Source of the DNA: Schizophyllum amplum
Lineage: Eukaryota > Basidiomycota > Agaricomycetes > Agaricales > Schizophyllaceae
Reading direction: 5' to 3'
Assembly (NCBI GenBank): GCA_007026445.1
Contig: VDMD01000001.1
Span: forward strand, 2,418,001-2,482,000
Length of the DNA stretch: 64,000 bases
Under the pieces are notes generated by a model. The model did not search any database, was not told the origin of the DNA, and saw only the letters and a list, made by a program, of their open reading frames with translations. Position 1 is the first letter of the stretch. Each line of letters opens with the position of its first letter. Below, piece by piece: positions 1 to 64,000 of the stretch. The position numbers and the translations under genes were made by a program.

Positions 1-648
1 TGTATTTACATACACCACGCCGCGGCCTGAATACTGTGAACAACGCTGCTTTTCTGCACCTAAATTTGCAGAAGCAACGTAATAGTCACTAGACTGAGCT
101 CGTAGTCCGGTCTTCTGAGAGGTGCTGATATCGAGGAGAGCTGCTGACCCTTCAGATCTTTGGAACTTGTTCTGTGATAAGAAGCTGATGGAACAGTTTG
201 ACCAGCTGTACTTAGCCAGCGGCGTGGAAACGCCTGGCGGGCCCATCTCGGGCAACTCGGACATTGCAGTTGTCTGCGAATCGCGATCCGAGCCGGCACT
301 TGATAGAAGACAGTCAAGCTCTTGGCGAAGGCAGGAGATAGTGTAAAGCCGTCGCTCCATGACTGAAGGCGCTCACCGAGAGGTCGGCGGCGACCAGGTG
401 CGAGCGGGAGTTCAAGCATGAACAAACAACGGAATCAACATGGATTTTCACGTGATCTACATCGTGAATGAGGTTCGAATTTTATCGAGCGAGATCTATG
501 CGAAAAGGCTGCAAGAAAGGATGCCTGCTAATCGTATGTATTATTTCGACGGCGAGTTATGTCCGTCAGTATGGGTATCTTCTAACCTATCATAAAACCC
601 CAAAGAAATGCGTACGAGAAACAGTCACTTAACGCCCGTGGCTGCCGC
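1..648. other. Left edge, no gene recognised
   Basis: Only short overlapping open frames are present, with no recognisable domain, splice structure or start context. I see nothing I can support here beyond the 3' flank of the BTB gene that ends at 649. Confidence 0.5.
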
Positions 649-1922
649 CTATGTGATCGTGTTCTCCAAGGTGGCCTAAGCGAACAGGCAATGGTAGCAG
701 GCGTGATGTTACGCACCGGCAACATCGTCCAGCCGACGACGGCCTTCCATATCCTCTCGTCAAGCTTCGCCTTGCAATCCGCGCACAATGTCTTCCTTTT
801 GACAACAGCCAGTCTGTCCCGCAGAATGGCACTGGAGGCATCTGCGGACAAGTCAGAGCAACGAAGAATCACGGGAGGACCTACTGACCCGGCCGTCCGT
901 CCGCAGTGACTTGCTGGGCCGTCTTGGTCCAGTCCCCCGCAAGTTTCCTCTGGGCGAGGAAGTCACACTCGTCTGTGCGCGGGTGGAACTCCTGCGATTG
1001 CTCTAGCAACGCCGCCAGCTGCGACACGCGGTTGTGTTGCAGCGTGAGCAGTTTCTTCATATACAGTGCGCCCATCGCCTCCGCCTCCGCATCGCTCATC
1101 GCGTGCAGGGGGTATCCCAGAAGATGCGCGCTCGCCACCTGCGCCAGCCCGAGCAGATCGTGCTGCGCGGCGAGCGTGTACACTCGCAGGGGCATGAGCG
1201 CCGCGTGCGAACGCAGCGCTGCAAACAGCGGCGCACCGGGCGCGACGAGCACTCGCGCATCCATCCCATACGCTCCGAGCCGTCGTACCGCCTCGGCGAG
1301 CGTGTCGAGTGTGGGCGCAAATGCCGCAGCCGACGCGCCGTACGCAGCATGCATCACGAGGTTCAGCACGTCCGCAGACTCGGTCAAGCGCAGGCGAGTG
1401 TCCGCGGCGGGGTACGCGTAGCCGAAGCCGTTGCACGACGCGCTCGCAAGCATGACGCTGCTTACCGAGAACAGCACGTCGTCCGCGGACAGTACCTCGA
1501 AGTCGGGCGGGTGGTCGGGGGATGGACTTGTGTGGGCGTTGAACGCGGTGGAAACAGAGATGGTGGCTTGCTCCGGGGATGATGGCGGGCTGGTGCTTGA
1601 GGGCTCGGGCTCGTTGGACCCGCGCTCCGTTGTCCAGTGGCCCGACTGCGAGGGATCGACTGTCAGGGGCTCAGCCAGCCATATGTTGTGATCTGAGAGA
1701 TCCGGTACCCAACCCTGCACATTATGAGCACCACAGAGAAGGGACAGCACTGGCGGTATGTACCTGCGGTGTTGGCGACTGCTGCTGTCTCCCCTCTCCG
1801 GCGTATGCATTCCGTTCGGGACCATGTCCATGCTCCCACTGGACCAGATTGTCGAAGTATCGGTCGTCGGGAGTAGAATAGTCCGAGACGTAGTCGCTGG
1901 GGGCCTGGAAAGCGTAGGGCAT
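649..1922 (-). CDS. BTB/POZ domain protein (intact tandem copy)
   Basis: Four exons can be joined on the minus strand: 1922-1764, 1714-889, 841-717 and 675-649, all with GT-AG introns of 41-49 nt, giving about 378 aa. After a low-complexity N-terminus rich in Ser, Pro and Gln (residues 1 to about 125), a BTB/POZ-like region starts at DFEVLSADDVLFSVSS and runs through segments typical of the large Agaricomycete BTB family (LNLVMHAAYG, RVYTLAAQHDLLGLAQVASAHLL). The short last exon ends ATLENTIT, and the decayed neighbour ends in a matching way, which supports the intron-3 call. BTB proteins usually act as dimerising adaptors, often for cullin-3 ligases; the substrate here is unknown. The start ATG at 1922 lies about 80 nt downstream of a TATA-like box. 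Confidence 0.8.
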
Positions 1923-3128
1923 CGTACAGGGGCCCCCGTGTTGACTTGCGCGGTGAGCGGGTTAAGACAATGAGCAACGGAAACGCGAGATGCCCACCCG
2001 GCTTATAAAGCGCGCGGTAAAGGGAGCTAAATTCGTTTGTGCAGCACAGGGCACGCACAGGGGCCAACCAGGCATTGTCCATATCGGAAATCGCAGATTG
2101 TCCCGTGCTGCATGTCGTCCAGTGCGCGAAGCGCCGATTAGCGACTTGCGGCTATAGAAGTAGATCACGCCCCCAGCGAGAAACATGACAAGAATGAGGC
2201 GGATCAAGACAGGCTGCCGGAGTTGCGATGCATGAAAATCGTCCTTGTACTACTTAGTAGCGCCGCCTCGTGCAAAGGCTCTTCATAGCCAGCGGGGGTG
2301 ACCTGAGGCCTGGAGGTGAGCTGATAATGCGCAAGCGGGGGCCCTGCTATCTGTCGTATGAGACTAGCGCTCCCGCTGATGCCACAGCGCACGGCAAGGC
2401 ATGAACATTCTTTTGTACGCCGTTCTGTTGGCATGACTCAGTCAAGATGGGGTTCTCCGCAGCCCGGGCTTCATCCGTGCGGAGAGTAGATGTGACCCGC
2501 AGAAGCACCGCCGTCGTGGTCACGTCGGACGCGCGAGCACTGCGCGCATGAGTGGTCATATCTCTCTGCTTTCTCCTGCTTCAGCCCGCGAAGCTCTGGT
2601 GAGGTCCATGGTGCGCTCTGAAGCGCGGCAGCTTTGTCGTTCCTTTGTCGATGCTAGACTCGCAGTGGGGATGAATTATGAGTGCGGACCACGTGGGCTC
2701 TCCCCCGAGCCTTTTCCTTGGCAGATTGGCATTCAAAAGTGTCCGGCAAAGTGAATCAGTGCGTGCCGACATCGTCCTTCTGCAGACAGAACTGTATCCC
2801 GGGTTGACAAGTTGTAACAAGGCTCGTGCCTCGCTAGAGGTTGTTCTAGCCATTCTGTGGGATAGGTGCAGGAAGCAAGCAGCATCAGAATGGGTCAGGC
2901 GAATCGTGGCAGGGCTCAGATACAGTAGACTCAACTGTAGTAAAGTGTGATATGTTTGTGCGACTCAGCTCTATCGACGAACGGCGATAAGCGACATCCA
3001 GTTCAGTGCGTCTACTCGCGTCCTCGCTGCTCTTAGCTCGTTCTGTTGCGTCCAAAGCAGCGTAAGAGAAGCTATCGAATAAGACAGAAACCGAAGACGC
3101 GTAAAGATGGCTCGCAACCCTTGTTCGC
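1923..3128. other. Spacer between the two BTB copies
   Basis: The first 100 bases are the promoter of the intact BTB gene. The rest holds only short unsupported open frames on both strands, with no domain and no convincing splice chain. I see no gene in it. Confidence 0.5.
2002..2010 (-). promoter_or_regulatory. TATA-like box upstream of BTB gene
   Basis: On the minus strand the sequence reads CTTTATAAG, about 80 nt upstream of the ATG at 1922. The tandem copy has a TATA-like box at the same distance, so the promoter was duplicated with the gene. Confidence 0.5.
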
Positions 3129-4428
3129 CTACGTGATGACGGTGGTCTGCAAGTGCAACGTGAGCGAACGGTCAAGGATAACAAATCGAAGGCTACGCAC
3201 TGGCAACATCGTCCAGTCAACGACAGCCTTCCATATCCTTTCGTGAGCATCGTCTTGCAATCCGTGCACGATGTCTCGCTCTTGATAGAGGATAACCGAT
3301 CCCGCAGGATAGTACCCGACGCATCTAGGGATGAATCAGATTTACGAAAACCCCCCAGAGAGTTCACCTACCCGGTCCTCCCTCAGCCGTGACATGCAGC
3401 GCCATCCTCGTCCATGCCGTCGCAAGCCTCCTCTGCGCCGTGAATCCACACGTGGGCGTCCGCGGGTGAAATTCCTGCGTCGGTTCCAACAGTATTCTTA
3501 ATTGCGACACGACTATGCTGCAGCACGACCAGCCTCTTCCGATCAGTGCGCCCATTGCCTCCGCGTCCGCGTCGGTCATTACATGTAGCGGGTACGCCAG
3601 CAGATGCGCGCTCGCCATCTCCGCCAGCCTGCGCAGATCGTACTGCGCCGCGAGCACGTAGACGCACAGGGGCGTGAGCGCCGCGTGCAAACGCAGCGCT
3701 TCAAACAGCGGCGCACTGGGCGCGACGAGCGCTTGCGAGCCCATCCCGTAGACTCGAGTCGCCCGATCGCAGCAGCAATCGTGTCGAGTGACGGCGAAAA
3801 TGGCGCAACCGAGGCGCCGTACGCGGCGTGCAGCACGAGGTTCAGCACGTCCGCGGGCTCAGAGTTGCGCAGTCGCCCACCCGCGACGGGGTACGCTTGC
3901 AAGAAGCCGTTGCACGACGCGCCTGCGAGCATGACGCTGCTCACAAAGAACAGCACTTCGTCCGCGGACGTGATCTCGAAGTCGGGCGGGTGGTGGCGAG
4001 ATGGGCTGGCGTTTGCGTTGAACGCGGTAGAGACAGACATAGTGGTTTGCTCCGGGGATGCAGCTGAATCGCCATCAGGAGGAAAAAGTGCGAGGGACCC
4101 TGGCGTCAAAGGCGACGGACTGTATGCGTCGTATCCTGCCTGCGATGTTTCGCTCGTCGAGAGCTCGCTAGGCCACGGGCTTAGGTCTGAACCATCCGAT
4201 ACCCACCCCTGCGATGTATATGGTCAGGGAAGAGCTCCACGCAGCGCGGAAGAGACGTACTGGCGATGTCGGCAGCTGCTGCTGTCTCTGCTCTCCAGTG
4301 TACGGGTCCATCACTGCGCCGGCATCGTACTCGTGGTTCCAGTGTCCCATATAGCTGAAGTATTGCTCTTCGTTGATCTGGTCATAGCAGTGGTCGCTCT
4401 GGCCCTCGCACGGTGCGGGAAAAGGCAT
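3129..4428 (-). pseudogene. Decayed tandem copy of the BTB/POZ gene
   Basis: This region matches the BTB gene at 649-1922 exon by exon. It has the same start context (ATG at 4428), the same phase-0 first intron with a GTACGT donor, the same phase-1 second intron ending CCCTAG before ATGCG, and a last exon ending TVIT. Two single-base deletions relative to the intact copy break the frame. One is near 3757, inside the BTB region after IGRLES. The other is near 3241, in the third exon just before the stretch matching RIWKAVV. Each lies in an otherwise collinear alignment, so a truncated protein or none is expected. A sequencing error at one site is possible; two independent deletions make a true pseudogene more likely. 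Confidence 0.75.
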
Positions 4429-5206
4429 GACGGATGGCGAAGATGGGTGTCGACTTGCGCGCAGTGTTGTAAGGTTCCGACCGGGCAGGCGCGAGTGCCA
4501 CGCCGTTTTATAAGTCAGGGCGCGATAGAGGGGCGCTTGGCGGACCTATAGCCTCGAGCGTCAACGTTCAGCTGCGACTTGCACCGCCGACGAGGATAGC
4601 AAATCCTCCATAGGCGGAGACGAGACATCACCCGTGTGCCGCTACCATTGCCTCTCTTGATGCCCCACTGGCTGGCCTGTATAGTGCGGCCCATATACGT
4701 GGATCACGAGTTGGTGAAGTCGTCACAATTTAAGGCTGGAGATAACTGGCGATGCAAAGGCATTCAGAAACAATGCCTAGTGCGCCTCATAAACAAATAT
4801 CAAAAGAAGGCGGGCACCCATCGGCAAACTGCACGCACCTCATGGGAAATGGTCTCTAGGAGGTCATGGCCTGTATCTTTCTCTTGCTGGCCGCTTCAAT
4901 ACGAGCATGTTGGGACACCGACGCGTCTCCTTCGGACGCGGCGCCGCCAATTGCGAGTCGGCACTTAGCGTGCTCTTTCGAGGTACGACAACTGGGTTGC
5001 TACTATCTGTCAGGCGGGACTAAGATATGGACTGTCAGCCAGATAGGTCTTCATCGTACGCGTACCCGCGAACAATCGTACCTCGTGTGCGGCGCGCAGG
5101 TCGACCATGGCGTGCCGGACGGCCTTAGACGTTCTCGTGCGTGCTCATGGGCGCGTTCAGCGCGAGAGAATCTAAGAAGCTTGCTTGGAAGCAAGAAATC
5201 ATTCGC
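4429..5206. other. Intergenic, no gene recognised
   Basis: Apart from the TATA-like box near 4510, I see only short open frames with no domain or splice support. Confidence 0.5.
4506..4514 (-). promoter_or_regulatory. TATA-like box upstream of BTB pseudogene
   Basis: The minus strand reads CTTATAAAA, about 80 nt before the ATG at 4428, at the same distance as in the intact copy. Confidence 0.45.
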
Positions 5207-5412
5207 TCCGTGATAAGTTCACGCCGAGGAACGAGGCTTAAACTTATCTAAGGATAAGATATGAGAGGTTCGGAGTCGCCGGTCCGGCCACGCGTGTTCC
5301 CATTGAGCCATTGTATTCGGGCGAGCGAAGTTTTCGTTGTTCGAAGTTCTCGCCCTCACGACATACGACGTCTCAGTCGCCTAGCGCCGCAGCGCGCCAG
5401 CTTTCTTTTTCC
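5207..5412 (+). repeat. Direct repeat Y, copy 1 (promoter/5' leader of orphan gene)
   Basis: This 206-bp segment recurs at 7505-7710. It ends 8 nt before the ATG at 5421, so it supplies the promoter and leader. An 8-bp stem GATAAGTT (5212-5219) / AACTTATC (5241-5248) lies near its start, followed by ATAAGATAT (5254-5262), the reverse complement of ATATCTTAT at the end of X. It ends in a pyrimidine run. A small open frame from 5261 is carried in both copies and is probably not coding. Confidence 0.85.
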
Positions 5413-5420
5413 TTTGCATC

Positions 5421-6563
5421 ATGTTCAACGGCTACGGCAATTCTTCATATATGGAGCCCCAGACTGTCACCTACGCCGCCGACGGCTCCGCGTTACCACA
5501 CGCGCCCCAGCAATCGGCGCCTCGTCGTCGCCTCACGCACATCAACAACGCCATAACCGCAGCATACGCGGCCTGCTCTCTCTGGCACAGGCTGGATCTC
5601 AACGTCAGCATTGAGCAGGAGAACGAACGCAAGCGCCGCGCCCTCCACGATCATCTCCGCGACCCCACGCGCAATCCGCGACCAGACGATCAGGCGTCGC
5701 TTCTCACCATCCGAGAGGATGAGTGGCTTCTTCTACGCGTACCGTCCTTCGTCGCGGGTCTCGGTGTGGCCTTACCTCACTTCGTACAAGACGCCTTGGC
5801 CAAGCCCCCCGTGGCGGCCGAGCAGACGCGGGGCGTGCGCGCGCCGAACAAGCGCCCTCGGGCGGCAGGCGTCAGGGCCGAAGGCCGGGCATCTGACGGG
5901 TGGCGGTACGCGGACTCCAGTCGGATCCAGGCGCGCGTCCCTGGCCTGCGCCCCGCCATCACTTTCCACACCCTCTGGTACGACTCGGCGAACTACACCT
6001 ACATCCCCCAAACATTTTTCCTCACCACTAACATCCATTTCATCAACAAAAACATCGGAAACTCCACCATCCCTACGTGCCGATCCCCATGTGGTGGGCG
6101 CATCTTCGTCGTCGACAAGATGCGTTCCAACTTCCCCCATCTTTTCAAGGCTGCCGATACCGAGCTCACTCTCCCTGAGTGGGATCAATCTGCGGAGAAT
6201 CACTGCCAGTTTGAGATTTCACGGGACCGGGAGGGCGAGCGCGGCCAGCACGCATCACTGTATATTGACCACTACGGCTTCTTCTCCTCTCGCCCGGATC
6301 GCATCGAGCTCTACCAGGACTGGCTGCCTATTGAGGCCGCCCTGAAGGAAGACCTCCATACTTCCCCGACCATCTTCGACCCCGTTTTCTACGATCATCA
6401 GTACTTACGCGCGACCATCTCCCACCAGATGCGCTCGCGAGTTCAGGCCCGAGGCCTCTCGTTGGAGGAGTACGACAGCTCATACACCGCTGGCCCGTCG
6501 TACGACCAATCTGTTGACAGTCCGTCTTTCGATGACTTCGGCGAGGACTACGTTTCCGAGTGA
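5421..6563 (+). CDS. Orphan 380-aa protein carried by the Y-X unit
   Basis: This is a single uninterrupted exon of 380 codons, unusual in a window where almost every gene has introns. The ATG directly follows repeat Y. I recognise no domain. The protein has no signal peptide or clear membrane segment. A basic, Arg-rich middle (around residues 140-180, including PNKRPRAAG) is followed by an aromatic, Asn-rich stretch (TFHTLWYDSANYTYIPQTFF), then a C-terminal half with alternating acidic and aromatic residues and a disordered acidic end (DDFGEDYVSE). Codon use is GC-rich at third positions like neighbouring genes. It could be a lineage-specific expanded family or the passenger or effector protein of a mobile unit. 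Function is unknown. Confidence 0.65.
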   Translation: MFNGYGNSSYMEPQTVTYAADGSALPHAPQQSAPRRRLTHINNAITAAYAACSLWHRLDLNVSIEQENERKRRALHDHLRDPTRNPRPDDQASLLTIREDEWLLLRVPSFVAGLGVALPHFVQDALAKPPVAAEQTRGVRAPNKRPRAAGVRAEGRASDGWRYADSSRIQARVPGLRPAITFHTLWYDSANYTYIPQTFFLTTNIHFINKNIGNSTIPTCRSPCGGRIFVVDKMRSNFPHLFKAADTELTLPEWDQSAENHCQFEISRDREGERGQHASLYIDHYGFFSSRPDRIELYQDWLPIEAALKEDLHTSPTIFDPVFYDHQYLRATISHQMRSRVQARGLSLEEYDSSYTAGPSYDQSVDSPSFDDFGEDYVSE

Positions 6564-6714
6564 TGTATGTCGCATCGCATTGCGCCCGGCCCTTGTATGT
6601 CATTCTCTTGTTTCTTGTACATTTGATTCCATATACTTTCTTTTGGCTCGCGGGGGCCACTGTTTCGCTCGTCTGCTGTCTCCACAGCTCGTTTCCCTCT
6701 CCTTCCTCCGAGTT

Positions 6715-7085
6715 CATGCATCATGTCTCGTGCATTCTGATGACCGTCGTACATCGTCGTCGCCATCCTTCAAGGTTATGCATCATGCCTTGCATATCGT
6801 CCATCCCCCCTGGCAGTGTACTCCGTGGTTACTGCCCTCAGAAGTATGCTTCATGCTTCATGAGCTGTCTGGGACATCGAGTCCAGGGGGTAGTACCCAT
6901 GGTGCTCAGCCATTCCGACGTCTGCGTCATGCCTCATCCTGGCAGCCCATATCCTTTCGTGTTACGGGACGGTCGGACCTCGTGGTAGCCGCTCCTGAGG
7001 TCATGCATCATGCCTCCATATCATATCCATACCTCAGCCTGCACGGTCGTCCCCGTTGCCCCGAGGTCATGCATCATGCCTCGTC
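6715..7085 (+). repeat. Degenerate tandem array with TCATGCATCATGCCT motif
   Basis: The motif GTCATGCATCATGCCT or close variants recur near 6715, 6776, 6846, 6928, 6999 and 7061, spaced about 60-80 nt. The two rightmost copies share GAGGTCATGCATCATGCCTC exactly. The array lies in the 3' flank of the orphan gene, inside the repeated unit, and is absent from the deleted second unit. Confidence 0.6.
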
Positions 7086-7218
7086 AGTCACATATTCTTG
7101 AATTCTAGTAGGCTTGCTAGTTGGCCTATTCCCTGCACCCGCAGCTGGTCATGATTAGGTGTGTATTGTTTCACTTCAGAGCTCTCTAGCATATTTGGGC
7201 TAACACATGGGTGGCCGG

Positions 7219-7334
7219 CCGAGCTATGCACCTCTGGTGGGTTAGCCAGCCCCGTCTCACCCTGATGCTTCAACTGGGTCTGCCTGTTGTGAGCTGCATA
7301 GCTCGGTTTGGTAGAGTTCAGACCCAGTTGAAGC
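7219..7334. repeat. Two interleaved perfect inverted repeats
   Basis: Arm a CCGAGCTATGCA (7219-7230) pairs with TGCATAGCTCGG (7295-7306). Arm b GCTTCAACTGGGTCTG (7267-7282) pairs with CAGACCCAGTTGAAGC (7319-7334). The order a-b-a'-b' is pseudoknot-like: both stems cannot form as simple nested hairpins. The right arm of b lies inside repeat X, but the left arms lie outside it, so the second X copy lacks this structure. Confidence 0.7.
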
Positions 7335-7505
7335 CTCTGGCCTCACCGAAACTGACCTGTCGTCCGCTCAGAGCGGGTCGAGTACATGTTCGACCCGTTC
7401 TTTTGCAAACCCGAGGTTTGGTCCGCTCGGACTGAAACTCGGTTCTCATTCATCCTCGCGCACTGCGTCCGTCACGCTGAGGCGACGCAGAACGAATATC
7501 TTATT
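7310..7505 (+). repeat. Direct repeat X, copy 1 (hairpin-rich)
   Basis: A 196-bp segment repeated at 7752-7947. It holds three successive stems: CGGGTCGA/TCGACCCG around an 8-nt loop, an imperfect 15-bp stem CCGAGGTTTGGTCCG/CGGACTGAAACTCGG with a 2-nt loop, and CTGCGTC/GACGCAG about 15 nt before the end. It abuts the second Y copy directly. Confidence 0.85.
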
Positions 7506-7710
7506 CCGTGATAAGTTCACGCCGAGGAACGAGGCTTAAACTTATCTAAGGATAAGATATGAGAGGTTCGGAGTCGCCGGTCCGGCCACGCGTGTTCCCA
7601 TTGAGCCATTGTATTCGGGCGAGCGAAGTTTTCGTTGTTCGAAGTTCTCGCCCTCACGACATACGACGTCTCAGTCGCCTAGCGCCGCAGCGCGCCAGCT
7701 TTCTTTTTCC
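7505..7710 (+). repeat. Direct repeat Y, copy 2
   Basis: Second copy of the promoter/leader segment, joined directly to the end of X. It is followed not by the gene but by 41 unique bases and then the second X. Without an ATG-bearing gene behind it, this promoter copy should drive only a short transcript. Confidence 0.85.
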
Positions 7711-7751
7711 CCCACCCTCCGCATCCCAGTGGTATCGACATGGCCGGTTTC

Positions 7752-7947
7752 GGTAGAGTTCAGACCCAGTTGAAGCCTCTGGCCTCACCGAAACTGACCT
7801 GTCGTCCGCTCAGAGCGGGTCGAGTACATGTTCGACCCGTTCTTTTGCAAACCCGAGGTTTGGTCCGCTCGGACTGAAACTCGGTTCTCATTCATCCTCG
7901 CGCACTGCGTCCGTCACGCTGAGGCGACGCAGAACGAATATCTTATT
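7752..7947 (+). repeat. Direct repeat X, copy 2
   Basis: Second copy of the hairpin-rich segment, ending the deleted unit. The sequence to its right (from 7948) resembles nothing else in the window. Confidence 0.85.
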
Positions 7948-8435
7948 ATTGATTCGACCGACACACGAGAATCAGTGTGTCCTGACAGCCCTTGAAGCTT
8001 GATTGCGCGGTGAGAGACTAAGGAGAGTGAACAGCGGAGCTGAGCGCTGAGCTGTGGATAATGTAGAAAGGCTACGTCGTGACATATGCATGAGCTTCAC
8101 TGATCAAGTCCCCCTTTGGCCCGGTTGCAGAGGTAATCAAGCAATAAAGCAGCGTAACGGCAGTGGCATTGGATGGACGTCGGAGACAAGGAAGCGTGGA
8201 TGGTGGATGACAGAAACAAACAGACGCCCTCAGTGATTCGGTCTTATCGGCGTACGGTCCGATTCGCCCGAAAGAACTCCGAGTCATCCTCAGCGCGATC
8301 TGCGCGTTCGCCGCCAATCCTCAGCTCTGCATTTGCCATCGTTGTCGTTGTTGCCGACCTCGCTGAAGCGCGTCGTTTGAAGCACGGACCCCCAAACTAC
8401 TGCGAGGCTCAGAAGCACCACCTCGCGTCCTCACA
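7948..8435. other. ILV6 upstream region
   Basis: No gene is seen. It separates the repeated unit from ILV6 and must hold the ILV6 promoter. No clear TATA box or known operator was recognised. Confidence 0.5.
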
Positions 8436-9653
8436 ATGGCCAGCATGCTCGCCAGACGCGCCGCGGCGGCGGCGAGGAGACCCTCAGTGCGCCTTTTCTC
8501 GACGACGCCTCGTTCGCGCGAGGATACTATCAGGCCGCCAACTCCCCCTAAACCCATCGACGATTCTACCTCTGCGCTCGAGTACAAGCGGCATCAGGCT
8601 CGCCGTCCGCCCCCGCTACCCTCAATGGACCTCCCCCGCTCGCGTACCGCCGAGGAGGCAGTCACAAACATTCTATACAACACCCCGCCACCGAGCCTGC
8701 AGCCCTACAAGAAGTGCGTACTGTTCTTTTCACTCACACTGTTCCTCCCTCCACAATCTTCCTTTCCCCGCATACCCCACCAGGAGACCGCGGTCGAGAC
8801 TGACCTTCCCCTTCCAGGCACATCCTCAATTGTCTGGTGCAGAATGAGCCCGGTGTGCTCTCGCGTGTGTCCGGCATTCTCGCAGGCCGTGGCTTCAATA
8901 TCGAGTCCCTTGTTGTCTGCCGCACCGAAATTCGAGACCTCAGTCGCATGTGCATCGTCCTCTCTGGCCAGGAGGGCGTGGTAGAGCAAGCTCGGCGCCA
9001 GCTTGAGGATCTTGTACGCCTCTTCCCTTCCTCACACGTACTGTGGGGCTAACTCAATTTTGCCAGGTCCCCGTCTGGGCTGTCCTCGACTACACCGACA
9101 CGCGCACCATCACGCGCGAGCTGCTCCTCGTCAAGCTCTCCATCCTCGGACCCGAGTATCTCGACCAGCAGCTCTCCGGTGGCCCATCGCACGCGGCACA
9201 GCGCCACGAGCCCTCTGTGGACGACAAGCTTCAACGCGAGGTCCAGCTAGCCGAGCAGTTCACCCACCCCGACCAAGCACCTCATGCCGACATGCCGCTC
9301 ACCCCGTCGCAAGCACTACGCCTCAAGCACCAGCATATGCAGAGCATCTCAACGCTCGCCGACCAGTTCGGCGGCAAGATCGTGGACGTGAGCGAGAACA
9401 GCATCATCGTCGAGCTCACGGCGAAAACGAGTCGCGTGGAGGCCTTCCTCAGCCTCGTCAAGCCGTACGGCATCTTGGAAGCGGCTCGGACTGGTCAGTC
9501 TTATTTGCTGTTATTGTCGCTACCTTGATTTCTAACGCTCGTGCAGGCGTTATGGCCATGCCTCGTACACCAATCAATGTCGCACCGGAAGATGCTGAGC
9601 TCTCGGTCGAGGAGGCTGCTGCTGTTGACGCGTCTCTCCTTCCCCCCGGCTAG
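8436..9653 (+). CDS. ILV6: Acetolactate synthase regulatory (small) subunit
   Basis: This is the regulatory subunit of acetohydroxyacid synthase in mitochondria, the first common step of valine, leucine and isoleucine synthesis; the family mediates valine feedback. Exons are 8436-8713, 8818-9013, 9067-9493 and 9547-9653, all GT-AG. The first about 30 residues (RRAAAAARRPSVRLFSTTPRS) form an Arg-rich mitochondrial targeting peptide. The ACT domain reads HILNCLVQNEPGVLSRVSGI, LAGRGFNIESLVV and MCIVLSGQEGVVEQARRQLE. The second half carries VWAVLDYT and the conserved SISTLADQFGGKIVDVSENS to VKPYGILEAARTG. About 335 aa, close to the fungal family length. It converges on COG5 with a 166-nt gap. Confidence 0.95.
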
Positions 9654-9819
9654 CCGGATGTCGCGCTCGTCCCTTAATTGCCTCAGGCTTGGTTTTATGT
9701 TGCCGTTGTCGAAGGCTGTGTAGCCTATCTCGTGAGGGGAACAATACAAAGATGTCAGCAGCGCAAAAGCAATCATGCAGCCGCGAATAGATAAATAAGT
9801 ACTACTTGCCAACGTTCCC

Positions 9820-12800
9820 TCACGCGCCGTTTCCCTGCGCATTTGTCAACACTGTCCGCGCTAGTTCCACGTACTCCGCCGCCGTCTCTGAATCCGTCCC
9901 GTCCGTTTTGCTCATCTGCTCCCAGTGCGACAGACCCGATTCCATCAGCGTCCATGCTTCCTCCTCCGTGTGCTCGTCCACCCAGCGCACATACTCCGCC
10001 TCCTGCCACCCGTGTAGCGTGTGTGGCAGTGACACTGGTGAGCGTACGAGGATGTGGTGTAACACAATCAGTGGAGGGAGCCCTGCTGTCTGCGCAGGTG
10101 AGGCAAGTTGGGCGTTGTCAAGGAAGAGAAGTGGCCTATCAAGACGGTGCATCAGCGGTAGTCATTTGAGGCAAACAAATACAGGCAAGACGAGAAATTT
10201 GACACCCACCGCATAGCTCTCAACATACGGTACTCATCGCCGATGCTTTCAAGATGCCCTCCTCGCTTGCCTGGCGTGCCATCCGCCATGAAAGCGTTAA
10301 GCCCGAACTCGAGCTCCGCCATATCACTTGCCAGCTGCAACTTGCCGCTCTCCCCTAGCGGCTTGGCGATCGAGATGTGCAGGACGAAGACCTTGATCAC
10401 ATACTTGACGATGGACATGATCCTGCGCGCAATATATAAGCAATGCACAACGGGGCAGCTTTGCCAAATTGGCGATGCAAAACTACGCACCACATCCATT
10501 TGTCATCCACGTTGAACTTGCTCAGCACCTCCCCCTTCACATAAGCGAGTTTCTCCACAAGGTCCTTCATGTACAGGCTCGCCCCACCACCTGACATCGG
10601 GTCCTGCGCACGCCCAAAATCGAATCGATGCACCCTCGCAATGATCGCTGTCAACTCGCGCCGGATAGCAGACAACAAGGGATCGACAACGCGCTCGTAC
10701 GTGCGGTGCATATTCTGTTGAGCACTATAAGTCCATCGAGACCCGAGAACTCATAGCACTCAGCGCACCTCGATACTGGGCCGTAACGCGGCACACACGG
10801 CGTCGATGTGCTCCTTTTCCAGCTGCACTAATCGCGCGCGACAGTGGAACAGGCACGATGCTACCTGCGCGTTACCTGCCTGTTGCGGTGTGCACGAAGG
10901 CCCAACAAGCGTCAGTGCGGAGCGGTCTCGCACCACCTGTGAGTGAAAAGTGTTAGCGTCAGGGCTGTGCTGGCACTAGCGACGCCGGAGCAAGAGACCC
11001 AACCCAAGACGGTTTCCAGCGCATACTGCTTCCACCACAGTTCGGGATGCAATGAGGCGTGGAGCGCGAGGGCATGCCCGCCACGAAGGGGACACAACAT
11101 CGTAAGATGCACGCACCATAGCATCCGCACGCTGCACGAACATGTCCAAGCTGGCCGCCGCATTCCTCGCGACAGCGCGAACTAGCAGGGGGTCGAACCG
11201 GGCCGAGTCCAGTTCGTTCACTACTGTCCGCGCCACATTCGTCCCTTCCGTCGCGCCAGGAGAGACGCGGAATGCCTGTCCAACCGCCTCGTTGAGTTTG
11301 CTCGTGGAGCGCGTGAGATAGAACGTTTCGAAAGTGGACAGTGCGCGCAGGACCAGAATCGTCTCCGGACTGTGATACTTCAGGTCAGTAAGACGCCGTC
11401 AGCCAGGGACACAAACAGCCAAATCGAACGCACCTTTGCTGAGATTGTATATAGACGGTATCAGTATGGACCGCAATCTTTGCAAAGAATTGGTGAAAGA
11501 GACGCAGTAATCGTGGATAGCCGCCGCCCAGGGTTTGCTGCATGAAAGTGGATCCTGGGACGTATTTAATTAACACAAGAGCATAGGATAGGATCTTCAC
11601 ACGCAACCCTCACCTTTGGCAGATTCCTTCGCATGTTGCTCAAGTGAACGCGACAACGCAGTCCAAAAAGTTACACTGGGTTTAGTCTCAAGGAGCTGCA
11701 AGAAACATAGGATAGGTCAGTATCGCGAGCGTAACTCGTTTACTGCCTCTCATACCCACCTTCATCGCCTCGTCCAGAAACACGGTTTGGGACACTGTAT
11801 CCTTCTTGACCTTCAGTACCTTCTCCAGGGTGTACACCTGCATTACACCGTTAGCGATGACTGGAGCGCGTGACGCTTCTACAGCAGCAGTGGAGGACCA
11901 GACATCTTGAATTATGGAGATGAATCGCATTGCAAGGCCACCTGTGCATCACAACAGCGACCTCCGTCTCGCCCGCATCAAGCAAGGGAGCAAGTAGAAG
12001 TCTGAGGTAACTGGACCGATCTTCCATCCCGTCAGAAGGAATACGGTCAGAGGCGCGCAGAGACGAGGAACGACGAACAGAAAATTGGCCGTGAAGCGTG
12101 AGACGGGTCGTCGGAAAATCTCAACCTAGATTTGACCAAGACTCACCTTGATACAACAGCCCGCCATCTCCTCTACCATGCTCTCGAGTCGCGTCCATAG
12201 TGCCGCTGTCCACTGTGGCGCAGTCAAGTTCGTCGGCTCGGTGCGTATGCGGGAGCGGTATTGCGTAGGTGACTGCGCAGAGGAATCTATGCGGCTCGTA
12301 AGCTGATGGATCAAGCAGATCGTAAGCCGCCCATTTGTACAGCTGCTCCTCCGCCTCTCCTCGAGGTGGTATACGCGGCGGACGACGAGGAGAGCAACAC
12401 GCATGGGGAGAAGGAAGAAGACGTCAAATGAAGGAAATTGCAATCGATATGAAGGGTTCCTTCATTCAGCTCGGCACCCCGCAGATGAGGAATTCGGAGA
12501 CAAAGATCACGAGATGAACAAGGATAAGGTCGCAAGCAGTCAGAGTGAGAAAGTAGGATGTGGAACCAGGACTGTGGTCCAGAGTCTTGGACGCACCTTT
12601 CCCGAGGGCGTCCTTAGAGATCTTGGACATGTCGAAAGTCGTCCGGATGCGCTCTCCAACGGCGAGCGAGAGGTCGGAGATGAGGCTGCAGAATATATAT
12701 CAGTACATGCGTGGGGGATCCGCCGTCGGGCATGGGCGGGGAAAACATCATTTAAGCTCGAATAGACCAACCTCTGAACCAGCTCCGGAAGTACATTGAG

Positions 12801-13957
12801 GTTGAACGCGGTCTGCAAGGACGATGCCAACAGAGATTGGTTCTGGACATTGAATCAGCAACGGAAAAAGAGGTGGACGTAGCGTCTGAGGTGAGAACGA
12901 TGTCAGAGGCGGACTGAGTATAAACACTGACCAGGGAAGCCAAACCGGCTACAACCATGTTCTCCATCTCAGTCGTTACAGTTGTGCGGGACTCTTCGAT
13001 GAGGGGTATATGCACAGCGACGGCCTTCACGGAGCGAAGATGTATCCTCTGCGTGTGAGCCGACAGAGAATCTCCTTCTGCAATGTTTTCCGCGTCGTGT
13101 TCAGATGCAAAGGTTGATGGTCCGTCGAGGAGTGTTACTGGAGCATGACGCGTTAGACAATGGCCTGCATATATGCGCACATCTCGTACCGAGTTCGGCG
13201 ATAGACAACGCTGCTCTAGATATGGCGCGCTCCTTGTCATCTTCCAGGTCCATCGTAGATACCGTCGAGGCAGTCAAGGCCTTGGACCCCGCCGCATCAT
13301 CTGGCTTGTCCGACGTGTTCTGCTGCATCTCGGCCATTTGCCCCTGCAGCCGCCGAGCAAGTACAACGAAACGCGCAGTACGTCTGAGGACATCTGATGC
13401 TTGTTGCAGTTTGTGAAGTCGGTTGACGTTGGTCTGGAGAGACTGGTAAGGTAGCCTCACTTTCGTGCGCAACCTGTGAGCGAAGAGAGTTCAGATGTAT
13501 GCGCATATATACAGGAATGGACGACGCACTTCTCAAGAGACATCTCCAGCTCGGATAATCCACCTTTCACGGAGACAAGGGACCCTGATAATTCATTGGC
13601 GCTCGCGGCCTGACTGAGGAGATCTTCATGATGCGAAGTGACCTGAGGATCGCATGGGTTAACGCAGATGGACAAAGCTAAGCGAGCAACGCACCAGGTT
13701 CTTAATCTGTTTAGACACGTCATCTATTCCATACGTGAGCCTAGATATGGCGACGGAGACGTCCTCCTTTGAGGGGGAATCGAATGAAGGGCGACCGGGA
13801 CCCCTCTTGGCGTCGGACGTCGGGTATGGCTCTCCGGCCAGGATTGCATTGGCATAATCATTGGAGTCGAAGCCTTCACTTGCAAAGACTGCATAATCTG
13901 TGTTTCCTGCTAAGTGGAATGCGCGGAAGATGATGGGGGAAGCGCACCAGAGGACAT
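9820..13957 (-). CDS. COG5: Conserved oligomeric Golgi complex subunit 5
   Basis: COG5 is part of lobe B of the COG tethering complex, which guides retrograde vesicles within the Golgi. The gene is broken into more than ten short exons. Exon 1 gives MSS and splices through a GTGCGC..ACACAG intron to DYAVFASEGFDSNDYANAIL, the N-terminal COG5 signature. It is followed by VTSHHEDLLSQAASANELSG, LQTNVNRLHKLQQASDVLRR and VVLARRLQGQ, which are characteristic coiled segments. Later exons include VEESRTTVTTEMENM-like and NQSLLASSLQTAFNLNVLPELV blocks. The last exon holds HHILVRSPVSLPHTLHGWQE and ends at 9820. The total is comparable with the about 800-residue family length. Not every internal exon was resolved. 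It diverges from the Gly/Met-rich gene over a 460-nt shared promoter. Confidence 0.88.
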
Positions 13958-14417
13958 GGCGGGCGCGTCCAAGGCGCGTCGCGTGCGGACACGTGATACG
14001 ACGCTCTCGCGATCCAATTCGCGCCGGCTCAGAGCCGTTTCTCTCGACTTGTCTCTCGCCTCCACCTTCACTCGCACATCATGCAACGAAATGCGTATTC
14101 GCAGTGGTTGGCGCAAGTCGCCGACTCCTGCAGCTGGCGATCGTACACATATCGCGACTTCAAAGCCAGCAACGCAAAGTGACCTGGCTCACTACGCCCT
14201 GGCATCGGTTCGATCTCGGCGCGCGACAAACGCACTTCCTTCTTCAGAGTCAGACGGAGCTCGGGAAGGGCACGAGCACACACATGCCCGTCTGACGTCA
14301 CGGCAATCGACCAGGCCACTTCGCATAAAGATCAGTCGCGATCTCCGTGGCTGCTCCGTTACCTCTTGCTTCGGCCGCTTTCTTGGTTCATTCTGACTGC
14401 AACTTTTGACACATTTC
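13958..14417. promoter_or_regulatory. Shared divergent promoter, COG5 / Gly-Met-rich gene
   Basis: The two start codons at 13957 (minus) and 14418 (plus) face away from each other across 460 nt. No TATA box was recognised. Open frames in it overlap on both strands and look non-coding. Confidence 0.5.
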
Positions 14418-16289
14418 ATGGCCTACAACTACTACCGCCAGAACGGCCAGGGCGGCTGGGGAACCAACCAGGTGCGTTCATCACCGCACCCACAAATGTG
14501 TACGCTAACCAAGGGACATACAGTACCAATTCGGACCTCCTCCCACCCCGGGATTTCATCCTCAACCATCTTGTGTGTGCGCTTCCCCTTCTGACCCAGC
14601 ATGAGGTACTAATACGTCTGCCTTTGTGCTTCTAAAGGGGGCGGCCTGGACTACTATCGTGCCCATGCTCTTAATCCTGACGAGTGAGCATCCCATCCCC
14701 TCCCATGCCGATCTATTCCATGCCCTCCACCTCGTCCTACGGGCGTTCGCGTTCTCATTCTCGACATGACTCTAGATCGCTATACCAGCATGCATACGAA
14801 ACTATCCGTGCGCCTGTCCCGGGCATAGGCGTCGGTCTACACGAGGCGCGTCATTGGCATCGTCGTGCATATGGGGGCATGGTGCGCTATGATCCACTTG
14901 CTGCCGTTCACTGCTAACGGATCCGTCAGGCCGATCCTACTCAACTCACTCCGGAAGAAATTGGTTACGCCTCGGCTTACGAGGCATACCGTGTTTGGAT
15001 ACACAATGCCGACATCGTCCAGCCCGTCAGTGGTGATCCAGAGCGACAAAGGGAAGCCATGATTGGACTCGCTGTCGCCGAGGGTATGTGACTCGTCTTT
15101 CCGTCCGGACCTAGCGCTCACAGTCAACCAGCTGCCCGTGCGCTACAATATTCTGGCCGTGTCTGGGACACTTATAGCCGCAACCGTGCCGCCGATGTCG
15201 CTGCAGCTACAGCCTCCATCATCTATGAGCAGGTATGCAACGTCACATAAGGTATGCGTGCCAAGTACTGACGCGGGGCAGGTGGCGGATAATATTGAAG
15301 ACGAATATGAATTTGGTGGACGCCGCCCACGCTCGCGTCGCGGCTCTGTCGCCTCAATTGGCTCAGCATACGCAGACGACTACGACCCCTACCAGGCCGA
15401 CTATCGTGCACGTCCTCGTCGGCGCCGTTCCGTCTCGCACCGCCGTTCCTACTCCCAAGGCCCACCTTTGACGCCTAGCCCGATGCCATATGCGGGCAGT
15501 GCGTCGATGACCCCTGGTGTCGGAGTCGCAGGCTCTGCTTCCTCCGCTGGCTCCTATAGTCCCTATCAGGGCCAACAATACGGTGGCTCACAGTACGCGG
15601 GCTCTGGCAGCGCATATGGTGGAGGCATGGGCAGCGCCATGGGCGGCGACATGATGGGGGGCATGGGCACGGCTGGCTCGATGGGCGGCGGTGCTCCCAT
15701 GCCCATGCCGTCGGCGGGAGGACAAGGCTACCAGATGCAGATGGGAACGCCGTCGAATGGGATGCCGGCGCCTATTATCATCAAGCCGCAATCATCTGGG
15801 TACGAGCGTCGTCGTGCGACCTCAATGTCGGTGCCGTATGGCGGACAGTACGGAGGCATGGGAGGCTCGCAGTACGGCGGCATGGGTGGTCAGCAGTACG
15901 GTGGCATGGGCATGGGCCAGCCTGGTATGGGTATGGGCATGGGCATGGGCCAGCCAGGGATGGGACAGATGGGAATGGGGCAGCCAGGGATGGGGCAGCC
16001 GGGAATGGGGCAACCGGGCATGGGACAGCCTGGTATGGGCATGGACCCACGAATGGGCGGTATGAGCCAGGGGATGGGTGGCATGGGTGGGTATGGCATG
16101 AACCCCTTGGGCGGCGGATTGGGCAGTGGCGGCATCCAATACGGCGCTCTCCCAGGTGGGGGCAGCGTGATGGGCGCGGCGCCAGGTCAGCCCATCATCG
16201 TGCAGATGCCCCGCAGGCACAAGCATCGACACAAGCACCACCACCGGAGCTCGAGCAGGCGCAGGAGCTCCAGCCGCTCGAGACACTGA
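14418..16289 (+). CDS. Gly/Met-rich repeat protein, function unknown
   Basis: At least seven exons join in frame: 14418-14471, 14524-14572, 14638-14683, 14776-14881, from 14930, a short exon from about 15128, and a long last exon from about 15282. The N-terminal part reads MAYNYYRQNGQGGWG, then WGGLDYYRAHALNPD, LHEARHWHRRAYGGM and TPEEIGYASAYEAYRVWIHN, a conserved-looking globular block. It contains two helix-like stretches ending ASIIYEQVADNIEDEYEFGG. The last exon is low complexity: an Arg/Ser-rich linker, then Gly-Met-Gln repeats (QYGGMGG, then GMGQPGMGQPGMG), and a strongly basic His/Arg/Ser tail (KHRHKHHHRSSSRRR). I do not recognise the family. The composition suggests a phase-separating or nucleic-acid-binding protein, which is inference only. 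Confidence 0.75.
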
Positions 16290-16704
16290 GTCTGTGTGCA
16301 GATACCCTGAATATACCATGAGCTCATTCCGAACGGTCATTTGCATCCCACCTTTCCGTTGTGCTGAATTGTACTTGTACTTTATGCATACTACTTAGTC
16401 GTTGCCTTTCGATTGTAATATCTGTTGTCTAATGTATACCCAGTCCATTGTTTTATAACACTACTTCGCACGCTGCATCAACAGCAATGCCTAACTTTGC
16501 AGGAGTCACTAGTCAAACGTCCTCGACAGGTCGTTCATGATCACACGCTCTTACTGTGCTCAGGACGCTCAACTCCGACAAGTTCAGAATGCAACTGGGA
16601 AGGCGTATACATGCATGTTTGTGGCTTCTCGATTGACGTCTCCGCGAGCACAATACTTGGTACTAGAGGTATTTATACAGGCCATTCTGGCGTCGATTCA
16701 AAGA
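16290..16704. other. Convergent 3' flanks
   Basis: This holds the 3' ends of the Gly/Met-rich gene and the DUF3421 gene, which point at each other. It is AT-richer than the flanking genes. No gene is seen. Confidence 0.5.
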
Positions 16705-18115
16705 TTACGCGTAACAGAGAACTTGGTAGACCTGTTCGAAGATGTCAGCACAAGTTGCATGTCATGTGGATGCGAAGCCAGTAAGACTTACTTCGATCCT
16801 CTTCTCCTTTCCGCCGTAAGGGATGAGAGCGCCTGTGATCACGACTCAGCTGGTGCGCACAAACGACGCAAGAATCAGCAACTCACAGTCCAGATGCGGG
16901 CCCACCTTGCCAGGGTGCTCAGCATCCTTGTGAGGGGCCTTGGCAATGTAGATCGGCTTCCCATCAGCCTCGCGACCGCCCTCGACGGGGCGGGCTCCCA
17001 GGCGGTTCACGTCCAGACGGCCAGAGGCATCGACCCAGCGAAGGCCGCGCATGTCCCCGACGAGAATCTCATACGTATCGAGCTGCACGATGTTGAGCGG
17101 TACCGGTGATAAGGAAGATGGCTCCAACGCACCGAGATCTCGTCGTTGTCGTACCCGATGACGCCGCCCTTCTCGAACGCGTCCGAGGCCTTGCCGATCT
17201 CTAAGGAACCTATATGAGTGCGAGACAGGAGCCAACAATCACGATCACATACGAAGGCCTCCCTGAGAAACGAGACGTCAGCGGAGGGAAACACCGACGA
17301 GGCATCGCGCACGTACTTCATAGTAAGCCCTGCAAACGTACAGCGTCCAGTGCTTCTCGGGGCCGATCACAATCGCGTTGCGGGGAATGTCCTTGCCATG
17401 GTTGAGAATCCACGTCGCCGGGCCCTGCGGGCCCTCACGCTTGTAGCGCTCCGTGCGTTGCTCGGCCTCCGTGAGCCAGTTGTTGAGCGCCCACGTCTGG
17501 GCCTTCTTCTCCTCTTCCTTCTTGTCGTGATCCTTGAACGCCTTGTAGCCGCCCGCGAGCAGCGCAGCACCAGCCAAGAGACCGCCGCCGACCTGCACCA
17601 TGGAGTGAGTGGGACATGACGAGGAAGAGCGAAAGAGAAGTTTACCTCGAGCTGCTTCTTGCGGTGGTCGTCGATGTCATACCAATGAGTCTCCCTCTCC
17701 TCCTTCGTTGGCTGGTTCTGCTGGTTACCGCCGGATTGATCTGTGAGGGTACCAGCGCTTCAGCGTCTGATCGCAAGATGGTAATAGGAAGGAAGTCGGC
17801 GTACAGTCGTGGTGCTTCTCATCCTGGTGCTGCTGCGGTTGTTGGTAAGGCTGCTGCTGCTGCTGGCCGTAGTTTGGTGGCTGGTGGTGCTCCTGGTGAG
17901 AAGGCTGGCAGTCGTCGGTCGCGCCCCATAGGGCAGGGGTCACGTTAGGCGCCCAGTCGGCCTGTAGGATATGTAATGAGGCATAAGACACACAGTCGGA
18001 TATGCTTGCGACGCACCTGGGACCTGTGTGGCTGGATGATCTTGTAGTGCTGGCCCTGGTACTCCACGACGTCGCCGAAGTTGTACTGCGTGCCGGGCTC
18101 CCAGTGACGAGTCAT
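16705..18115 (-). CDS. CBM5/12-like plus DUF3421 protein
   Basis: Start ATG at 18115 gives MTRHWEPGTQYNFGDVVEY then QGQHYKIIQPHRSQ, joined by a GTGCGT..CTACAG intron to ADWAPNVTPALW: a CBM5/12-type chitin-binding-like module with its conserved aromatic residues. A Gln/Pro/His linker follows, then THWYDIDDHRKKQLE and a Gly-rich helix (VGGGLLAGAALLAGGYKAF). The C-terminal half (EILVGDMRGLRWVDASGRLD, GGREADGKPIYIAKAPHKDA, HPGKVGPHLDC joined to ALIPYGGKEKRIE and VYQVLCYA) is a DUF3421/DM9-like domain. The stop is at 16705-16707. There is no signal peptide, so the protein is probably intracellular despite its carbohydrate-binding look. Intron acceptors and donors are all canonical. Role unknown; a lectin-like sensor is a guess. 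Confidence 0.8.
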
Positions 18116-19073
18116 AATGCGAGAAAAGTGGGAAGAGAGTACGAAGTGGTGGAAAGAAAGCAAAAGCGCGCGTTGGCGATGTTACGGGGCAGTGCGCCCT
18201 CGGACGCCTTTTATGCCTGTCGGTTCGGCGGCCAACGTCATCCAGCGTGCCTCCAACGTGCTTTGCAAAAAATAACAATTGGTGTTCCGGACGTGGATTG
18301 TCCCGAATGTAATGAGAGGCGCGAAGGGCACGCCTCCTTCTCGACTGTGCGCAAGGGTGGCTGCTCGGCAATGCATTGTGACCTCAGGGGCGCCGTGCTA
18401 TGGCGCTCGGCTGAGCACGGCCATCGATACATGGTGCAAGGAGGAGCCGCTTGGTTTGACTGGGCTCACTTGGAACATGAAGAGAACCCGGCGAAGCTAG
18501 ATTCCGAGGGCGACCTCAGGGCGTGTGTGACGGAGGTTGATCACAGTCAGTTCGTGATTCTCCGGCCAGTCTCCGGCGTCGATGCAGTTGCGATATTCAT
18601 TCCGTATTCAGGCCTTCAGGCCCCGCGATTGTGTAAAAAGCAGCTCGTACAGAACTCGTTCGAGGGTCGAATCCAAGCCCGCGACTGCGATGGTTGACAG
18701 TAAACCGGCAAATGCCGACATGCGCCACGCCACGTGTTGAGACCGGCGAGTACGCTCAGCGCTGAGGCTTTGGGATCGGCGAGCGCGCTGGGCCTGCCTG
18801 GTAGTGGCAGTAGCAGGTTATAGCTGGATACATCGATTCTCGCTGCACCCCAACTTTGAGGCGTGAGTCCAGGAGAATCGTCCAGGATTACCGGGTACGC
18901 ATCGATGGCATCGATCAAGGCTGAGAACAATACACGCGCTGGTCTTGGGGCGCCCTATCAGGCTGGGCGGCTTTTGCACGGCTTGTGCTCACTGCTCGCG
19001 GGGACGAGGAACTGTCCCTTTCTTCTTCCCATCCGCCACAAAGGCAGAGAAACCGGCTACCAATTCCGACGAT
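18116..19073. other. Upstream regions of DUF3421 gene and nickel transporter
   Basis: A 231-codon plus-strand open frame (18002-18697) overlaps the start of the minus-strand DUF3421 gene and has no recognisable domain, so I read it as chance. The rest holds the divergent promoters and nothing else I can support. The nickel-transporter frame stays open upstream of 19074, so its start could be further left through an extra exon. Confidence 0.45.
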
Positions 19074-21173
19074 ATGCCAGGCCTCGCCACCATCCGTGCA
19101 GCGTCGAGCAAGCTCGCTTTCTGGCATAAAATACCGCGCCTGACATTGCTTGGGCGCTCGCTCCTGCTGGTGGTATGCGAATTACTGGCGAATGCGGTCT
19201 TTTGGGCCGTAGCAGGCATATTGTTCGGGAAGAACAAGGATACCAAGTCGATATTGGGCCTTGCGTTGTTAGCCTGGGTCAGTGCTGCATCTTATTTACG
19301 AATATTCATCAATCCTCTTCTCATGTCTATGCTATCAGACACTCGGATTGAGACACGGCAAGTCGCTTCATGACTTCGAGTACAGCTGAAGGCCAACCTC
19401 TGATGATATTCAGCCCTCGACGCAGATCATATCAGGTAGAGAAATTCGACTGACGAGGTAAAGTTTATGATGTCTATCTATTGTCTTGACCCTGACACCA
19501 GAGACGGCAGATCTGCTCAGCTAACGAGCATAGCGCCATCGACAATGCCACGCGCGGACTCATCAGTATGGGCCAACTGCCCGTCACATGCGGCTTATTC
19601 TTCTCGCTGGGACATAGTAGCATCGTTATTGTCGTCGTAAGTAGCGAAGCTCCATGAACCACTGCACCGCACCTGAGATCAACGCAGAACGTCGCCATTG
19701 CCATCTCCACTGACGTCTACCAACACATCGACGGTGTCGGCAGTATAGGCGGAATTGTGGGTGAGCATCGTTTTGTACGACGCGAGGACATCCGATTCAA
19801 AATTGACTGTACTTCAGGCGCTGCTGTCAGCGGCTCCTTCCTCTTCATCGTCGGGCTGGCGAACTCCATCATCCTGTACAAGGTTCTGCAGCGTCGTCGC
19901 GAGGTGTGTTTAGCGAGTTTTGAACGCAACATGTCGTTGACGCGAAGCTAGTACAAGAGGAGACAGCAGCAAGCGGATGTTACAGGCGAGGAGGCGTTCG
20001 CGGACTTTGACTCAGACCCGAAGCACACGCATATGTTCATGATGCGGATACTGGGTCCTGTATTGACCTTCGTCGACCGGCCGTGGAAGGTAGATGCTCG
20101 TGGAAGCGCGTTGTAACTTGCGCTGACCCTCGTTGTGCAGATGTATCCCGTCGGCGTCCTGTTTGGCTTCGGTGAGTGGCACGGCATATAAAGTTGGTAA
20201 GTCATGCTCACCGCTACAGGCTTCGACACCGCCTCCTCAATCGCGCTGCTTGCTGTAAGCGCCATCGGAAAGAAGGGGGCAAACAACGAAACAATACCCA
20301 CGGGATACATAGTCATCCTGCCGGTATGTTGGATTTTGTGGCACCACGCGTACCTTCCTGACAGCACAAATATTGCACAGCTGCTCTTCACCGCTGGCAT
20401 GACCTTCATCGACTCGATGGACTCCATCTTGATGCTCTACTCCTACGCCGGCTTCCCTGAACACTCGTGGAAGATCTTTGAGTCGAGGGGCAAAAGTCAG
20501 CCTACAGGCCCAGCTTCGCACACCAGATCGACGCGCAGCAACTCACCTTTGCAGGGCGTTTCGGAGCCCCAGCCTCTCACAACAGAAGAGATGGGTTTCG
20601 CTGACGCCATAAAGCCGCCCGACGCCAAGTCCCCGTCCAGCATCAAGTCTCGCACTGACGACCCAGACAGAGACGACATGTTCAGCGTTGTGGATCTCGC
20701 GGTCTACGAGCGGCGGGTGCGCGCGACGCGCGTCAAGGCCAACATGATGTCTGGACTGAGCATCATTCTGACACTGATGAGCATCCTCGTCGCATTCAGG
20801 TAAAGATGGGCTTACCTCTACCGCCGTCCCTCTGATGCTGATGCTTGCTGCTCGCTCAGCATCTCCCTCATCACCATCATGGGCCTCATCGGGGAGCAAT
20901 GCAGGCCGTGCACCGAGGCCGCAGAGGCTGAAGACGGGGGCGGGTTAGCAGGGAGCTGGTGGAGAGGCTGGGCACGGGTGCGTATCACGGTCTTCAAGCC
21001 GAGTGAATGAATCTCACGGGGCACAGGCGAACGACAATTCAGGGTACATTGGCGCTGGGATTGTTGGTTCGTTCATCCTCGTGGTGGCGAGTTGGTTCGG
21101 AGTACGCAAGATTATGCGCAAGTGGCGACTGAAGCATGCCGCGACAGCCACTGCCGCAGTGGATGGGGAATGA
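19074..21173 (+). CDS. NiCoT-type high-affinity nickel transporter
   Basis: This is a plasma-membrane Ni2+ (possibly Co2+) permease of the NiCoT family, which supplies enzymes such as urease. About twelve exons join. The N-terminal membrane helix LTLLGRSLLLVVCELL is followed by ILGLALLAW. The family signature RHALDADHI is then assembled from two micro-exons: 19339-19357 (19 nt) and 19414-19435 (22 nt). It runs on into SAIDNATRGLISMGQ, FFSLGHSSIV, GAAVSGSFLFIVGLANS, VLFGFGFDTASSIA and LLFTAGMTFIDSMDSILM, all NiCoT motifs. The intron after the first micro-exon uses a GC-AG donor (G|GCAAGT). The C-terminus has two more helices and a basic tail ending at 21173. The start at 19074 (MPGLATIR) is the best ATG in frame but not certain. 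Confidence 0.88.
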
Positions 21174-21436
21174 ATAACATCTTCCACTGCGCGATGCAAT
21201 GAGAGAAGTCTCTACAGTTGCGTGTAAAGGTTGGCGGGATATGTCTTGCTCTCCGGTGTGGGAGAACAGCGACATAACGTTCACACTTGTTTGAGCGGAG
21301 TAGACGTGCAGACGACAGATTAGGATTGAAATGGGGAGGACTACAGAGACACTACGAGAGGGTAAAGCCTGACGCAGTCGTTATTCAAGGTGTCATGCAC
21401 TTTGCACTACCCACGTACCGGCATTGCTGGCCAAGA

Positions 21437-21700
21437 TCATCGTTCCTTCAGCAACAACTTCAGCTTTCTCCGCGCGTGCTGTTCGACCTGAACTAGCGCC
21501 TCCTTCGGCACCGGGTTCTCCAGACGAAGATTCGCCGGCCACTTGGTCCCCGCCGCCTGCTTCTTCTGCGCGAGAATCTCCATAACAGTAGGCTCACGCG
21601 ACGTGCGCGTCAAGGGCTGCAGCCGCGGCGTCACTCGCACGCTCTTGTCGACAAGCGACTTTGGCACGACTTCCAGCAGTCGGATAGCAGAGGCGCGCAT
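21437..21700 (-). CDS. Small basic protein, 87 aa, possibly mitochondrial
   Basis: A single-exon frame of 87 residues starts at ATG 21700 (MRASAIRLLEVVPKSL). It is Arg/Lys-rich, with an N-terminus that could be an amphipathic mitochondrial presequence and a C-terminal basic helix (VQVEQHARRKLKLLLKER). Its size, charge and middle motif (EPTVMEILAQKKQAAGTKWP) resemble small mitochondrial ribosomal or assembly proteins, but I do not recognise the family. It diverges from MPC2 over 250 nt, which also fits a mitochondrial role, as inference. An extra upstream exon ending at the CTCCAG near 21720 is possible. Confidence 0.5.
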   Translation of the reverse strand: MRASAIRLLEVVPKSLVDKSVRVTPRLQPLTRTSREPTVMEILAQKKQAAGTKWPANLRLENPVPKEALVQVEQHARRKLKLLLKER

Positions 21701-21950
21701 ACTGGGCACAAACCGAGCCCTGGAGTACAATGCGTTAGCTATCGGTCGCGGGGGACGGGTGCGAGCCGCGTACGAATGTGGTGGCTGGCGACAAGTACGG
21801 ATCGGCCGGAAAAAGCGCGCACGCGTCGGTCAGCGGCTTTGACCAAGCGCCTCCTCCCGATCCGGACATTTGTTGACTCTCGCCACCACACACCCGCTGC
21901 TCTACCCAGCTACCTACCTTTGGGCGCATCCCTCGCAGATTATACAGTCA

Positions 21951-22500
21951 TGGCAGCAGCGGGATCCAAATTCCAGGCATTCCTCAACCACCCGGCAGGT
22001 TGGTAGCGATCCCTCGCGTCCCGCAGGCGTCCCCATGCCCCGGCCTTGCTCCATGCTCATGTCTCCCCTCAGGCCCGAAGACGGTCTTCTTCTGGGCACC
22101 GCTCATGAAGTGGGCTCTAGTTGCTGCGGGTCTCAAGGACTTGAGCCGTCCCGCAGAAAAGCTTTCCGTCTCTCAGAACGTCGGTGCGTACCTGATTACA
22201 GTTACTGTTCCCCCGTCACTTTCTAACTTCGTTTCAAAAGCTCTGACGGCCACCGGTATTATCTGGGTTCGCTACTCCCTTGTTATTACGCCTGTGAACT
22301 ACAGCTTGGCGGCGGTGCGTGATCTGCCTCGCTCCGTCGCTCAGATGGCTCATCACGGTCCAGGTCAATTTCTTCGTGGGCTTGTCAGGGTTGACGCAGC
22401 TGGTGCGCGTTGCAAAGTACGTCCTCGCCGTCCCTTGTCCATGCGATACTAATGCTCAAGCAGCTATCGCCGTTCCCTGCAAAACCCGGTCAAGGCATAA
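21951..22500 (+). CDS. MPC2: Mitochondrial pyruvate carrier subunit (MPC2-like)
   Basis: This is a small inner-membrane protein that, with an MPC1 partner, imports pyruvate into the mitochondrial matrix. Five exons with canonical introns join to about 107 aa: MAAAGSKFQAFLNHPAG, then PKTVFFWAPLMKWALVAAG, LKDLSRPAEKLSVSQN, LTATGIIWVRYSLVITPVNY, VNFFVGLSGLTQLVRVANY and a short tail ending PVKA. The PKT-FWAP-KW block, the SRP-EK-S-QN loop and the W-R-S-VI-P-NY helix are the MPC family core. The first intron is 21999-22072. The length matches the family. It converges on the Apq12-like gene with a 153-nt gap. Confidence 0.93.
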
Positions 22501-22653
22501 TCGACATCGAGTGTTCCGTACATCTCCGCCCGACTTTCGTCGGTCGATACACTGCCCATGATCCAGTCGTAGACCCTATCATTGCGAAATGTGATGCTGT
22601 AAAGATACACATGAAGAACGTCCAGTGCGTAACTATCGTGTCGGGGCATGGAA

Positions 22654-23406
22654 TCATTGGGAGCCGTTACGCCGCCTCTCGCTTCGCCTACTTCTCCGAG
22701 GAGTCTCCTCCTCTACACCTCCGGCTCCTGAGAATGCCCCCATAGCTTTTGCAGCAAGCCCTGTCAAGCCGCCGTTCTCTTGAAGATAGTTCTTCGCCGA
22801 GTTGGCAATGTTGTCCATGAGTTCGACGACTTCATCCCTCTGGCCCGCGGTCTGTGCTTCTTCCTGGTACTGCCATTCTCGGTGCTTGTCGAAGGACTCC
22901 CATGCTTTGGGTCGCGAATTTTGTGGCCTGCTGCGAGACGATCGGGTACGCCTGGCGTTTGCATCGGTGCCGCCGCCGTTCATCAAGCCGAGAAGTAAGC
23001 CTGCGAGTCCATTGACCATGCCTCCACCATTCCCGAGGGCATTTCCTCCCCCTGCTGCAAGGTATCCTCCTCCTGCAGCGAGCGCAGCAAGGATCGTACC
23101 CCACTTGCAGAACCAGAGCGCCGAGCGGAACATCCAGCTCGTGGTGCGGTACAGGCTCAGCAGCGCGAGGTACGCTACCAGAGCACTGACGAGGGGAGGC
23201 AAGAGCTTCTGAGCATCCCACTCTGCCGGGCTGGTCTGCACTAGGTTCAAGATGAAGGAGACGAGCGCGCTGAAGAGCGCCAGCGCATGGGAAAGCAGTG
23301 ACGTGAGAACCGAGAAGAACGGTGCGGGGACGTTATCCTCGACGAAGTCGAGCAGAGGGTCGAGGAAGGCGGGGAGGGGGATGTTGTCTGGACCAAAGTC
23401 GGCCAT
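22654..23406 (-). CDS. Membrane protein, Apq12-like (nuclear pore assembly)
   Basis: One exon of 250 codons starts at ATG 23406 (MADFGPDNIPLPAFLD). Three hydrophobic stretches follow: ALALFSALVSFILNLV (about residue 40), LLPPLVSALVAYLALLSLY (about 70) and FCKWGTILAALAAGGGYLAA (about 100). A Gly-rich segment then leads to a charged, Arg/Ser-rich cytosolic tail ending RRSRRSERRRNGSQ. The spacing PPL-S-VAYLALLSLYRTTSWM then FCKWG resembles the fungal Apq12 family, which acts at the nuclear envelope and ER in pore assembly and lipid balance. That family call is from pattern memory and is not certain. The tail is longer than in yeast. The frame stays open upstream, but the ATG at 23406 fits the promoter shared with the gene at 23885. 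Confidence 0.6.
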   Translation of the reverse strand: MADFGPDNIPLPAFLDPLLDFVEDNVPAPFFSVLTSLLSHALALFSALVSFILNLVQTSPAEWDAQKLLPPLVSALVAYLALLSLYRTTSWMFRSALWFCKWGTILAALAAGGGYLAAGGGNALGNGGGMVNGLAGLLLGLMNGGGTDANARRTRSSRSRPQNSRPKAWESFDKHREWQYQEEAQTAGQRDEVVELMDNIANSAKNYLQENGGLTGLAAKAMGAFSGAGGVEEETPRRSRRSERRRNGSQ

Positions 23407-23884
23407 CCTGGTGGACGTCTGCGGCGCGGTACGCGGAAGCAAACAGGCGCGCGTGCGACGTGGTCGGCTACAAGGGGAGGCTTTGGCGCTGTTTGGCCAC
23501 GATCTGGGGCAGCTAGACGTGGGAAAGTCACCGGAAAAAGTTCTTTCTCGGCATCGGAGGCACCGGCCAGACCGCGGGTGGCTGCGATCGCAGCGAGAAG
23601 AGACCCCCTGAATGCCTTTACGAGAGCAATTCTTGCCTTTTGGGGACATAGTTTCAGCGAATTTGGGGTGCGGATAACGCGCCGGGGAAGTGCCGGAGGG
23701 GTTATGACGACAAAAGCTAGCCTTCTCCGGTGAAACAGGCACGTGACCAGACCCGCGTACATATAAACGATCGGCTCGAGCACAAACTCTTCCCCCACTT
23801 CTTGGCTCCCCGCCATCAAACTTGCCAGCGCTGCATAGGCCCGCTATCGCCTCCCACCCGCTTCCCCTTCCAACATCCGAAGCC
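23407..23884. promoter_or_regulatory. Divergent promoter with TATA-like box at 23762
   Basis: The start codons at 23406 (minus) and 23885 (plus) are 478 nt apart. A plus-strand TATAAA at 23762-23767 lies about 120 nt upstream of the 23885 ATG. Confidence 0.45.
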
Positions 23885-24439
23885 ATGGCCATGAAGCGCA
23901 AGTTCGACAATGCCTCTAGCGACGACGAGGACGCTCGCGTATGTGCCTTAACCCCCCTCCACATAGTTGATGAAGCTGACCCTCGTGACGCGCAGGACAC
24001 CAAGCAGCTCAAGCTGGTGCCCTTCCCCAGCTACTCCGACGACGACTCTGCTATGTCTGACGCGGAGTCTCTCTACCACCACGAGCGTTACTCGTCAAAC
24101 GCCAGTACTTCTTCGAACGCGTCCTCTTACTCCGCTACCTGTACGTGACGCTTCCCCAGTAGCATATATGCCCATGTACTGACGCTTCATAGTCATGAAC
24201 CCACTCACCTCCAACCCACCTAGTCCGACGGAAGGCCGTAGGCAACCCGGCGGTTTCATGGACCACGGGTGTGTTGTCTCCCTGCATACATCTCCGCTGT
24301 CGTTCACAATTCCCGCAGGACGAACTGCACCCAAATCCCGAAGCTGCGCGTCGCCTGCGCCGCGGGTCCCAACGGCCGCCGCGCGATGTGGAGCCATTGC
24401 GAACAATGTGGCAACATCTGGATGGTCGACTGCGACTAA
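23885..24439 (+). CDS. Small conserved protein with C-terminal Cys motif
   Basis: Four exons join to about 131 aa. The N-terminus is basic then acidic (MAMKRKFDNASSDDEDAR) and is followed by a Ser-rich disordered stretch. The last exon begins after a GTGTGT..CCGCAG intron and reads GTNCTQIPKLRVACAAGPNG, then RRAMWSHCEQCGNIWMVDCD. The conserved-looking end holds six Cys, including CEQC, which could bind zinc. Fungal proteins with a CTQIPKLRVACA-type end are familiar to me, but no function is known to me. All introns are canonical and the stop is at 24437-24439. Confidence 0.7.
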
Positions 24440-25728
24440 CCGACTCACCGACCTACCGCCTCGCCCCTCAAGCTCACCTCTGACCCGATAATCGCCCAAC
24501 CTCGCTCCAACTCTGACCGCCAAAGCAAACTCACCAATAACCATTATCATTTCTCTTATTTCCCTTCTGTTTGTTTGTGCTCGCAACTCTCGTCCCTCCA
24601 TCCATCTATTGTTCTGTGAATAACTTATTCCATCCGCTTCCGCCATTGCTCTGTAACCTCATCCTGCGACACCCTCTCCCCTTTTCCAACTTCTACTCAA
24701 CCCTTTTCACCATTCCTTGACTAGGCGGCTTCTCCCGACATCGACTTCAGCGACCGACAATCGACCGGCATGGACGACGACGACACCGACACCGACACCG
24801 ACTTCGACCGCCGATCTCAACCTTCCGGTCGACGATATAATTTCCCTCAGTCTTTATATCGTCAACGTCACCTACGAGCATCCCTGTCGTCTCTCAATTC
24901 CCCATGCTCAGTATCTCGCCGTCTTCCCGTCCAATTGTGGCACGTCCTTGTCGGATCATGTCTATCAGACGGCCTTGTCGCTTGCCAATCTACAAAAGGA
25001 CGGCGCGTGGACAAGCGCCGTCCATGCTTCGCACAGTAGTCGTAGTTTTTGTATCGCAATGTAATCCAACAAGTCAGCCTGCTGATCCTGGCAGTGCAAT
25101 CCTCTACTCTTGAGTGATGAACGTTCTGAACATCTGAACGTTGAACACTGCTTAGGATACTGCTTTGGTTCGAAGAAGCAGTGGAATGGACTGCAGGCGC
25201 CGCAATCATCGTGAGATCAGGGAGTTCACGCTACGCAAAGTCCGTGCTCTGTGCCGTGGTAACCTCCAGCACTGCTCTGCCTGTCGACCCTTGGTACGCC
25301 CGCCCGTGAGTCGCTCGTGCTGCGTCCGCTGAGGCTATTATCAGTCGGATTCGCGCCCTCTGCTCAGCCTCCCGTCCATTTATCTTGTCCCATAGCAATC
25401 AACCTTACAAAAACGAGATATGCGAGCTGAAGAGGATCATAAAATATCAGCCAGTCCCATATACTGAAAGTAACCTATGAACGAAACGATCTCACGAATC
25501 GGCCCACGCTCGCTCAGTCACTCTCACGATATAGGCTCAAAGTTTGTGAATCGATTGTGTTTATCGTCTAGTATACGTATAAATAATCTCAGAGGAATCG
25601 GCAGTGATTTGAGCAAAGGGGAGGGGGAGGAAGCGTGAGGGGGGGAACCCCGGTTGTACCCCTCAGCGAAACACCCGCCATAGTAAACGACTCGCCTGGT
25701 CGTTCACTGTGAGGTCTTGTAGGAAGGT
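24440..25728. other. Long pyrimidine-rich 3' flank, then gene-poor DNA
   Basis: From 24440 to about 25080 the plus strand is strongly C/T-rich with CGAC-rich repeats (GACACCGACACCGACACCG) and reads like a long 3' UTR or transcribed spacer. A perfect hairpin sits near its end (24998-25023). From 25100 to 25728 I see no gene; a G-rich tract lies near 25615-25650. Confidence 0.45.
24998..25023 (+). repeat. Perfect 9-bp GC-rich hairpin
   Basis: GGACGGCGC (24998-25006) and GCGCCGTCC (25015-25023) pair perfectly around an 8-nt loop. It is near the end of the C/T-rich stretch and about 35 nt before a T/A-rich run, so it could mark an RNA 3' end. Confidence 0.55.
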
Positions 25729-25868
25729 CTATCTAGGTTCAATAAGACTACATACAACGTTTGGAGAGGTGAATCGAGCGGATTGTCCTGCAAGCTTGCA
25801 GAACGTGTCGTATTCTGGTCGATAGAGGTCACCCTCCTGTTCACGGCAGTCTGGGCTCCGCAGTGCAG

Positions 25869-26415
25869 CTATTGGTCTGAAGTTTTGGGCGCATACATCT
25901 GATACTTTCCCATACACCATATGATTCTCTCGGGCATTCCGAGACTTCTGGGCGACGCCATCCGGGTGTTTCGTTGAAGGGGCCGGTTTCGGTTACTAGG
26001 GGTTACTTTCAGTTGTGGTAAGTGTTGGAGGTGGCGAAGGGACGCAATCTCCTCTTGCATCCTCTCCATTTGCCTCCGCAAAGCCTCTGCCATCGGTCTG
26101 AACAACGAGCCCTCAGCAGGATCGACACGGTGGGTCTGATCCTGCAGTGTCGTGTACTGCGCCTCCAAGTCCCGCATGCGCATATCAAGCCATTCAAGGT
26201 AACTACCGTGCTGTCGTCCGTCGTATCATACCAGGTGCTGTTGTAGACAGTGTTCTTGTCGGGCTGAGCGGTGCAAGCTGGTCGGGGGCCATGGAGGGTG
26301 CAGGAATGGATAGCAAGGGGATCGAAAGCGCGACAGGGAGGATGGATATCTGCTCTCTGTGGTGCGGCGGAGTGAGCAGGTCTACGCCCTTGAACAGATC
26401 TGTCCCACGGACCAA
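25869..26415 (-). pseudogene. Possible coiled-coil gene fragment
   Basis: The minus-strand frame ending at 25869 contains a convincing coiled-coil block, LEWLDMRMRDLEAQ then RVDPAEGSLFRPMAEALR and RQMERMQEEIASLRHLQH. Such blocks are common at the C-terminus of basidiomycete membrane-anchored hypothetical proteins. Upstream, a Pro/Leu-rich frame (TPPHHREQISILPVALSIPL, in 26203-26415) may be an earlier exon, but I could not join the two in frame with a canonical intron. No membrane segment or start was found. I read this as a remnant or a gene whose exons I failed to resolve. Confidence 0.35.
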
Positions 26416-28141
26416 GCCTCCGCTGACTTGTAGGTGACGCTAGCCTCGTCCGTTCCCGGGGAGCGTCCACCGTGATGTTGCGCGAGCGCGCGGACGCGCC
26501 AACTATCAGACAATGCAGGAGAACGAGAGCCTCACGAGAGCCCTCGCAGTCATAGCGTGCTGATATATGGTCGTTGGTGGAAGGAGGCGTTGACCAGCGG
26601 ATTGTCCGGGTACTGTGGTCTTGTATACAGCGCCCACGGATGAGCAACGCCGGATCCGGGAGCTGGCGGTCAGAGGTTCAAGGGGTGTCCGTATCGCAGC
26701 GCAGACCTGGCGCAGATACTTACACGAAGGAACAGCAAATATCAGCCTTTATCGCGCCCGTCCCCCGCGCCTATAGACTGCCACTTTCACTTGAAGCTGA
26801 ATGGATCATTATTGGCCCTTTCCCTGATGTTAGCAACTCCGCTGAAGCCTTGTGTGCTCTTCGTATTATTTCAGGTTTACCAGACTGCACAGAGTACCTC
26901 GAGAGCCCAGAAAGAGGAGCAGATGGTCAGGTCGCCGCATGAGTTCGTGATATTCGGTTGTCTGCGCCGGAAATGTACCCATCCGCTTTCTGGTTTTCCA
27001 GCGGGCGCTTCAGTCCCAGATGCATCGATACAAGGTCTCTGGTCATGAGCTCCTCAAATCAGTTTACCTGAAGGGACTCGGTGCGGACGCGTGCACACCA
27101 GCGCGAGAAGGACAAACAGCAACAATTACTAATCCGAATCGTTAACTTTGAATTTTGTCAGGTGACTCTTCCCACGCGCTCAAAATCTCAACTTGCCCCA
27201 CATGGTAGGTGTTCAGCTGACCTTATTCCCAACCGCACATCCACCTCTCATTTCCGTGCCGCCGCGACCCACGCCCTTGAGAGACGCCTCCGCGTGCAGA
27301 TATCGCAAGCACGACGTCCATCTGACGTCCATTCGATCCAAGGAGCGCGGACGACAACAGGGCGGAGTACGGGGGAGGAGGACAGGGAAGCGCACGGCCG
27401 CGGGGAATGTACGGGCCTCTAGGGTACGTGTCTATCGGTCTCAATATTTTTCCTCAGCTGAGGATGGCTGCCCTGCCCTGCATCGCATGTCGAGCGCGTG
27501 ATATGCACAATATGTTCTAGACACGCGTTCGCAAGCGGTGCGATATATCATATAGCCTCCCTTCATTTACACGCACTCTACAGCCAGCGAAAACAGGAAA
27601 TATCCTGACGTTTCAAGTATGCAAGCTGTATGCGCAGGTTTGTGCCACCTCGCAGACTCGCTATCGCCCGTTGCAATTGAGCGAGCGAAGCTAGACCCGG
27701 TGTTGCGCATATCGTCTGCCGTGACGCGGCTTCCCCGCGGTTTTGCACTGCACACAAAAGTATCGCACTGTGTATTGAAATGGCGTTTGTCCTGTATGTA
27801 TCTCCCCTTCAAATTATGAGGGATTTCCTGGGCAGGAGCACTGAACATCCTTGAAGTTCAACCGTCTCTGCAAGGCCCGGGCCAAAGCAAGAGGTTGCTC
27901 CCGCTTGCAAACTGCCTCCATGCCCCAGGTGCAATGTCCATCAGATGAACGATCGGCCTTTCCTTCCCCAGATATGGGTGGATACTGCGTGTAGTGCCCC
28001 GCGGGCAGCTGTCGAAGAGACAGCTAACGCTCGCCGTTGATTTGATCTGCCACCCGGACTGAATACCAGGAGTAACCTGCCAACCAATTCCCCTCCAGCG
28101 TCTCTTCAACGCCGCTGTTCTACACCTTCAGTCGCGCAGCG
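26416..28141. other. Gene-poor stretch
   Basis: Short open frames occur on both strands without domain, codon or splice support. The last few hundred bases are the upstream region of the MFS pseudogene. I see no gene here. Confidence 0.45.
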
Positions 28142-30419
28142 ATGTCTTCTTCAGACAAGATAGACACCGAAAAGGGCTCTGTTGAGCACACTGAGCAGGT
28201 CGACCTGCAGGAGAGGCTTGTCAACAATGTGAATGCCAGGTGCGTACGAGTCGTTCATTGTTGCTTCCGACCGATGCTGACCGGTTATTTTCAGAATTTA
28301 GAATCCCCTCTATGGCATCAAGAAGGGCACGCTCCTGCGCCAGGTCGAGGAGTTCTGCGACGAGAAAGGCCTCACCGAACACGTCGACCTCTTTAAGCGC
28401 GGCGCTCTATTGGCGCAAAACCCTACGGGCTACGAAGACATCCCGGAGCTCACGGATGATGACCGCGCCGCTGTCCTCTACGAGCGCGAACGTCAGTCAC
28501 TCTAACTCCACCGTTGCGACATATCGCTCATTCTAACTCTGTACACAGACAGGTGGGCGCAGCCCAGCGCGCTATACCTGACGGTTGTCATCTGCTGTCT
28601 GGCAGCGGCCGTCCAGGCCCAGGGCTGGGACCAGACGGGCAGCAATGTCGCGAATCTATCGTTCCCGCAAGAGTTCGGTATACCCATCGACGACCCTAAC
28701 AATCCCAATCGCGAGAGAAATGAATGGATTGTTGGCATTATAAACGCAGGGTAAGCCAGTACGCGAGTGCCTGTTCATGTCAGGATTAATGCTCCGACAG
28801 CCCTTACCTCGCTTGCGCTGGACTTGGTTGCTGAGTACGTATTGAGTGTTGTAATTGGTTGTATACTTAACCACCTCAGATTACGGACCCTTTGAACCAC
28901 TACCTCGGCCGTCGCGGCACGATTTTCGTCTGCGGCATCTTCTGTACGGTCGCCGTCATCGACTCCGGCCTCACGCAGACTTGGCAGCAGCTCTTTGTCT
29001 GCCGTCTCCTATTGGGCATCGGTATGGGCGCGAAGGCATCCACCACCCCCGTCTTCGCCGCCGAGAATGTCCCTGCACCAATTCGTGGCGGCCTCGTCAT
29101 GTCCTGGCAGCTCTGGGTACGCACGAACTTCTGCAGTTCGTTGTATAGCTTACTAACTACTACCTGGTAGACCGCCTTCGGCATTTGGCTCGGCTTCGGG
29201 GCGAACCTCGCGATGAATGACCTCGGCGCCATCGCCTGGCGCTTGCAGCTCGGGTCCGCCTTCATCCCTGCCGTGCCCATGACACTCGGCATCTACTTTT
29301 GCCCGGAATCGCCTCGCTGATACATGAAGCACAACCGCTACGCGGAGGCCTTCAAGTCCTTCAAGCACCTGAGAAACACAGAGATCCAGGCCGCGCGGGA
29401 CTTGTACTATGTACATCGTCAACTCGTCGAGGAATTCGAGGTCCTCAAGGGCTCTAGCTACTTCAAACGGCTCGTCGAGCTTTTCACGATTCCACGCGTA
29501 CGCCGCGCGACGCTCGCCAGCGGTATCGTCATGCTTGCACAGCAGGTGCGTGCCGTCCCGAGTCGAGCCAGTCTTTATGCTGATAGAACTGGCGTAGATG
29601 TGCGGAATCAACATCATCGCCTTCTATTCATCATCCGTTTTTACGGATGCGGGCTATACGCCAACGCAGGCGTTGTGGGCGTCCTTCGGGTTCGGCCTGG
29701 TCAATTTTCTTTTCGCATTCCCGGCTGTCTGGGTAAGGCATCGTCCTATCAAGAGTGCTTGATACTGACCGCCGCGTACAGACCATCGACACTTTTGGTA
29801 GACGCAACCTGCTCCTCTTCACGTTCCCGAACATGTTCTGGACGCTGCTGGCCGCCGGTCTATGCTTCCAGATCCCTGACGGCAGCTCTGCGAAGGTGCC
29901 GCTCACCGCGTTCTTCATTTACCTCGTCGCCGGTACGCGCCTTGCCCGTACCCTATCTTCTGCATACTGACGATTGACTTCATGTAGCCTTCTATTCTCC
30001 TGGAGAAGGACCCGTGCCGTTTACGTACTCTGCCGAGGTCTTTCCGCTAACCCACTGTGAACTTGGAATGTAGATGGACCGCACGGGAGGTGCGTATGAT
30101 CACTACCTGAACGAATGTATGTGTTGCTTGACCTGCATGCCCAGCATTCGGCTTCTACGCTGGCCTGAACCTCGTCGCGCTGCTGTTCATATTTCGCAGG
30201 CTCTTGCCTGAGACGAAGCAGCGGACGCTGGAAGAGCTGGACTACGTGTTCGCTGTGCCGACGAGCAAGCACATGAGCTATCAGGTCAATAAGACGCTGC
30301 CGAACTGGCTGAAGCGATATGTTCTACTACAGAAGGACGCGAAGCTGGAGCCGTTATACCACCTTGACCACGTCGAGTCCATCACGGTTTTCGAGAAGCT
30401 TAAGGGTGTTGGGCATTAA
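28142..30419 (+). pseudogene. MFS sugar-transporter pseudogene
   Basis: The exon series reads as a major facilitator sugar transporter: [106 protein letters not shown] and LLPETKQRTLEELDYVF. Introns remain canonical. In-frame stops interrupt it: TAG at 28299-28301 (where family members have Gln before NPLYG), TGA at 28832-28834 (Trp position before the exon end), TGA at 29318-29320 (Trp of PESPRW) and TAG at 30071-30073. Around 30071 about 80 nt encoding the penultimate membrane helix appear deleted. Three of the stops fit single C-to-T or G-to-A changes. The intact equivalent would import a hexose or polyol. Confidence 0.82.
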
Positions 30420-31152
30420 TAGCGTGAACTTACGTATCTTGGTCTTTGCATCATGTATTTACTACCAACATCATCTGAAGAATAAATCGTGCCTTGACGA
30501 AGCAGCAACGCTGCAGTACATAGAATCAGGCCTCCTCCATCGAGCCAGGCCGGGAGCAGATCTTGGACTTGAGTTATGTGGCATCGTGGTTTTTTGTACG
30601 CAGATGTGAGGCAGCTCCGGGCAGTGAGGCAGACGAGGACAGACGTTGCGCGATGCCTTCCTCTCTACACACAGCGTTACATGACACGAGGAAGTACATT
30701 GACATGGTTTGAAGTAACTTGCTTCTCATGCAAACTTCGAACATCGGACACTGACAATAGAGGTGTACACGCAAGGATTCCCAATTTCGCAAGACGAAGA
30801 TAAGTACATGTTCATACGCAATACATTGGAGACCGAGGACGGAAGTATAGTGACAACACCCACCCACGATGGGGGCGACGGGGAACATGCCAGGTACTAG
30901 TACAAGCCGGATCGTGGACGAAAACGACGAGTGCTCGAGGGAAAGGAAGGGCGCTGGTAGGAACACGTGGATGAGTGAGTCAAGTACAAGCATTGCGTTA
31001 CGTTTATCGAAAGCATAAGGGGCGGACTATGACACAGGAAGGGCAAGCGCAGTCAAGTCGATAGAGAGGACGATGAGCATGAATATGTGAGGCCAGCGAA
31101 GGGCAAGGTCCATCGGAAGGGGAAGGGTGAGGCCGACAGCAATGCTTGGCGC
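30420..31152. other. Intergenic 3' flanks
   Basis: This holds the 3' flank of the MFS pseudogene and of the RRM gene, which converge here. Open frames overlap on both strands without support. Confidence 0.5.
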
Positions 31153-32199
31153 TTAGTAGCCGCCGCTCTGGCCGCCGTAGCCGCCGCTGCTCTGACCACC
31201 GTAACCGCCTGCTGAGACGATGAGCAACGTACACGTCATCTATCAGTAAGGGAACTGACCCTGCTGGTAGCCACCGCCGCCGTAGCCGCCCTGGCTAGCG
31301 CCGTAGCCGCCAGAGCTGCCACCGTAGCCGCCGCTGCTGCCGCCGTAGCCGCCGCTACCACCGTAGCCGCCGCCTATAGAGCATAAGTGTGACAAAGTAA
31401 ATGGTCGAGAAACGATGTACTTTGCTCACCACCGTAGCCGCCGCTACCACCACCACCGTAGCCACCGCCTATGGAAGATGAGTGTGAATAAGCTTATGGG
31501 CGAGAAATGTTGTACTCTGCCCACCACCGTAGCCACCTCCACCGCCGCCGTAGCCTGAGATCGGGGTAGATCAGGAACAGTATCTATGAAGACGTATCAA
31601 TCTACGCACCACCACCACCTCCGCCGCCTCCACCGCGGGCGTTGGCGAGGTTGACCTTGATGCGGCGGCCGTCGAGCTCCTGCTCGTTGAGGCTGCCGAT
31701 CGCCGACTCGGCCTCACTGGGCGACGAGAAGGTGACGAAGCCGAAGCCACGGGAGCGACCGGTCTCGCGGTCGCGCATCACGATGGACTAGGGAGGCACA
31801 AGCAATCATCAGATCGGGCAACAAGACAAAGGGAAGGGCGAAGCGAGGCAGGCAGGCTGCCTCGTGCATGTGGGGGGATGTGGGGAGATGCATCATCGGA
31901 CGCGCAGATGTTGGTCGGATGGTTGCGATGGTGCGATGGACAAGAGCGACAAGACATGAACGCGTACATCGAGGACCTGGCCAAAGTTGGAGAATGCCTG
32001 TATTGTGAAACGAACAACGATTGGTAAGGACATCGGGGGCACGGCGTAGCACTGACTTGGCGCAGGGTGTCATCGGTCGTGTTCCAGCTCAGGTTACTAC
32101 AAGAACATCAGTTGAGCGGTGTCCCCCGCGAGAGGGACGGGCGCGCCGAGCGCTGAGCACGAGAGGAGGCACGAACCCGACGTAAACTTTTGTAGACAT
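31153..32199 (-). CDS. RRM glycine-rich RNA-binding protein
   Basis: A single RNA recognition motif followed by a Gly/Tyr-rich tail, like plant and fungal glycine-rich RNA-binding proteins that handle mRNA in stress. Exon 1 is only eight codons (MSTKVYVG, RNP2), then NLSWNTTDDTLRQ, AFSNFGQVLD, SIVMRDRETGRSRGFGFVTF (RNP1), SSPSEAESAIGSLNEQELDG and RRIKVNLANARGG. The tail is coded by several small exons of GGYGGG repeats and ends GGQSGGY with stop TAA at 31153-31155. All introns are 50-100 nt and GT-AG. Two adjacent tail exon-intron units are duplicated. A TATATAAG box lies about 145 nt upstream of the ATG. Confidence 0.88.
31371..31524 (-). repeat. Tandem exon-intron duplication in the RRM gene tail
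   Basis: Two introns, 31374-31429 and 31469-31524, are both 56 nt and clearly homologous (shared blocks such as TCTCG, CATAAG-like and CTCATCTTCC/CTTATGCTC ends). They are separated by a 39-nt (13-codon) exon, giving a 95-bp period that preserves frame. Confidence 0.65.
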
Positions 32200-32781
32200 G
32201 ATGACTGCGTTCGATAATATATAACAGAACCGATTCCAGCAAAACAGAAAACCTGAGAGACAGAAACCCAGAAACGGAACAGCGGCCGAGAAGGGGACTG
32301 GTTAGGGAGAAGACGGTCGGGGCTCTCTTGCTCTGCGCCCCAGTCTTATATACACCGATCTAAATTTTCAAACTCAGCTGCCCCAGCGGGTGACTAATCC
32401 TTCCTTCTGTGGCGCAATTGCGGCATCGCAACCTGCCGACTTCCGCCCGCTCGCCCCCGCCCGGTTCGGTTCAGTTCAAACAGCCATGCAATTGAGATTG
32501 GATCCGGTAAACCAGTGCCAGGGAAAAACAACAGTGTAGTAAGTGCAGATGCGGACAACGACTCGAACCGAAATGTTCAGTCAGCGAGAGGCGATGGAAA
32601 CTATGCTACTAGGGACCTGCAGTGCAAGTGTAGATGTGCGACAATGTATGTACATGGGAAGGACTCATTACTATGGTAGATGGGAGGCATAACAGGGCGT
32701 GAAACGAAACATCAGGTCGTAAAATGGTAGGGTGGGCTAACCGCCCATCCTCGTCGAAGGAACAAGAGGAGGCTGGCTTAC
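32200..32781. promoter_or_regulatory. RRM gene promoter with TATA box; 3' flank of ABC gene
   Basis: On the minus strand TATATAAG lies at about 32344-32352, about 145 nt upstream of the RRM ATG at 32199. The remainder is the 3' flank of the ABC transporter gene ending at 32782. No other gene is seen. Confidence 0.5.
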
Positions 32782-35700
32782 TCAGATGGTGCTCTGGCGC
32801 TTGCTGTCCTTCTTGTCCTTCTTCTCCTTCTTGATCTTTTTCCTCTCCTTGACGCTGCCAGCCGGGCTCTCCGTCTCCTGACGCACGCTAGAGGACCCCT
32901 CGTCGGTCGATCCGCGAGGCGTGCCCGAGCTCTCGTTGCGCTTGAGGGTCGGAATAATGCCCGTCGTGCCGCGGCGCGTCGAGATCGAGATACGGCGTGC
33001 GATGCGCTGGAAGTTCTGCGACGAGATCCGTTTGCGCTTGGGCTCCGCATCCGGATCCGGCGTGTCCGTGCGCGAGGGCGTCGTGTTCACCGTGGGGTCG
33101 AAGGTCACACCGGGCGTGGAGGGCGCAGCGGGCGCCTCACTCTGCGACGCTGCGTCGTCTGAGCCCGGGAACGCGATCGGCGCAGGCGCATCCGCGGTAG
33201 AAGCCTCGGGCGTATGTGAGTGCGCCTCTTCGTCGGCCGATGGGAATGCAACCGGGGCGTTCGTCTCTGCGTCCTTGGGGGGAAGCTCAGGGGCCGCGGA
33301 CGCTACGGAAGCACCCTCCGCAGGCTCATCATAGGCAGACTCGCTCGGGGCAGTGCGGTGGGACGCCGCGATCGGTTCGCGCGCCGGTTCGGCGGCGGTG
33401 ACGTCGGTAACCGTGGCGGGTTCCTCGTGCGCCGTCTCCTGGGGCTCCTCCTGCTGCTCCACGCTGTAGCCCGGCTCTTCCTTCTCCTTCGACTTGATAT
33501 CCTTGATGTCAATCGTGACCTCATGGTCCGTCTCCGAAGATGCAACCTGGTCAGCCCACATGGACGCAAAGATGCCGTCGAGCGAGATGAGTTCCTTGAA
33601 ATTGCCCTGCTCGACGATTTGTCCGTTTCTGAGCACCAGGATCCTAGTGAACTGTCAGCTGAGCACCCTCAATCAACGCCCGCTGGACTCACACGTCCGC
33701 ATTCGCGATGGTCTACAAAGTGAGGGTGAGAAGCCTGCCCATTCATGAGGGTGCAAAATGAACTAACCGAGAGCCGATGGGCAATCGACAGAGAGGACCG
33801 CCCGGTCATCAGGTTCTGGAGCGCATTCTGGATATCCTTCTCGGTCGATGTGTCGAGAGCGCTGATGATGATTTTGCTTGAGCAATGCGATCTCTCACGC
33901 GAAGATAGATACGTACCTCGTCGCCTCGTCGAGAAGAAGGATGGGCGGGTTCTTCAAGAGGGTCCTAGCGATAGCGATCCTCTGCTTCTCACCGCCCGAT
34001 AGACGCACGCCACGCTCGCCGACCTTCGTGTCGTAACCATCGGGGAATGACAGGATGCGGTCGTGCATCTGCGCAGAGGCGGCAGCCGCTTCGATATCGT
34101 CCATAGAGGCACCGAACTTGCCGTAACTGCGAACCACCGTCAGTAAGACATCGGGCATCATCGTACCGCAAGCAACTTACGCGATGTTGTAAGAGATGCT
34201 CGAGTTGAACAGGACGGTGTCCTGCGGAACGACACCGATTGCGCTGCGCAAGCTCTTCTGCGTAACATCCCGGATGTCCTGCCCGTCGATAGTGATGCTC
34301 CCGTCGCCCGGGCCCAGGTCGTAGAAGCGGTACAGCAGCCTCAAGATGGTCGACTTGCCCGACCCAGAGTCGCCGACAAGCGCAACAGACGAGCCCTTCG
34401 GCACCTTGAATGATACACCCCGCAGCGCGGTCGTGCGGCCGTCGTACGTGAAGTTGACATCCTCTGTGAAGAAATGCTGTCAGCTTTGTGGAAAAACCAC
34501 GCCGCGGCGAAACGTACTGAATTCAATCTCGCCGCTCTCGACAACAAGGTCCTTGGCGTCCGGCTTGTCGTTGACGTCCGTCGGCTCGTTGAGCAAGTTC
34601 AATAGTTTCTCGGTGTCGACGAGCGACTGGTTCATGGCCCGGTACGTCGTACCGAGCATGTTGAGAGGGCCGTAGAGCTATTGAACGAGGTTAGTAGTAA
34701 TCACCATATACATAAGAGGGCGGCTTGCCTGCGAGAGATAGGTGATGAATACAATGAAGTCACCCGTAGTAGACTGGCCACGCGTAACACGCAGAGCAAC
34801 GATGAGCGACCCAACGAGCAAGCCGAGCGACTACGTGACGGATGCTGTCAGTATAATAGGCCTAATATTCAGAGCGTAAGCTTACAATGATCAAGTTCTG
34901 GACGAGGTTAAGCAGGTTGAGCGAGACTGGATAGGGTCAGAACATGATCAAGCCACAAAGCAAGGCGACCCACTGATGACCTGGTACTCCAGAGCCTGGT
35001 ACTTGTCGATCGACTTGCGGTAACGCTGCCCTTCGTGCTCCTCCCCGCCGAAGTACTTGACGGTCTCGTAATTGAGCAAACAGTCGGTGTGAATGCCACG
35101 GGTTTTCTGTTACATGTCGCCGGTAAGTATAGGAGCTGGTGACAAGTTGTAGCCACTCGCAATATCACGGTCGTTCATGCGACGCCTAAGCTTGGTGCGC
35201 CACTGGGTCATAACGATGCTCGCATACCCTACATAACTTGGTCAGTGTGAAGGCTAAACTCTGCTGACGAAAGGCTGACCGTATGCAAACATGACGAAGA
35301 AGATTACAACAGTCAAGGTCCACTCGAACTTCATGGCGAAGACGATGAGAGCGATGACAATGTCCAAGAATATGGGTACAAAGTTGAACAAGACCAACTG
35401 CAGGATATGGTGAATATATGAATGCTGCCAGCCAATGTTCGACCTTACCTCAAGGGTGCGGTTGATAGCAGCACCGCGATCCAGCACGCGCAAAACCTCG
35501 CCGGTCTTGCGACGGGTGTGGAAAGCAAAAGAAAGGTTGAGAAGGTGATCGAAGGCCAATTGGGACATTTCCCTGTCGGAGTACTGCATGACGGGGGCCC
35601 AGAGCGCCTTCGGGTATCGTCAGCGGACCGCACGCGACGTTCAAGGCGGGCAGAACATACATCACGAACAGCCGCGAGACCTCCGCTACCTGCGAGGAAG

Positions 35701-36918
35701 CGGAGACCAACGTAGCCGAACAGGATAGGCCATGGGGAGCGCGACGAAGTGCCTTCAAAGATATTGACCAACTCTCCGAGAGCAAATGGAATGCCAAAGT
35801 TGACGACGCGTCCGACCAAGAGAACGATGATGCAAAGTCCCTGGATGCAAGATTAGAAGGTCGACAGCATACTATTTGCGATCAATGCTTACAGCGACTG
35901 CCTGCAGCGAGGAGCTCTTGGAAGGCCAGAGGTACGGCGAGATACGCTTCATGCGATGCCACAACTCCGTCCATGTGGGCTCCGGCGTCACATCCGGCTT
36001 CACTCCCTGATGGTTATGATTGGCGTCAGTTTCAGTCGTGTGACAGGATTTGCTAGGAGCCGCACCGTCTTGGAAGCCGCTTGCGACGGCGCAGGAGACG
36101 CAGAACGCGTCGGTGGCGCAGTCTGGGTGCCGGACGAGACGGAGGACCGGAAGGTCCCATATTTGCTCGACGGCACCGCCAGGTTTGCGACTGGAGACAT
36201 CCCGCTCGACGCCTGGGCGTCAGAGCCCGGCGGGAGGAGGAACGTCGAGTCCGTCGGCTGTTCCTCGACATCCACCTCCGATGACACGGGCGTGTAGACG
36301 ACGCGTGGCACCAGGAATGCCCAGAGAAGCGGGAGAAGGATGAGGATCCGGAAGACCGGAAGTGCAAGATGCAGCAGCCCCGGGATAGAGACATGATTGG
36401 CAGGGCCTGAAACGCAATCATGTCAATAAGAGGCAGGAAACATGAGAGGGCCGATGCTTACTATCCCGATAGCTTTCCGTGTAGAGGCCAAGGATAACGA
36501 CCTGGGCGACGTCGACGGCCAGCGCGAGTAAGACGGCCAGCCGCAGACGCTTCATTGACCAAACCTCGACACCCTGCACGTCCTTCCAGGCGCCCACCGC
36601 TGCAGCGCCAGCATAGGCCACGAGCCCTGCGATTGCGCCAACCTCTATGCCGGTCATGTACGGCCAGTGCTTGTCAAGCACGGCATACGCAACAAAGACG
36701 AGACCATCGGCGAAGAAGGTGGCAGCAGCGAGCGAGAGCAGGGTCAGGATAAGGCCGCGACGCGGAATATGAGATGCGACGACGACGGGGACGATAGCGG
36801 ACTCGGTGGCTGACTGCGCGGGCTTGACGAACAAGAGCGAGACGGCCGCAAGGAGAACAAGGGCGGGCGATACGATCCTGAGAACGAAGAGCGCGAGGAG
36901 GAGGGCGTGCAGGGCCAT
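32782..36918 (-). CDS. HMT1-type ABC half-transporter (ABCB)
   Basis: Start ATG at 36918 ([20 protein letters not shown]) opens an N-terminal five-helix-like TMD0 region, followed by a linker and the six-helix ABC membrane domain ([40 protein letters not shown]). The ATPase domain has Walker [10 protein letters not shown] (near 34360), Q-loop [13 protein letters not shown], signature [16 protein letters not shown] and Walker B ILLLDEAT, then SLSIAHRL. The TMD0 plus half-transporter layout is that of S. pombe Hmt1, a vacuolar heavy-metal-tolerance exporter, rather than mitochondrial Atm1, though I cannot fully exclude the latter. After the ATPase an unusually long, acidic and Ser/Lys-rich tail (about 250 aa, ending [13 protein letters not shown]) is predicted disordered. 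About fifteen exons, not all resolved. Confidence 0.88.
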
Positions 36919-37217
36919 GGCGTCCTCGTCCGCGGCGGCGCCTTGACTTTGGTGGTCGATGGTCAAGAGGAAGAGTGTTGGAACAGAAAATTCCGATTTC
37001 ACGCACAACACACTCACCGTGACGTCTCCGATCACTGATTTCCTCGAGCGCCGGCCTGCAGGCGGCTGGGCCACCACCGGCCTTTTTTGTTTTCTGCCGC
37101 CTTCTCGCATGTCATCTTCCTCGAGGCACGCTTCAGATACACGCATAAAACATTCAATTTCACCAGCCGGCGACCTCAGCCAAATGTACGCTGCGCTGCC
37201 GACACAGCTCCTCGCGC

Positions 37218-37508
37218 TCACGCCAGGCCCGCCTCCGCACCGTCCAGCTTGCTTCGCACATCTTCCACCTTCCGCCCTATCGCGGCCGTCTCGTCCCGAT
37301 TGTGCAATTTAAGCGCCGCCCTCGCCTCCGCCACGAATTCGTATGACTGCGCCAGCGACTGCATGACCTGCTCGTCCTCGTGCCCGGCGTCTTTTGTCTC
37401 CACAAGACCAGAGTTGGAGAGGTCTTTTGACGACGCGCGAAGCAGTGCGAGGTCACGCAGAGTATCACTCAGCGCCAGTGGCTGCTTGTCCTTTCCCTTT
37501 CCTGACAT
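37218..37508 (-). CDS. Small helical protein, 96 aa
   Basis: A single exon from ATG 37508 (MSGKGKDKQPLALSDTLRDL) to a stop at 37218. The protein is mostly charged and helix-forming (EDEQVMQSLAQSYEFVAEAR, AALKLHNRDETAAIGRKVED) with heptad-like spacing. It resembles small subunits of multi-protein coiled-coil complexes such as BLOC-1-related or kinetochore factors, but no family is recognised. It lies 299 nt upstream of the ABC gene on the same strand. Confidence 0.6.
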   Translation of the reverse strand: MSGKGKDKQPLALSDTLRDLALLRASSKDLSNSGLVETKDAGHEDEQVMQSLAQSYEFVAEARAALKLHNRDETAAIGRKVEDVRSKLDGAEAGLA

Positions 37509-38351
37509 TATTGCGCCAGGTCTTGCTGGGGTGGAGGTTCGAGTTGGGTGACCGTGCGGGTGGCGCGCGCTTACCCTGCGGTGGCTTATCAGAATGCCAT
37601 CGGTATGGAGCCAAGAGATCATCAGAGACCTTGCCGATCCACGAGGTGACTAGAAGTGCGCCTCAAGCGATAGCCGGATACTGGACGGAAAAGCCGAAGT
37701 TGGACAGGAAATTCAGGTTCGAACGGCGGACGCTCGCCAGTGGCCACAGGGCAGATGTAACACGGTCACGTGACACATGTATTGCGTCTCGCGTCGTGCG
37801 CACTGCGACCACGATGAGCCGCTAGTATCTGGCCGGTACTGCCGACTTGCACTACTTATCAGGGTAGCAAGTCTGCTGGTCGGCAAGCACAAAGAAAGCT
37901 TGTTGTCAAACCAGTACCTGCTGACAATTGCGATGCTTTATCCTCGCGTTCGCAGTGATGCCCTTCCCTTCCGAGTCGATTTACCTTGCATGATGACTTA
38001 CGTAGTCCACAACATCCAGATGCTTTCTGAAGCGCGGGGCTGCCCAGAGAGTAATTATATGCCAAACAGCGGGTAACAGGTTGCGCGCATATGAAGTGTG
38101 AAGGTCCGTAGTGATGCCGTCGCTGAGGATGCTGCGAAGATACGTAGGGGGTGCGAAGGGGAACGATGTAGAAGATGGGAGCGATGCAAGTGGATAGGAA
38201 ATGAAGGTGCGCGTACGTGAAGATACCTGGAAGAGAAGAAAACTATCGGTAGTGCTTACATTTAGTGTGATGCGTAGATTCCGATAGGGAGGGGATATGG
38301 TCAGGATCTCGTACAACTAAGCCATGGGGAATTCGGTAGATGCCAGAATCA
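37509..38351. other. Intergenic, no gene recognised
   Basis: Upstream of the 96-aa gene and downstream of the 764-aa gene. Short open frames only. Confidence 0.5.
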
Positions 38352-40646
38352 TCAGGACCGCACCGGCGACGTCTGATATATGAACATGTCCAGAGGGTCG
38401 TCGGAAGAGGGGGCGACAAACCTCCCATCATCGAACGAGTCGTCGTTGTCCCATTCCTCAGGGAGAGATTCGTTGTCCAGCACATCGCGGGAGTCATCGT
38501 AAGCGAAGGGATCCAAGGAGTCGTCCTTGTCGTAGAGATCTTCGAATGCTCCTTGCTGATCGTGGAACACGTCGAGAGGATCGTCAGATAACAGCACTGT
38601 TGGGCGCCAGCGTTGCGGCGGCGCCAAATTCTCGACACCTGGATGCGGGTAGCGTATCGCAGGCCGCAAAGGCATGGGTCGGATGGGTCGTCCAAGTCCT
38701 GCGGGTCGATCTAGTTCTCCGTGTCGCTCGGGTCCTGCCATGCGTTGTTTTTTGGCCTTCGGTGTATGCACCGACGTCATGTTCGTCAATGCCGAGGACA
38801 GGATGGAAGAGAACCGTCTTCGGGGTGACGAGAATTTCTTGTACGGCGACGAAAATTTGCGGCGCAGGCAGTCCGACTCGTCTTCGTCGCCCTTCCCGCG
38901 ACGTGTGGGCAGGTTCTCCGAGTCCTCCTCCGTGTCCGACGACGCCCGAAAGCGTACGACCTTCTTCTCCCTTGTGATGCCCTTGTCCCTCGTACCGCAC
39001 CTCTCCCAACCACACCCTCGCTTCCGCGCAGGCGTGCGCATTACCACACGCGTGTGCGCCCGCTTCACCCTCTTCGCCGGCCTCGAGTCTTCCCAGCAGT
39101 CCACCATGTTCTCCCGCGCCCAGTCCGCGGTCGTTAGCCCGCCCCGACAGCGCCCCTCCGCCTCGTCCGCCAGTGCAATCAGCCGATCACGCCACCGTCG
39201 CACCTCGCCCTCGCAACTGCGTGCCGCCGCCGCGCGCTCCGACACGGGCCGCTCGATTTCGCGCAGAGCCCCGCTCCAGAGCATTGCTTCCGCATGCGTG
39301 AGCCCGCACTTTCGCAGTACATTAGCGCGCGCGCTGAAGGCACCGGCGACTCGGCCAAGCCAGTCGACCGGTCCGACGTGATCAGCGAAGATGACGTCGG
39401 CAAAGGGCATAGCAAGGATGGGTTGAAAGGCGTCCTGGGTGGGCACGAGCCGTCGGACGAGCGCACAGACTGCGTCGGTGTCGCGCTTGGACGCGTGGGT
39501 GTGCATTGCAGTGAGCCACTCTGTCCCTAGGCAGATCACGCCTTGTGTAGTGGACGATCGTGTGCGGCAGTTGGCAAGCATAGGACGTGCTGTGCGTAGA
39601 AAGTCGTACACAGACTCATAGTCAGCGTCATCTTCGAAGATTGTGTCCATAACCATGAGCTTTCGGAAACAATGGCGGGAGGCGAGGGTCATCCAGCCGT
39701 GCAGTTGTGATTCGAGGGCCTGCACGACAGCATTATCCAAGGCGAATGACTTGGGATGGGTGGCGTGGGAGAGCAGGCCGCCTGAGAGTTGCAAGAAGCA
39801 AGGCAAGCCGTGTTTGCCGAGCTCACGAGCAAGCTTGTCCATTGCCTTTGACGTCCAAATGTCGGATGGGGTGTGTTCGTCGGTAACGTCTAGAAGGGCT
39901 TGTACGAACGTTAGATGCGATCGTTCCGCGCAAGCCGTAGTCCATCGTCGTAGCAGGTCGACCAGGAAGAGAGTATGTGAGGGATGAAGAAGGGCTGGGG
40001 AAGTCGCTCGCCGAGGTCGGACTGCTTGATGTATGAGCAACCGTAGGAGATCCGGCGCCTCGCACGCCAATGCGTGAGCGAGCGCCGTGTCCAATAGCAA
40101 GGATAACAGGGTGATGTGGTGTGGACACTGGCTAAGAATAATGTCGAGAGCCTGCGAGCGTATCGCTGCGCTATAAAAGTCATGAGCCATCGCATACTGC
40201 GAAGGTGAGTGAGGAACGCACCGGCGGTACTGCGCCGGAATAGCCTCGTATATTTCTGCAACCTCCTCGTCCCATTCGTCCATGTCTTCCACTGTGCTGT
40301 CATCATCCGGTTCCCATTCTAGGCCCCGACCGGCCACAGCGGCGCACATGTCTGCGAGCGACATGACGCGCGGAGCCGGGCCCTCCTCGTCTCGCGTGCG
40401 CGCCAGCACGCTGTTGTAGGCATCCCGTACAGCGTATATCTTCCTCGCAAGTTCGCGCTGCTCGCACAAGCTGCGATCGTAGTATGCGCGCGAGTCGGGC
40501 GGCGGAAGAACGAACAAGGGCGGGTTCGTGTTCGTCGGTCGGGAGGAGTAGGTGGCAGAGACGCCGCTGACTCGCTCTTTGGAATAAGCAGACAAAGAAT
40601 TGCAGCTGGTACGCAGAGATCTGAGAATCGTTTGGGAAGGCGTCAT
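38352..40646 (-). CDS. Orphan 764-aa protein with disordered basic/acidic tail
   Basis: A single large exon. The best ATG is 40646 (MTPSQTILRSLRTSCNSLSA); the frame is open 58 codons further upstream but without an ATG. Residues 1-470 look alpha-helical and globular (LLSLLLDTALAHALACEAPD, FLVDLLRRWTTACAERSHLT), like an all-helical repeat fold. From about 530 the chain turns basic (RPAKRVKRAHTRVV), with three short KFSSP/RFSS repeats (RRKFSSPYKKFSSPRRRFSS) that look like phosphorylation or binding motifs, then a PKAKKQR nuclear-localisation-like segment. The end is acidic and holds two DDPLD motifs (SDDPLDVFHD and SDDPLDMF). I do not recognise it. Nuclear location is inferred. It shares a 416-nt divergent promoter with the TDT transporter. 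Confidence 0.75.
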   Translation of the reverse strand: MTPSQTILRSLRTSCNSLSAYSKERVSGVSATYSSRPTNTNPPLFVLPPPDSRAYYDRSLCEQRELARKIYAVRDAYNSVLARTRDEEGPAPRVMSLADMCAAVAGRGLEWEPDDDSTVEDMDEWDEEVAEIYEAIPAQYRRCVPHSPSQYAMAHDFYSAAIRSQALDIILSQCPHHITLLSLLLDTALAHALACEAPDLLRLLIHQAVRPRRATSPALLHPSHTLFLVDLLRRWTTACAERSHLTFVQALLDVTDEHTPSDIWTSKAMDKLARELGKHGLPCFLQLSGGLLSHATHPKSFALDNAVVQALESQLHGWMTLASRHCFRKLMVMDTIFEDDADYESVYDFLRTARPMLANCRTRSSTTQGVICLGTEWLTAMHTHASKRDTDAVCALVRRLVPTQDAFQPILAMPFADVIFADHVGPVDWLGRVAGAFSARANVLRKCGLTHAEAMLWSGALREIERPVSERAAAARSCEGEVRRWRDRLIALADEAEGRCRGGLTTADWARENMVDCWEDSRPAKRVKRAHTRVVMRTPARKRGCGWERCGTRDKGITREKKVVRFRASSDTEEDSENLPTRRGKGDEDESDCLRRKFSSPYKKFSSPRRRFSSILSSALTNMTSVHTPKAKKQRMAGPERHGELDRPAGLGRPIRPMPLRPAIRYPHPGVENLAPPQRWRPTVLLSDDPLDVFHDQQGAFEDLYDKDDSLDPFAYDDSRDVLDNESLPEEWDNDDSFDDGRFVAPSSDDPLDMFIYQTSPVRS

Positions 40647-41062
40647 CGAAGCAAGTGCTCGACGAGTCGGAGGAACATGCAAGAAAGAAATGGCTGCAAG
40701 TGATCTCGCGCCTCTCTCACAGAGCCACGTGATCGCATCGTCCTCCGCTCGGGCCGGAGTTCCGGGCTTCCGACGCCATCTTGCGCCCACCTCATGATGA
40801 TCTACCGACACCGCGCGCACTGTCCTTGACGCGCGCGCCTATCTGTGTCCTGTACGCGCTCGGACTTGATAGAAGCTCCATGGTCGCCTCCTGAGACGTG
40901 GCTTAATCTCAGTCATCGCATGCTCCGAATTCCTTTTCCGAAAAGCAGAACTTCCTGACAGGCATTCCGAAATGATTCGGAAATGTACAAAGCATATAAG
41001 AGATGCTGCCGCCCCTCTCCCACTCCACCTCCCTTGGCTCCGTCTCCCATCATCCAACCAAG
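40647..41062. promoter_or_regulatory. Divergent promoter with TATA-like box at 40995
   Basis: The starts at 40646 (minus) and 41063 (plus) share 416 nt. TATAAG at 40995-41000 lies about 65 nt upstream of the TDT transporter ATG. Confidence 0.45.
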
Positions 41063-42758
41063 ATGAGTATGCTCAGCCGCAACAAGACGTGGGCGGATGT
41101 CGTCCGGTGCGTTACTGGCATCCTTTGTTAGTCCGCTGCACCGCCACTGACGGGGCTCCCACAGCAACTTCACACCAGCTTGGTTCGCTGTAAACATGGG
41201 CACTGGCGCCATTAGCATCCTCTTTCACGCATTTCCCTATGGGAATGGCTCATCAGCCATGAACATCCTCACGCTGATTTTCTTCGGGCTGAATGTCTTC
41301 TTATTCCTGATATTCACTGCTATCTCGACGGCGCGATACATGCTGTTCCCGGGCATATGGTCGCTCATGATCCACCATCCGGTGCAGAGTCTTTTCCTTG
41401 GAACGTTTCCTATGGGTCAGTCGAGCTCTTCGCGTACTGTCAGCACCCTCTGACGTCATGACAGGCGCCGCGACGATTTTGAACGTCGCTGTGCTGTGCG
41501 TCTACGAGCAAAACGGGGTAGGAGGAAAGCCCCTGCTCTACTTCCTCTGGGCATGCTGGTGGTTGGACGTCCTCACATCCATCGCTATCTGCTTCCTCAT
41601 GATCCATGTCATGTAAGCTTCCTTCCCTCGCTGCTTCATTCCGAAATCCCAATCCGAATGCCACAATGCTTTTAGTTCTATCTATCCTTTTCCTGCATGG
41701 TACTGATGCTATCTCCTCGCAGGACCACAGCGCAGAATCACGCGTTGGAGAAAATGACGGCGGTGTGGCTGCTTCCGGTGGTCACTCTCATTGTCGCATC
41801 GTCCTCGGGCGGCGTAATCGCCCCGTCGCTCTACGCACACTCGGCATCACATGCGCTTATCACGCTTACGCTGTCGGGCGTGCTCGTCGCTATTGGCCTG
41901 ACCCTTGCGCTGATGATGCTTGCGATCTACCTGCTCCGGCTGATCGTGCATGGCCTTCCGCCGACAGCCACAGTCATATCCGTGTTTTTGCCCCTTGGCC
42001 CTACTGGTACGCCTCCAGATCTTTTCGTAGTGAACGCAGGCATAGCTGACGATCTATGCTGTGTAGGTCAAGCGGCGTTCTCCATCTTATTGATCGGTCA
42101 ATGCTTTGATAAGTTCCTGCCAGTCTACGGCGGCGCGTCAGACCTCCTCCGCTTATCGACCACTGGCGCCACTCTCAATACGATATGCACCGTCATTGCC
42201 TTTGTATTATGGTCCATGTGCACCATGTGGACGCTCTTCGCCTTCCTCAGTATCCAGAACGTCCTCCGCAAAGGCCCCATACCCTTCAAAGTACCTTTCT
42301 GGGGACTCATTTTCCCTAACGTACGACGCTCTTTGCCCGACTATCATTGCATCATTGACGTCAACCCATAGGGCGTATACGCAAATATCACCATCAGCCT
42401 CGGCGAGACATTCGACTCTGGCTTCTTCCGCGTCTGGGGCGCTATGTACGCGGCATTGACGCTATGCATGTGGTGCTACGTCGCGTTTACGACAATTGGG
42501 ATGGTGTTTACGAAGGAGATATTTGAGGCGCCGTGCCTTGAGGATGTCGATACCCGCCGCCTTGGACGCAAGCCCGCTACGACGCCATGCGGGAGAGCTT
42601 TGGACGAGCAAGGTCTCCCTGTTACACCTGCTCGAACCTCCGCAGAGGTGGAGGCGCAGCAGTCCAGTGCGACGGTGTATGATACGCCTGCCACTCTGTC
42701 GAATTTGGATCTACGCCTGTCCACCGTGGAGAAGGCGCACGTTGCGGGGAGCAGCTAA
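41063..42758 (+). CDS. TDT family transporter (Ssu1/Mae1-like)
   Basis: Exon 1 (MSMLSRNKTWADVVR) splices to NFTPAWFAVNMGTGAISILF, the hallmark start of the tellurite-resistance/dicarboxylate (TDT, SLAC1-like) family. Later exons give about ten membrane helices (NILTLIFFGLNVFLFLIF, GVLVAIGLTLALMMLAIYLL, LNTICTVIAFVLWSMC), the conserved WWLDVLTS and WGLIFPN followed by GVYANITISLG. The cytosolic C-terminus is Thr/Ala-rich and disordered. Fungal members are sulfite efflux pumps (Ssu1) or malate permeases (Mae1); the PAWFAVNMGTG start favours the Ssu1-like clade, but the substrate is not settled by eye. Introns are canonical; the stop TAA is at 42756-42758. Confidence 0.87.
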
Positions 42759-43339
42759 GGGAATTACCACGGATCTATGTACGGGCGAGGCAGGTGCGGT
42801 ATCTCGTGTTCGAGGGCGCTGAGGGGACGGACGACATTAGTTCACTATCTGTACGAGTATAATTCACAGTCACGACCGATCTACGTGGGGTTTGTAGTAT
42901 TTCTGTCTCAGTCTTGTGACGACGATTGGCTAAACATCTGCCTTGGAGACTAGATGCTTGGATTGTTCATTACAGCTTTCATACTTGTAGAGCAATATGT
43001 AGAATGGACTCGGACAAGGAGTGGGCGTATGCTTTGTCGTGTTTGTCATTGATTGAACTGCGTGCCGGGATTGTGGTCACAATTTACATAAACAAAAGCA
43101 GCTCGCCGGGACCGTCTGACTCGCATTTTCTCTCAACCTTCATCTCAACCCAAGTGTCTCTTGTATCGTCCCTTCTCCTACGCAAGCTGTCAGAACATAT
43201 TCTTGCCTCACAAGTAGGCCACGATTCACCACCCATTCACTTCCTTGGGCTAATAATTTGGCGACTGACCGTGTTTCTACCAGTTCGTGCCACACCTCTT
43301 TATCCACGCATCGGATACCAACGCGTTTCGAACCTAACC
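42759..43339. other. Intergenic upstream of F-box gene
   Basis: The F-box frame is open without stops back to 42926, which could mean an alternative start, but the region lacks a conserved domain and is AT-richer. No other gene is seen. Confidence 0.5.
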
Positions 43340-44536
43340 ATGGCGCCTGTCAACGACTTGCTTCCGTTGGAGATGTTGGACGAGATATTCCGTCGCTCCG
43401 TCGATGGGTGGCGTCTGCAATCGCTTGGAGAGAACATGCATCCGTGCACGCCACTAGTACTCAGTCACGTTTGGTGGCGTCAGTGCACGCTTGCGAGTCC
43501 CAATCTGTGGCAGCACTTCTTCGTTCCAGGGCCGCCGTCCGGGCACAGATGTCCCTACGGCCTGAGGTGCACCAGGAGAATGGAGCGGCTAGGAGAGCTC
43601 TTCAAGCAACGCGCGCAAGGCCTGCCGCTCACACTGAGCTACACCGCCATCCCCCGTCGATGCGCGAGAGACTTCTCTTGCGCGTGCAGAATTAGCTACG
43701 TCGTTGAGCGCGTCTCGCACGTCAGGGAGCTGGAGCTCTTCGTCGACACGCATTCGGCCCACCAGCTCTCGCAAGAACTGTCGCAGTGCTACTTCCGTCG
43801 ACCATTGAAGCTCGAGTCTCTCAATGTCTCCTTCGGAGTGGAGGATCGGCAGAGCATCCAGTGGGACGCCCGTCGCTGCAGTCCTTCCAACCATGCTTGC
43901 TTGTTCCTACATGGCTGCTCACGACATGCGCTGCATGCGCGAACGACGCTCGTCAGCGAGCTCTACCGTCTCGCTCCCAATGTGCTTCGTCTGACATGGC
44001 GCGATGATGTCTGCCAGGTGCCTCCACAGGTTTACTATCGCGACGGTTCATCTGCATGTTGGAGCCAGCTCGTTTGCGTGACGATTGACGCAGAAATGTC
44101 CGCCACCGCATGCTTGCGCCTGATATCAGGCGCTACGCATCTGCGGCGCTTGGATGTCAGTCGTATGTGGGGGGAACCCACTGCCACGCCATCCTCGACG
44201 ACGGTGCCTTCAGTCACAAGCTTGGCCCTCGAGGAGCTTTCTGTAGCCAGCTACGACGACATGGATCCCGTCCTTGACGCCCTTCATCTGCCCTATCTCA
44301 GAAGTCTCACTATTCGTTGCAGGCAACCTCAGTCCAATATCGGCTGCTCTGCGCTGAAGTCATTCTTGGGGCGAATGACAGGCTATCTGGAGAACCTCGT
44401 GCTGGGCTTTGGACACGACGTCGAGAAGGCCGAGATCGACAGCTTGCTCGCCTGTCCAGAATTGGCACGTTTGCAGCTGTTGAGCTTGAGTGGTCTGTGT
44501 GGTGCTGCAAATATCCCTTCTGTACAACAGGCGTGA
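43340..44536 (+). CDS. F-box-like / LRR-like protein
   Basis: A single exon from ATG 43340. The start NDLLPLEMLDEIFRRSVDGW then TPLVLSHVWWRQCTLASPNLW is the F-box-like pattern of the large Agaricomycete family. The rest shows loosely spaced Leu-rich strands (LRRLDVSRMWG, LALEELSVASYDD, LPYLRSLTIRCRQ, LENLVLGF, LARLQLLSLSGLCG) expected of degenerate leucine-rich repeats. At 398 aa it is somewhat shorter than typical members of 450-600 aa, so it may be C-terminally truncated by the stop at 44534 or continue through an unseen exon. Such proteins are substrate adaptors of SCF ubiquitin ligases; the target is unknown. Confidence 0.72.
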   Translation: MAPVNDLLPLEMLDEIFRRSVDGWRLQSLGENMHPCTPLVLSHVWWRQCTLASPNLWQHFFVPGPPSGHRCPYGLRCTRRMERLGELFKQRAQGLPLTLSYTAIPRRCARDFSCACRISYVVERVSHVRELELFVDTHSAHQLSQELSQCYFRRPLKLESLNVSFGVEDRQSIQWDARRCSPSNHACLFLHGCSRHALHARTTLVSELYRLAPNVLRLTWRDDVCQVPPQVYYRDGSSACWSQLVCVTIDAEMSATACLRLISGATHLRRLDVSRMWGEPTATPSSTTVPSVTSLALEELSVASYDDMDPVLDALHLPYLRSLTIRCRQPQSNIGCSALKSFLGRMTGYLENLVLGFGHDVEKAEIDSLLACPELARLQLLSLSGLCGAANIPSVQQA

Positions 44537-45405
44537 AGCTAATAGAAGGAGTATCACAGAGCGTTTTCCCCCGTATACAGGGTTGATGCTCACCGTAACA
44601 CCTGCATTACGATGGCAGTAGCGCGTTCAAGTTGCGCGCAGCCATCGACATCCTCGCGCTAGCATGATCAACTTGCCGGCTATCTAGAAAGAGGTGGAAG
44701 TGAATAGAGCGACTTGAAGCGAACTTCTGCCATGCGTTTCCATCATGCTACACCACCAACGTGTACTAAAAGCGGAAGCGAGACGCGTCGCTCATTTATT
44801 TTGGTTCCGCCAGACCGGCCCCGAGAACGTGACTGCGGCGTGATCGCGTTTGTGCTTGGTTCTGTTGACGCGAGCCGATCAGAGAGAACAATAGGTCGGC
44901 AGCGAGCGGCACCGATCGTCTTGCGGTCACACCCTCCTTGCCGCAAGGGGGACCGGATAGTTTTCTACGTGTTCTGCTGGTGTGTATACGCGTATTCCGA
45001 ACGTCTATTGGTGCGGAAGGGCAATGTTGGGGACACCAGTACATGCAGTGGCGGAAGGTCTGAGCAGTGGCAGTGGCGTCGCTGTGGCCTGGTGCATTGT
45101 CTCTTGGAGCTGGTTCCAGTGCCACATGAGTTTAAAATGGCTCACCCGTATGCAATAATGAGGAATGGAAGGGGAGGTCCTAGCATGATAGAGAGGCCAC
45201 ACAGTCAACAAGCACTCAAAAGCAATGCCGGCATGTGGCCCGACGTGACGTGACCATCAGAGCCCCCTCGTGTAGACCTCAGATTCGATCATAGGTCTGC
45301 TCTCACCACCATCGTGTTCGCCGAGTTCCCAAGCGACGTTCGACGCCGCGCCCTCCTCGTCGTTGTGCCCGTCGCTGAGCACTCGTGCCAGCTCTCTCCC
45401 CCACG
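44537..45405. other. Intergenic, upstream of HMG-box gene
   Basis: A 179-codon plus-strand open frame (44714-45253) has no domain and overlaps minus-strand frames of similar quality; I do not accept it. The last 150 bases are the leader of the HMG gene. Confidence 0.5.
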
Positions 45406-47406
45406 ATGCCCGCAGACAAAACCCGGAAAACCCGCCAATCCGCCAACGACATCAAGGTCCCGCGCCCGCCGAATGCTTGGATCCTCTTTCGCTCGCACAT
45501 TTCGAAGGAGCTCAGGGAAGCCCATAACAATGGGACTATTCCTCCTCAGCAGTCCGAGGTCTCCACCACGATCTCGCAGATGTGGAAGAACCTGAACGTG
45601 GAGCAGCGCCGGCATTGGGAGCGCAAGGCGGAGGAGGAGGCCCACAAGCACAAGAGGCTTCACCCGAACTACAAGTACCAGCCGCAGAAGAAGGAGGACA
45701 AGGAGCGCGAGCGCGAGTTGAAGAAGTTTGAACGCGCGCAGGCTAGGCGCGAGCAGGACGCGGCCAAGCAACGGGCCGCCAAGGGCAAGGGTCGACGCAC
45801 CTTAGCGGGTCCACGCTGCGTGCCCTCCAATGCACCGCCCGTACAGGCTCTGCCCTTCCCCGTCCAGTACAGGGTTCCGGGCTATACGCCGGATGCCACT
45901 GACGCCGACTTCGCGAGCTTCAGCCCGCACGGCCCGTCGCCGCCTGCGTCCGCCGCGTCTTCCCCCGAACCCGATCGCGACTGGCCCGACGCGTCATTCC
46001 ACTCGGTCTCACCGCCAAGCTCTGGCCCCGCCTTCACTCCTCTCTCTACGCCATACCACACTCCGCGAGTCGAGTCCGATACCTCGTCGTCATCATCCAT
46101 CAGCCCGATCACATACCAACCTCCGCATGGCCATCCGCTCCCTCCGGTAGCGCCTGCCCCTGCCCCTGCACCTGTCTACCTGCCGCCGCAGTCTATCCAG
46201 CCCATTGCAGCTCACCCTCAACGTGCTCCTACGGCACCCCCTCACACACCCATCTCGGCAAACCCTTCCTTCGAACAGCAGATGCCAGGCGCAACTTCCC
46301 AACAAGGACAGCAGGAGTATGAATATCAGCAGCTGCAACGGCTTCAGCAGGGCATTCAACAGCAGCAACAAGAACATCAACCTACCCCTGCTGTACAACC
46401 ATCTCCCCCGCCAGGCTGGCAGTCGCAGCAACAATTCGACCTCCCTCCTCTGCAGATGTCTACATCGCAGCCTCAATGGCAGCAGCATCAGACCATGCAG
46501 GACGGCTGGCAGCCACACGCCGGTGCGGAGTCGGACTGGCAGACGGGTATGCTTGCGGGACCTGCTGCAAACGGAGCGACTGATTCGCAAGGTGATGCTC
46601 AACCAAGCCAGTCTTCGGAGGAGCCTACTCAGGTACGTGGACCGTCTTGCGGTCAGTTTCTGACACTCAAGATGTTCTCCCAGGACTTCCTGACGTTCGA
46701 TATTCCGAACATCCACGGCGAATGGCCTGCTGGAGAGGATCCAAGCGCACAAGAGTTTGCTCAGCGACTTACACAACGCGATGGGGAGCATGGCACGTCA
46801 AGCGGGCTCCGTGTCGAGGGCACCGACCACCCGGATATGTACTTCGTCAACCCCGAGAACTGGAATCTGGATGTCGATAATTTCGACGGCAACGCCATCA
46901 TTCCTCTTCTCAACCCGGCGATGCTTGCGTCCGGCATCGACTTCTCGTTCGGCTTCCCGGATTCTCTACCCGGCACTATTCCCGAGACGACGCCCTCTAC
47001 GAGCTTCCCGACCACTCCCAACCAGTTCCCCGAGTATGAGTACCAACCCGAGGCGGGACCATCATCGCGCCCGATGTCCACACTGCATAACGAGCAGCAC
47101 GCGACGTACGGCCACCAGCAGCCCAGCAGCTCGGGATCGGACTTCATGTACTCCGACTACCGTCCAGGGGACGAGTTCATCAACTACGATGCTGGCGAAG
47201 GCCAGTCTTCACGCCCCATCCCCGCGCACACCCTCTCAGCGCCTGTTGTACCTCAAGTGTCCGCGGCGTCGCCAGCCCCTGCGTATACCCCGCCGACTGG
47301 TGCCCACCAGGCGGGTGCCCGGCGTGTTGGGGGCGCTTGGCGGCGTCCTTATCCTGCTGTAGAGCAGGAGGCGGCTACGCCGTCCTGCGGCGTGCCCGCC
47401 AACTAG
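45406..47406 (+). CDS. MATA-HMG-type HMG-box transcription factor
   Basis: ATG at 45406 (MPADKTRKTRQSANDIKVPR). The HMG box spans about residues 19-95: VPRPPNAWILFRSHISKEL, then STTISQMWKNLNVEQRRHWE, RKAEEEAHKHKRLHPNYKY. Its form is that of fungal MATA-HMG factors (mating-type and pheromone-response regulators). A basic helix KKEDKERERELKKFERAQAR follows. The remaining about 500 residues are Pro/Ser-rich with Gln runs (QQGIQQQQQEHQ) and look like an activation domain. A probable 51-nt intron at 46633-46683 (GTACGT..TTCTCCCAG) is a multiple of three and has no stop, so retained and spliced forms would both code. Stop at 47404-47406. Which regulon it controls cannot be read here; no mating-type neighbours are seen. 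Confidence 0.87.
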   Translation: MPADKTRKTRQSANDIKVPRPPNAWILFRSHISKELREAHNNGTIPPQQSEVSTTISQMWKNLNVEQRRHWERKAEEEAHKHKRLHPNYKYQPQKKEDKERERELKKFERAQARREQDAAKQRAAKGKGRRTLAGPRCVPSNAPPVQALPFPVQYRVPGYTPDATDADFASFSPHGPSPPASAASSPEPDRDWPDASFHSVSPPSSGPAFTPLSTPYHTPRVESDTSSSSSISPITYQPPHGHPLPPVAPAPAPAPVYLPPQSIQPIAAHPQRAPTAPPHTPISANPSFEQQMPGATSQQGQQEYEYQQLQRLQQGIQQQQQEHQPTPAVQPSPPPGWQSQQQFDLPPLQMSTSQPQWQQHQTMQDGWQPHAGAESDWQTGMLAGPAANGATDSQGDAQPSQSSEEPTQVRGPSCGQFLTLKMFSQDFLTFDIPNIHGEWPAGEDPSAQEFAQRLTQRDGEHGTSSGLRVEGTDHPDMYFVNPENWNLDVDNFDGNAIIPLLNPAMLASGIDFSFGFPDSLPGTIPETTPSTSFPTTPNQFPEYEYQPEAGPSSRPMSTLHNEQHATYGHQQPSSSGSDFMYSDYRPGDEFINYDAGEGQSSRPIPAHTLSAPVVPQVSAASPAPAYTPPTGAHQAGARRVGGAWRRPYPAVEQEAATPSCGVPAN

Positions 47407-48783
47407 AAGCGGTGCAAATGAGCCCGGTACGCGCTCGTGTGTGTTATCAAAGGTGAGGCTGTGTCTGCCAGTCGCATTCATACTGCGGCTAACATGTGAC
47501 CGCGCAGGAAACTGTTCACGACGCATTGAAACGACAAACCCCGGATCGCTCTTCGCATGGACAATGTGCCGCTTTCGCTTTCGCCGCCGTCCTAAATTGT
47601 TGTTCTCATGCACGCCCCGCGTATTTATCACTGTTGCTGTTCGCCGTTGCTCTCCCTTCCATAACCAAACACCACGCCGCCTAATACCTTCTCCACTCAG
47701 CCACCAACTCACGACATACTCACGACATCTCTCTCCACTTCATCTGAACTCTTTTGGTGTCCCCTGGTTTCTGGTTGCTCTTATCTCCAACTGCTTCCCG
47801 TCGAAAGCCTCTGGGAGGCGACGCTCTTTTTTCTCCTACTCATATCCGCTATCCACCGCGCTGCTCGTGTACCCCCGTCCTACGGCTCATCTCGCCGCAT
47901 ATGCTCTCCATCTATAGGCGCACACCTGTCGCAGGTCGTTGTCGTTATATCTATCTAATCCCTTCTTCGTACATATCTTTGGTCTTTTTATACGCTCTGT
48001 TCTGCAGTACTTACCGCCCTGTACAATCGCATAGCCCAAATGGCTCGAAATCTCGTCCCCTAGCACCCTGTACTGGAACATGCACATAAGGCTTTGATTT
48101 GTTTGTCAGCTTCCAAACCACACGACGGACTGGGAAAGCATCAGCACATGGCGGGGCGATGCCTCGCTCGACTCTGCTGCATCTGAGATGGATCTGGGGC
48201 CTGCGATTCGGCCGCGAGGACAATAGAGGATGACTTCGATAGCGGTGCCTTTGCTATGACTCGCTTGCCACGCGTGTCCGGATTGTGCCAAAAATCCATT
48301 GTCCTCCTCACGTGATTGGCAGAAGACTTATTGTCCACTTGATCTAGGCGAGCGTGACACCATTGTTCACGGCGCGTGTAGGGGGCTGCTGGCATCTTCT
48401 CTCCGTCCAGTCGATCCGATACAGATCACCCCCGCTGTGACGGAACAGAAAGCTAATGAGCTTTATATGTTCGTGCAACGTTGGCATCTTCCAATTACGC
48501 AGTGGAGCGGTAAAAAGCTCTGAAGGTCTGGCGGACTCGGAGATATTTGACAATGGTACGAAGGCGTCTCCGTGTCTACAGATATCCGTCCTTACCCGAG
48601 GCACCGCGCTAAGTCAACAGCTTGCAACGGAAGTCACAATCTACAGTTATGAAGCTCGAATTATATTCCCTTGTTGTTACTGCCCCCGTAAATTACTGTT
48701 AAATACCTTGCCACGTAATCAATGCCCTTTTTCGATACAGAGATATATAACTTATAGAACAGTCCCTTCCGCGACAGAACTGA
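47407..48783. other. Convergent 3' flanks, pyrimidine-rich
   Basis: From about 47480 to 47960 the plus strand is C/T-rich, like a long 3' UTR of the HMG gene. The rest is the 3' flank of the GH128-like gene. No supported gene. Confidence 0.5.
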
Positions 48784-49952
48784 TCAGTACATGAGGTTGC
48801 CGACCGCCGACGGGCCGCCAGCGTCAGTGAAGAGGCAGGAACCGGTGCCGACGACGTTGTTAGCCGCACCCGCGTCATTCGCACGGAGCAGGGAGGGTGA
48901 CGTGGCGACGAAGGGGAAATAGAGCTCAACATAGGCTTGGCTGTCCAACCACGCAAAGGCTTGCTTGAAAAAGTTGACCCTGAAGATGTGTCAACCTCAG
49001 AGTGCAGATCTGTTACAAGCAATGCTTACTGCGCAGACTGGCCGCCCGACGGATTGGCAAGAGCGAACTCGGAGATGACGATCTTGTAATTCTGAAGGAC
49101 GGTTGTGTTAGAAATAGTACCTGAGACTGCACCAAAGGGAAGGCATACCGGGAAGCGCGAGTGCGCGTTCTGGATGTGGCTCTGGAAGGAGCCAAAGTCG
49201 GGGCCGTACCAGTGCTAATAAAGACTCAGTGTACACTCTAGTGAGTTTGTTGCATGCACTCACAAGGTTGATGTAGTCGCCGTAACAGCCGCCGCCGCAG
49301 GAGTTGATGAAATTTTGGAGCCAGTCAAGACCTTGGCCGCTGTTCGTGCTGGAGGTAACAGCCGGGAAAGCCTTCCTGATGGCCTGAAGAGAATTCAGCT
49401 AGAGCGCGCACCAATCGTCCGAATCACTCACCAAGGGGTTGATATGCTGCTTGTACCAGTTCGCGGCGTCACCCGCGCTGATGCCGTTGAGGTCGGGCTC
49501 GTTTAAGGAAAAGACGGCTAGTGGCAGCAGTTAGCATTCACCGATGCTTCGAAGTCGTATGGGCACGTACTAGACCAGCCCTGGGCAGCCTGGCGAGCAG
49601 CAAGCTCGCCGACGGGGCTAGATGAGCAGTCCCAGCAACCCTGCATGCCAATGAAGCCGAGGCCCCCGGCACCGTTCGTCGAAGGGGGGGCATAAGTCTC
49701 CCAGTCGTAGCTGTGCGCAAACATCAGTCACTGCCATTCCATATCGTGAGCTCGGATGAGTGCTTACATGGCGACGACCTGGCCCTGACCGTTGTTGAGC
49801 ACGCCCGGGTCGAGCCCGCCGTTGTCTGCAAGGGTATAAGCATCGATCAACCTCGCAGCAGGTTTGTACATACACCACGGCCAGGCCAGACCACGCTTGC
49901 CGGCGGACACGGCAGTAGCGCAAAGGGCAGCGAGAGCGAGAGCACGGAACAT
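48784..49952 (-). CDS. Secreted GH128-like glycoside hydrolase
   Basis: The N-terminus MFRALALAALCATAVSA is a clear signal peptide, followed by GKRGLAWPWCMYKPA. The barrel motifs of the Asl1/GH128 family follow in order: LDPGVLNNGQGQVVA, YDWETYAPPSTNGAGGLGFI, GMQGCWDCSS, FSLNEPDLNGISAGDAANWY (likely acid/base Glu), AIRKAFPAVTSS, CYGDYINLHWYGPDFGSFQS, YKIVISEFALANPSGGQ (likely nucleophile Glu), YVELYFPFVATSPSLLRAND and a C-terminal SAVGNLMY. Characterised relatives are beta-1,3-glucanases acting on fungal wall glucan, so a wall-remodelling role is likely. About eight exons with canonical introns. A TATAAA box lies about 60 nt upstream. The length and all core motifs are complete. Confidence 0.9.
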
Positions 49953-51335
49953 GTTTGAAGGCTGAGTTGAAGGCGTCGAGAGACGATGCCTTCCAACGTC
50001 CCCAGAGCGACCTTTATAGTAGACGTTCTCCCCACACAGGCACCGCTACAGGGCTTAGTCCGTGGTGTCCTCAATCCCGACCATGGCGCACATGCGCTGG
50101 TAAGGTGCCCGCTTGTGGGTGCCCGCAAACCGAGGCGGCGAGGAACACACGATAAATTGACCTTTCTCGTCCAACAGTTCCGCGCTGTGAACCGCGTGCA
50201 AATACACTCTGTTCTCAAGCCAGCCTTCGCCGGCGCGGTGGTACATGACAAAAACCAGTTGCCCAGCCTGGCCTCCTCGTCGGTCGGTACGGACTGCAGC
50301 CCCCTTCAGATCGTGAAGTTCGATGACAGCTTCGGATCATGGAGCCTTGACGCACCAAAGCCTTCAAGGATCCATGATGAGTGAAGGTCACGAAGCGGTG
50401 ATACCAAGGCAGCACCCAAGCAGCACCAGCACAAGTGTGATCTTGAAACTATAACGGGACTCTAGCTCGAAAGTCGTAGGATATGCCGGGTGCCAGACTC
50501 CAGTTGACGTACGGCGAACAGCCTTCCAGCGTCCGCACCCCGCCACCAGAATACAGAAGGCGGGGCCGTTTCAAGAGCTAGACGTAGATCAGCTTCTGTT
50601 CCTGCGGCCACATCGACGTTGAACTTGTGTGATGTACAAATTTCGACGTAGGATGCAGCATCGACTTTGTGATCTCGGCGTATATTCCGCTGACCGCAGC
50701 TATGTCCACAGCTGGTTCAAAGATCAGTGCTGCGAAAGCGAGATGGTGGTCCAGAGAGCGACAATGTTTGGTTGTGTTTGATTCGCAAGTCGGCAATGTT
50801 CGACTCAGGTTCGACTTTGCCGCTTGCGTGCCACGTCGATGGGTTGTTAGGATGTACAGACGTCTGGAGTTCTGCTTGGCCGGGGCTGAGCGCTGAGCGC
50901 TGCCTATGGCCTGCTGTACTTGGAAGATCTTAGCGCCCGTCGTGGCCTCCAACATCGAGCCGGCGATCTATGCCATTGTTCCTGCGGGCGTCTCGCCACA
51001 TCTAATCGCCTCGACCCGTCGAACGCGGATGTCTCAGAGCGTGTTTCCCCGTGCTGTACGACTCGCCGTGTCGGAAGTTCAGGCTCGTCTTGGCAGCCGA
51101 CTATGCACAGAGCTCGACTCGGTCTCGTGGTACTGCCAGCAGGCAAGCAGTTGCTACTACTTAGCTCCTACCATCCAGTCGTTCTCGGACTCCATGCTGA
51201 CACCATGTATGGTTCTCTAAATGTACAAATGTAAGTCGTAACTTGTAACGCAAACTCAAACCAAGCAAGCATCGATGTACGCAGCGATCTAAGGTGCCCA
51301 GCATGTACACCCACCACCTCACCCCCACATACGCA
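49953..51335. other. Gene-poor stretch between GH128-like gene and NAD kinase
   Basis: Apart from the GH128 promoter, only short open frames are present, with no domain. No gene is supported. Confidence 0.5.
50013..50018 (-). promoter_or_regulatory. TATA box of GH128-like gene
   Basis: On the minus strand TATAAA lies about 60 nt upstream of the ATG at 49952. Confidence 0.5.
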
Positions 51336-54027
51336 CTACGCACAGTCGCTATCGCTGGACACGCTGCTATCGCTCTCGTCGTGGCCCCACACTGCAAACG
51401 CGCGCCGTCCCGTCGACACCTCCCGCGACCGGGACCGGGACCGCGTCCGGCCACGCATCCGCCCATGCAACGGACTCGCCATTGTCGGCGTCCGCAGATC
51501 CTCTAGATCGCGCTCGCGCGGTATCCGGTTCTTCCCGCTCAGCGTCCGCGGCATGTGTATGTCGTCGCGGATGCCGTCGCGCTCCTCCGTGTCCCCAGGG
51601 CCATAGTCCCGCGGGGGCAAGGGCACCGGGTGCGGGGGCGATATGCCGCCTCCGTACCGCGAGGGGGTCTGGACACCGGACTGGTGCTGCCGTTTCGTAG
51701 TGTCGACGAGGTTCTCGCGCGCCTTCTCCTTCCCAAGAGCGATGTGCGCATTGGACATCGCGTTCGTGAGCGGGATCATCGTGGGCGCGCCCTTGGCGGC
51801 CTGTGCCTCAGGCGAAGAGTCGTCGATGTCGAACTTGTCGTCCTCTTCGTCCGACACGTCTTCCTCTGCCTTGACGGTCTCGCTGGACGAAGCAGCTGCG
51901 TTGCCTTGCATAGTCCGGCGCCGCATCCTGTGATGCGAATTCGGCTCCTCTTCAACTACCACAAACGACTTTTGCCTCTCGCGCTCGTTCCATTTGAGGG
52001 TGCGGGAAATGGCTTGGAACCAGTCGGTGAACTGCTTGTCGGCGCAAACGGTAGGGAATGGGTATTTGGAAGCCGTGACTTTGATGTGGTCGCCCTCTGA
52101 AAGATGAGTTAGTCTGACAGCATTGACTGGAGGATATGCACTCACGCTCAAGCTCGATGCGACCACGCCCGTCAAAGGAGGCCCATGCTGTGCTGCGCGA
52201 ATTGAAGGGCACACAGATACGCAGTTCCATACTGTCTGGGAGCAGCATAGGTCGAAAGGATAGTGTATGAGGGCATATGGGGGTAAGGAGGAGCGCAGGT
52301 ATCTCGGGGTGGACGAGTGAGCCGCCTGCAGATAATGAATAGGCGGTAGAGCCCGTCGGCGTCGCAACGCAAAGTCCGTCCGCTTGGACAGTCGTCATGT
52401 GGTGTTCATCGCCTACGCGCGCGTCAGACGGGCGCACAGAAGAGCGTAGGGACATAACGCACCGAACAACTCCAGTTGACTCACGTACGGGCTGGGGCCA
52501 CGGTCGACCACGAGATCGTTCAATATCTCGAACGTCTCCACTGGCCGCGTCGTGAAGCACTTAATCTCCTTGTCCTTAGCATGCTTGCTCTCCGTGGAGC
52601 CGGCCTGCCAGCCACCCTCGAGCGCTTCCCAGCCGCCCTTCTCGACCTTCATCATGATCTCGCCTGTCTCCCCTTTCTTGATCGCCTTCTTGTTCGTGTC
52701 GGTGTCGCGATTCTGCGCACGGTAGACGGTGCATGTGAAGCGCATGCGCAGGTTGACGCGGATGCCTGACTCGATGGCACTATCCATGATTGCCTGGTGA
52801 TCCGCGAAGTCGAAGTTGGTGAGGAAACCAAGGGAGCCTAGCGCGAAGGAGAGCACGGGCGGTACGATGCGTTGAAAGAGCCAGGAGGTGAAGAGAACGG
52901 TACCATCGCCTCCGAGCTGGGAGAGATGAGCAGGGTAACATGGAAAGATGCTAGTAGCACATACAGTGATGACAAAGTCGAAGAGATGCGGGCTGTTGCT
53001 GCACATATCGCTCGTCCAGTAGCGCAGTTGCCCGTCCTCCGCCGGCGGCTGTTCGCTATTGGTGGAAGACAACGACGTCATGGATGAGCGCGCGGATGAG
53101 AGTGAGCTGCTGCTCGATGCTCGTCGCTTCGGGTACGGAGCAAAGAGCTCGGGATGCTCGCGCTGGATGCCAGCAGCATCGAAGCGGCGGGACGTGCGTA
53201 GCTGGCCGTCAACATAGCTGGGAGCTATGCGTCAGCATGCGGCGGGGGGCACGATCGAGGTGACGACTTGCACGACGAGGCCACGGGGACAACCAGCGCG
53301 GGGCTTGAGCATGAGATAGAGCGCGAGGTCGCGCGTGAGCTTGATGAGGCGATTGTCGCGCGCCTTGGTGATGATGAGCACATTCTGTATGTTAGAATGG
53401 ATTCGTGCGCGCCCTGCGATGTGCTATGTCAGCCAAGTAGTATGTCTGAACGAGGCGCCACGCACCGAGCTGCTTGCTCATCTCCCGTACACCGACAGCC
53501 GTCTCCGCGAGCTGTTTGGTGAGACTGCTTGCATATTCGCCGTCGCTGTCTGAGCCCGGGGACTGCGGTGAGTCTGGAGAGAGACGCGGCGCGACGCCAT
53601 TGCCGCGATCGATGAGGCTCTTGGCGACGCCCAGGTTCGAGTTGTCCCCGAAGGGCTTGTTCTTGCGAAGAGTGTCTGCCAGAGTGTTGCCCTTGTCCAG
53701 GTGCGAATGGACGAAGCAGGGCGAGTTGAGCGGGGGGTCCACGCGGGGGCTACCAGTGTGGAGTTTTGCGCGGCTGGCCGGCACAACGGTCTGGTCTCGC
53801 ATCTGGGTCTGGGCCACGGATGCGCTTGCGGGCCTCTGCGCTAGAGGAGAGTTGGCGTCGTCGAGGACAATGTCAGACTTGTATCCGTTTGTCCCCTGCT
53901 GCAGATTCAGCGACGATGGCCGGCTGCTGCGGCGCGAGATCGACGGCCGGAGGTCGGTGTCGACGTCAAACGGTGTCGTCGGCGGCGTCGAGAATGTCTC
54001 GTTCTCGGGCGAAAGGAGCGATTGCAT
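51336..54027 (-). CDS. NAD kinase (ATP-NAD kinase)
   Basis: This makes NADP+ from NAD+ and ATP. Start ATG at 54027 ([20 protein letters not shown]). After a disordered Ser-rich N-terminus (about 180 aa), the catalytic core reads [34 protein letters not shown], the diagnostic [91 protein letters not shown] and [10 protein letters not shown]. Core motifs are complete. A long C-terminal extension (from about 52000 down) is charged, with MRRRTMQGN, an acidic [13 protein letters not shown] and an Arg/Ser stretch [17 protein letters not shown]. Such tails occur in fungal Utr1-type kinases but this one is long. Introns are short and canonical. Confidence 0.92.
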
Positions 54028-54819
54028 GCTGGCTTCTGGATATCTTCCAAAAAGCTGCTTGGGTCGTGGACGTTTCTAGAGAGGCGCGGCGGGCGGAGAG
54101 TTTCAAACTCGAGCTCGTCCAGGCGTGCTCGGCGCGGGTTAGGGAGTGGGGGAAGGTACGAGAACGCTGACGCGGGCTTGACGGGGTCTGCGCGGACTTC
54201 AGCCGCAGGGCTTTAGTAAGTATGTAGATGTACAATGGTATCACTGATCAATGAGGATCGTCCAGACGACCGGCAGGCCGCGCATTGGTTGCCGCAACAG
54301 GTGTTCCTCGAGTGTTCCTCGTCCTACGCTCACCTCCATCTCCGCTCAGGGCAGCAGTAGCATTGGCCGTTAATTATATCCCTCACTACGTCTCACGATG
54401 CGATCAGACAGCAAAATTCACGTTCACTGAACAGTAGCCAAGGAGGCCACGATGAGGGCGCGAGTACGGACACTGTATCAGGTTCCCCTCTGCTCCCCCT
54501 TCTTCCCCCTCTTCAGCAATCTGTGACGGGGACGAAAGTAAGGGCACACAGACACAGAACATCCATTCCCGAGCCATTATGTCCATAGCTCATGCGCACG
54601 ACCAGTCGACTTTAGGCTGTGAAATTACCTCAACTTGTCTTCCTAAGCCAGCTGGCCGTACTATCGCTCCCAATCCTCTTTTGCAGCAGGTGCCGCTGAG
54701 CCTTGAAGTTTGAGCATGTGTATCAGGCTTGGAGAATTGGAGCCTAGCGTTGGTGTTGACAGAAGTCGAACATTGCTGCACGTGGCGGCAGATGCCGAGT
54801 ACCGAGAGTCACGGTCTGC
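54028..54819. other. NAD kinase upstream region
   Basis: No gene is seen. It ends at the left arm of the large fold-back. Confidence 0.5.
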
Positions 54820-55340
54820 GTGACACCACAGGCGGACGGGAATATGTCGTTGGACATACTGTTAGTCATTTTTGTAACCATATATACCAAATTACCGCTG
54901 CAAAACTAAGTCAATATCACATGTGAAGAATAATGTTTGTTTTCAGAGAAACATCAGGTTTGACCTCCGGACATATGTCACGTATCCCGGCCGTCAAAGG
55001 CTTTGGGATATCTTATCTTCGCCCACGGGCATACGTCAGCGATAACCACGGATATTTTCAATGTATGACCGGAAGAACAATGGGAATCTGGTCATGCATT
55101 GAAAATATCCGTGGTTATCGCTGACGTATGCCCGCGGACGAAGATAAGATATCCCAAAGCCTTTGACGGCCGGGATGCGTGACATATGTCCGGAGGTCAA
55201 ACCTGATGTTTCTTCGAAGACAAACATTATTCTTCGCATGAGATATTGACTTAGTTTTGCAGCGGTAATTTAGTATATATGGTTACAAAAACGACTAACA
55301 GTATGTCCAACGACATATTCCCGTCCGCCTGTGGTGTGAC
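54820..55340. mobile_element. 521-bp fold-back (long inverted repeat) element
   Basis: The left arm 54820-55070 and right arm 55090-55340 (251 bp each) are reverse complements with no net indel around a 19-nt centre (55071-55089). I count about a dozen mismatches (roughly 95% identity), nearly all transitions. Arms start near GTG(A/T)CACCACAGGCGG. No protein domain is present; the matching 63-67-codon open frames in the two arms are mirror images of the same DNA. The layout fits a non-autonomous fold-back or MITE-like transposon with extended terminal repeats, or a hairpin locus whose transcript would form long dsRNA. I could not confirm a target-site duplication by eye. Confidence 0.75.
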
Positions 55341-55622
55341 ACACCGGTACGCCTCCGATTCTTTTGTGGCATGTACTTAACTGACTCCAGCAGGGCAGGA
55401 AACCCTCATCTATGATCTGCATATATCTGGTACCTCGGATCAAGTTGTGAACAGCGAGAGGAATGGCACAGTGTGCGCATATTGTCCTAGCCTCGAGCCC
55501 GGGCTAAGCACTGCGCCAATTCGCTTGCATTTTCCGGACACACTGCTGTAGAAGGGTAGAGAAGGGTAGTATCTCATGTAAAAGTACAAATGCGTGAAGC
55601 AAGATAGCACATACAATCCAAC

Positions 55623-57095
55623 TCAGAAGAACACCGTTCCCCTCTCCATGAACCTTGACAACTGCCTGTAATCCGAGCGGTCCTTCGCCCCCGCCCACAA
55701 CCATGCATCCAAGTCCGGCAGCGTCAGCGCGCGGATCCACTCCAGGTCGGCTGGCACATCCATCCCATGCGCAACCCGCACCGCCGTCTCGCACGCGTCG
55801 ATGGCTGCCGCGCGCAGGATGTAGCCCTCCCGTGCTGAGACCACAGGGCCTTCCTTCGATGACTCCGTGGGTGGTTGATCTGTCCGCGGTTGTTCTTTCT
55901 TGATCTCGAGCGGCAAAGCGAGCAGCCCGGCGAGCTTCAGGTGCGGGTCGTCGTTGGGCTGAGCTTCAGAGAAAATGCGCTGTAGGGGGGACGCAGAGAG
56001 GTCGACAACTCCGAGATACACAAGCATCGAGGGAATGACGTTGTCGCTGAATACTGGGAGGCCAGAGGTCTCGGGCGCAGGGAATGGTGGAGGTTCGAGA
56101 GATCCGAAGCGCACGAAGATGGCGTGGATGAGAAAGAGTGCCTTCTTAAAGCAGTAGACGGCTGGAGAGACCTCACGTCAGCTCGCAAGCTCCTAATACC
56201 GAGTTGCAGTGATGCACTCACGCTCGCCGTCTACCTCGTACATGTCCTGAAAGGCCGGAATGGCGCGAACGATCTATCATATTCATTTCAGTCAATGATC
56301 AGAAGGAGAAAACAAGCGACACCAGCTCACCTGCTCTAATACCTTGTCCGCATCCGCATCCGGCTTGTCCGGCAGGCGCGCCTTCCGCCCCGCACGCAAT
56401 GCCTCAGCCACAAGTGTCCCCAAATCCGGATACCCCATCTCCTCCAACTTTGCACCCGTCTCGTTCAGCGTTTTAGTCACTAGACGCACGAGCTCGTACA
56501 TCGGGCCGCCAAGCTCGCCGACCGTCACTCCCGGTATCTGCTCGTGCGCGCGCTCGACGTGGACGTTGACGCGCATGAGCTCGGCGACCTTGCCGTCGCC
56601 TATCGAGCGCATGCCCGCGGCAGAGAGCAAGTCGCCCTCGTCTCCCGCGGACTCAATGTGCATGGCGAAGGCGAGCGCGCGAATGTTGTCCCATGCGCCG
56701 CGGCCGGTCTCGACGTGCAGCGCAGCGCGGTAGCCCGAGGCAAAATTGAGGAGGGAGATGACGGCGAGGAAGTTCAGTTCGGCAAGGGGGGAGGAGAAGC
56801 GAAGGGGGAGGGCAAGCCCATGGTTTTTTGATAGGCGGGGAAAGGTTGTGGTGAAGGCGGGGGAGAGGAGCAGGGCGCGGATGGCATCTTCGTTGACCTA
56901 GGGGTGACGACGAGTTAGGACGTTGTGGACATGTTTAAGAAGGAGCTAGCACCAGAAGGGCATCGGTTGAGCCAGAAGGAGAAGTGCTGACCATCGATGT
57001 CGCCTACTCACTTGTATATGCTGAGTCTCACGAATCTTACGCGCCGACTCACGAACAGCGCGTAGATAGGCGCCGGATGCTGGCAATTGAACCAT
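55623..57095 (-). CDS. QNG1: Queuosine 5'-phosphate N-glycosylase (DUF2419)
   Basis: This releases queuine from queuosine phosphate for salvage into tRNA anticodons. ATG at 57095 opens MVQLPASGAYLRAVRESARK and splices (GTGAGT..CCCTAG) to VNEDAIRALLLSPAF, then AELNFLAVISLLNFASGYRA, LHVETGRGAWDNIRALAFAM, SAAGMRSIGDGKVAELM and GPMYELVRLVTKTLNE. Later exons give LRFGSLEPPPFPAPETSG-type, PVFSDNVIPSMLVYLGVVDL, and a C-terminus with DACETAVRVAHGMDVP and LTLPDLDAWLWAGAKDRSDY then RQLSRFMERGTVFF. These blocks define the DUF2419/Qng1 family, and the protein seems complete. A TATAAAT-like box lies about 130 nt upstream near 57225. Eukaryotes cannot make queuine, so this fungus likely salvages it. Confidence 0.88.
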
Positions 57096-57407
57096 GTTGA
57101 TGATGAACACTCGATCCGATTGCGTGTTTCTGTCGATCTCAAGCTTTGAGGGCGCTCATTTGGCCGGGACGGTGAGAGTGAGAGTGCAAGGCTTGGTACA
57201 AGGCGAAGACGGGCGCCTAATTTATATGGGCGCTTAAGGAGTCAGACTTGAGTCAGACCGGATCACGACTGGTCACGCACCACATGACAGCGTGACATGA
57301 AGTTTGCGCGCGTCGGAGCGTCCGGCGCTGTTCGGCGCGGTCACCGCACGCGACAGATCCGCGCCCTGTCCGCGCCTCGCCAGCTTCCTCATCGCCCGCC
57401 ACCGCAA
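57096..57407. promoter_or_regulatory. Divergent promoter, QNG1 / AIM41
   Basis: The two starts are 312 nt apart on opposite strands. A minus-strand TATAAAT near 57223-57229 points to QNG1. Confidence 0.45.
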
Positions 57408-58192
57408 ATGTACTCAGCTCACCGCTTGGGAAGCCTCGGACGGACCCTTTATGTTGCTGCTCGCCGGGCATATAGCATGCCCCCCGGCGCCACCGGTACA
57501 GTCTATACTAGTCCTTGCCCCACTGGTCGTGACATGCGTACCCAGATGTTCGCGCACAGCTCATGGCTGGCATTAAGAATGCAATGAAGGCAAGTCGTCG
57601 CGCAATCACTCAATCCGATTCGTACTCACCCACCAGAAACTTATAGACAAAGGACTCTGCTACGTCTACGGTGCTGCGTGTATGTTCTCGCATGCCGTGT
57701 CGTACGCGCGCACTCACCATTCCCCATACAGTCCGTCCAGGCTGAGGTTGCGAATGCCGACAAAGCCGCAAACGAGAAGATCTCGCAGTCCGCGGTCATC
57801 TCCATCCTGCGCAAGGCCATCCAGAGACGAGTGAGTTTCCGGCGCCCACATCCCCATCTCCGCTTCCGGCGCCTACATTCGCTCCGTTATTCCGCCTCTG
57901 ACCTCCCACGCAGACCGACGCTGCCGCGCAGTTTGACGCCGCCGAGCGTGCCGACCTCGCCGAGCAGGAGCGAAAAGAGGCCTCCCTCCTCAGCGCGCTC
58001 ACGCCCCCGCTCATGTCCGAGGACGCCGTGGATGCTAAACTGCGTGAGGCCCTTGCCGCGCTGCCTCCAAAAACCGAGGCGCGTGCTAAGCAAGGCCTGC
58101 TCTTCAAGCAGTTCTATGCCATCGTCGACAAGGCGCTGGTCGACCCCGCACTCGTCAAGAAGCGCTCCCAAGCCATTCTTGCGTCGGCCTAA
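57408..58192 (+). CDS. AIM41: YqeY-domain mitochondrial protein
   Basis: The Aim41/YqeY family is related to the tail domain of the GatB amidotransferase; its exact role is open. The proposed first exon (MYSAHRLGSLGRTLYVAARR) resembles a mitochondrial presequence, but its donor is unclear, so the first join is uncertain. The rest joins well: MAGIKNAMK, a GC-AG intron (57590-57646, AAG|GCAAGT..TTATAG), TKDSATSTVLR, SVQAEVANADKAANEKISQS and AVISILRKAIQRR. After a further intron come TDAAAQFDAAERADLAEQER, KEASLLSALTPPLMSEDAVD, and the end KKRSQAILASA. The IRKA-RR, Q-AERADLAEQE and LPP-LS blocks are YqeY hallmarks. It converges on HRD1. Confidence 0.82.
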
Positions 58193-58564
58193 CGTTGACC
58201 GGTCAGACTACGGCTTACTATTCCTGCGGGCGCTTGCGAGTCGCCACTGCTCGTACAGGCAAGCTTCCGTAAATGATGTACGCGCCTGCTCGGCGCTTCC
58301 ACATGCAGCACCCACAGAGTAGGAAGCCCCTGGGATTAGCAACGGGGGTTCAGAATCTGAATTGGCCACCGCCTATCACTGTTTGCACATGTCATCCTCC
58401 CATCGTATACGCCACCTTTCCATAGCATAAGACAGCCTAATACAGACCCCTACTTATGGTACACTTGTCCCGCACGACAGAAAGCTTCCATTAGACGCCC
58501 ACGAAGGTACGGCGAACGGGCGAACGCCCCCCAGAACAAGCGCCCCGCCCTCAGACAAGCGTGC
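58193..58564. other. Convergent 3' flanks of AIM41 and HRD1
   Basis: No gene is seen; the stretch holds the two 3' ends. Confidence 0.5.
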
Positions 58565-61024
58565 TCACGAACCACCCGAACCGCCTGCTTGGTCCGGCCC
58601 AGTGGAAGCACTTTCGTCTCCGGCTTGTGCAAATTGAGGGCTGGGCGCAGGCGAGGTACGAGTCGGCACGGCTGGGAGTGCACTCCGCAGCCGCAGGAGC
58701 TCGTCCGCGCACTGGTACACCGTCTGCGACACGTTCTCTAGCACCCGCAGCCGCTCGTCGATGGCTTCCCGCGTCAGCCTGTCCATCCGCGATAGGTCGT
58801 CGTCTGTCATGCGCGTTGGCAGCTCCATCATGCGCGTCGACTCCGGCACGCGCCTTGGCAGTGGTCGTCGCTGTATTCCAACATCCTCGCTGACAGGAAC
58901 GAGAAGCGGCACCTCCAAAGGTGCTCTAGACGTTCCAGCAGTCGAAGATTCAGCGTGCGGCGACTCACTGCTCGACGCCACCCCACTAGCTGCCTCGCCG
59001 TTCATCCTGCGCAAGAACGCAGCACGAGCCGCTTCTCTCGCAGACAACTCTGCGCCTTCTTCTGGAGACGACGAAGTCGCCCCACTCGCAGATGTGCCCG
59101 CGACAGGCGGTTGTGTGTCGCTAGTAGGCGCGGTAGGGGATCTCGTGTCATCGTTCGCCGCCTGCCCTGCGGTCGGCCAGGGCTGCCAAGCGCCCCCAGG
59201 TCCCGCGAAGCCCTCAAATGGCGGTACTTCCCGCAGTGGCTGCGGAGCAGCGGTGGGCGACGCGATCGCTTGACCGGCAGGCTGCCCCGGGCCATAGTGG
59301 ATGTGGTACTGAACAACGACACCGCCGGCTGGTAGATGCTGCACATTTGCGTTGTTCTGCGCGCGGGGCGCCTGCGTCGGTGCAGGTCCTGGGGCAGCAG
59401 GCGCGTTGGCAGGACGCGGGCCTCCGAACAGCCCGCCCATGAACCGAGCGGCGTTGTTGAAGTTGTTGTTTATCCGCTGGTTCACGTTGCCTTGACCCGC
59501 GGCATTCCCTGGAGCCCCTCCACCGCCGGCCGCCGCGTTCCCCGGCTGATTGTTAGGTCTTGCCGCACCGTCGGGCTGTTGAGTGTGCAGTTGCGGTCTC
59601 GTTTCGAGGACAGTACGTCGACTGGAAGCATCGCCTTGCGTAAATGCTCGCCCGGTATATGACAGACAAATGTAGAGACTCACCAAGTAGGACAGCTCTG
59701 CTGACGCTCCAGCCAAGAGCGGAGGCAGTAGAAATGAAAAATGTGGCCACAAGGCAACTTCTTCGGTGTTTGATTGGGGCCTTCCGCCGCATTGGGGTTC
59801 CGCTCGTTGGCCGGCTGTTGTGGAACCATATCCTCTCGGCAAATGATGCATGTTCTGTCGCTCATGGCATCTAGCTCCTCAGGACTGGCATCTGGGTACC
59901 TTTGGTCCATGTTCCGAGTAGCTGTGCGGTATCGGTGCAGCGCACGAATTCGCATAAAGAACGATCGACCGGTCATGAACACGTCGCGGATGATGTTGAG
60001 AGGGACACCGTAGAACATCATGATAACGACAAAGAACACGCTGTATGTTGCTAACTTGAGAAAATCTGTGTGACGCGGGGACAATGAGCGTTAACTGCCA
60101 TCCACTTGTCAAGAGCCGTTATCGCCATACCTGTGACAAGTTCAATGTAGAAGGTCAAAACGCTCTTCGCCTCCCAAGGAGGTGCATTCTCTCCACCGCG
60201 CAGCGATGCACGGTAGAAATCATACAACGACAACAGGTACTTTGATGTAATGTTGAAGTAAGACGAGAACAGAACTCCGTACTGTCCCAAAAATCGTGAG
60301 TGTCAATAGTGGTAGGTAGTGGACTGTAACTCACCTCGCACGCGAATAGAACCATGCAGCTAACACCGTTGGACATATTGCTTTCCACAGCGATTGAGAG
60401 CATGACGAAGTCGGTGACCCATAGGACGGTGAACAGAGCGGCCATCCGTATATGAAAGAGTAGGGGCGGGCCGGGATATGGTCGTTGATCCATCTGGAGT
60501 TGCGTTAGCTTAGAGAATACTTGCTAGGTTACTGATACCGCACCCATTCTATCCTGTCACTCGCTAGCCAGTGGAAGGCCTTCACGAATATCAGGAAGCA
60601 GAACATGATCGCAAATGACATGTCGAATTCATCCCGGAAGATGGTGAATGAGAGCAAGGACTCTGTCACAAAGTACCAGGTTCGGTCGTAAAGACGCTGA
60701 GAGATGATCAGGCATGCTCGTGCCGCAAGACACTTGGTGGCGCACCTCGATCTCCACTGTTCGCAATGGTCCGAAGAATATAAGTTGTGCGAGATGACCG
60801 CAGAAGAGAGCAAGTAAGAGCCCAAAGTTGGCAAAGATGAGTACGCTGGCACTGCTCCTGGACAGATAGATCATGACGGAGTAGAAGTTGCTGTGGTTGC
60901 GTGCACCATTGACGATGCATCCTGCGGTTGCGAAGACGGACAGCGCTGCGTAGAGTGCAAGCTTGTTGGATGCGATTGAGGAGACAAGATTTCGCGTCCC
61001 ATGTCTGAGCGCCGCCACCGGCAT
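58565..61024 (-). CDS. HRD1: ER membrane E3 ubiquitin ligase Hrd1/synoviolin
   Basis: Hrd1 is the channel and RING ligase of ER-associated degradation. ATG at 61024 gives MPVAALRHGTRNLVSS, then membrane helices (KLALYAALSVFATAGCIVNG, SVLIFANFGLLLALFCGHLA) across several exons with the Hrd1 layout (SYFNITSKYLLSLYDFYRAS, VTGMAITALDKW, NIIRDVFMTGRSFFMRIRAL). The RING-H2 reads TCIICREDM, then LPCGHIFHFYCLRSWLERQQ and SCPT. The last ring Cys is rebuilt across an intron (CPT-C-RRTVLET), so the finger is complete. The C-terminal about 350 residues are Pro/Ala/Gly-rich and disordered, with a late helix LTREAIDERLRVLENVSQTV. The stop is at 58565. It diverges from the amidohydrolase gene over 543 nt. 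Confidence 0.92.
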
Positions 61025-61567
61025 CGTAAGGTCTGGGGGACGTGGAGGACAGCGGCAAGGCGCGGCGCGTGCAACCGACCGCCAACGTGGCCGCATTCAC
61101 GTGATCTGTCAGTGATGTGAACCGGTTCGCTTCCGACTCGCCTTCCATCACAATCTTGGGCGCCTATCCTTCCACAGGCCCATTCTGCTACATTACTACT
61201 TGATAGGCGCCCAGCGCGCTAAGCTTCTGACAACAAGCACAAGGGCCGTATCCGAATCTACCCTCGGACATCCTGAAGATAATCACACCACCATGCAGTA
61301 AGACCGTCCCGGTCCCCATCGCCTGGTGACTGAGTGACAAAAGAGCGGCAAAAAAGCAATCAGAATACTATGTGATGCTGTGCAGCCTGGCATCACCAAC
61401 AACCCGGATATAAAGGAGCCAGGAAGCTGCCCAGATCATCCGCTCGCCATCTTTCTTTTCTCACATCCTCACTCATCGTGTGCTGGTGTGTGGCACCTCG
61501 TTGGTTGCAGGTCAGTTTTCATCGCCCTACACATAATGCCCAGTCAGTAATGTAGGCCAGGAGCCCC
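61025..61567. promoter_or_regulatory. Divergent promoter, HRD1 / amidohydrolase
   Basis: No gene is seen. A plus-strand TATAAA near 61406-61413 lies about 155 nt upstream of the amidohydrolase ATG at 61568. Confidence 0.45.
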
Positions 61568-64000
61568 ATGTCTGACAATCGCCAACGTTCTCGCTCTGGC
61601 GAGAAGCTCTCGTCTCCTGACGAGGCCATTCCGCGTGCGACAGCGTCTGCCGGTCCTACCCGGAGTGGCTGGCGTGTGTCGCTGCCTGTGGCCGCTGCAG
61701 CACTCGCGGTGTCATGCATCGCCATCTATATCAGCAAGCAAGCGCCACTTAAGGACGGTCCTTACGCACTCTGCTCTCGAGAGGGCAAGAATATCTACAC
61801 GGTCGATCAGGAGAATTCGCGCGTTCAATGCATCGTCGTCGATGGCGCTTACGTCGTTGACAGTGGGTCGCTTCGTGAGTCATTATTTTGGACTCCGCGA
61901 CGGTCCTGTGGCTCATGGTGTGGTGCGGCGCAGACGAGGTGACCGTGCGCTGGCATGACACTGCAGCCCGCGCAGCTACGCCCAGCACCCACGCTAAACT
62001 GCCCGTCCGTTTCATCCCGCCCGGCGGCATTGTCATACCTGGTTTCACCGATGCTCATGCTCACATCCTCGAATATGGCGCCGCACAAGAGCTGGCTCTC
62101 GAGGGATCAAAGACTATTCAAGGTCGCAATTCTGCTCGTCCTTTGTCACAATATTTATGACAAGTCTTACAGATGCTGTCGCCCTTGTTAGGAGCTTTAT
62201 TCTAGCCAACCCTGTAGTGCAGAACGACTCTTCCAAATTCGTGACTGGCGGAGGCTGGGACCACACCGTTTGGGCGGGCAAGTGGCCGACTGCGGTGCGA
62301 CGCCCCACTACTATTGTATACCATCTCTGATGTCTAATTGTTTTCAAGGCCGACTTGGACTCTGACCCGATCATTCGCGGCCGCCCAGTTGTTCTTCAAA
62401 GTATGTATTGACTGCGCTGGCCTATTGTTGACCGATTCATTATCTGAACTCTCCTCGAAGGCAAGGACTGCCATGCTCTATGGGTTTCGTCCAAGGCGCT
62501 AGAGCTCATGGGTGATCTGCCGCCTGAAGTGGACGGTGGAATTATTGTTCGCGACTCGGCAGGCAACCCTACCGGTACGTCAAGCTCTCACTCTCGCCGG
62601 CGGCAGAGCCTGATTCTCGTTTCCAGGTCTTATGCTCGACAACGCGCAAGAGCTCGTCAAGCAACCGCCTCTCACCGATGAAGACCTCGAGCGTCGTTTC
62701 TCCATGACCGTTGCCGCTGCTCACAAGTATGGGGTGACTGCGATCCACGACGCCGGCCTCGATCCGGTATCTTTACGTTTCTTCAAAAGGTACGCGTGGG
62801 TACGAATGGGGTCAGGAGCCATTCATTGAGCTTCGCGACATAGCCGCGCCGCAAAAGGAAGACTTCCTGTAAGACGACAGATCACGAGAGTCTCCCACAA
62901 GCTTATGTTTGTCATAGATCCGGGTCTACGCCATGAATCTCTTCGACGAGACTCGCGAGTACTGGGGCGACAAGATGGACAAGATTCTAGGCGATGGCGA
63001 TGGTACACTGACGGCGAGGAGCGTCAAGATATTTGCCGATGGCGAGCCCAGCTACATAAGCTTGTTCCCGCGCACGTGCTGACTCGTGCTTTCTTAGGTG
63101 CCCTTCGCACTGGCGGATCTGCTGTGAGAAACAATGAGATGACTCTCGGTATGCGCCGCTTACACCAAACCAGCTTTATGAGCCCTACGAAGACAATCCG
63201 TCTACACCCGGCTTCATGCGTATTGCGCCAGAGACGCTCTTCGACATCATCCCGCGCTTTCTGAAGGACGGCTGGCAGACTGTGAGTGCCCCATTGCTCA
63301 CATGCGCAAAACTGATCATCGTTCGGGCAGTGTGTGCATGCCATCGGCGACCGCGCTAATGGCATCGTCCTAGACGCATTCGAGGCCGCCCTCGAGGGTG
63401 CCAATGTAACGGCACTTCGTCCCCGACTGGAGCATGCACAAATGATGGCCCCCGTGGACATGACGCGGCTCGGAAAACTCGGAGGTGCGTCAATTTAATC
63501 AGTTTTCAAGGAAGTTAGGTCTGAGTCATGCCCAGTCATCGCCAGCGTTCAGCCAACCCACGCGTGAGCGCAATTTCCGATAACGTGTACTCTCCGATGG
63601 GCCGCTTATGCATGTTACTCTATCAGTATCAGCGACATGTGGTACGCGCAAGATCGTCTCGTGAGCTATTCCACTGCAGAGCCGCTGTGTATGCGGTGAC
63701 ACTAACGACATGGGCGCCGTTCATAGGGACCGGAACGTGTCAAGCGTCTGTACGCTTTCCGCTCCCTAGTTGACCATGGCGCACGCCTCGCGCTAGGAAC
63801 AGACGCTCCTGTCGAGGATATCAACCCGATGACAAGTGCGTCGCTCTCCCGCGTCAGTCGAAGAGTATACGAGTCTAACGCATCCTAAGCTTTCTACGCC
63901 TCAGTCACACGGCTGTCTCCCGCTGGCGACTCGCCCCACGGCGCTGAGGGATGGTAAGTCGCCTGTCGGTATCTTTCGATGGGGGTTCCAGACTTCATTG
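61568..64000 (+). CDS. Membrane-anchored amidohydrolase (YtcJ-like), cut by window end
   Basis: ATG 61568 opens a Ser/Arg-rich N-terminus and one membrane anchor (SLPVAAAALAVSCIAIYI), so the enzyme likely faces the ER lumen or outside. The amidohydrolase core follows: GGIVIPGFTDAHAHILEYGA (metal-binding HAH), KFVTGGGWDHTVWAGKWPTA, PVVLQ..KDCHALWVSSKAL, AAAHKYGVTAIHDAGLDP, RVYAMNLFDETREYWGDKMD, SVKIFADG, ALRTGGSA, YEPYEDNPSTPGFM, CVHAIGDRANGIVLDAFEAA, RLEHAQMM and LALGTDAPVED. A 25-nt micro-exon near 62850 is needed to keep frame, and the intron at 63042-63097 seems to use a GC-AG donor (G|GCGAGC). The gene reaches HGAEGW and runs off the right edge. Substrate unknown. Confidence 0.85.

What the first reader, a model, noticed from the sequence alone, without database searches (positions are those of the whole stretch)
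5207..7947. Head-to-tail repeated unit Y-ORF-X / Y-X: possible undescribed mobile unit
Two segments (Y 206 bp, X 196 bp) look identical by eye and bracket an orphan intronless gene, and a second unit has kept both ends but lost the gene. A full copy plus an end-preserving deletion derivative in tandem is the pattern of an autonomous/non-autonomous pair, or of rolling-circle tandem insertions. The ends carry hairpins and a 9-nt inverted pair (ATAAGATAT in Y, ATATCTTAT at the X end). No known transposition protein is visible, so a plain tandem duplication with internal deletion is the main alternative.
Basis: partly seen in the sequence, partly recalled or inferred. Interest (0 to 1): 0.75.

Follow-up and report, generated by a model that had tools for sequence, protein, structure and literature searches.

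The report
Jumping dimer with rolling-circle-like ends
A 2.7 kb piece of DNA in the mushroom Schizophyllum amplum, made of a long and a gene-less short unit head to tail, sits as one block at two unrelated places in the genome and looks like an unusual rolling-circle (Helitron-type) transposon that carries a gene with no known relatives.

Summary
The repeat is real and it is mobile. Y (206 bp) and X (196 bp) occur twice each, identical. The whole dimer Y-ORF-X-Y-X (window 5207-7946, 2740 bp) occurs a second time at C235:224848-227590, 99.3% identical, in unrelated flanks. For that copy an uninterrupted allele exists at C27: the insertion is exact, with no target duplication or loss. Plain tandem duplication therefore does not explain the locus. 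Read on the minus strand the ends resemble the published plan of Helitron2/HINE rolling-circle elements: a 9-nt inverted repeat at the 5' terminus, its partner 47 nt from the 3' terminus, end palindromes, exact joining of 3' to 5' ends. The targets (GC at one side, loop of a small inverted repeat; two sites only) are not the T|T or A|T of known groups, and the repeat is short. The 380-aa ORF has no relative found outside this element. Rep/PIF1 Helitron frames elsewhere in the genome could move it in trans, but none was linked to these ends. Best reading: a non-autonomous, dimeric, Helitron2-like element; the class is inferred, the mobility is shown.

The parts
5207..7946 (-). Whole mobile block (dimer), 2740 bp; minus-strand 5' end at 7946, 3' end at 5207
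   Evidence: Second copy at C235:224848-227590 with unrelated flanks; exact empty site at C27 for that second copy
5207..7504 (-). Long unit Y-ORF-X, 2298 bp
7505..7946 (-). Short unit Y-X without the gene, 442 bp
5207..5412 (-). Y, first copy: minus-strand 3' end of the element; also the region upstream of the ORF (ends 8 nt before its ATG)
   Evidence: four full-length matches at 100% in the genome
7505..7710 (-). Y, second copy
7310..7504 (-). X, first copy: minus-strand 5' end of the long unit (weaker similarity extends to 7297)
7752..7946 (-). X, second copy: minus-strand 5' end of the whole block
5254..5262 (+). ATAAGATAT, subterminal arm of the asymmetric inverted repeat, 47 nt from the minus-strand 3' terminus (second copy 7552-7560)
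   Evidence: chance estimate
7938..7946 (+). ATATCTTAT, terminal arm of the asymmetric inverted repeat (first copy 7496-7504; the outer end of the C235 copy has an extra AT)
   Evidence: chance estimate
5212..5248 (.). Inverted repeat GATAAGTT...AACTTATC, 5 nt from the terminus (second copy 7510-7546)
   Evidence: Forms in the predicted fold of the joint; the fold of the 61-nt Y end alone prefers two smaller hairpins instead, CGTGA/TCACG and CTTATC/GATAAG
7905..7932 (.). Inverted repeat CTGCGTC...GACGCAG, 14 nt from the terminus (first copy 7463-7490)
   Evidence: forms in the plus-strand fold, but the 65-nt stretch folds no better than many shuffles (z -1.27 plus, -0.45 minus)
5421..6563 (+). 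ORF of 380 aa, intronless; its one database match is BD626DRAFT_509611, a protein from a contig of the length of C235
6703..7085 (+). Irregularly spaced repeats of about 16-29 nt around CATGCATCATGCCTC (central repeats)
7219..7333 (.). Two interleaved perfect inverted repeats (CCGAGCTATGCA 7219 / TGCATAGCTCGG 7295; CTTCAACTGGGTCTG 7268 / CAGACCCAGTTGAAG 7319), pseudoknot-like order
   Evidence: same in both copies of the block
7711..7751 (.). Stretch of about 34-41 nt between Y and X of the short unit, at its internal deletion
   Evidence: a 33-nt pattern from it is found only in the two copies, up to 3 mismatches

Best explanation
It is a non-autonomous rolling-circle transposon of the Helitron2/HINE type, moved in trans by a Rep-helicase made elsewhere. 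On the minus strand it begins ATAAGATATTCG and ends in a subterminal inverted-repeat arm, a palindrome and ACGGA. Shown: the dimer is at two unrelated places, and one insertion is exact, with no target duplication. Inferred: a single strand is peeled off from the 5' end, ends are joined as a circle or concatemer (which makes the exact 3'-5' joint and the head-to-tail dimer), and the strand enters the target, perhaps in a small hairpin loop. The short unit is an end-preserving deletion derivative. Its internal 3' end was passed over, so both units now travel as one block. The 380-aa gene is an element-borne passenger, probably still translated.
For: Second locus in unrelated flanks, 15 substitutions and two indels (1 and 2 bases) apart within the block. 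Empty allele C27:38218-38820, contiguous over the site, no duplication, no loss (3512 of 3613 aligned columns identical over the wider flanks). Asymmetric 9-nt inverted repeat, 0 nt from one end and 47 nt from the other, with a palindrome between arm and 3' end. Compare mite HINEs: arms about 2-4 nt and 38-60 nt from the termini, palindrome about 8-35 nt from the 3' terminus, no target modification (PMC4067079 passages). Compare fungal FoHelis: asymmetric inverted repeats, joined FoHeli1 ends detected by PCR (PMC5148889, parts 1-3 of 8). Exact joint at 7504/7505, in a stretch folding at z -3.28. Central repeats. 18 Helitron_like_N matches in the genome; PIF1 helicase in 7 of 7 long frames examined from those loci.
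Against: Targets are GC|CG and GC|TA (plus strand), not T|T. The inverted repeat is 9 nt, below the 12-15 nt of mite HINEs and the 11 nt used to define Helentron families. The palindromes lie 5 nt (or, for the smaller predicted hairpin, 2 nt) from the 3' terminus, outside the published 8-35. The X-end hairpin is no stronger than many shuffles. No Rep-Hel element with these ends was found: end patterns hit the element's own copies and one 3-mismatch site at C85 that could not be looked at; in the 8 of 18 Helitron loci whose wider flanks were fetched the best match to Y, X or their ends had E 0.69. Only two loci are known, one with an empty site. No endonuclease domain of the Helentron kind is among the listed Pfam matches of the 7 frames. 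On the plus strand the ends can also be read as a degenerate Helitron1 (TC...hairpin...CTTAT).
Confidence: 0.64

Rival explanations
1. Same mechanism, other orientation: a degenerate canonical Helitron1 read on the plus strand, 5' TC... and 3' hairpin 14 nt before ...CTTAT, with the ORF in sense.
For: Starts TC at both loci; 7-bp stem 14 nt from the end, published for canonical Helitrons at 10-12 nt or about 12 nt from the end; a Pleurotus family ends CTTG rather than CTRR. The X-end hairpin forms in the plus-strand fold. Rep/PIF1 frames in the genome.
Against: Insertion is not between A and T at either site. The end CTTAT is not CTRR, and in the empty site no T follows, so the last T belongs to the element. 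The plus-strand 65-nt X end folds at only z -1.27. It leaves the asymmetric inverted repeat unexplained (8 of 20,000 by chance).
Confidence: 0.19
2. A new class of transposon without target duplication in which the 380-aa protein itself does the work and the targets are hairpin loops.
For: The ORF is open in both copies; 4 of its 7 differences are synonymous where 24% of sites are (P 0.06 for 7, 0.03 if the adjacent pair counts once). No host or database source for it was found. Both insertions lie in the loop of an inverted repeat with stem 6 and 5 (background 1.0% and 3.4% of positions).
Against: 0 families in Pfam, NCBIfam and PHROGs, one chance-level PDB match (E 0.89). AlphaFold model without value (mean pLDDT 35). 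The short unit and the rolling-circle-like end plan need no new enzyme. Two sites only, and the loop test was thought of after seeing them.
Confidence: 0.08
3. A Crypton-like element integrated as a circle by a tyrosine recombinase.
For: No target duplication; head-to-tail joint as from a circle; the joint CTTAT-TCCGTG-ATAAG is palindromic round a 6-bp spacer.
Against: Such integration leaves the same core at both ends (recalled); the junctions at the two loci do not share one. The ORF matches no recombinase family. The genome was not searched for such recombinases.
Confidence: 0.05
4. Plain local tandem duplication with an internal deletion, later copied elsewhere by segmental duplication or repair.
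For: Only two loci; the dimer is the same at both.
Against: The copied block begins at the first base of Y (plus a shared GC before it) and ends at the last base of X, and the other allele is uninterrupted at that very point. Segmental copying would not be expected to pick these ends.
Confidence: 0.04

Closest known systems
Helitron2 / Helentron and their non-autonomous HINEs (DINE-1-like)
   Same: Asymmetric inverted repeats (5' near-terminal, 3' subterminal), palindrome near the 3' end, no target duplication, central repeats, deletion derivatives; tandem arrays are reported for Helitrons
   Different: Target is not T|T; inverted repeat 9 nt instead of 12-15; palindrome nearer the end; an orphan ORF; the dimer sits as one block at both loci; no partner identified
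FoHeli elements of Fusarium oxysporum and their non-autonomous forms
   Same: Fungal, asymmetric inverted repeats, hairpins at both ends in two subgroups, non-autonomous forms of 0.8 and 1.9 kb, copies with repeated 5' termini attributed to transposition, joined FoHeli1 ends by PCR, one additional ORF without known domains in FoHeli3
   Different: FoHeli1/2 prefer TNAT|A; ends (TCAG..ATTTT, TGCCT..CTCCTGT) differ in sequence; their full-length forms carry Rep-Hel
HELPO1/HELPO2 Helitrons of Pleurotus ostreatus
   Same: Basidiomycete rolling-circle elements; that paper reports genes of unknown function captured in them, three found only in that species (passages)
   Different: T[C/G]..CTRR or CTTG ends and A|T insertion

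Membership tests
Helitron2 / HINE | Asymmetric inverted repeat: one arm at or near the 5' terminus, the other about 38-60 nt from the 3' terminus | tested here: met
   Position met: 0 nt and 47 nt, exact arms. Length not: 9 nt, against 12-15 nt in mite HINEs and the 11-nt family criterion
Helitron2 / HINE | Palindrome near the 3' terminus | tested here: met
   Y end folds at z -2.92 and the joint at z -3.28; it lies 5 (or 2) nt from the end, not 8-35
Helitron2 / HINE | Hairpin also at the 5' end (as in FoHeli1/2) | tested here: inconclusive
   7-bp stem present, but z -0.45 (minus) and -1.27 (plus) for the 65-nt X end
Helitron2 / HINE | No target-site duplication or other target change | tested here: met
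   One filled/empty pair, C235 and C27; no empty allele of the C1 site was found
Helitron2 / HINE | Insertion in T-rich or T|T target | tested here: not met
   GC|CG and GC|TA on the plus strand; for FoHeli3-5 no preference could be established either
Helitron2 / HINE | Shares ends with a Rep-Hel-coding partner | tested here: inconclusive
   None found by end patterns (one 3-mismatch site at C85 not examined) or in 8 of 18 Helitron loci with wider flanks; wider flanks of 10 of 18 not obtained
Canonical Helitron1 | 5' TC and 3' CTRR, insertion between A and T | tested here: not met
   TC met on the plus strand; CTTAT is not CTRR; no A|T target
Crypton (tyrosine recombinase) | Same short core at both ends after integration (recalled criterion) | tested here: not met
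   Junctions
Cut-and-paste (DDE) transposon or MITE | Terminal inverted repeats and target-site duplication | tested here: not met
Replitron / IS200-605-like HUH element | Y1 HUH transposase (recalled) | tested here: inconclusive
   No such family matched by the ORF; a partner in trans was not searched for; the primary paper was not among the 3 papers listed and its features were not compared

The most novel reading that the evidence does not exclude
The 380-aa orphan protein is a new kind of transposition protein, and the block is a new class of eukaryotic element that enters the loops of small hairpins without target duplication and moves as a stable dimer.
Probability: 0.08. Interest if true: 0.85.

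Novelty: new variant of a known kind. Interest (0 to 1): 0.45.

Why it matters
An exactly mapped insertion of a small Helitron2-like element in a mushroom, present on one of two allelic contigs and thus probably recent, gives a clean test of two points: whether read-through of an internal 3' end makes stable dimers, and what the targets of such fungal elements are. If the orphan gene helps its element move, it would be a new accessory or transposition protein.

Tried and rejected
Termini of the Helitron loci in this genome: a scan for exact 11-nt inverted repeats round the Rep domain in the 8 fetched loci listed many pairs, none with a hairpin by the scan's rule. A palindrome at the 5' edge of the block shared by C245 and C275 has no partner downstream with up to 5 mismatches in the fetched stretches, so those ends stay unresolved. 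Y, X and their ends against the 8 loci gave only matches of 10-32 nt, best E 0.69.

End patterns in the genome: the 22-base X-end pattern with up to 3 mismatches gave 4 places, all in the element, while its reversed control gave 2; the 20-base Y-end pattern gave the 4 Y copies and one 3-mismatch place at C85, control 0, which was not examined; a spaced pattern of the Y end gave the 4 Y copies alone, control 0.

Relatives of the ORF: one cluster, itself, also at E up to 10, among 3403 word-sharing candidates; own genome: the two copies plus matches at E 0.32 and 0.91; Pfam, NCBIfam, PHROGs 0; PDB one at E 0.89. AlphaFold on the single sequence failed (mean pLDDT 35), so no fold search was made. 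No Rfam match at gathering scores and no tRNA in the window.

Internal region 6564-7296 and a 33-nt piece of the short unit's filler: only in the two copies. Literature: searches. I saw their listings, parts 1-3 of 8 of PMC5148889, and passages of PMC4067079 and PMC4289320. No title or abstract start listed there was about this element; that is not proof of absence.

Corrections made on checking the draft: the number of substitutions between the copies is 15; X is identical over 196 nt; the smaller hairpins preferred in the Y-end fold and the weak X-end hairpin are now told.
Full report
What is there. The window lies in contig C1 of a 49.65 Mb assembly of 309 contigs. The only database match of the ORF is 'hypothetical protein BD626DRAFT_509611 [Schizophyllum amplum]' on a 362,553-base contig, the length of C235 in this genome. 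The layout is Y (5207-5412), ORF (5421-6563), non-coding with repeats (6564-7296), X (identical part 7310-7504), Y again (7505-7710), about 34-41 nt of other sequence, X again (7752-7946). The two units are joined without a spare base.

Mobility. A search of the genome with Y gave 4 places, with X 4 places plus two 22-nt arms at E 2.6, with the non-coding part 2: two loci, each with the whole dimer; the tool calls its counts lower bounds. Of the 9.9 kb fetched from C235, one block aligns with the window over 5198-7941 at 99.3%, plus the cross-matches of the repeats, and nothing beyond. The letters show the common part to be the element plus the two preceding bases GC.

Empty site. The joined flanks of the C235 copy hit C27:38218-38820 as one uninterrupted match, 97%. 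The site reads GCATCCTTGC^CGTGGATGC; the filled one reads ...TTGC|TCCGTG...CTTAT|CGTGG.... Nothing is duplicated and nothing is lost. Over 3613 aligned columns C27 and the joined C235 flanks differ by 30 substitutions and 71 gap columns, as two haplotypes would; that they are alleles and not paralogues is inferred. The same search with the C1 flanks found only C1 itself, so no empty allele is known for the window's own copy.

The two copies. Within the block they differ by 15 substitutions (7 in the ORF, 6 in the following non-coding part, 1 in each X) and two indels of 1 and 2 bases. Y is identical in all four copies. Both X copies in C1 have A, and both in C235 have T, at the same point 14 nt from the end: one site only, but it suggests that the repeats within a locus are kept alike by conversion or by the copying process. 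The outer end of the C235 copy has an extra AT.

Ends. On the minus strand the block starts ATAAGATATTCGT, followed by a 7-bp stem, and ends ATATCTTATCCTTAGATAAG...ACTTATCACGGA. The 9-nt arm sits at the 5' terminus and 47 nt before the 3' terminus. A terminal 9-mer had such a partner in 8 of 20,000 random pairs; an inverted repeat of 9 or more anywhere between two 70-nt ends occurred in 13 of 1000 pairs, so it is the terminal position that makes it notable. The stretch over the joint folds far better than shuffles (z -3.28, 0 of 200), the Y end well (z -2.92, 2 of 200; there two small hairpins, not the longer inverted repeat, are preferred), the X end not (z -0.45 minus strand, -1.27 plus strand).

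Comparison. In the passages read, mite HINE arms are 12-15 nt and lie 2-4 nt and 38-60 nt from the termini, with a 3' palindrome 8-35 nt from the end, no target modification and T-rich targets (PMC4067079). Fungal FoHelis have asymmetric inverted repeats, hairpins at both ends in two subgroups, non-autonomous derivatives, repeated 5' termini attributed to transposition, and PCR evidence of joined FoHeli1 ends (PMC5148889, parts 1-3 of 8). This block fits the plan but differs in the target, the length of the repeat and the closeness of the palindrome to the end. Read on the plus strand it has TC and a stem 14 nt from its end, but CTTAT and no A|T target (compare PMC4289320 passages).

Targets. 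Both sites have GC to the left of the insertion and lie in the loop of an inverted repeat: stem 6, loop 7 at C235; stem 5, loop 8 at C1 (the C1 site is inferred from its flanks). Background for stems of at least 6 and 5 with loops of 4-10 is 1.0% and 3.4% of window positions. The test was thought of after seeing the sites and n is 2, so it is a lead only.

Who moves it. The genome has at least 18 matches to Helitron_like_N, 18 of 18 over the cut-off. Of 7 long open frames, from 7 of the 8 loci fetched with wider flanks, 7 hold a PIF1 helicase and 6 also a piece of Helitron_like_N (one of these below cut-off); no endonuclease family is listed at E 0.001 (frames cut at the fetched borders). Helpers are thus plausible, but none was found to share the ends. 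One end-pattern match at C85, 3 mismatches in 20, could not be examined; by my own estimate two or three such matches are expected by chance, though the reversed control gave none.

The ORF. GC3 is 0.74 against 0.61 and 0.47 at positions 1 and 2; 4 of 7 differences are synonymous, binomial P 0.06 (0.03 if the adjacent pair is one event). This hints at translation under mild constraint. It has no relative among 5.8 billion proteins within that tool's word-based sensitivity.

Verdict. Mobility of the dimer: shown. Rolling-circle class, Helitron2-like: inferred from anatomy. Role of the 380-aa protein: open. As a finding it is a good, small case of a known mechanism with unusual targets and an unusual dimeric state, rather than a wholly new system.

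Noticed in passing
window 7219-7333: Two interleaved perfect inverted repeats of 12 and 15 nt in pseudoknot order just upstream of and into X, kept in both copies of the block.
   Followed up: partly
window 7491 and 7933; L005 7634 and 8076: The same A/T difference is shared by both X copies within each locus, which looks like concerted change between the two repeats.
   Followed up: partly
window 881-1831 and 3364-4109, minus strand: Open frames with similar stretches (e.g. SVSTAFNA, DVLNLV, HAAYGAS) look like diverged tandem paralogues; no Pfam match at E 0.01 for the three frames as cut.
   Followed up: partly
window 9043-9528, plus strand: Exon of an acetolactate synthase small subunit gene (PF10369, E 2.7e-18), downstream of the element.
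   Followed up: partly
L035-L036 and L039-L040 (C245, C275): Two Rep/PIF1 Helitrons whose shared block begins at a palindrome TTATTGCCGAACCTTTGGTTTGGC with different flanks before it, a possible Helitron2-type 5' end; a 3' partner was not found.
   Followed up: partly
L037-L038 and L046-L047 (C293, C267): 10.4 kb shared at 99.6% between two contigs in opposite orientation, including a Helitron: duplicated haplotype or recent copy.
   Followed up: no
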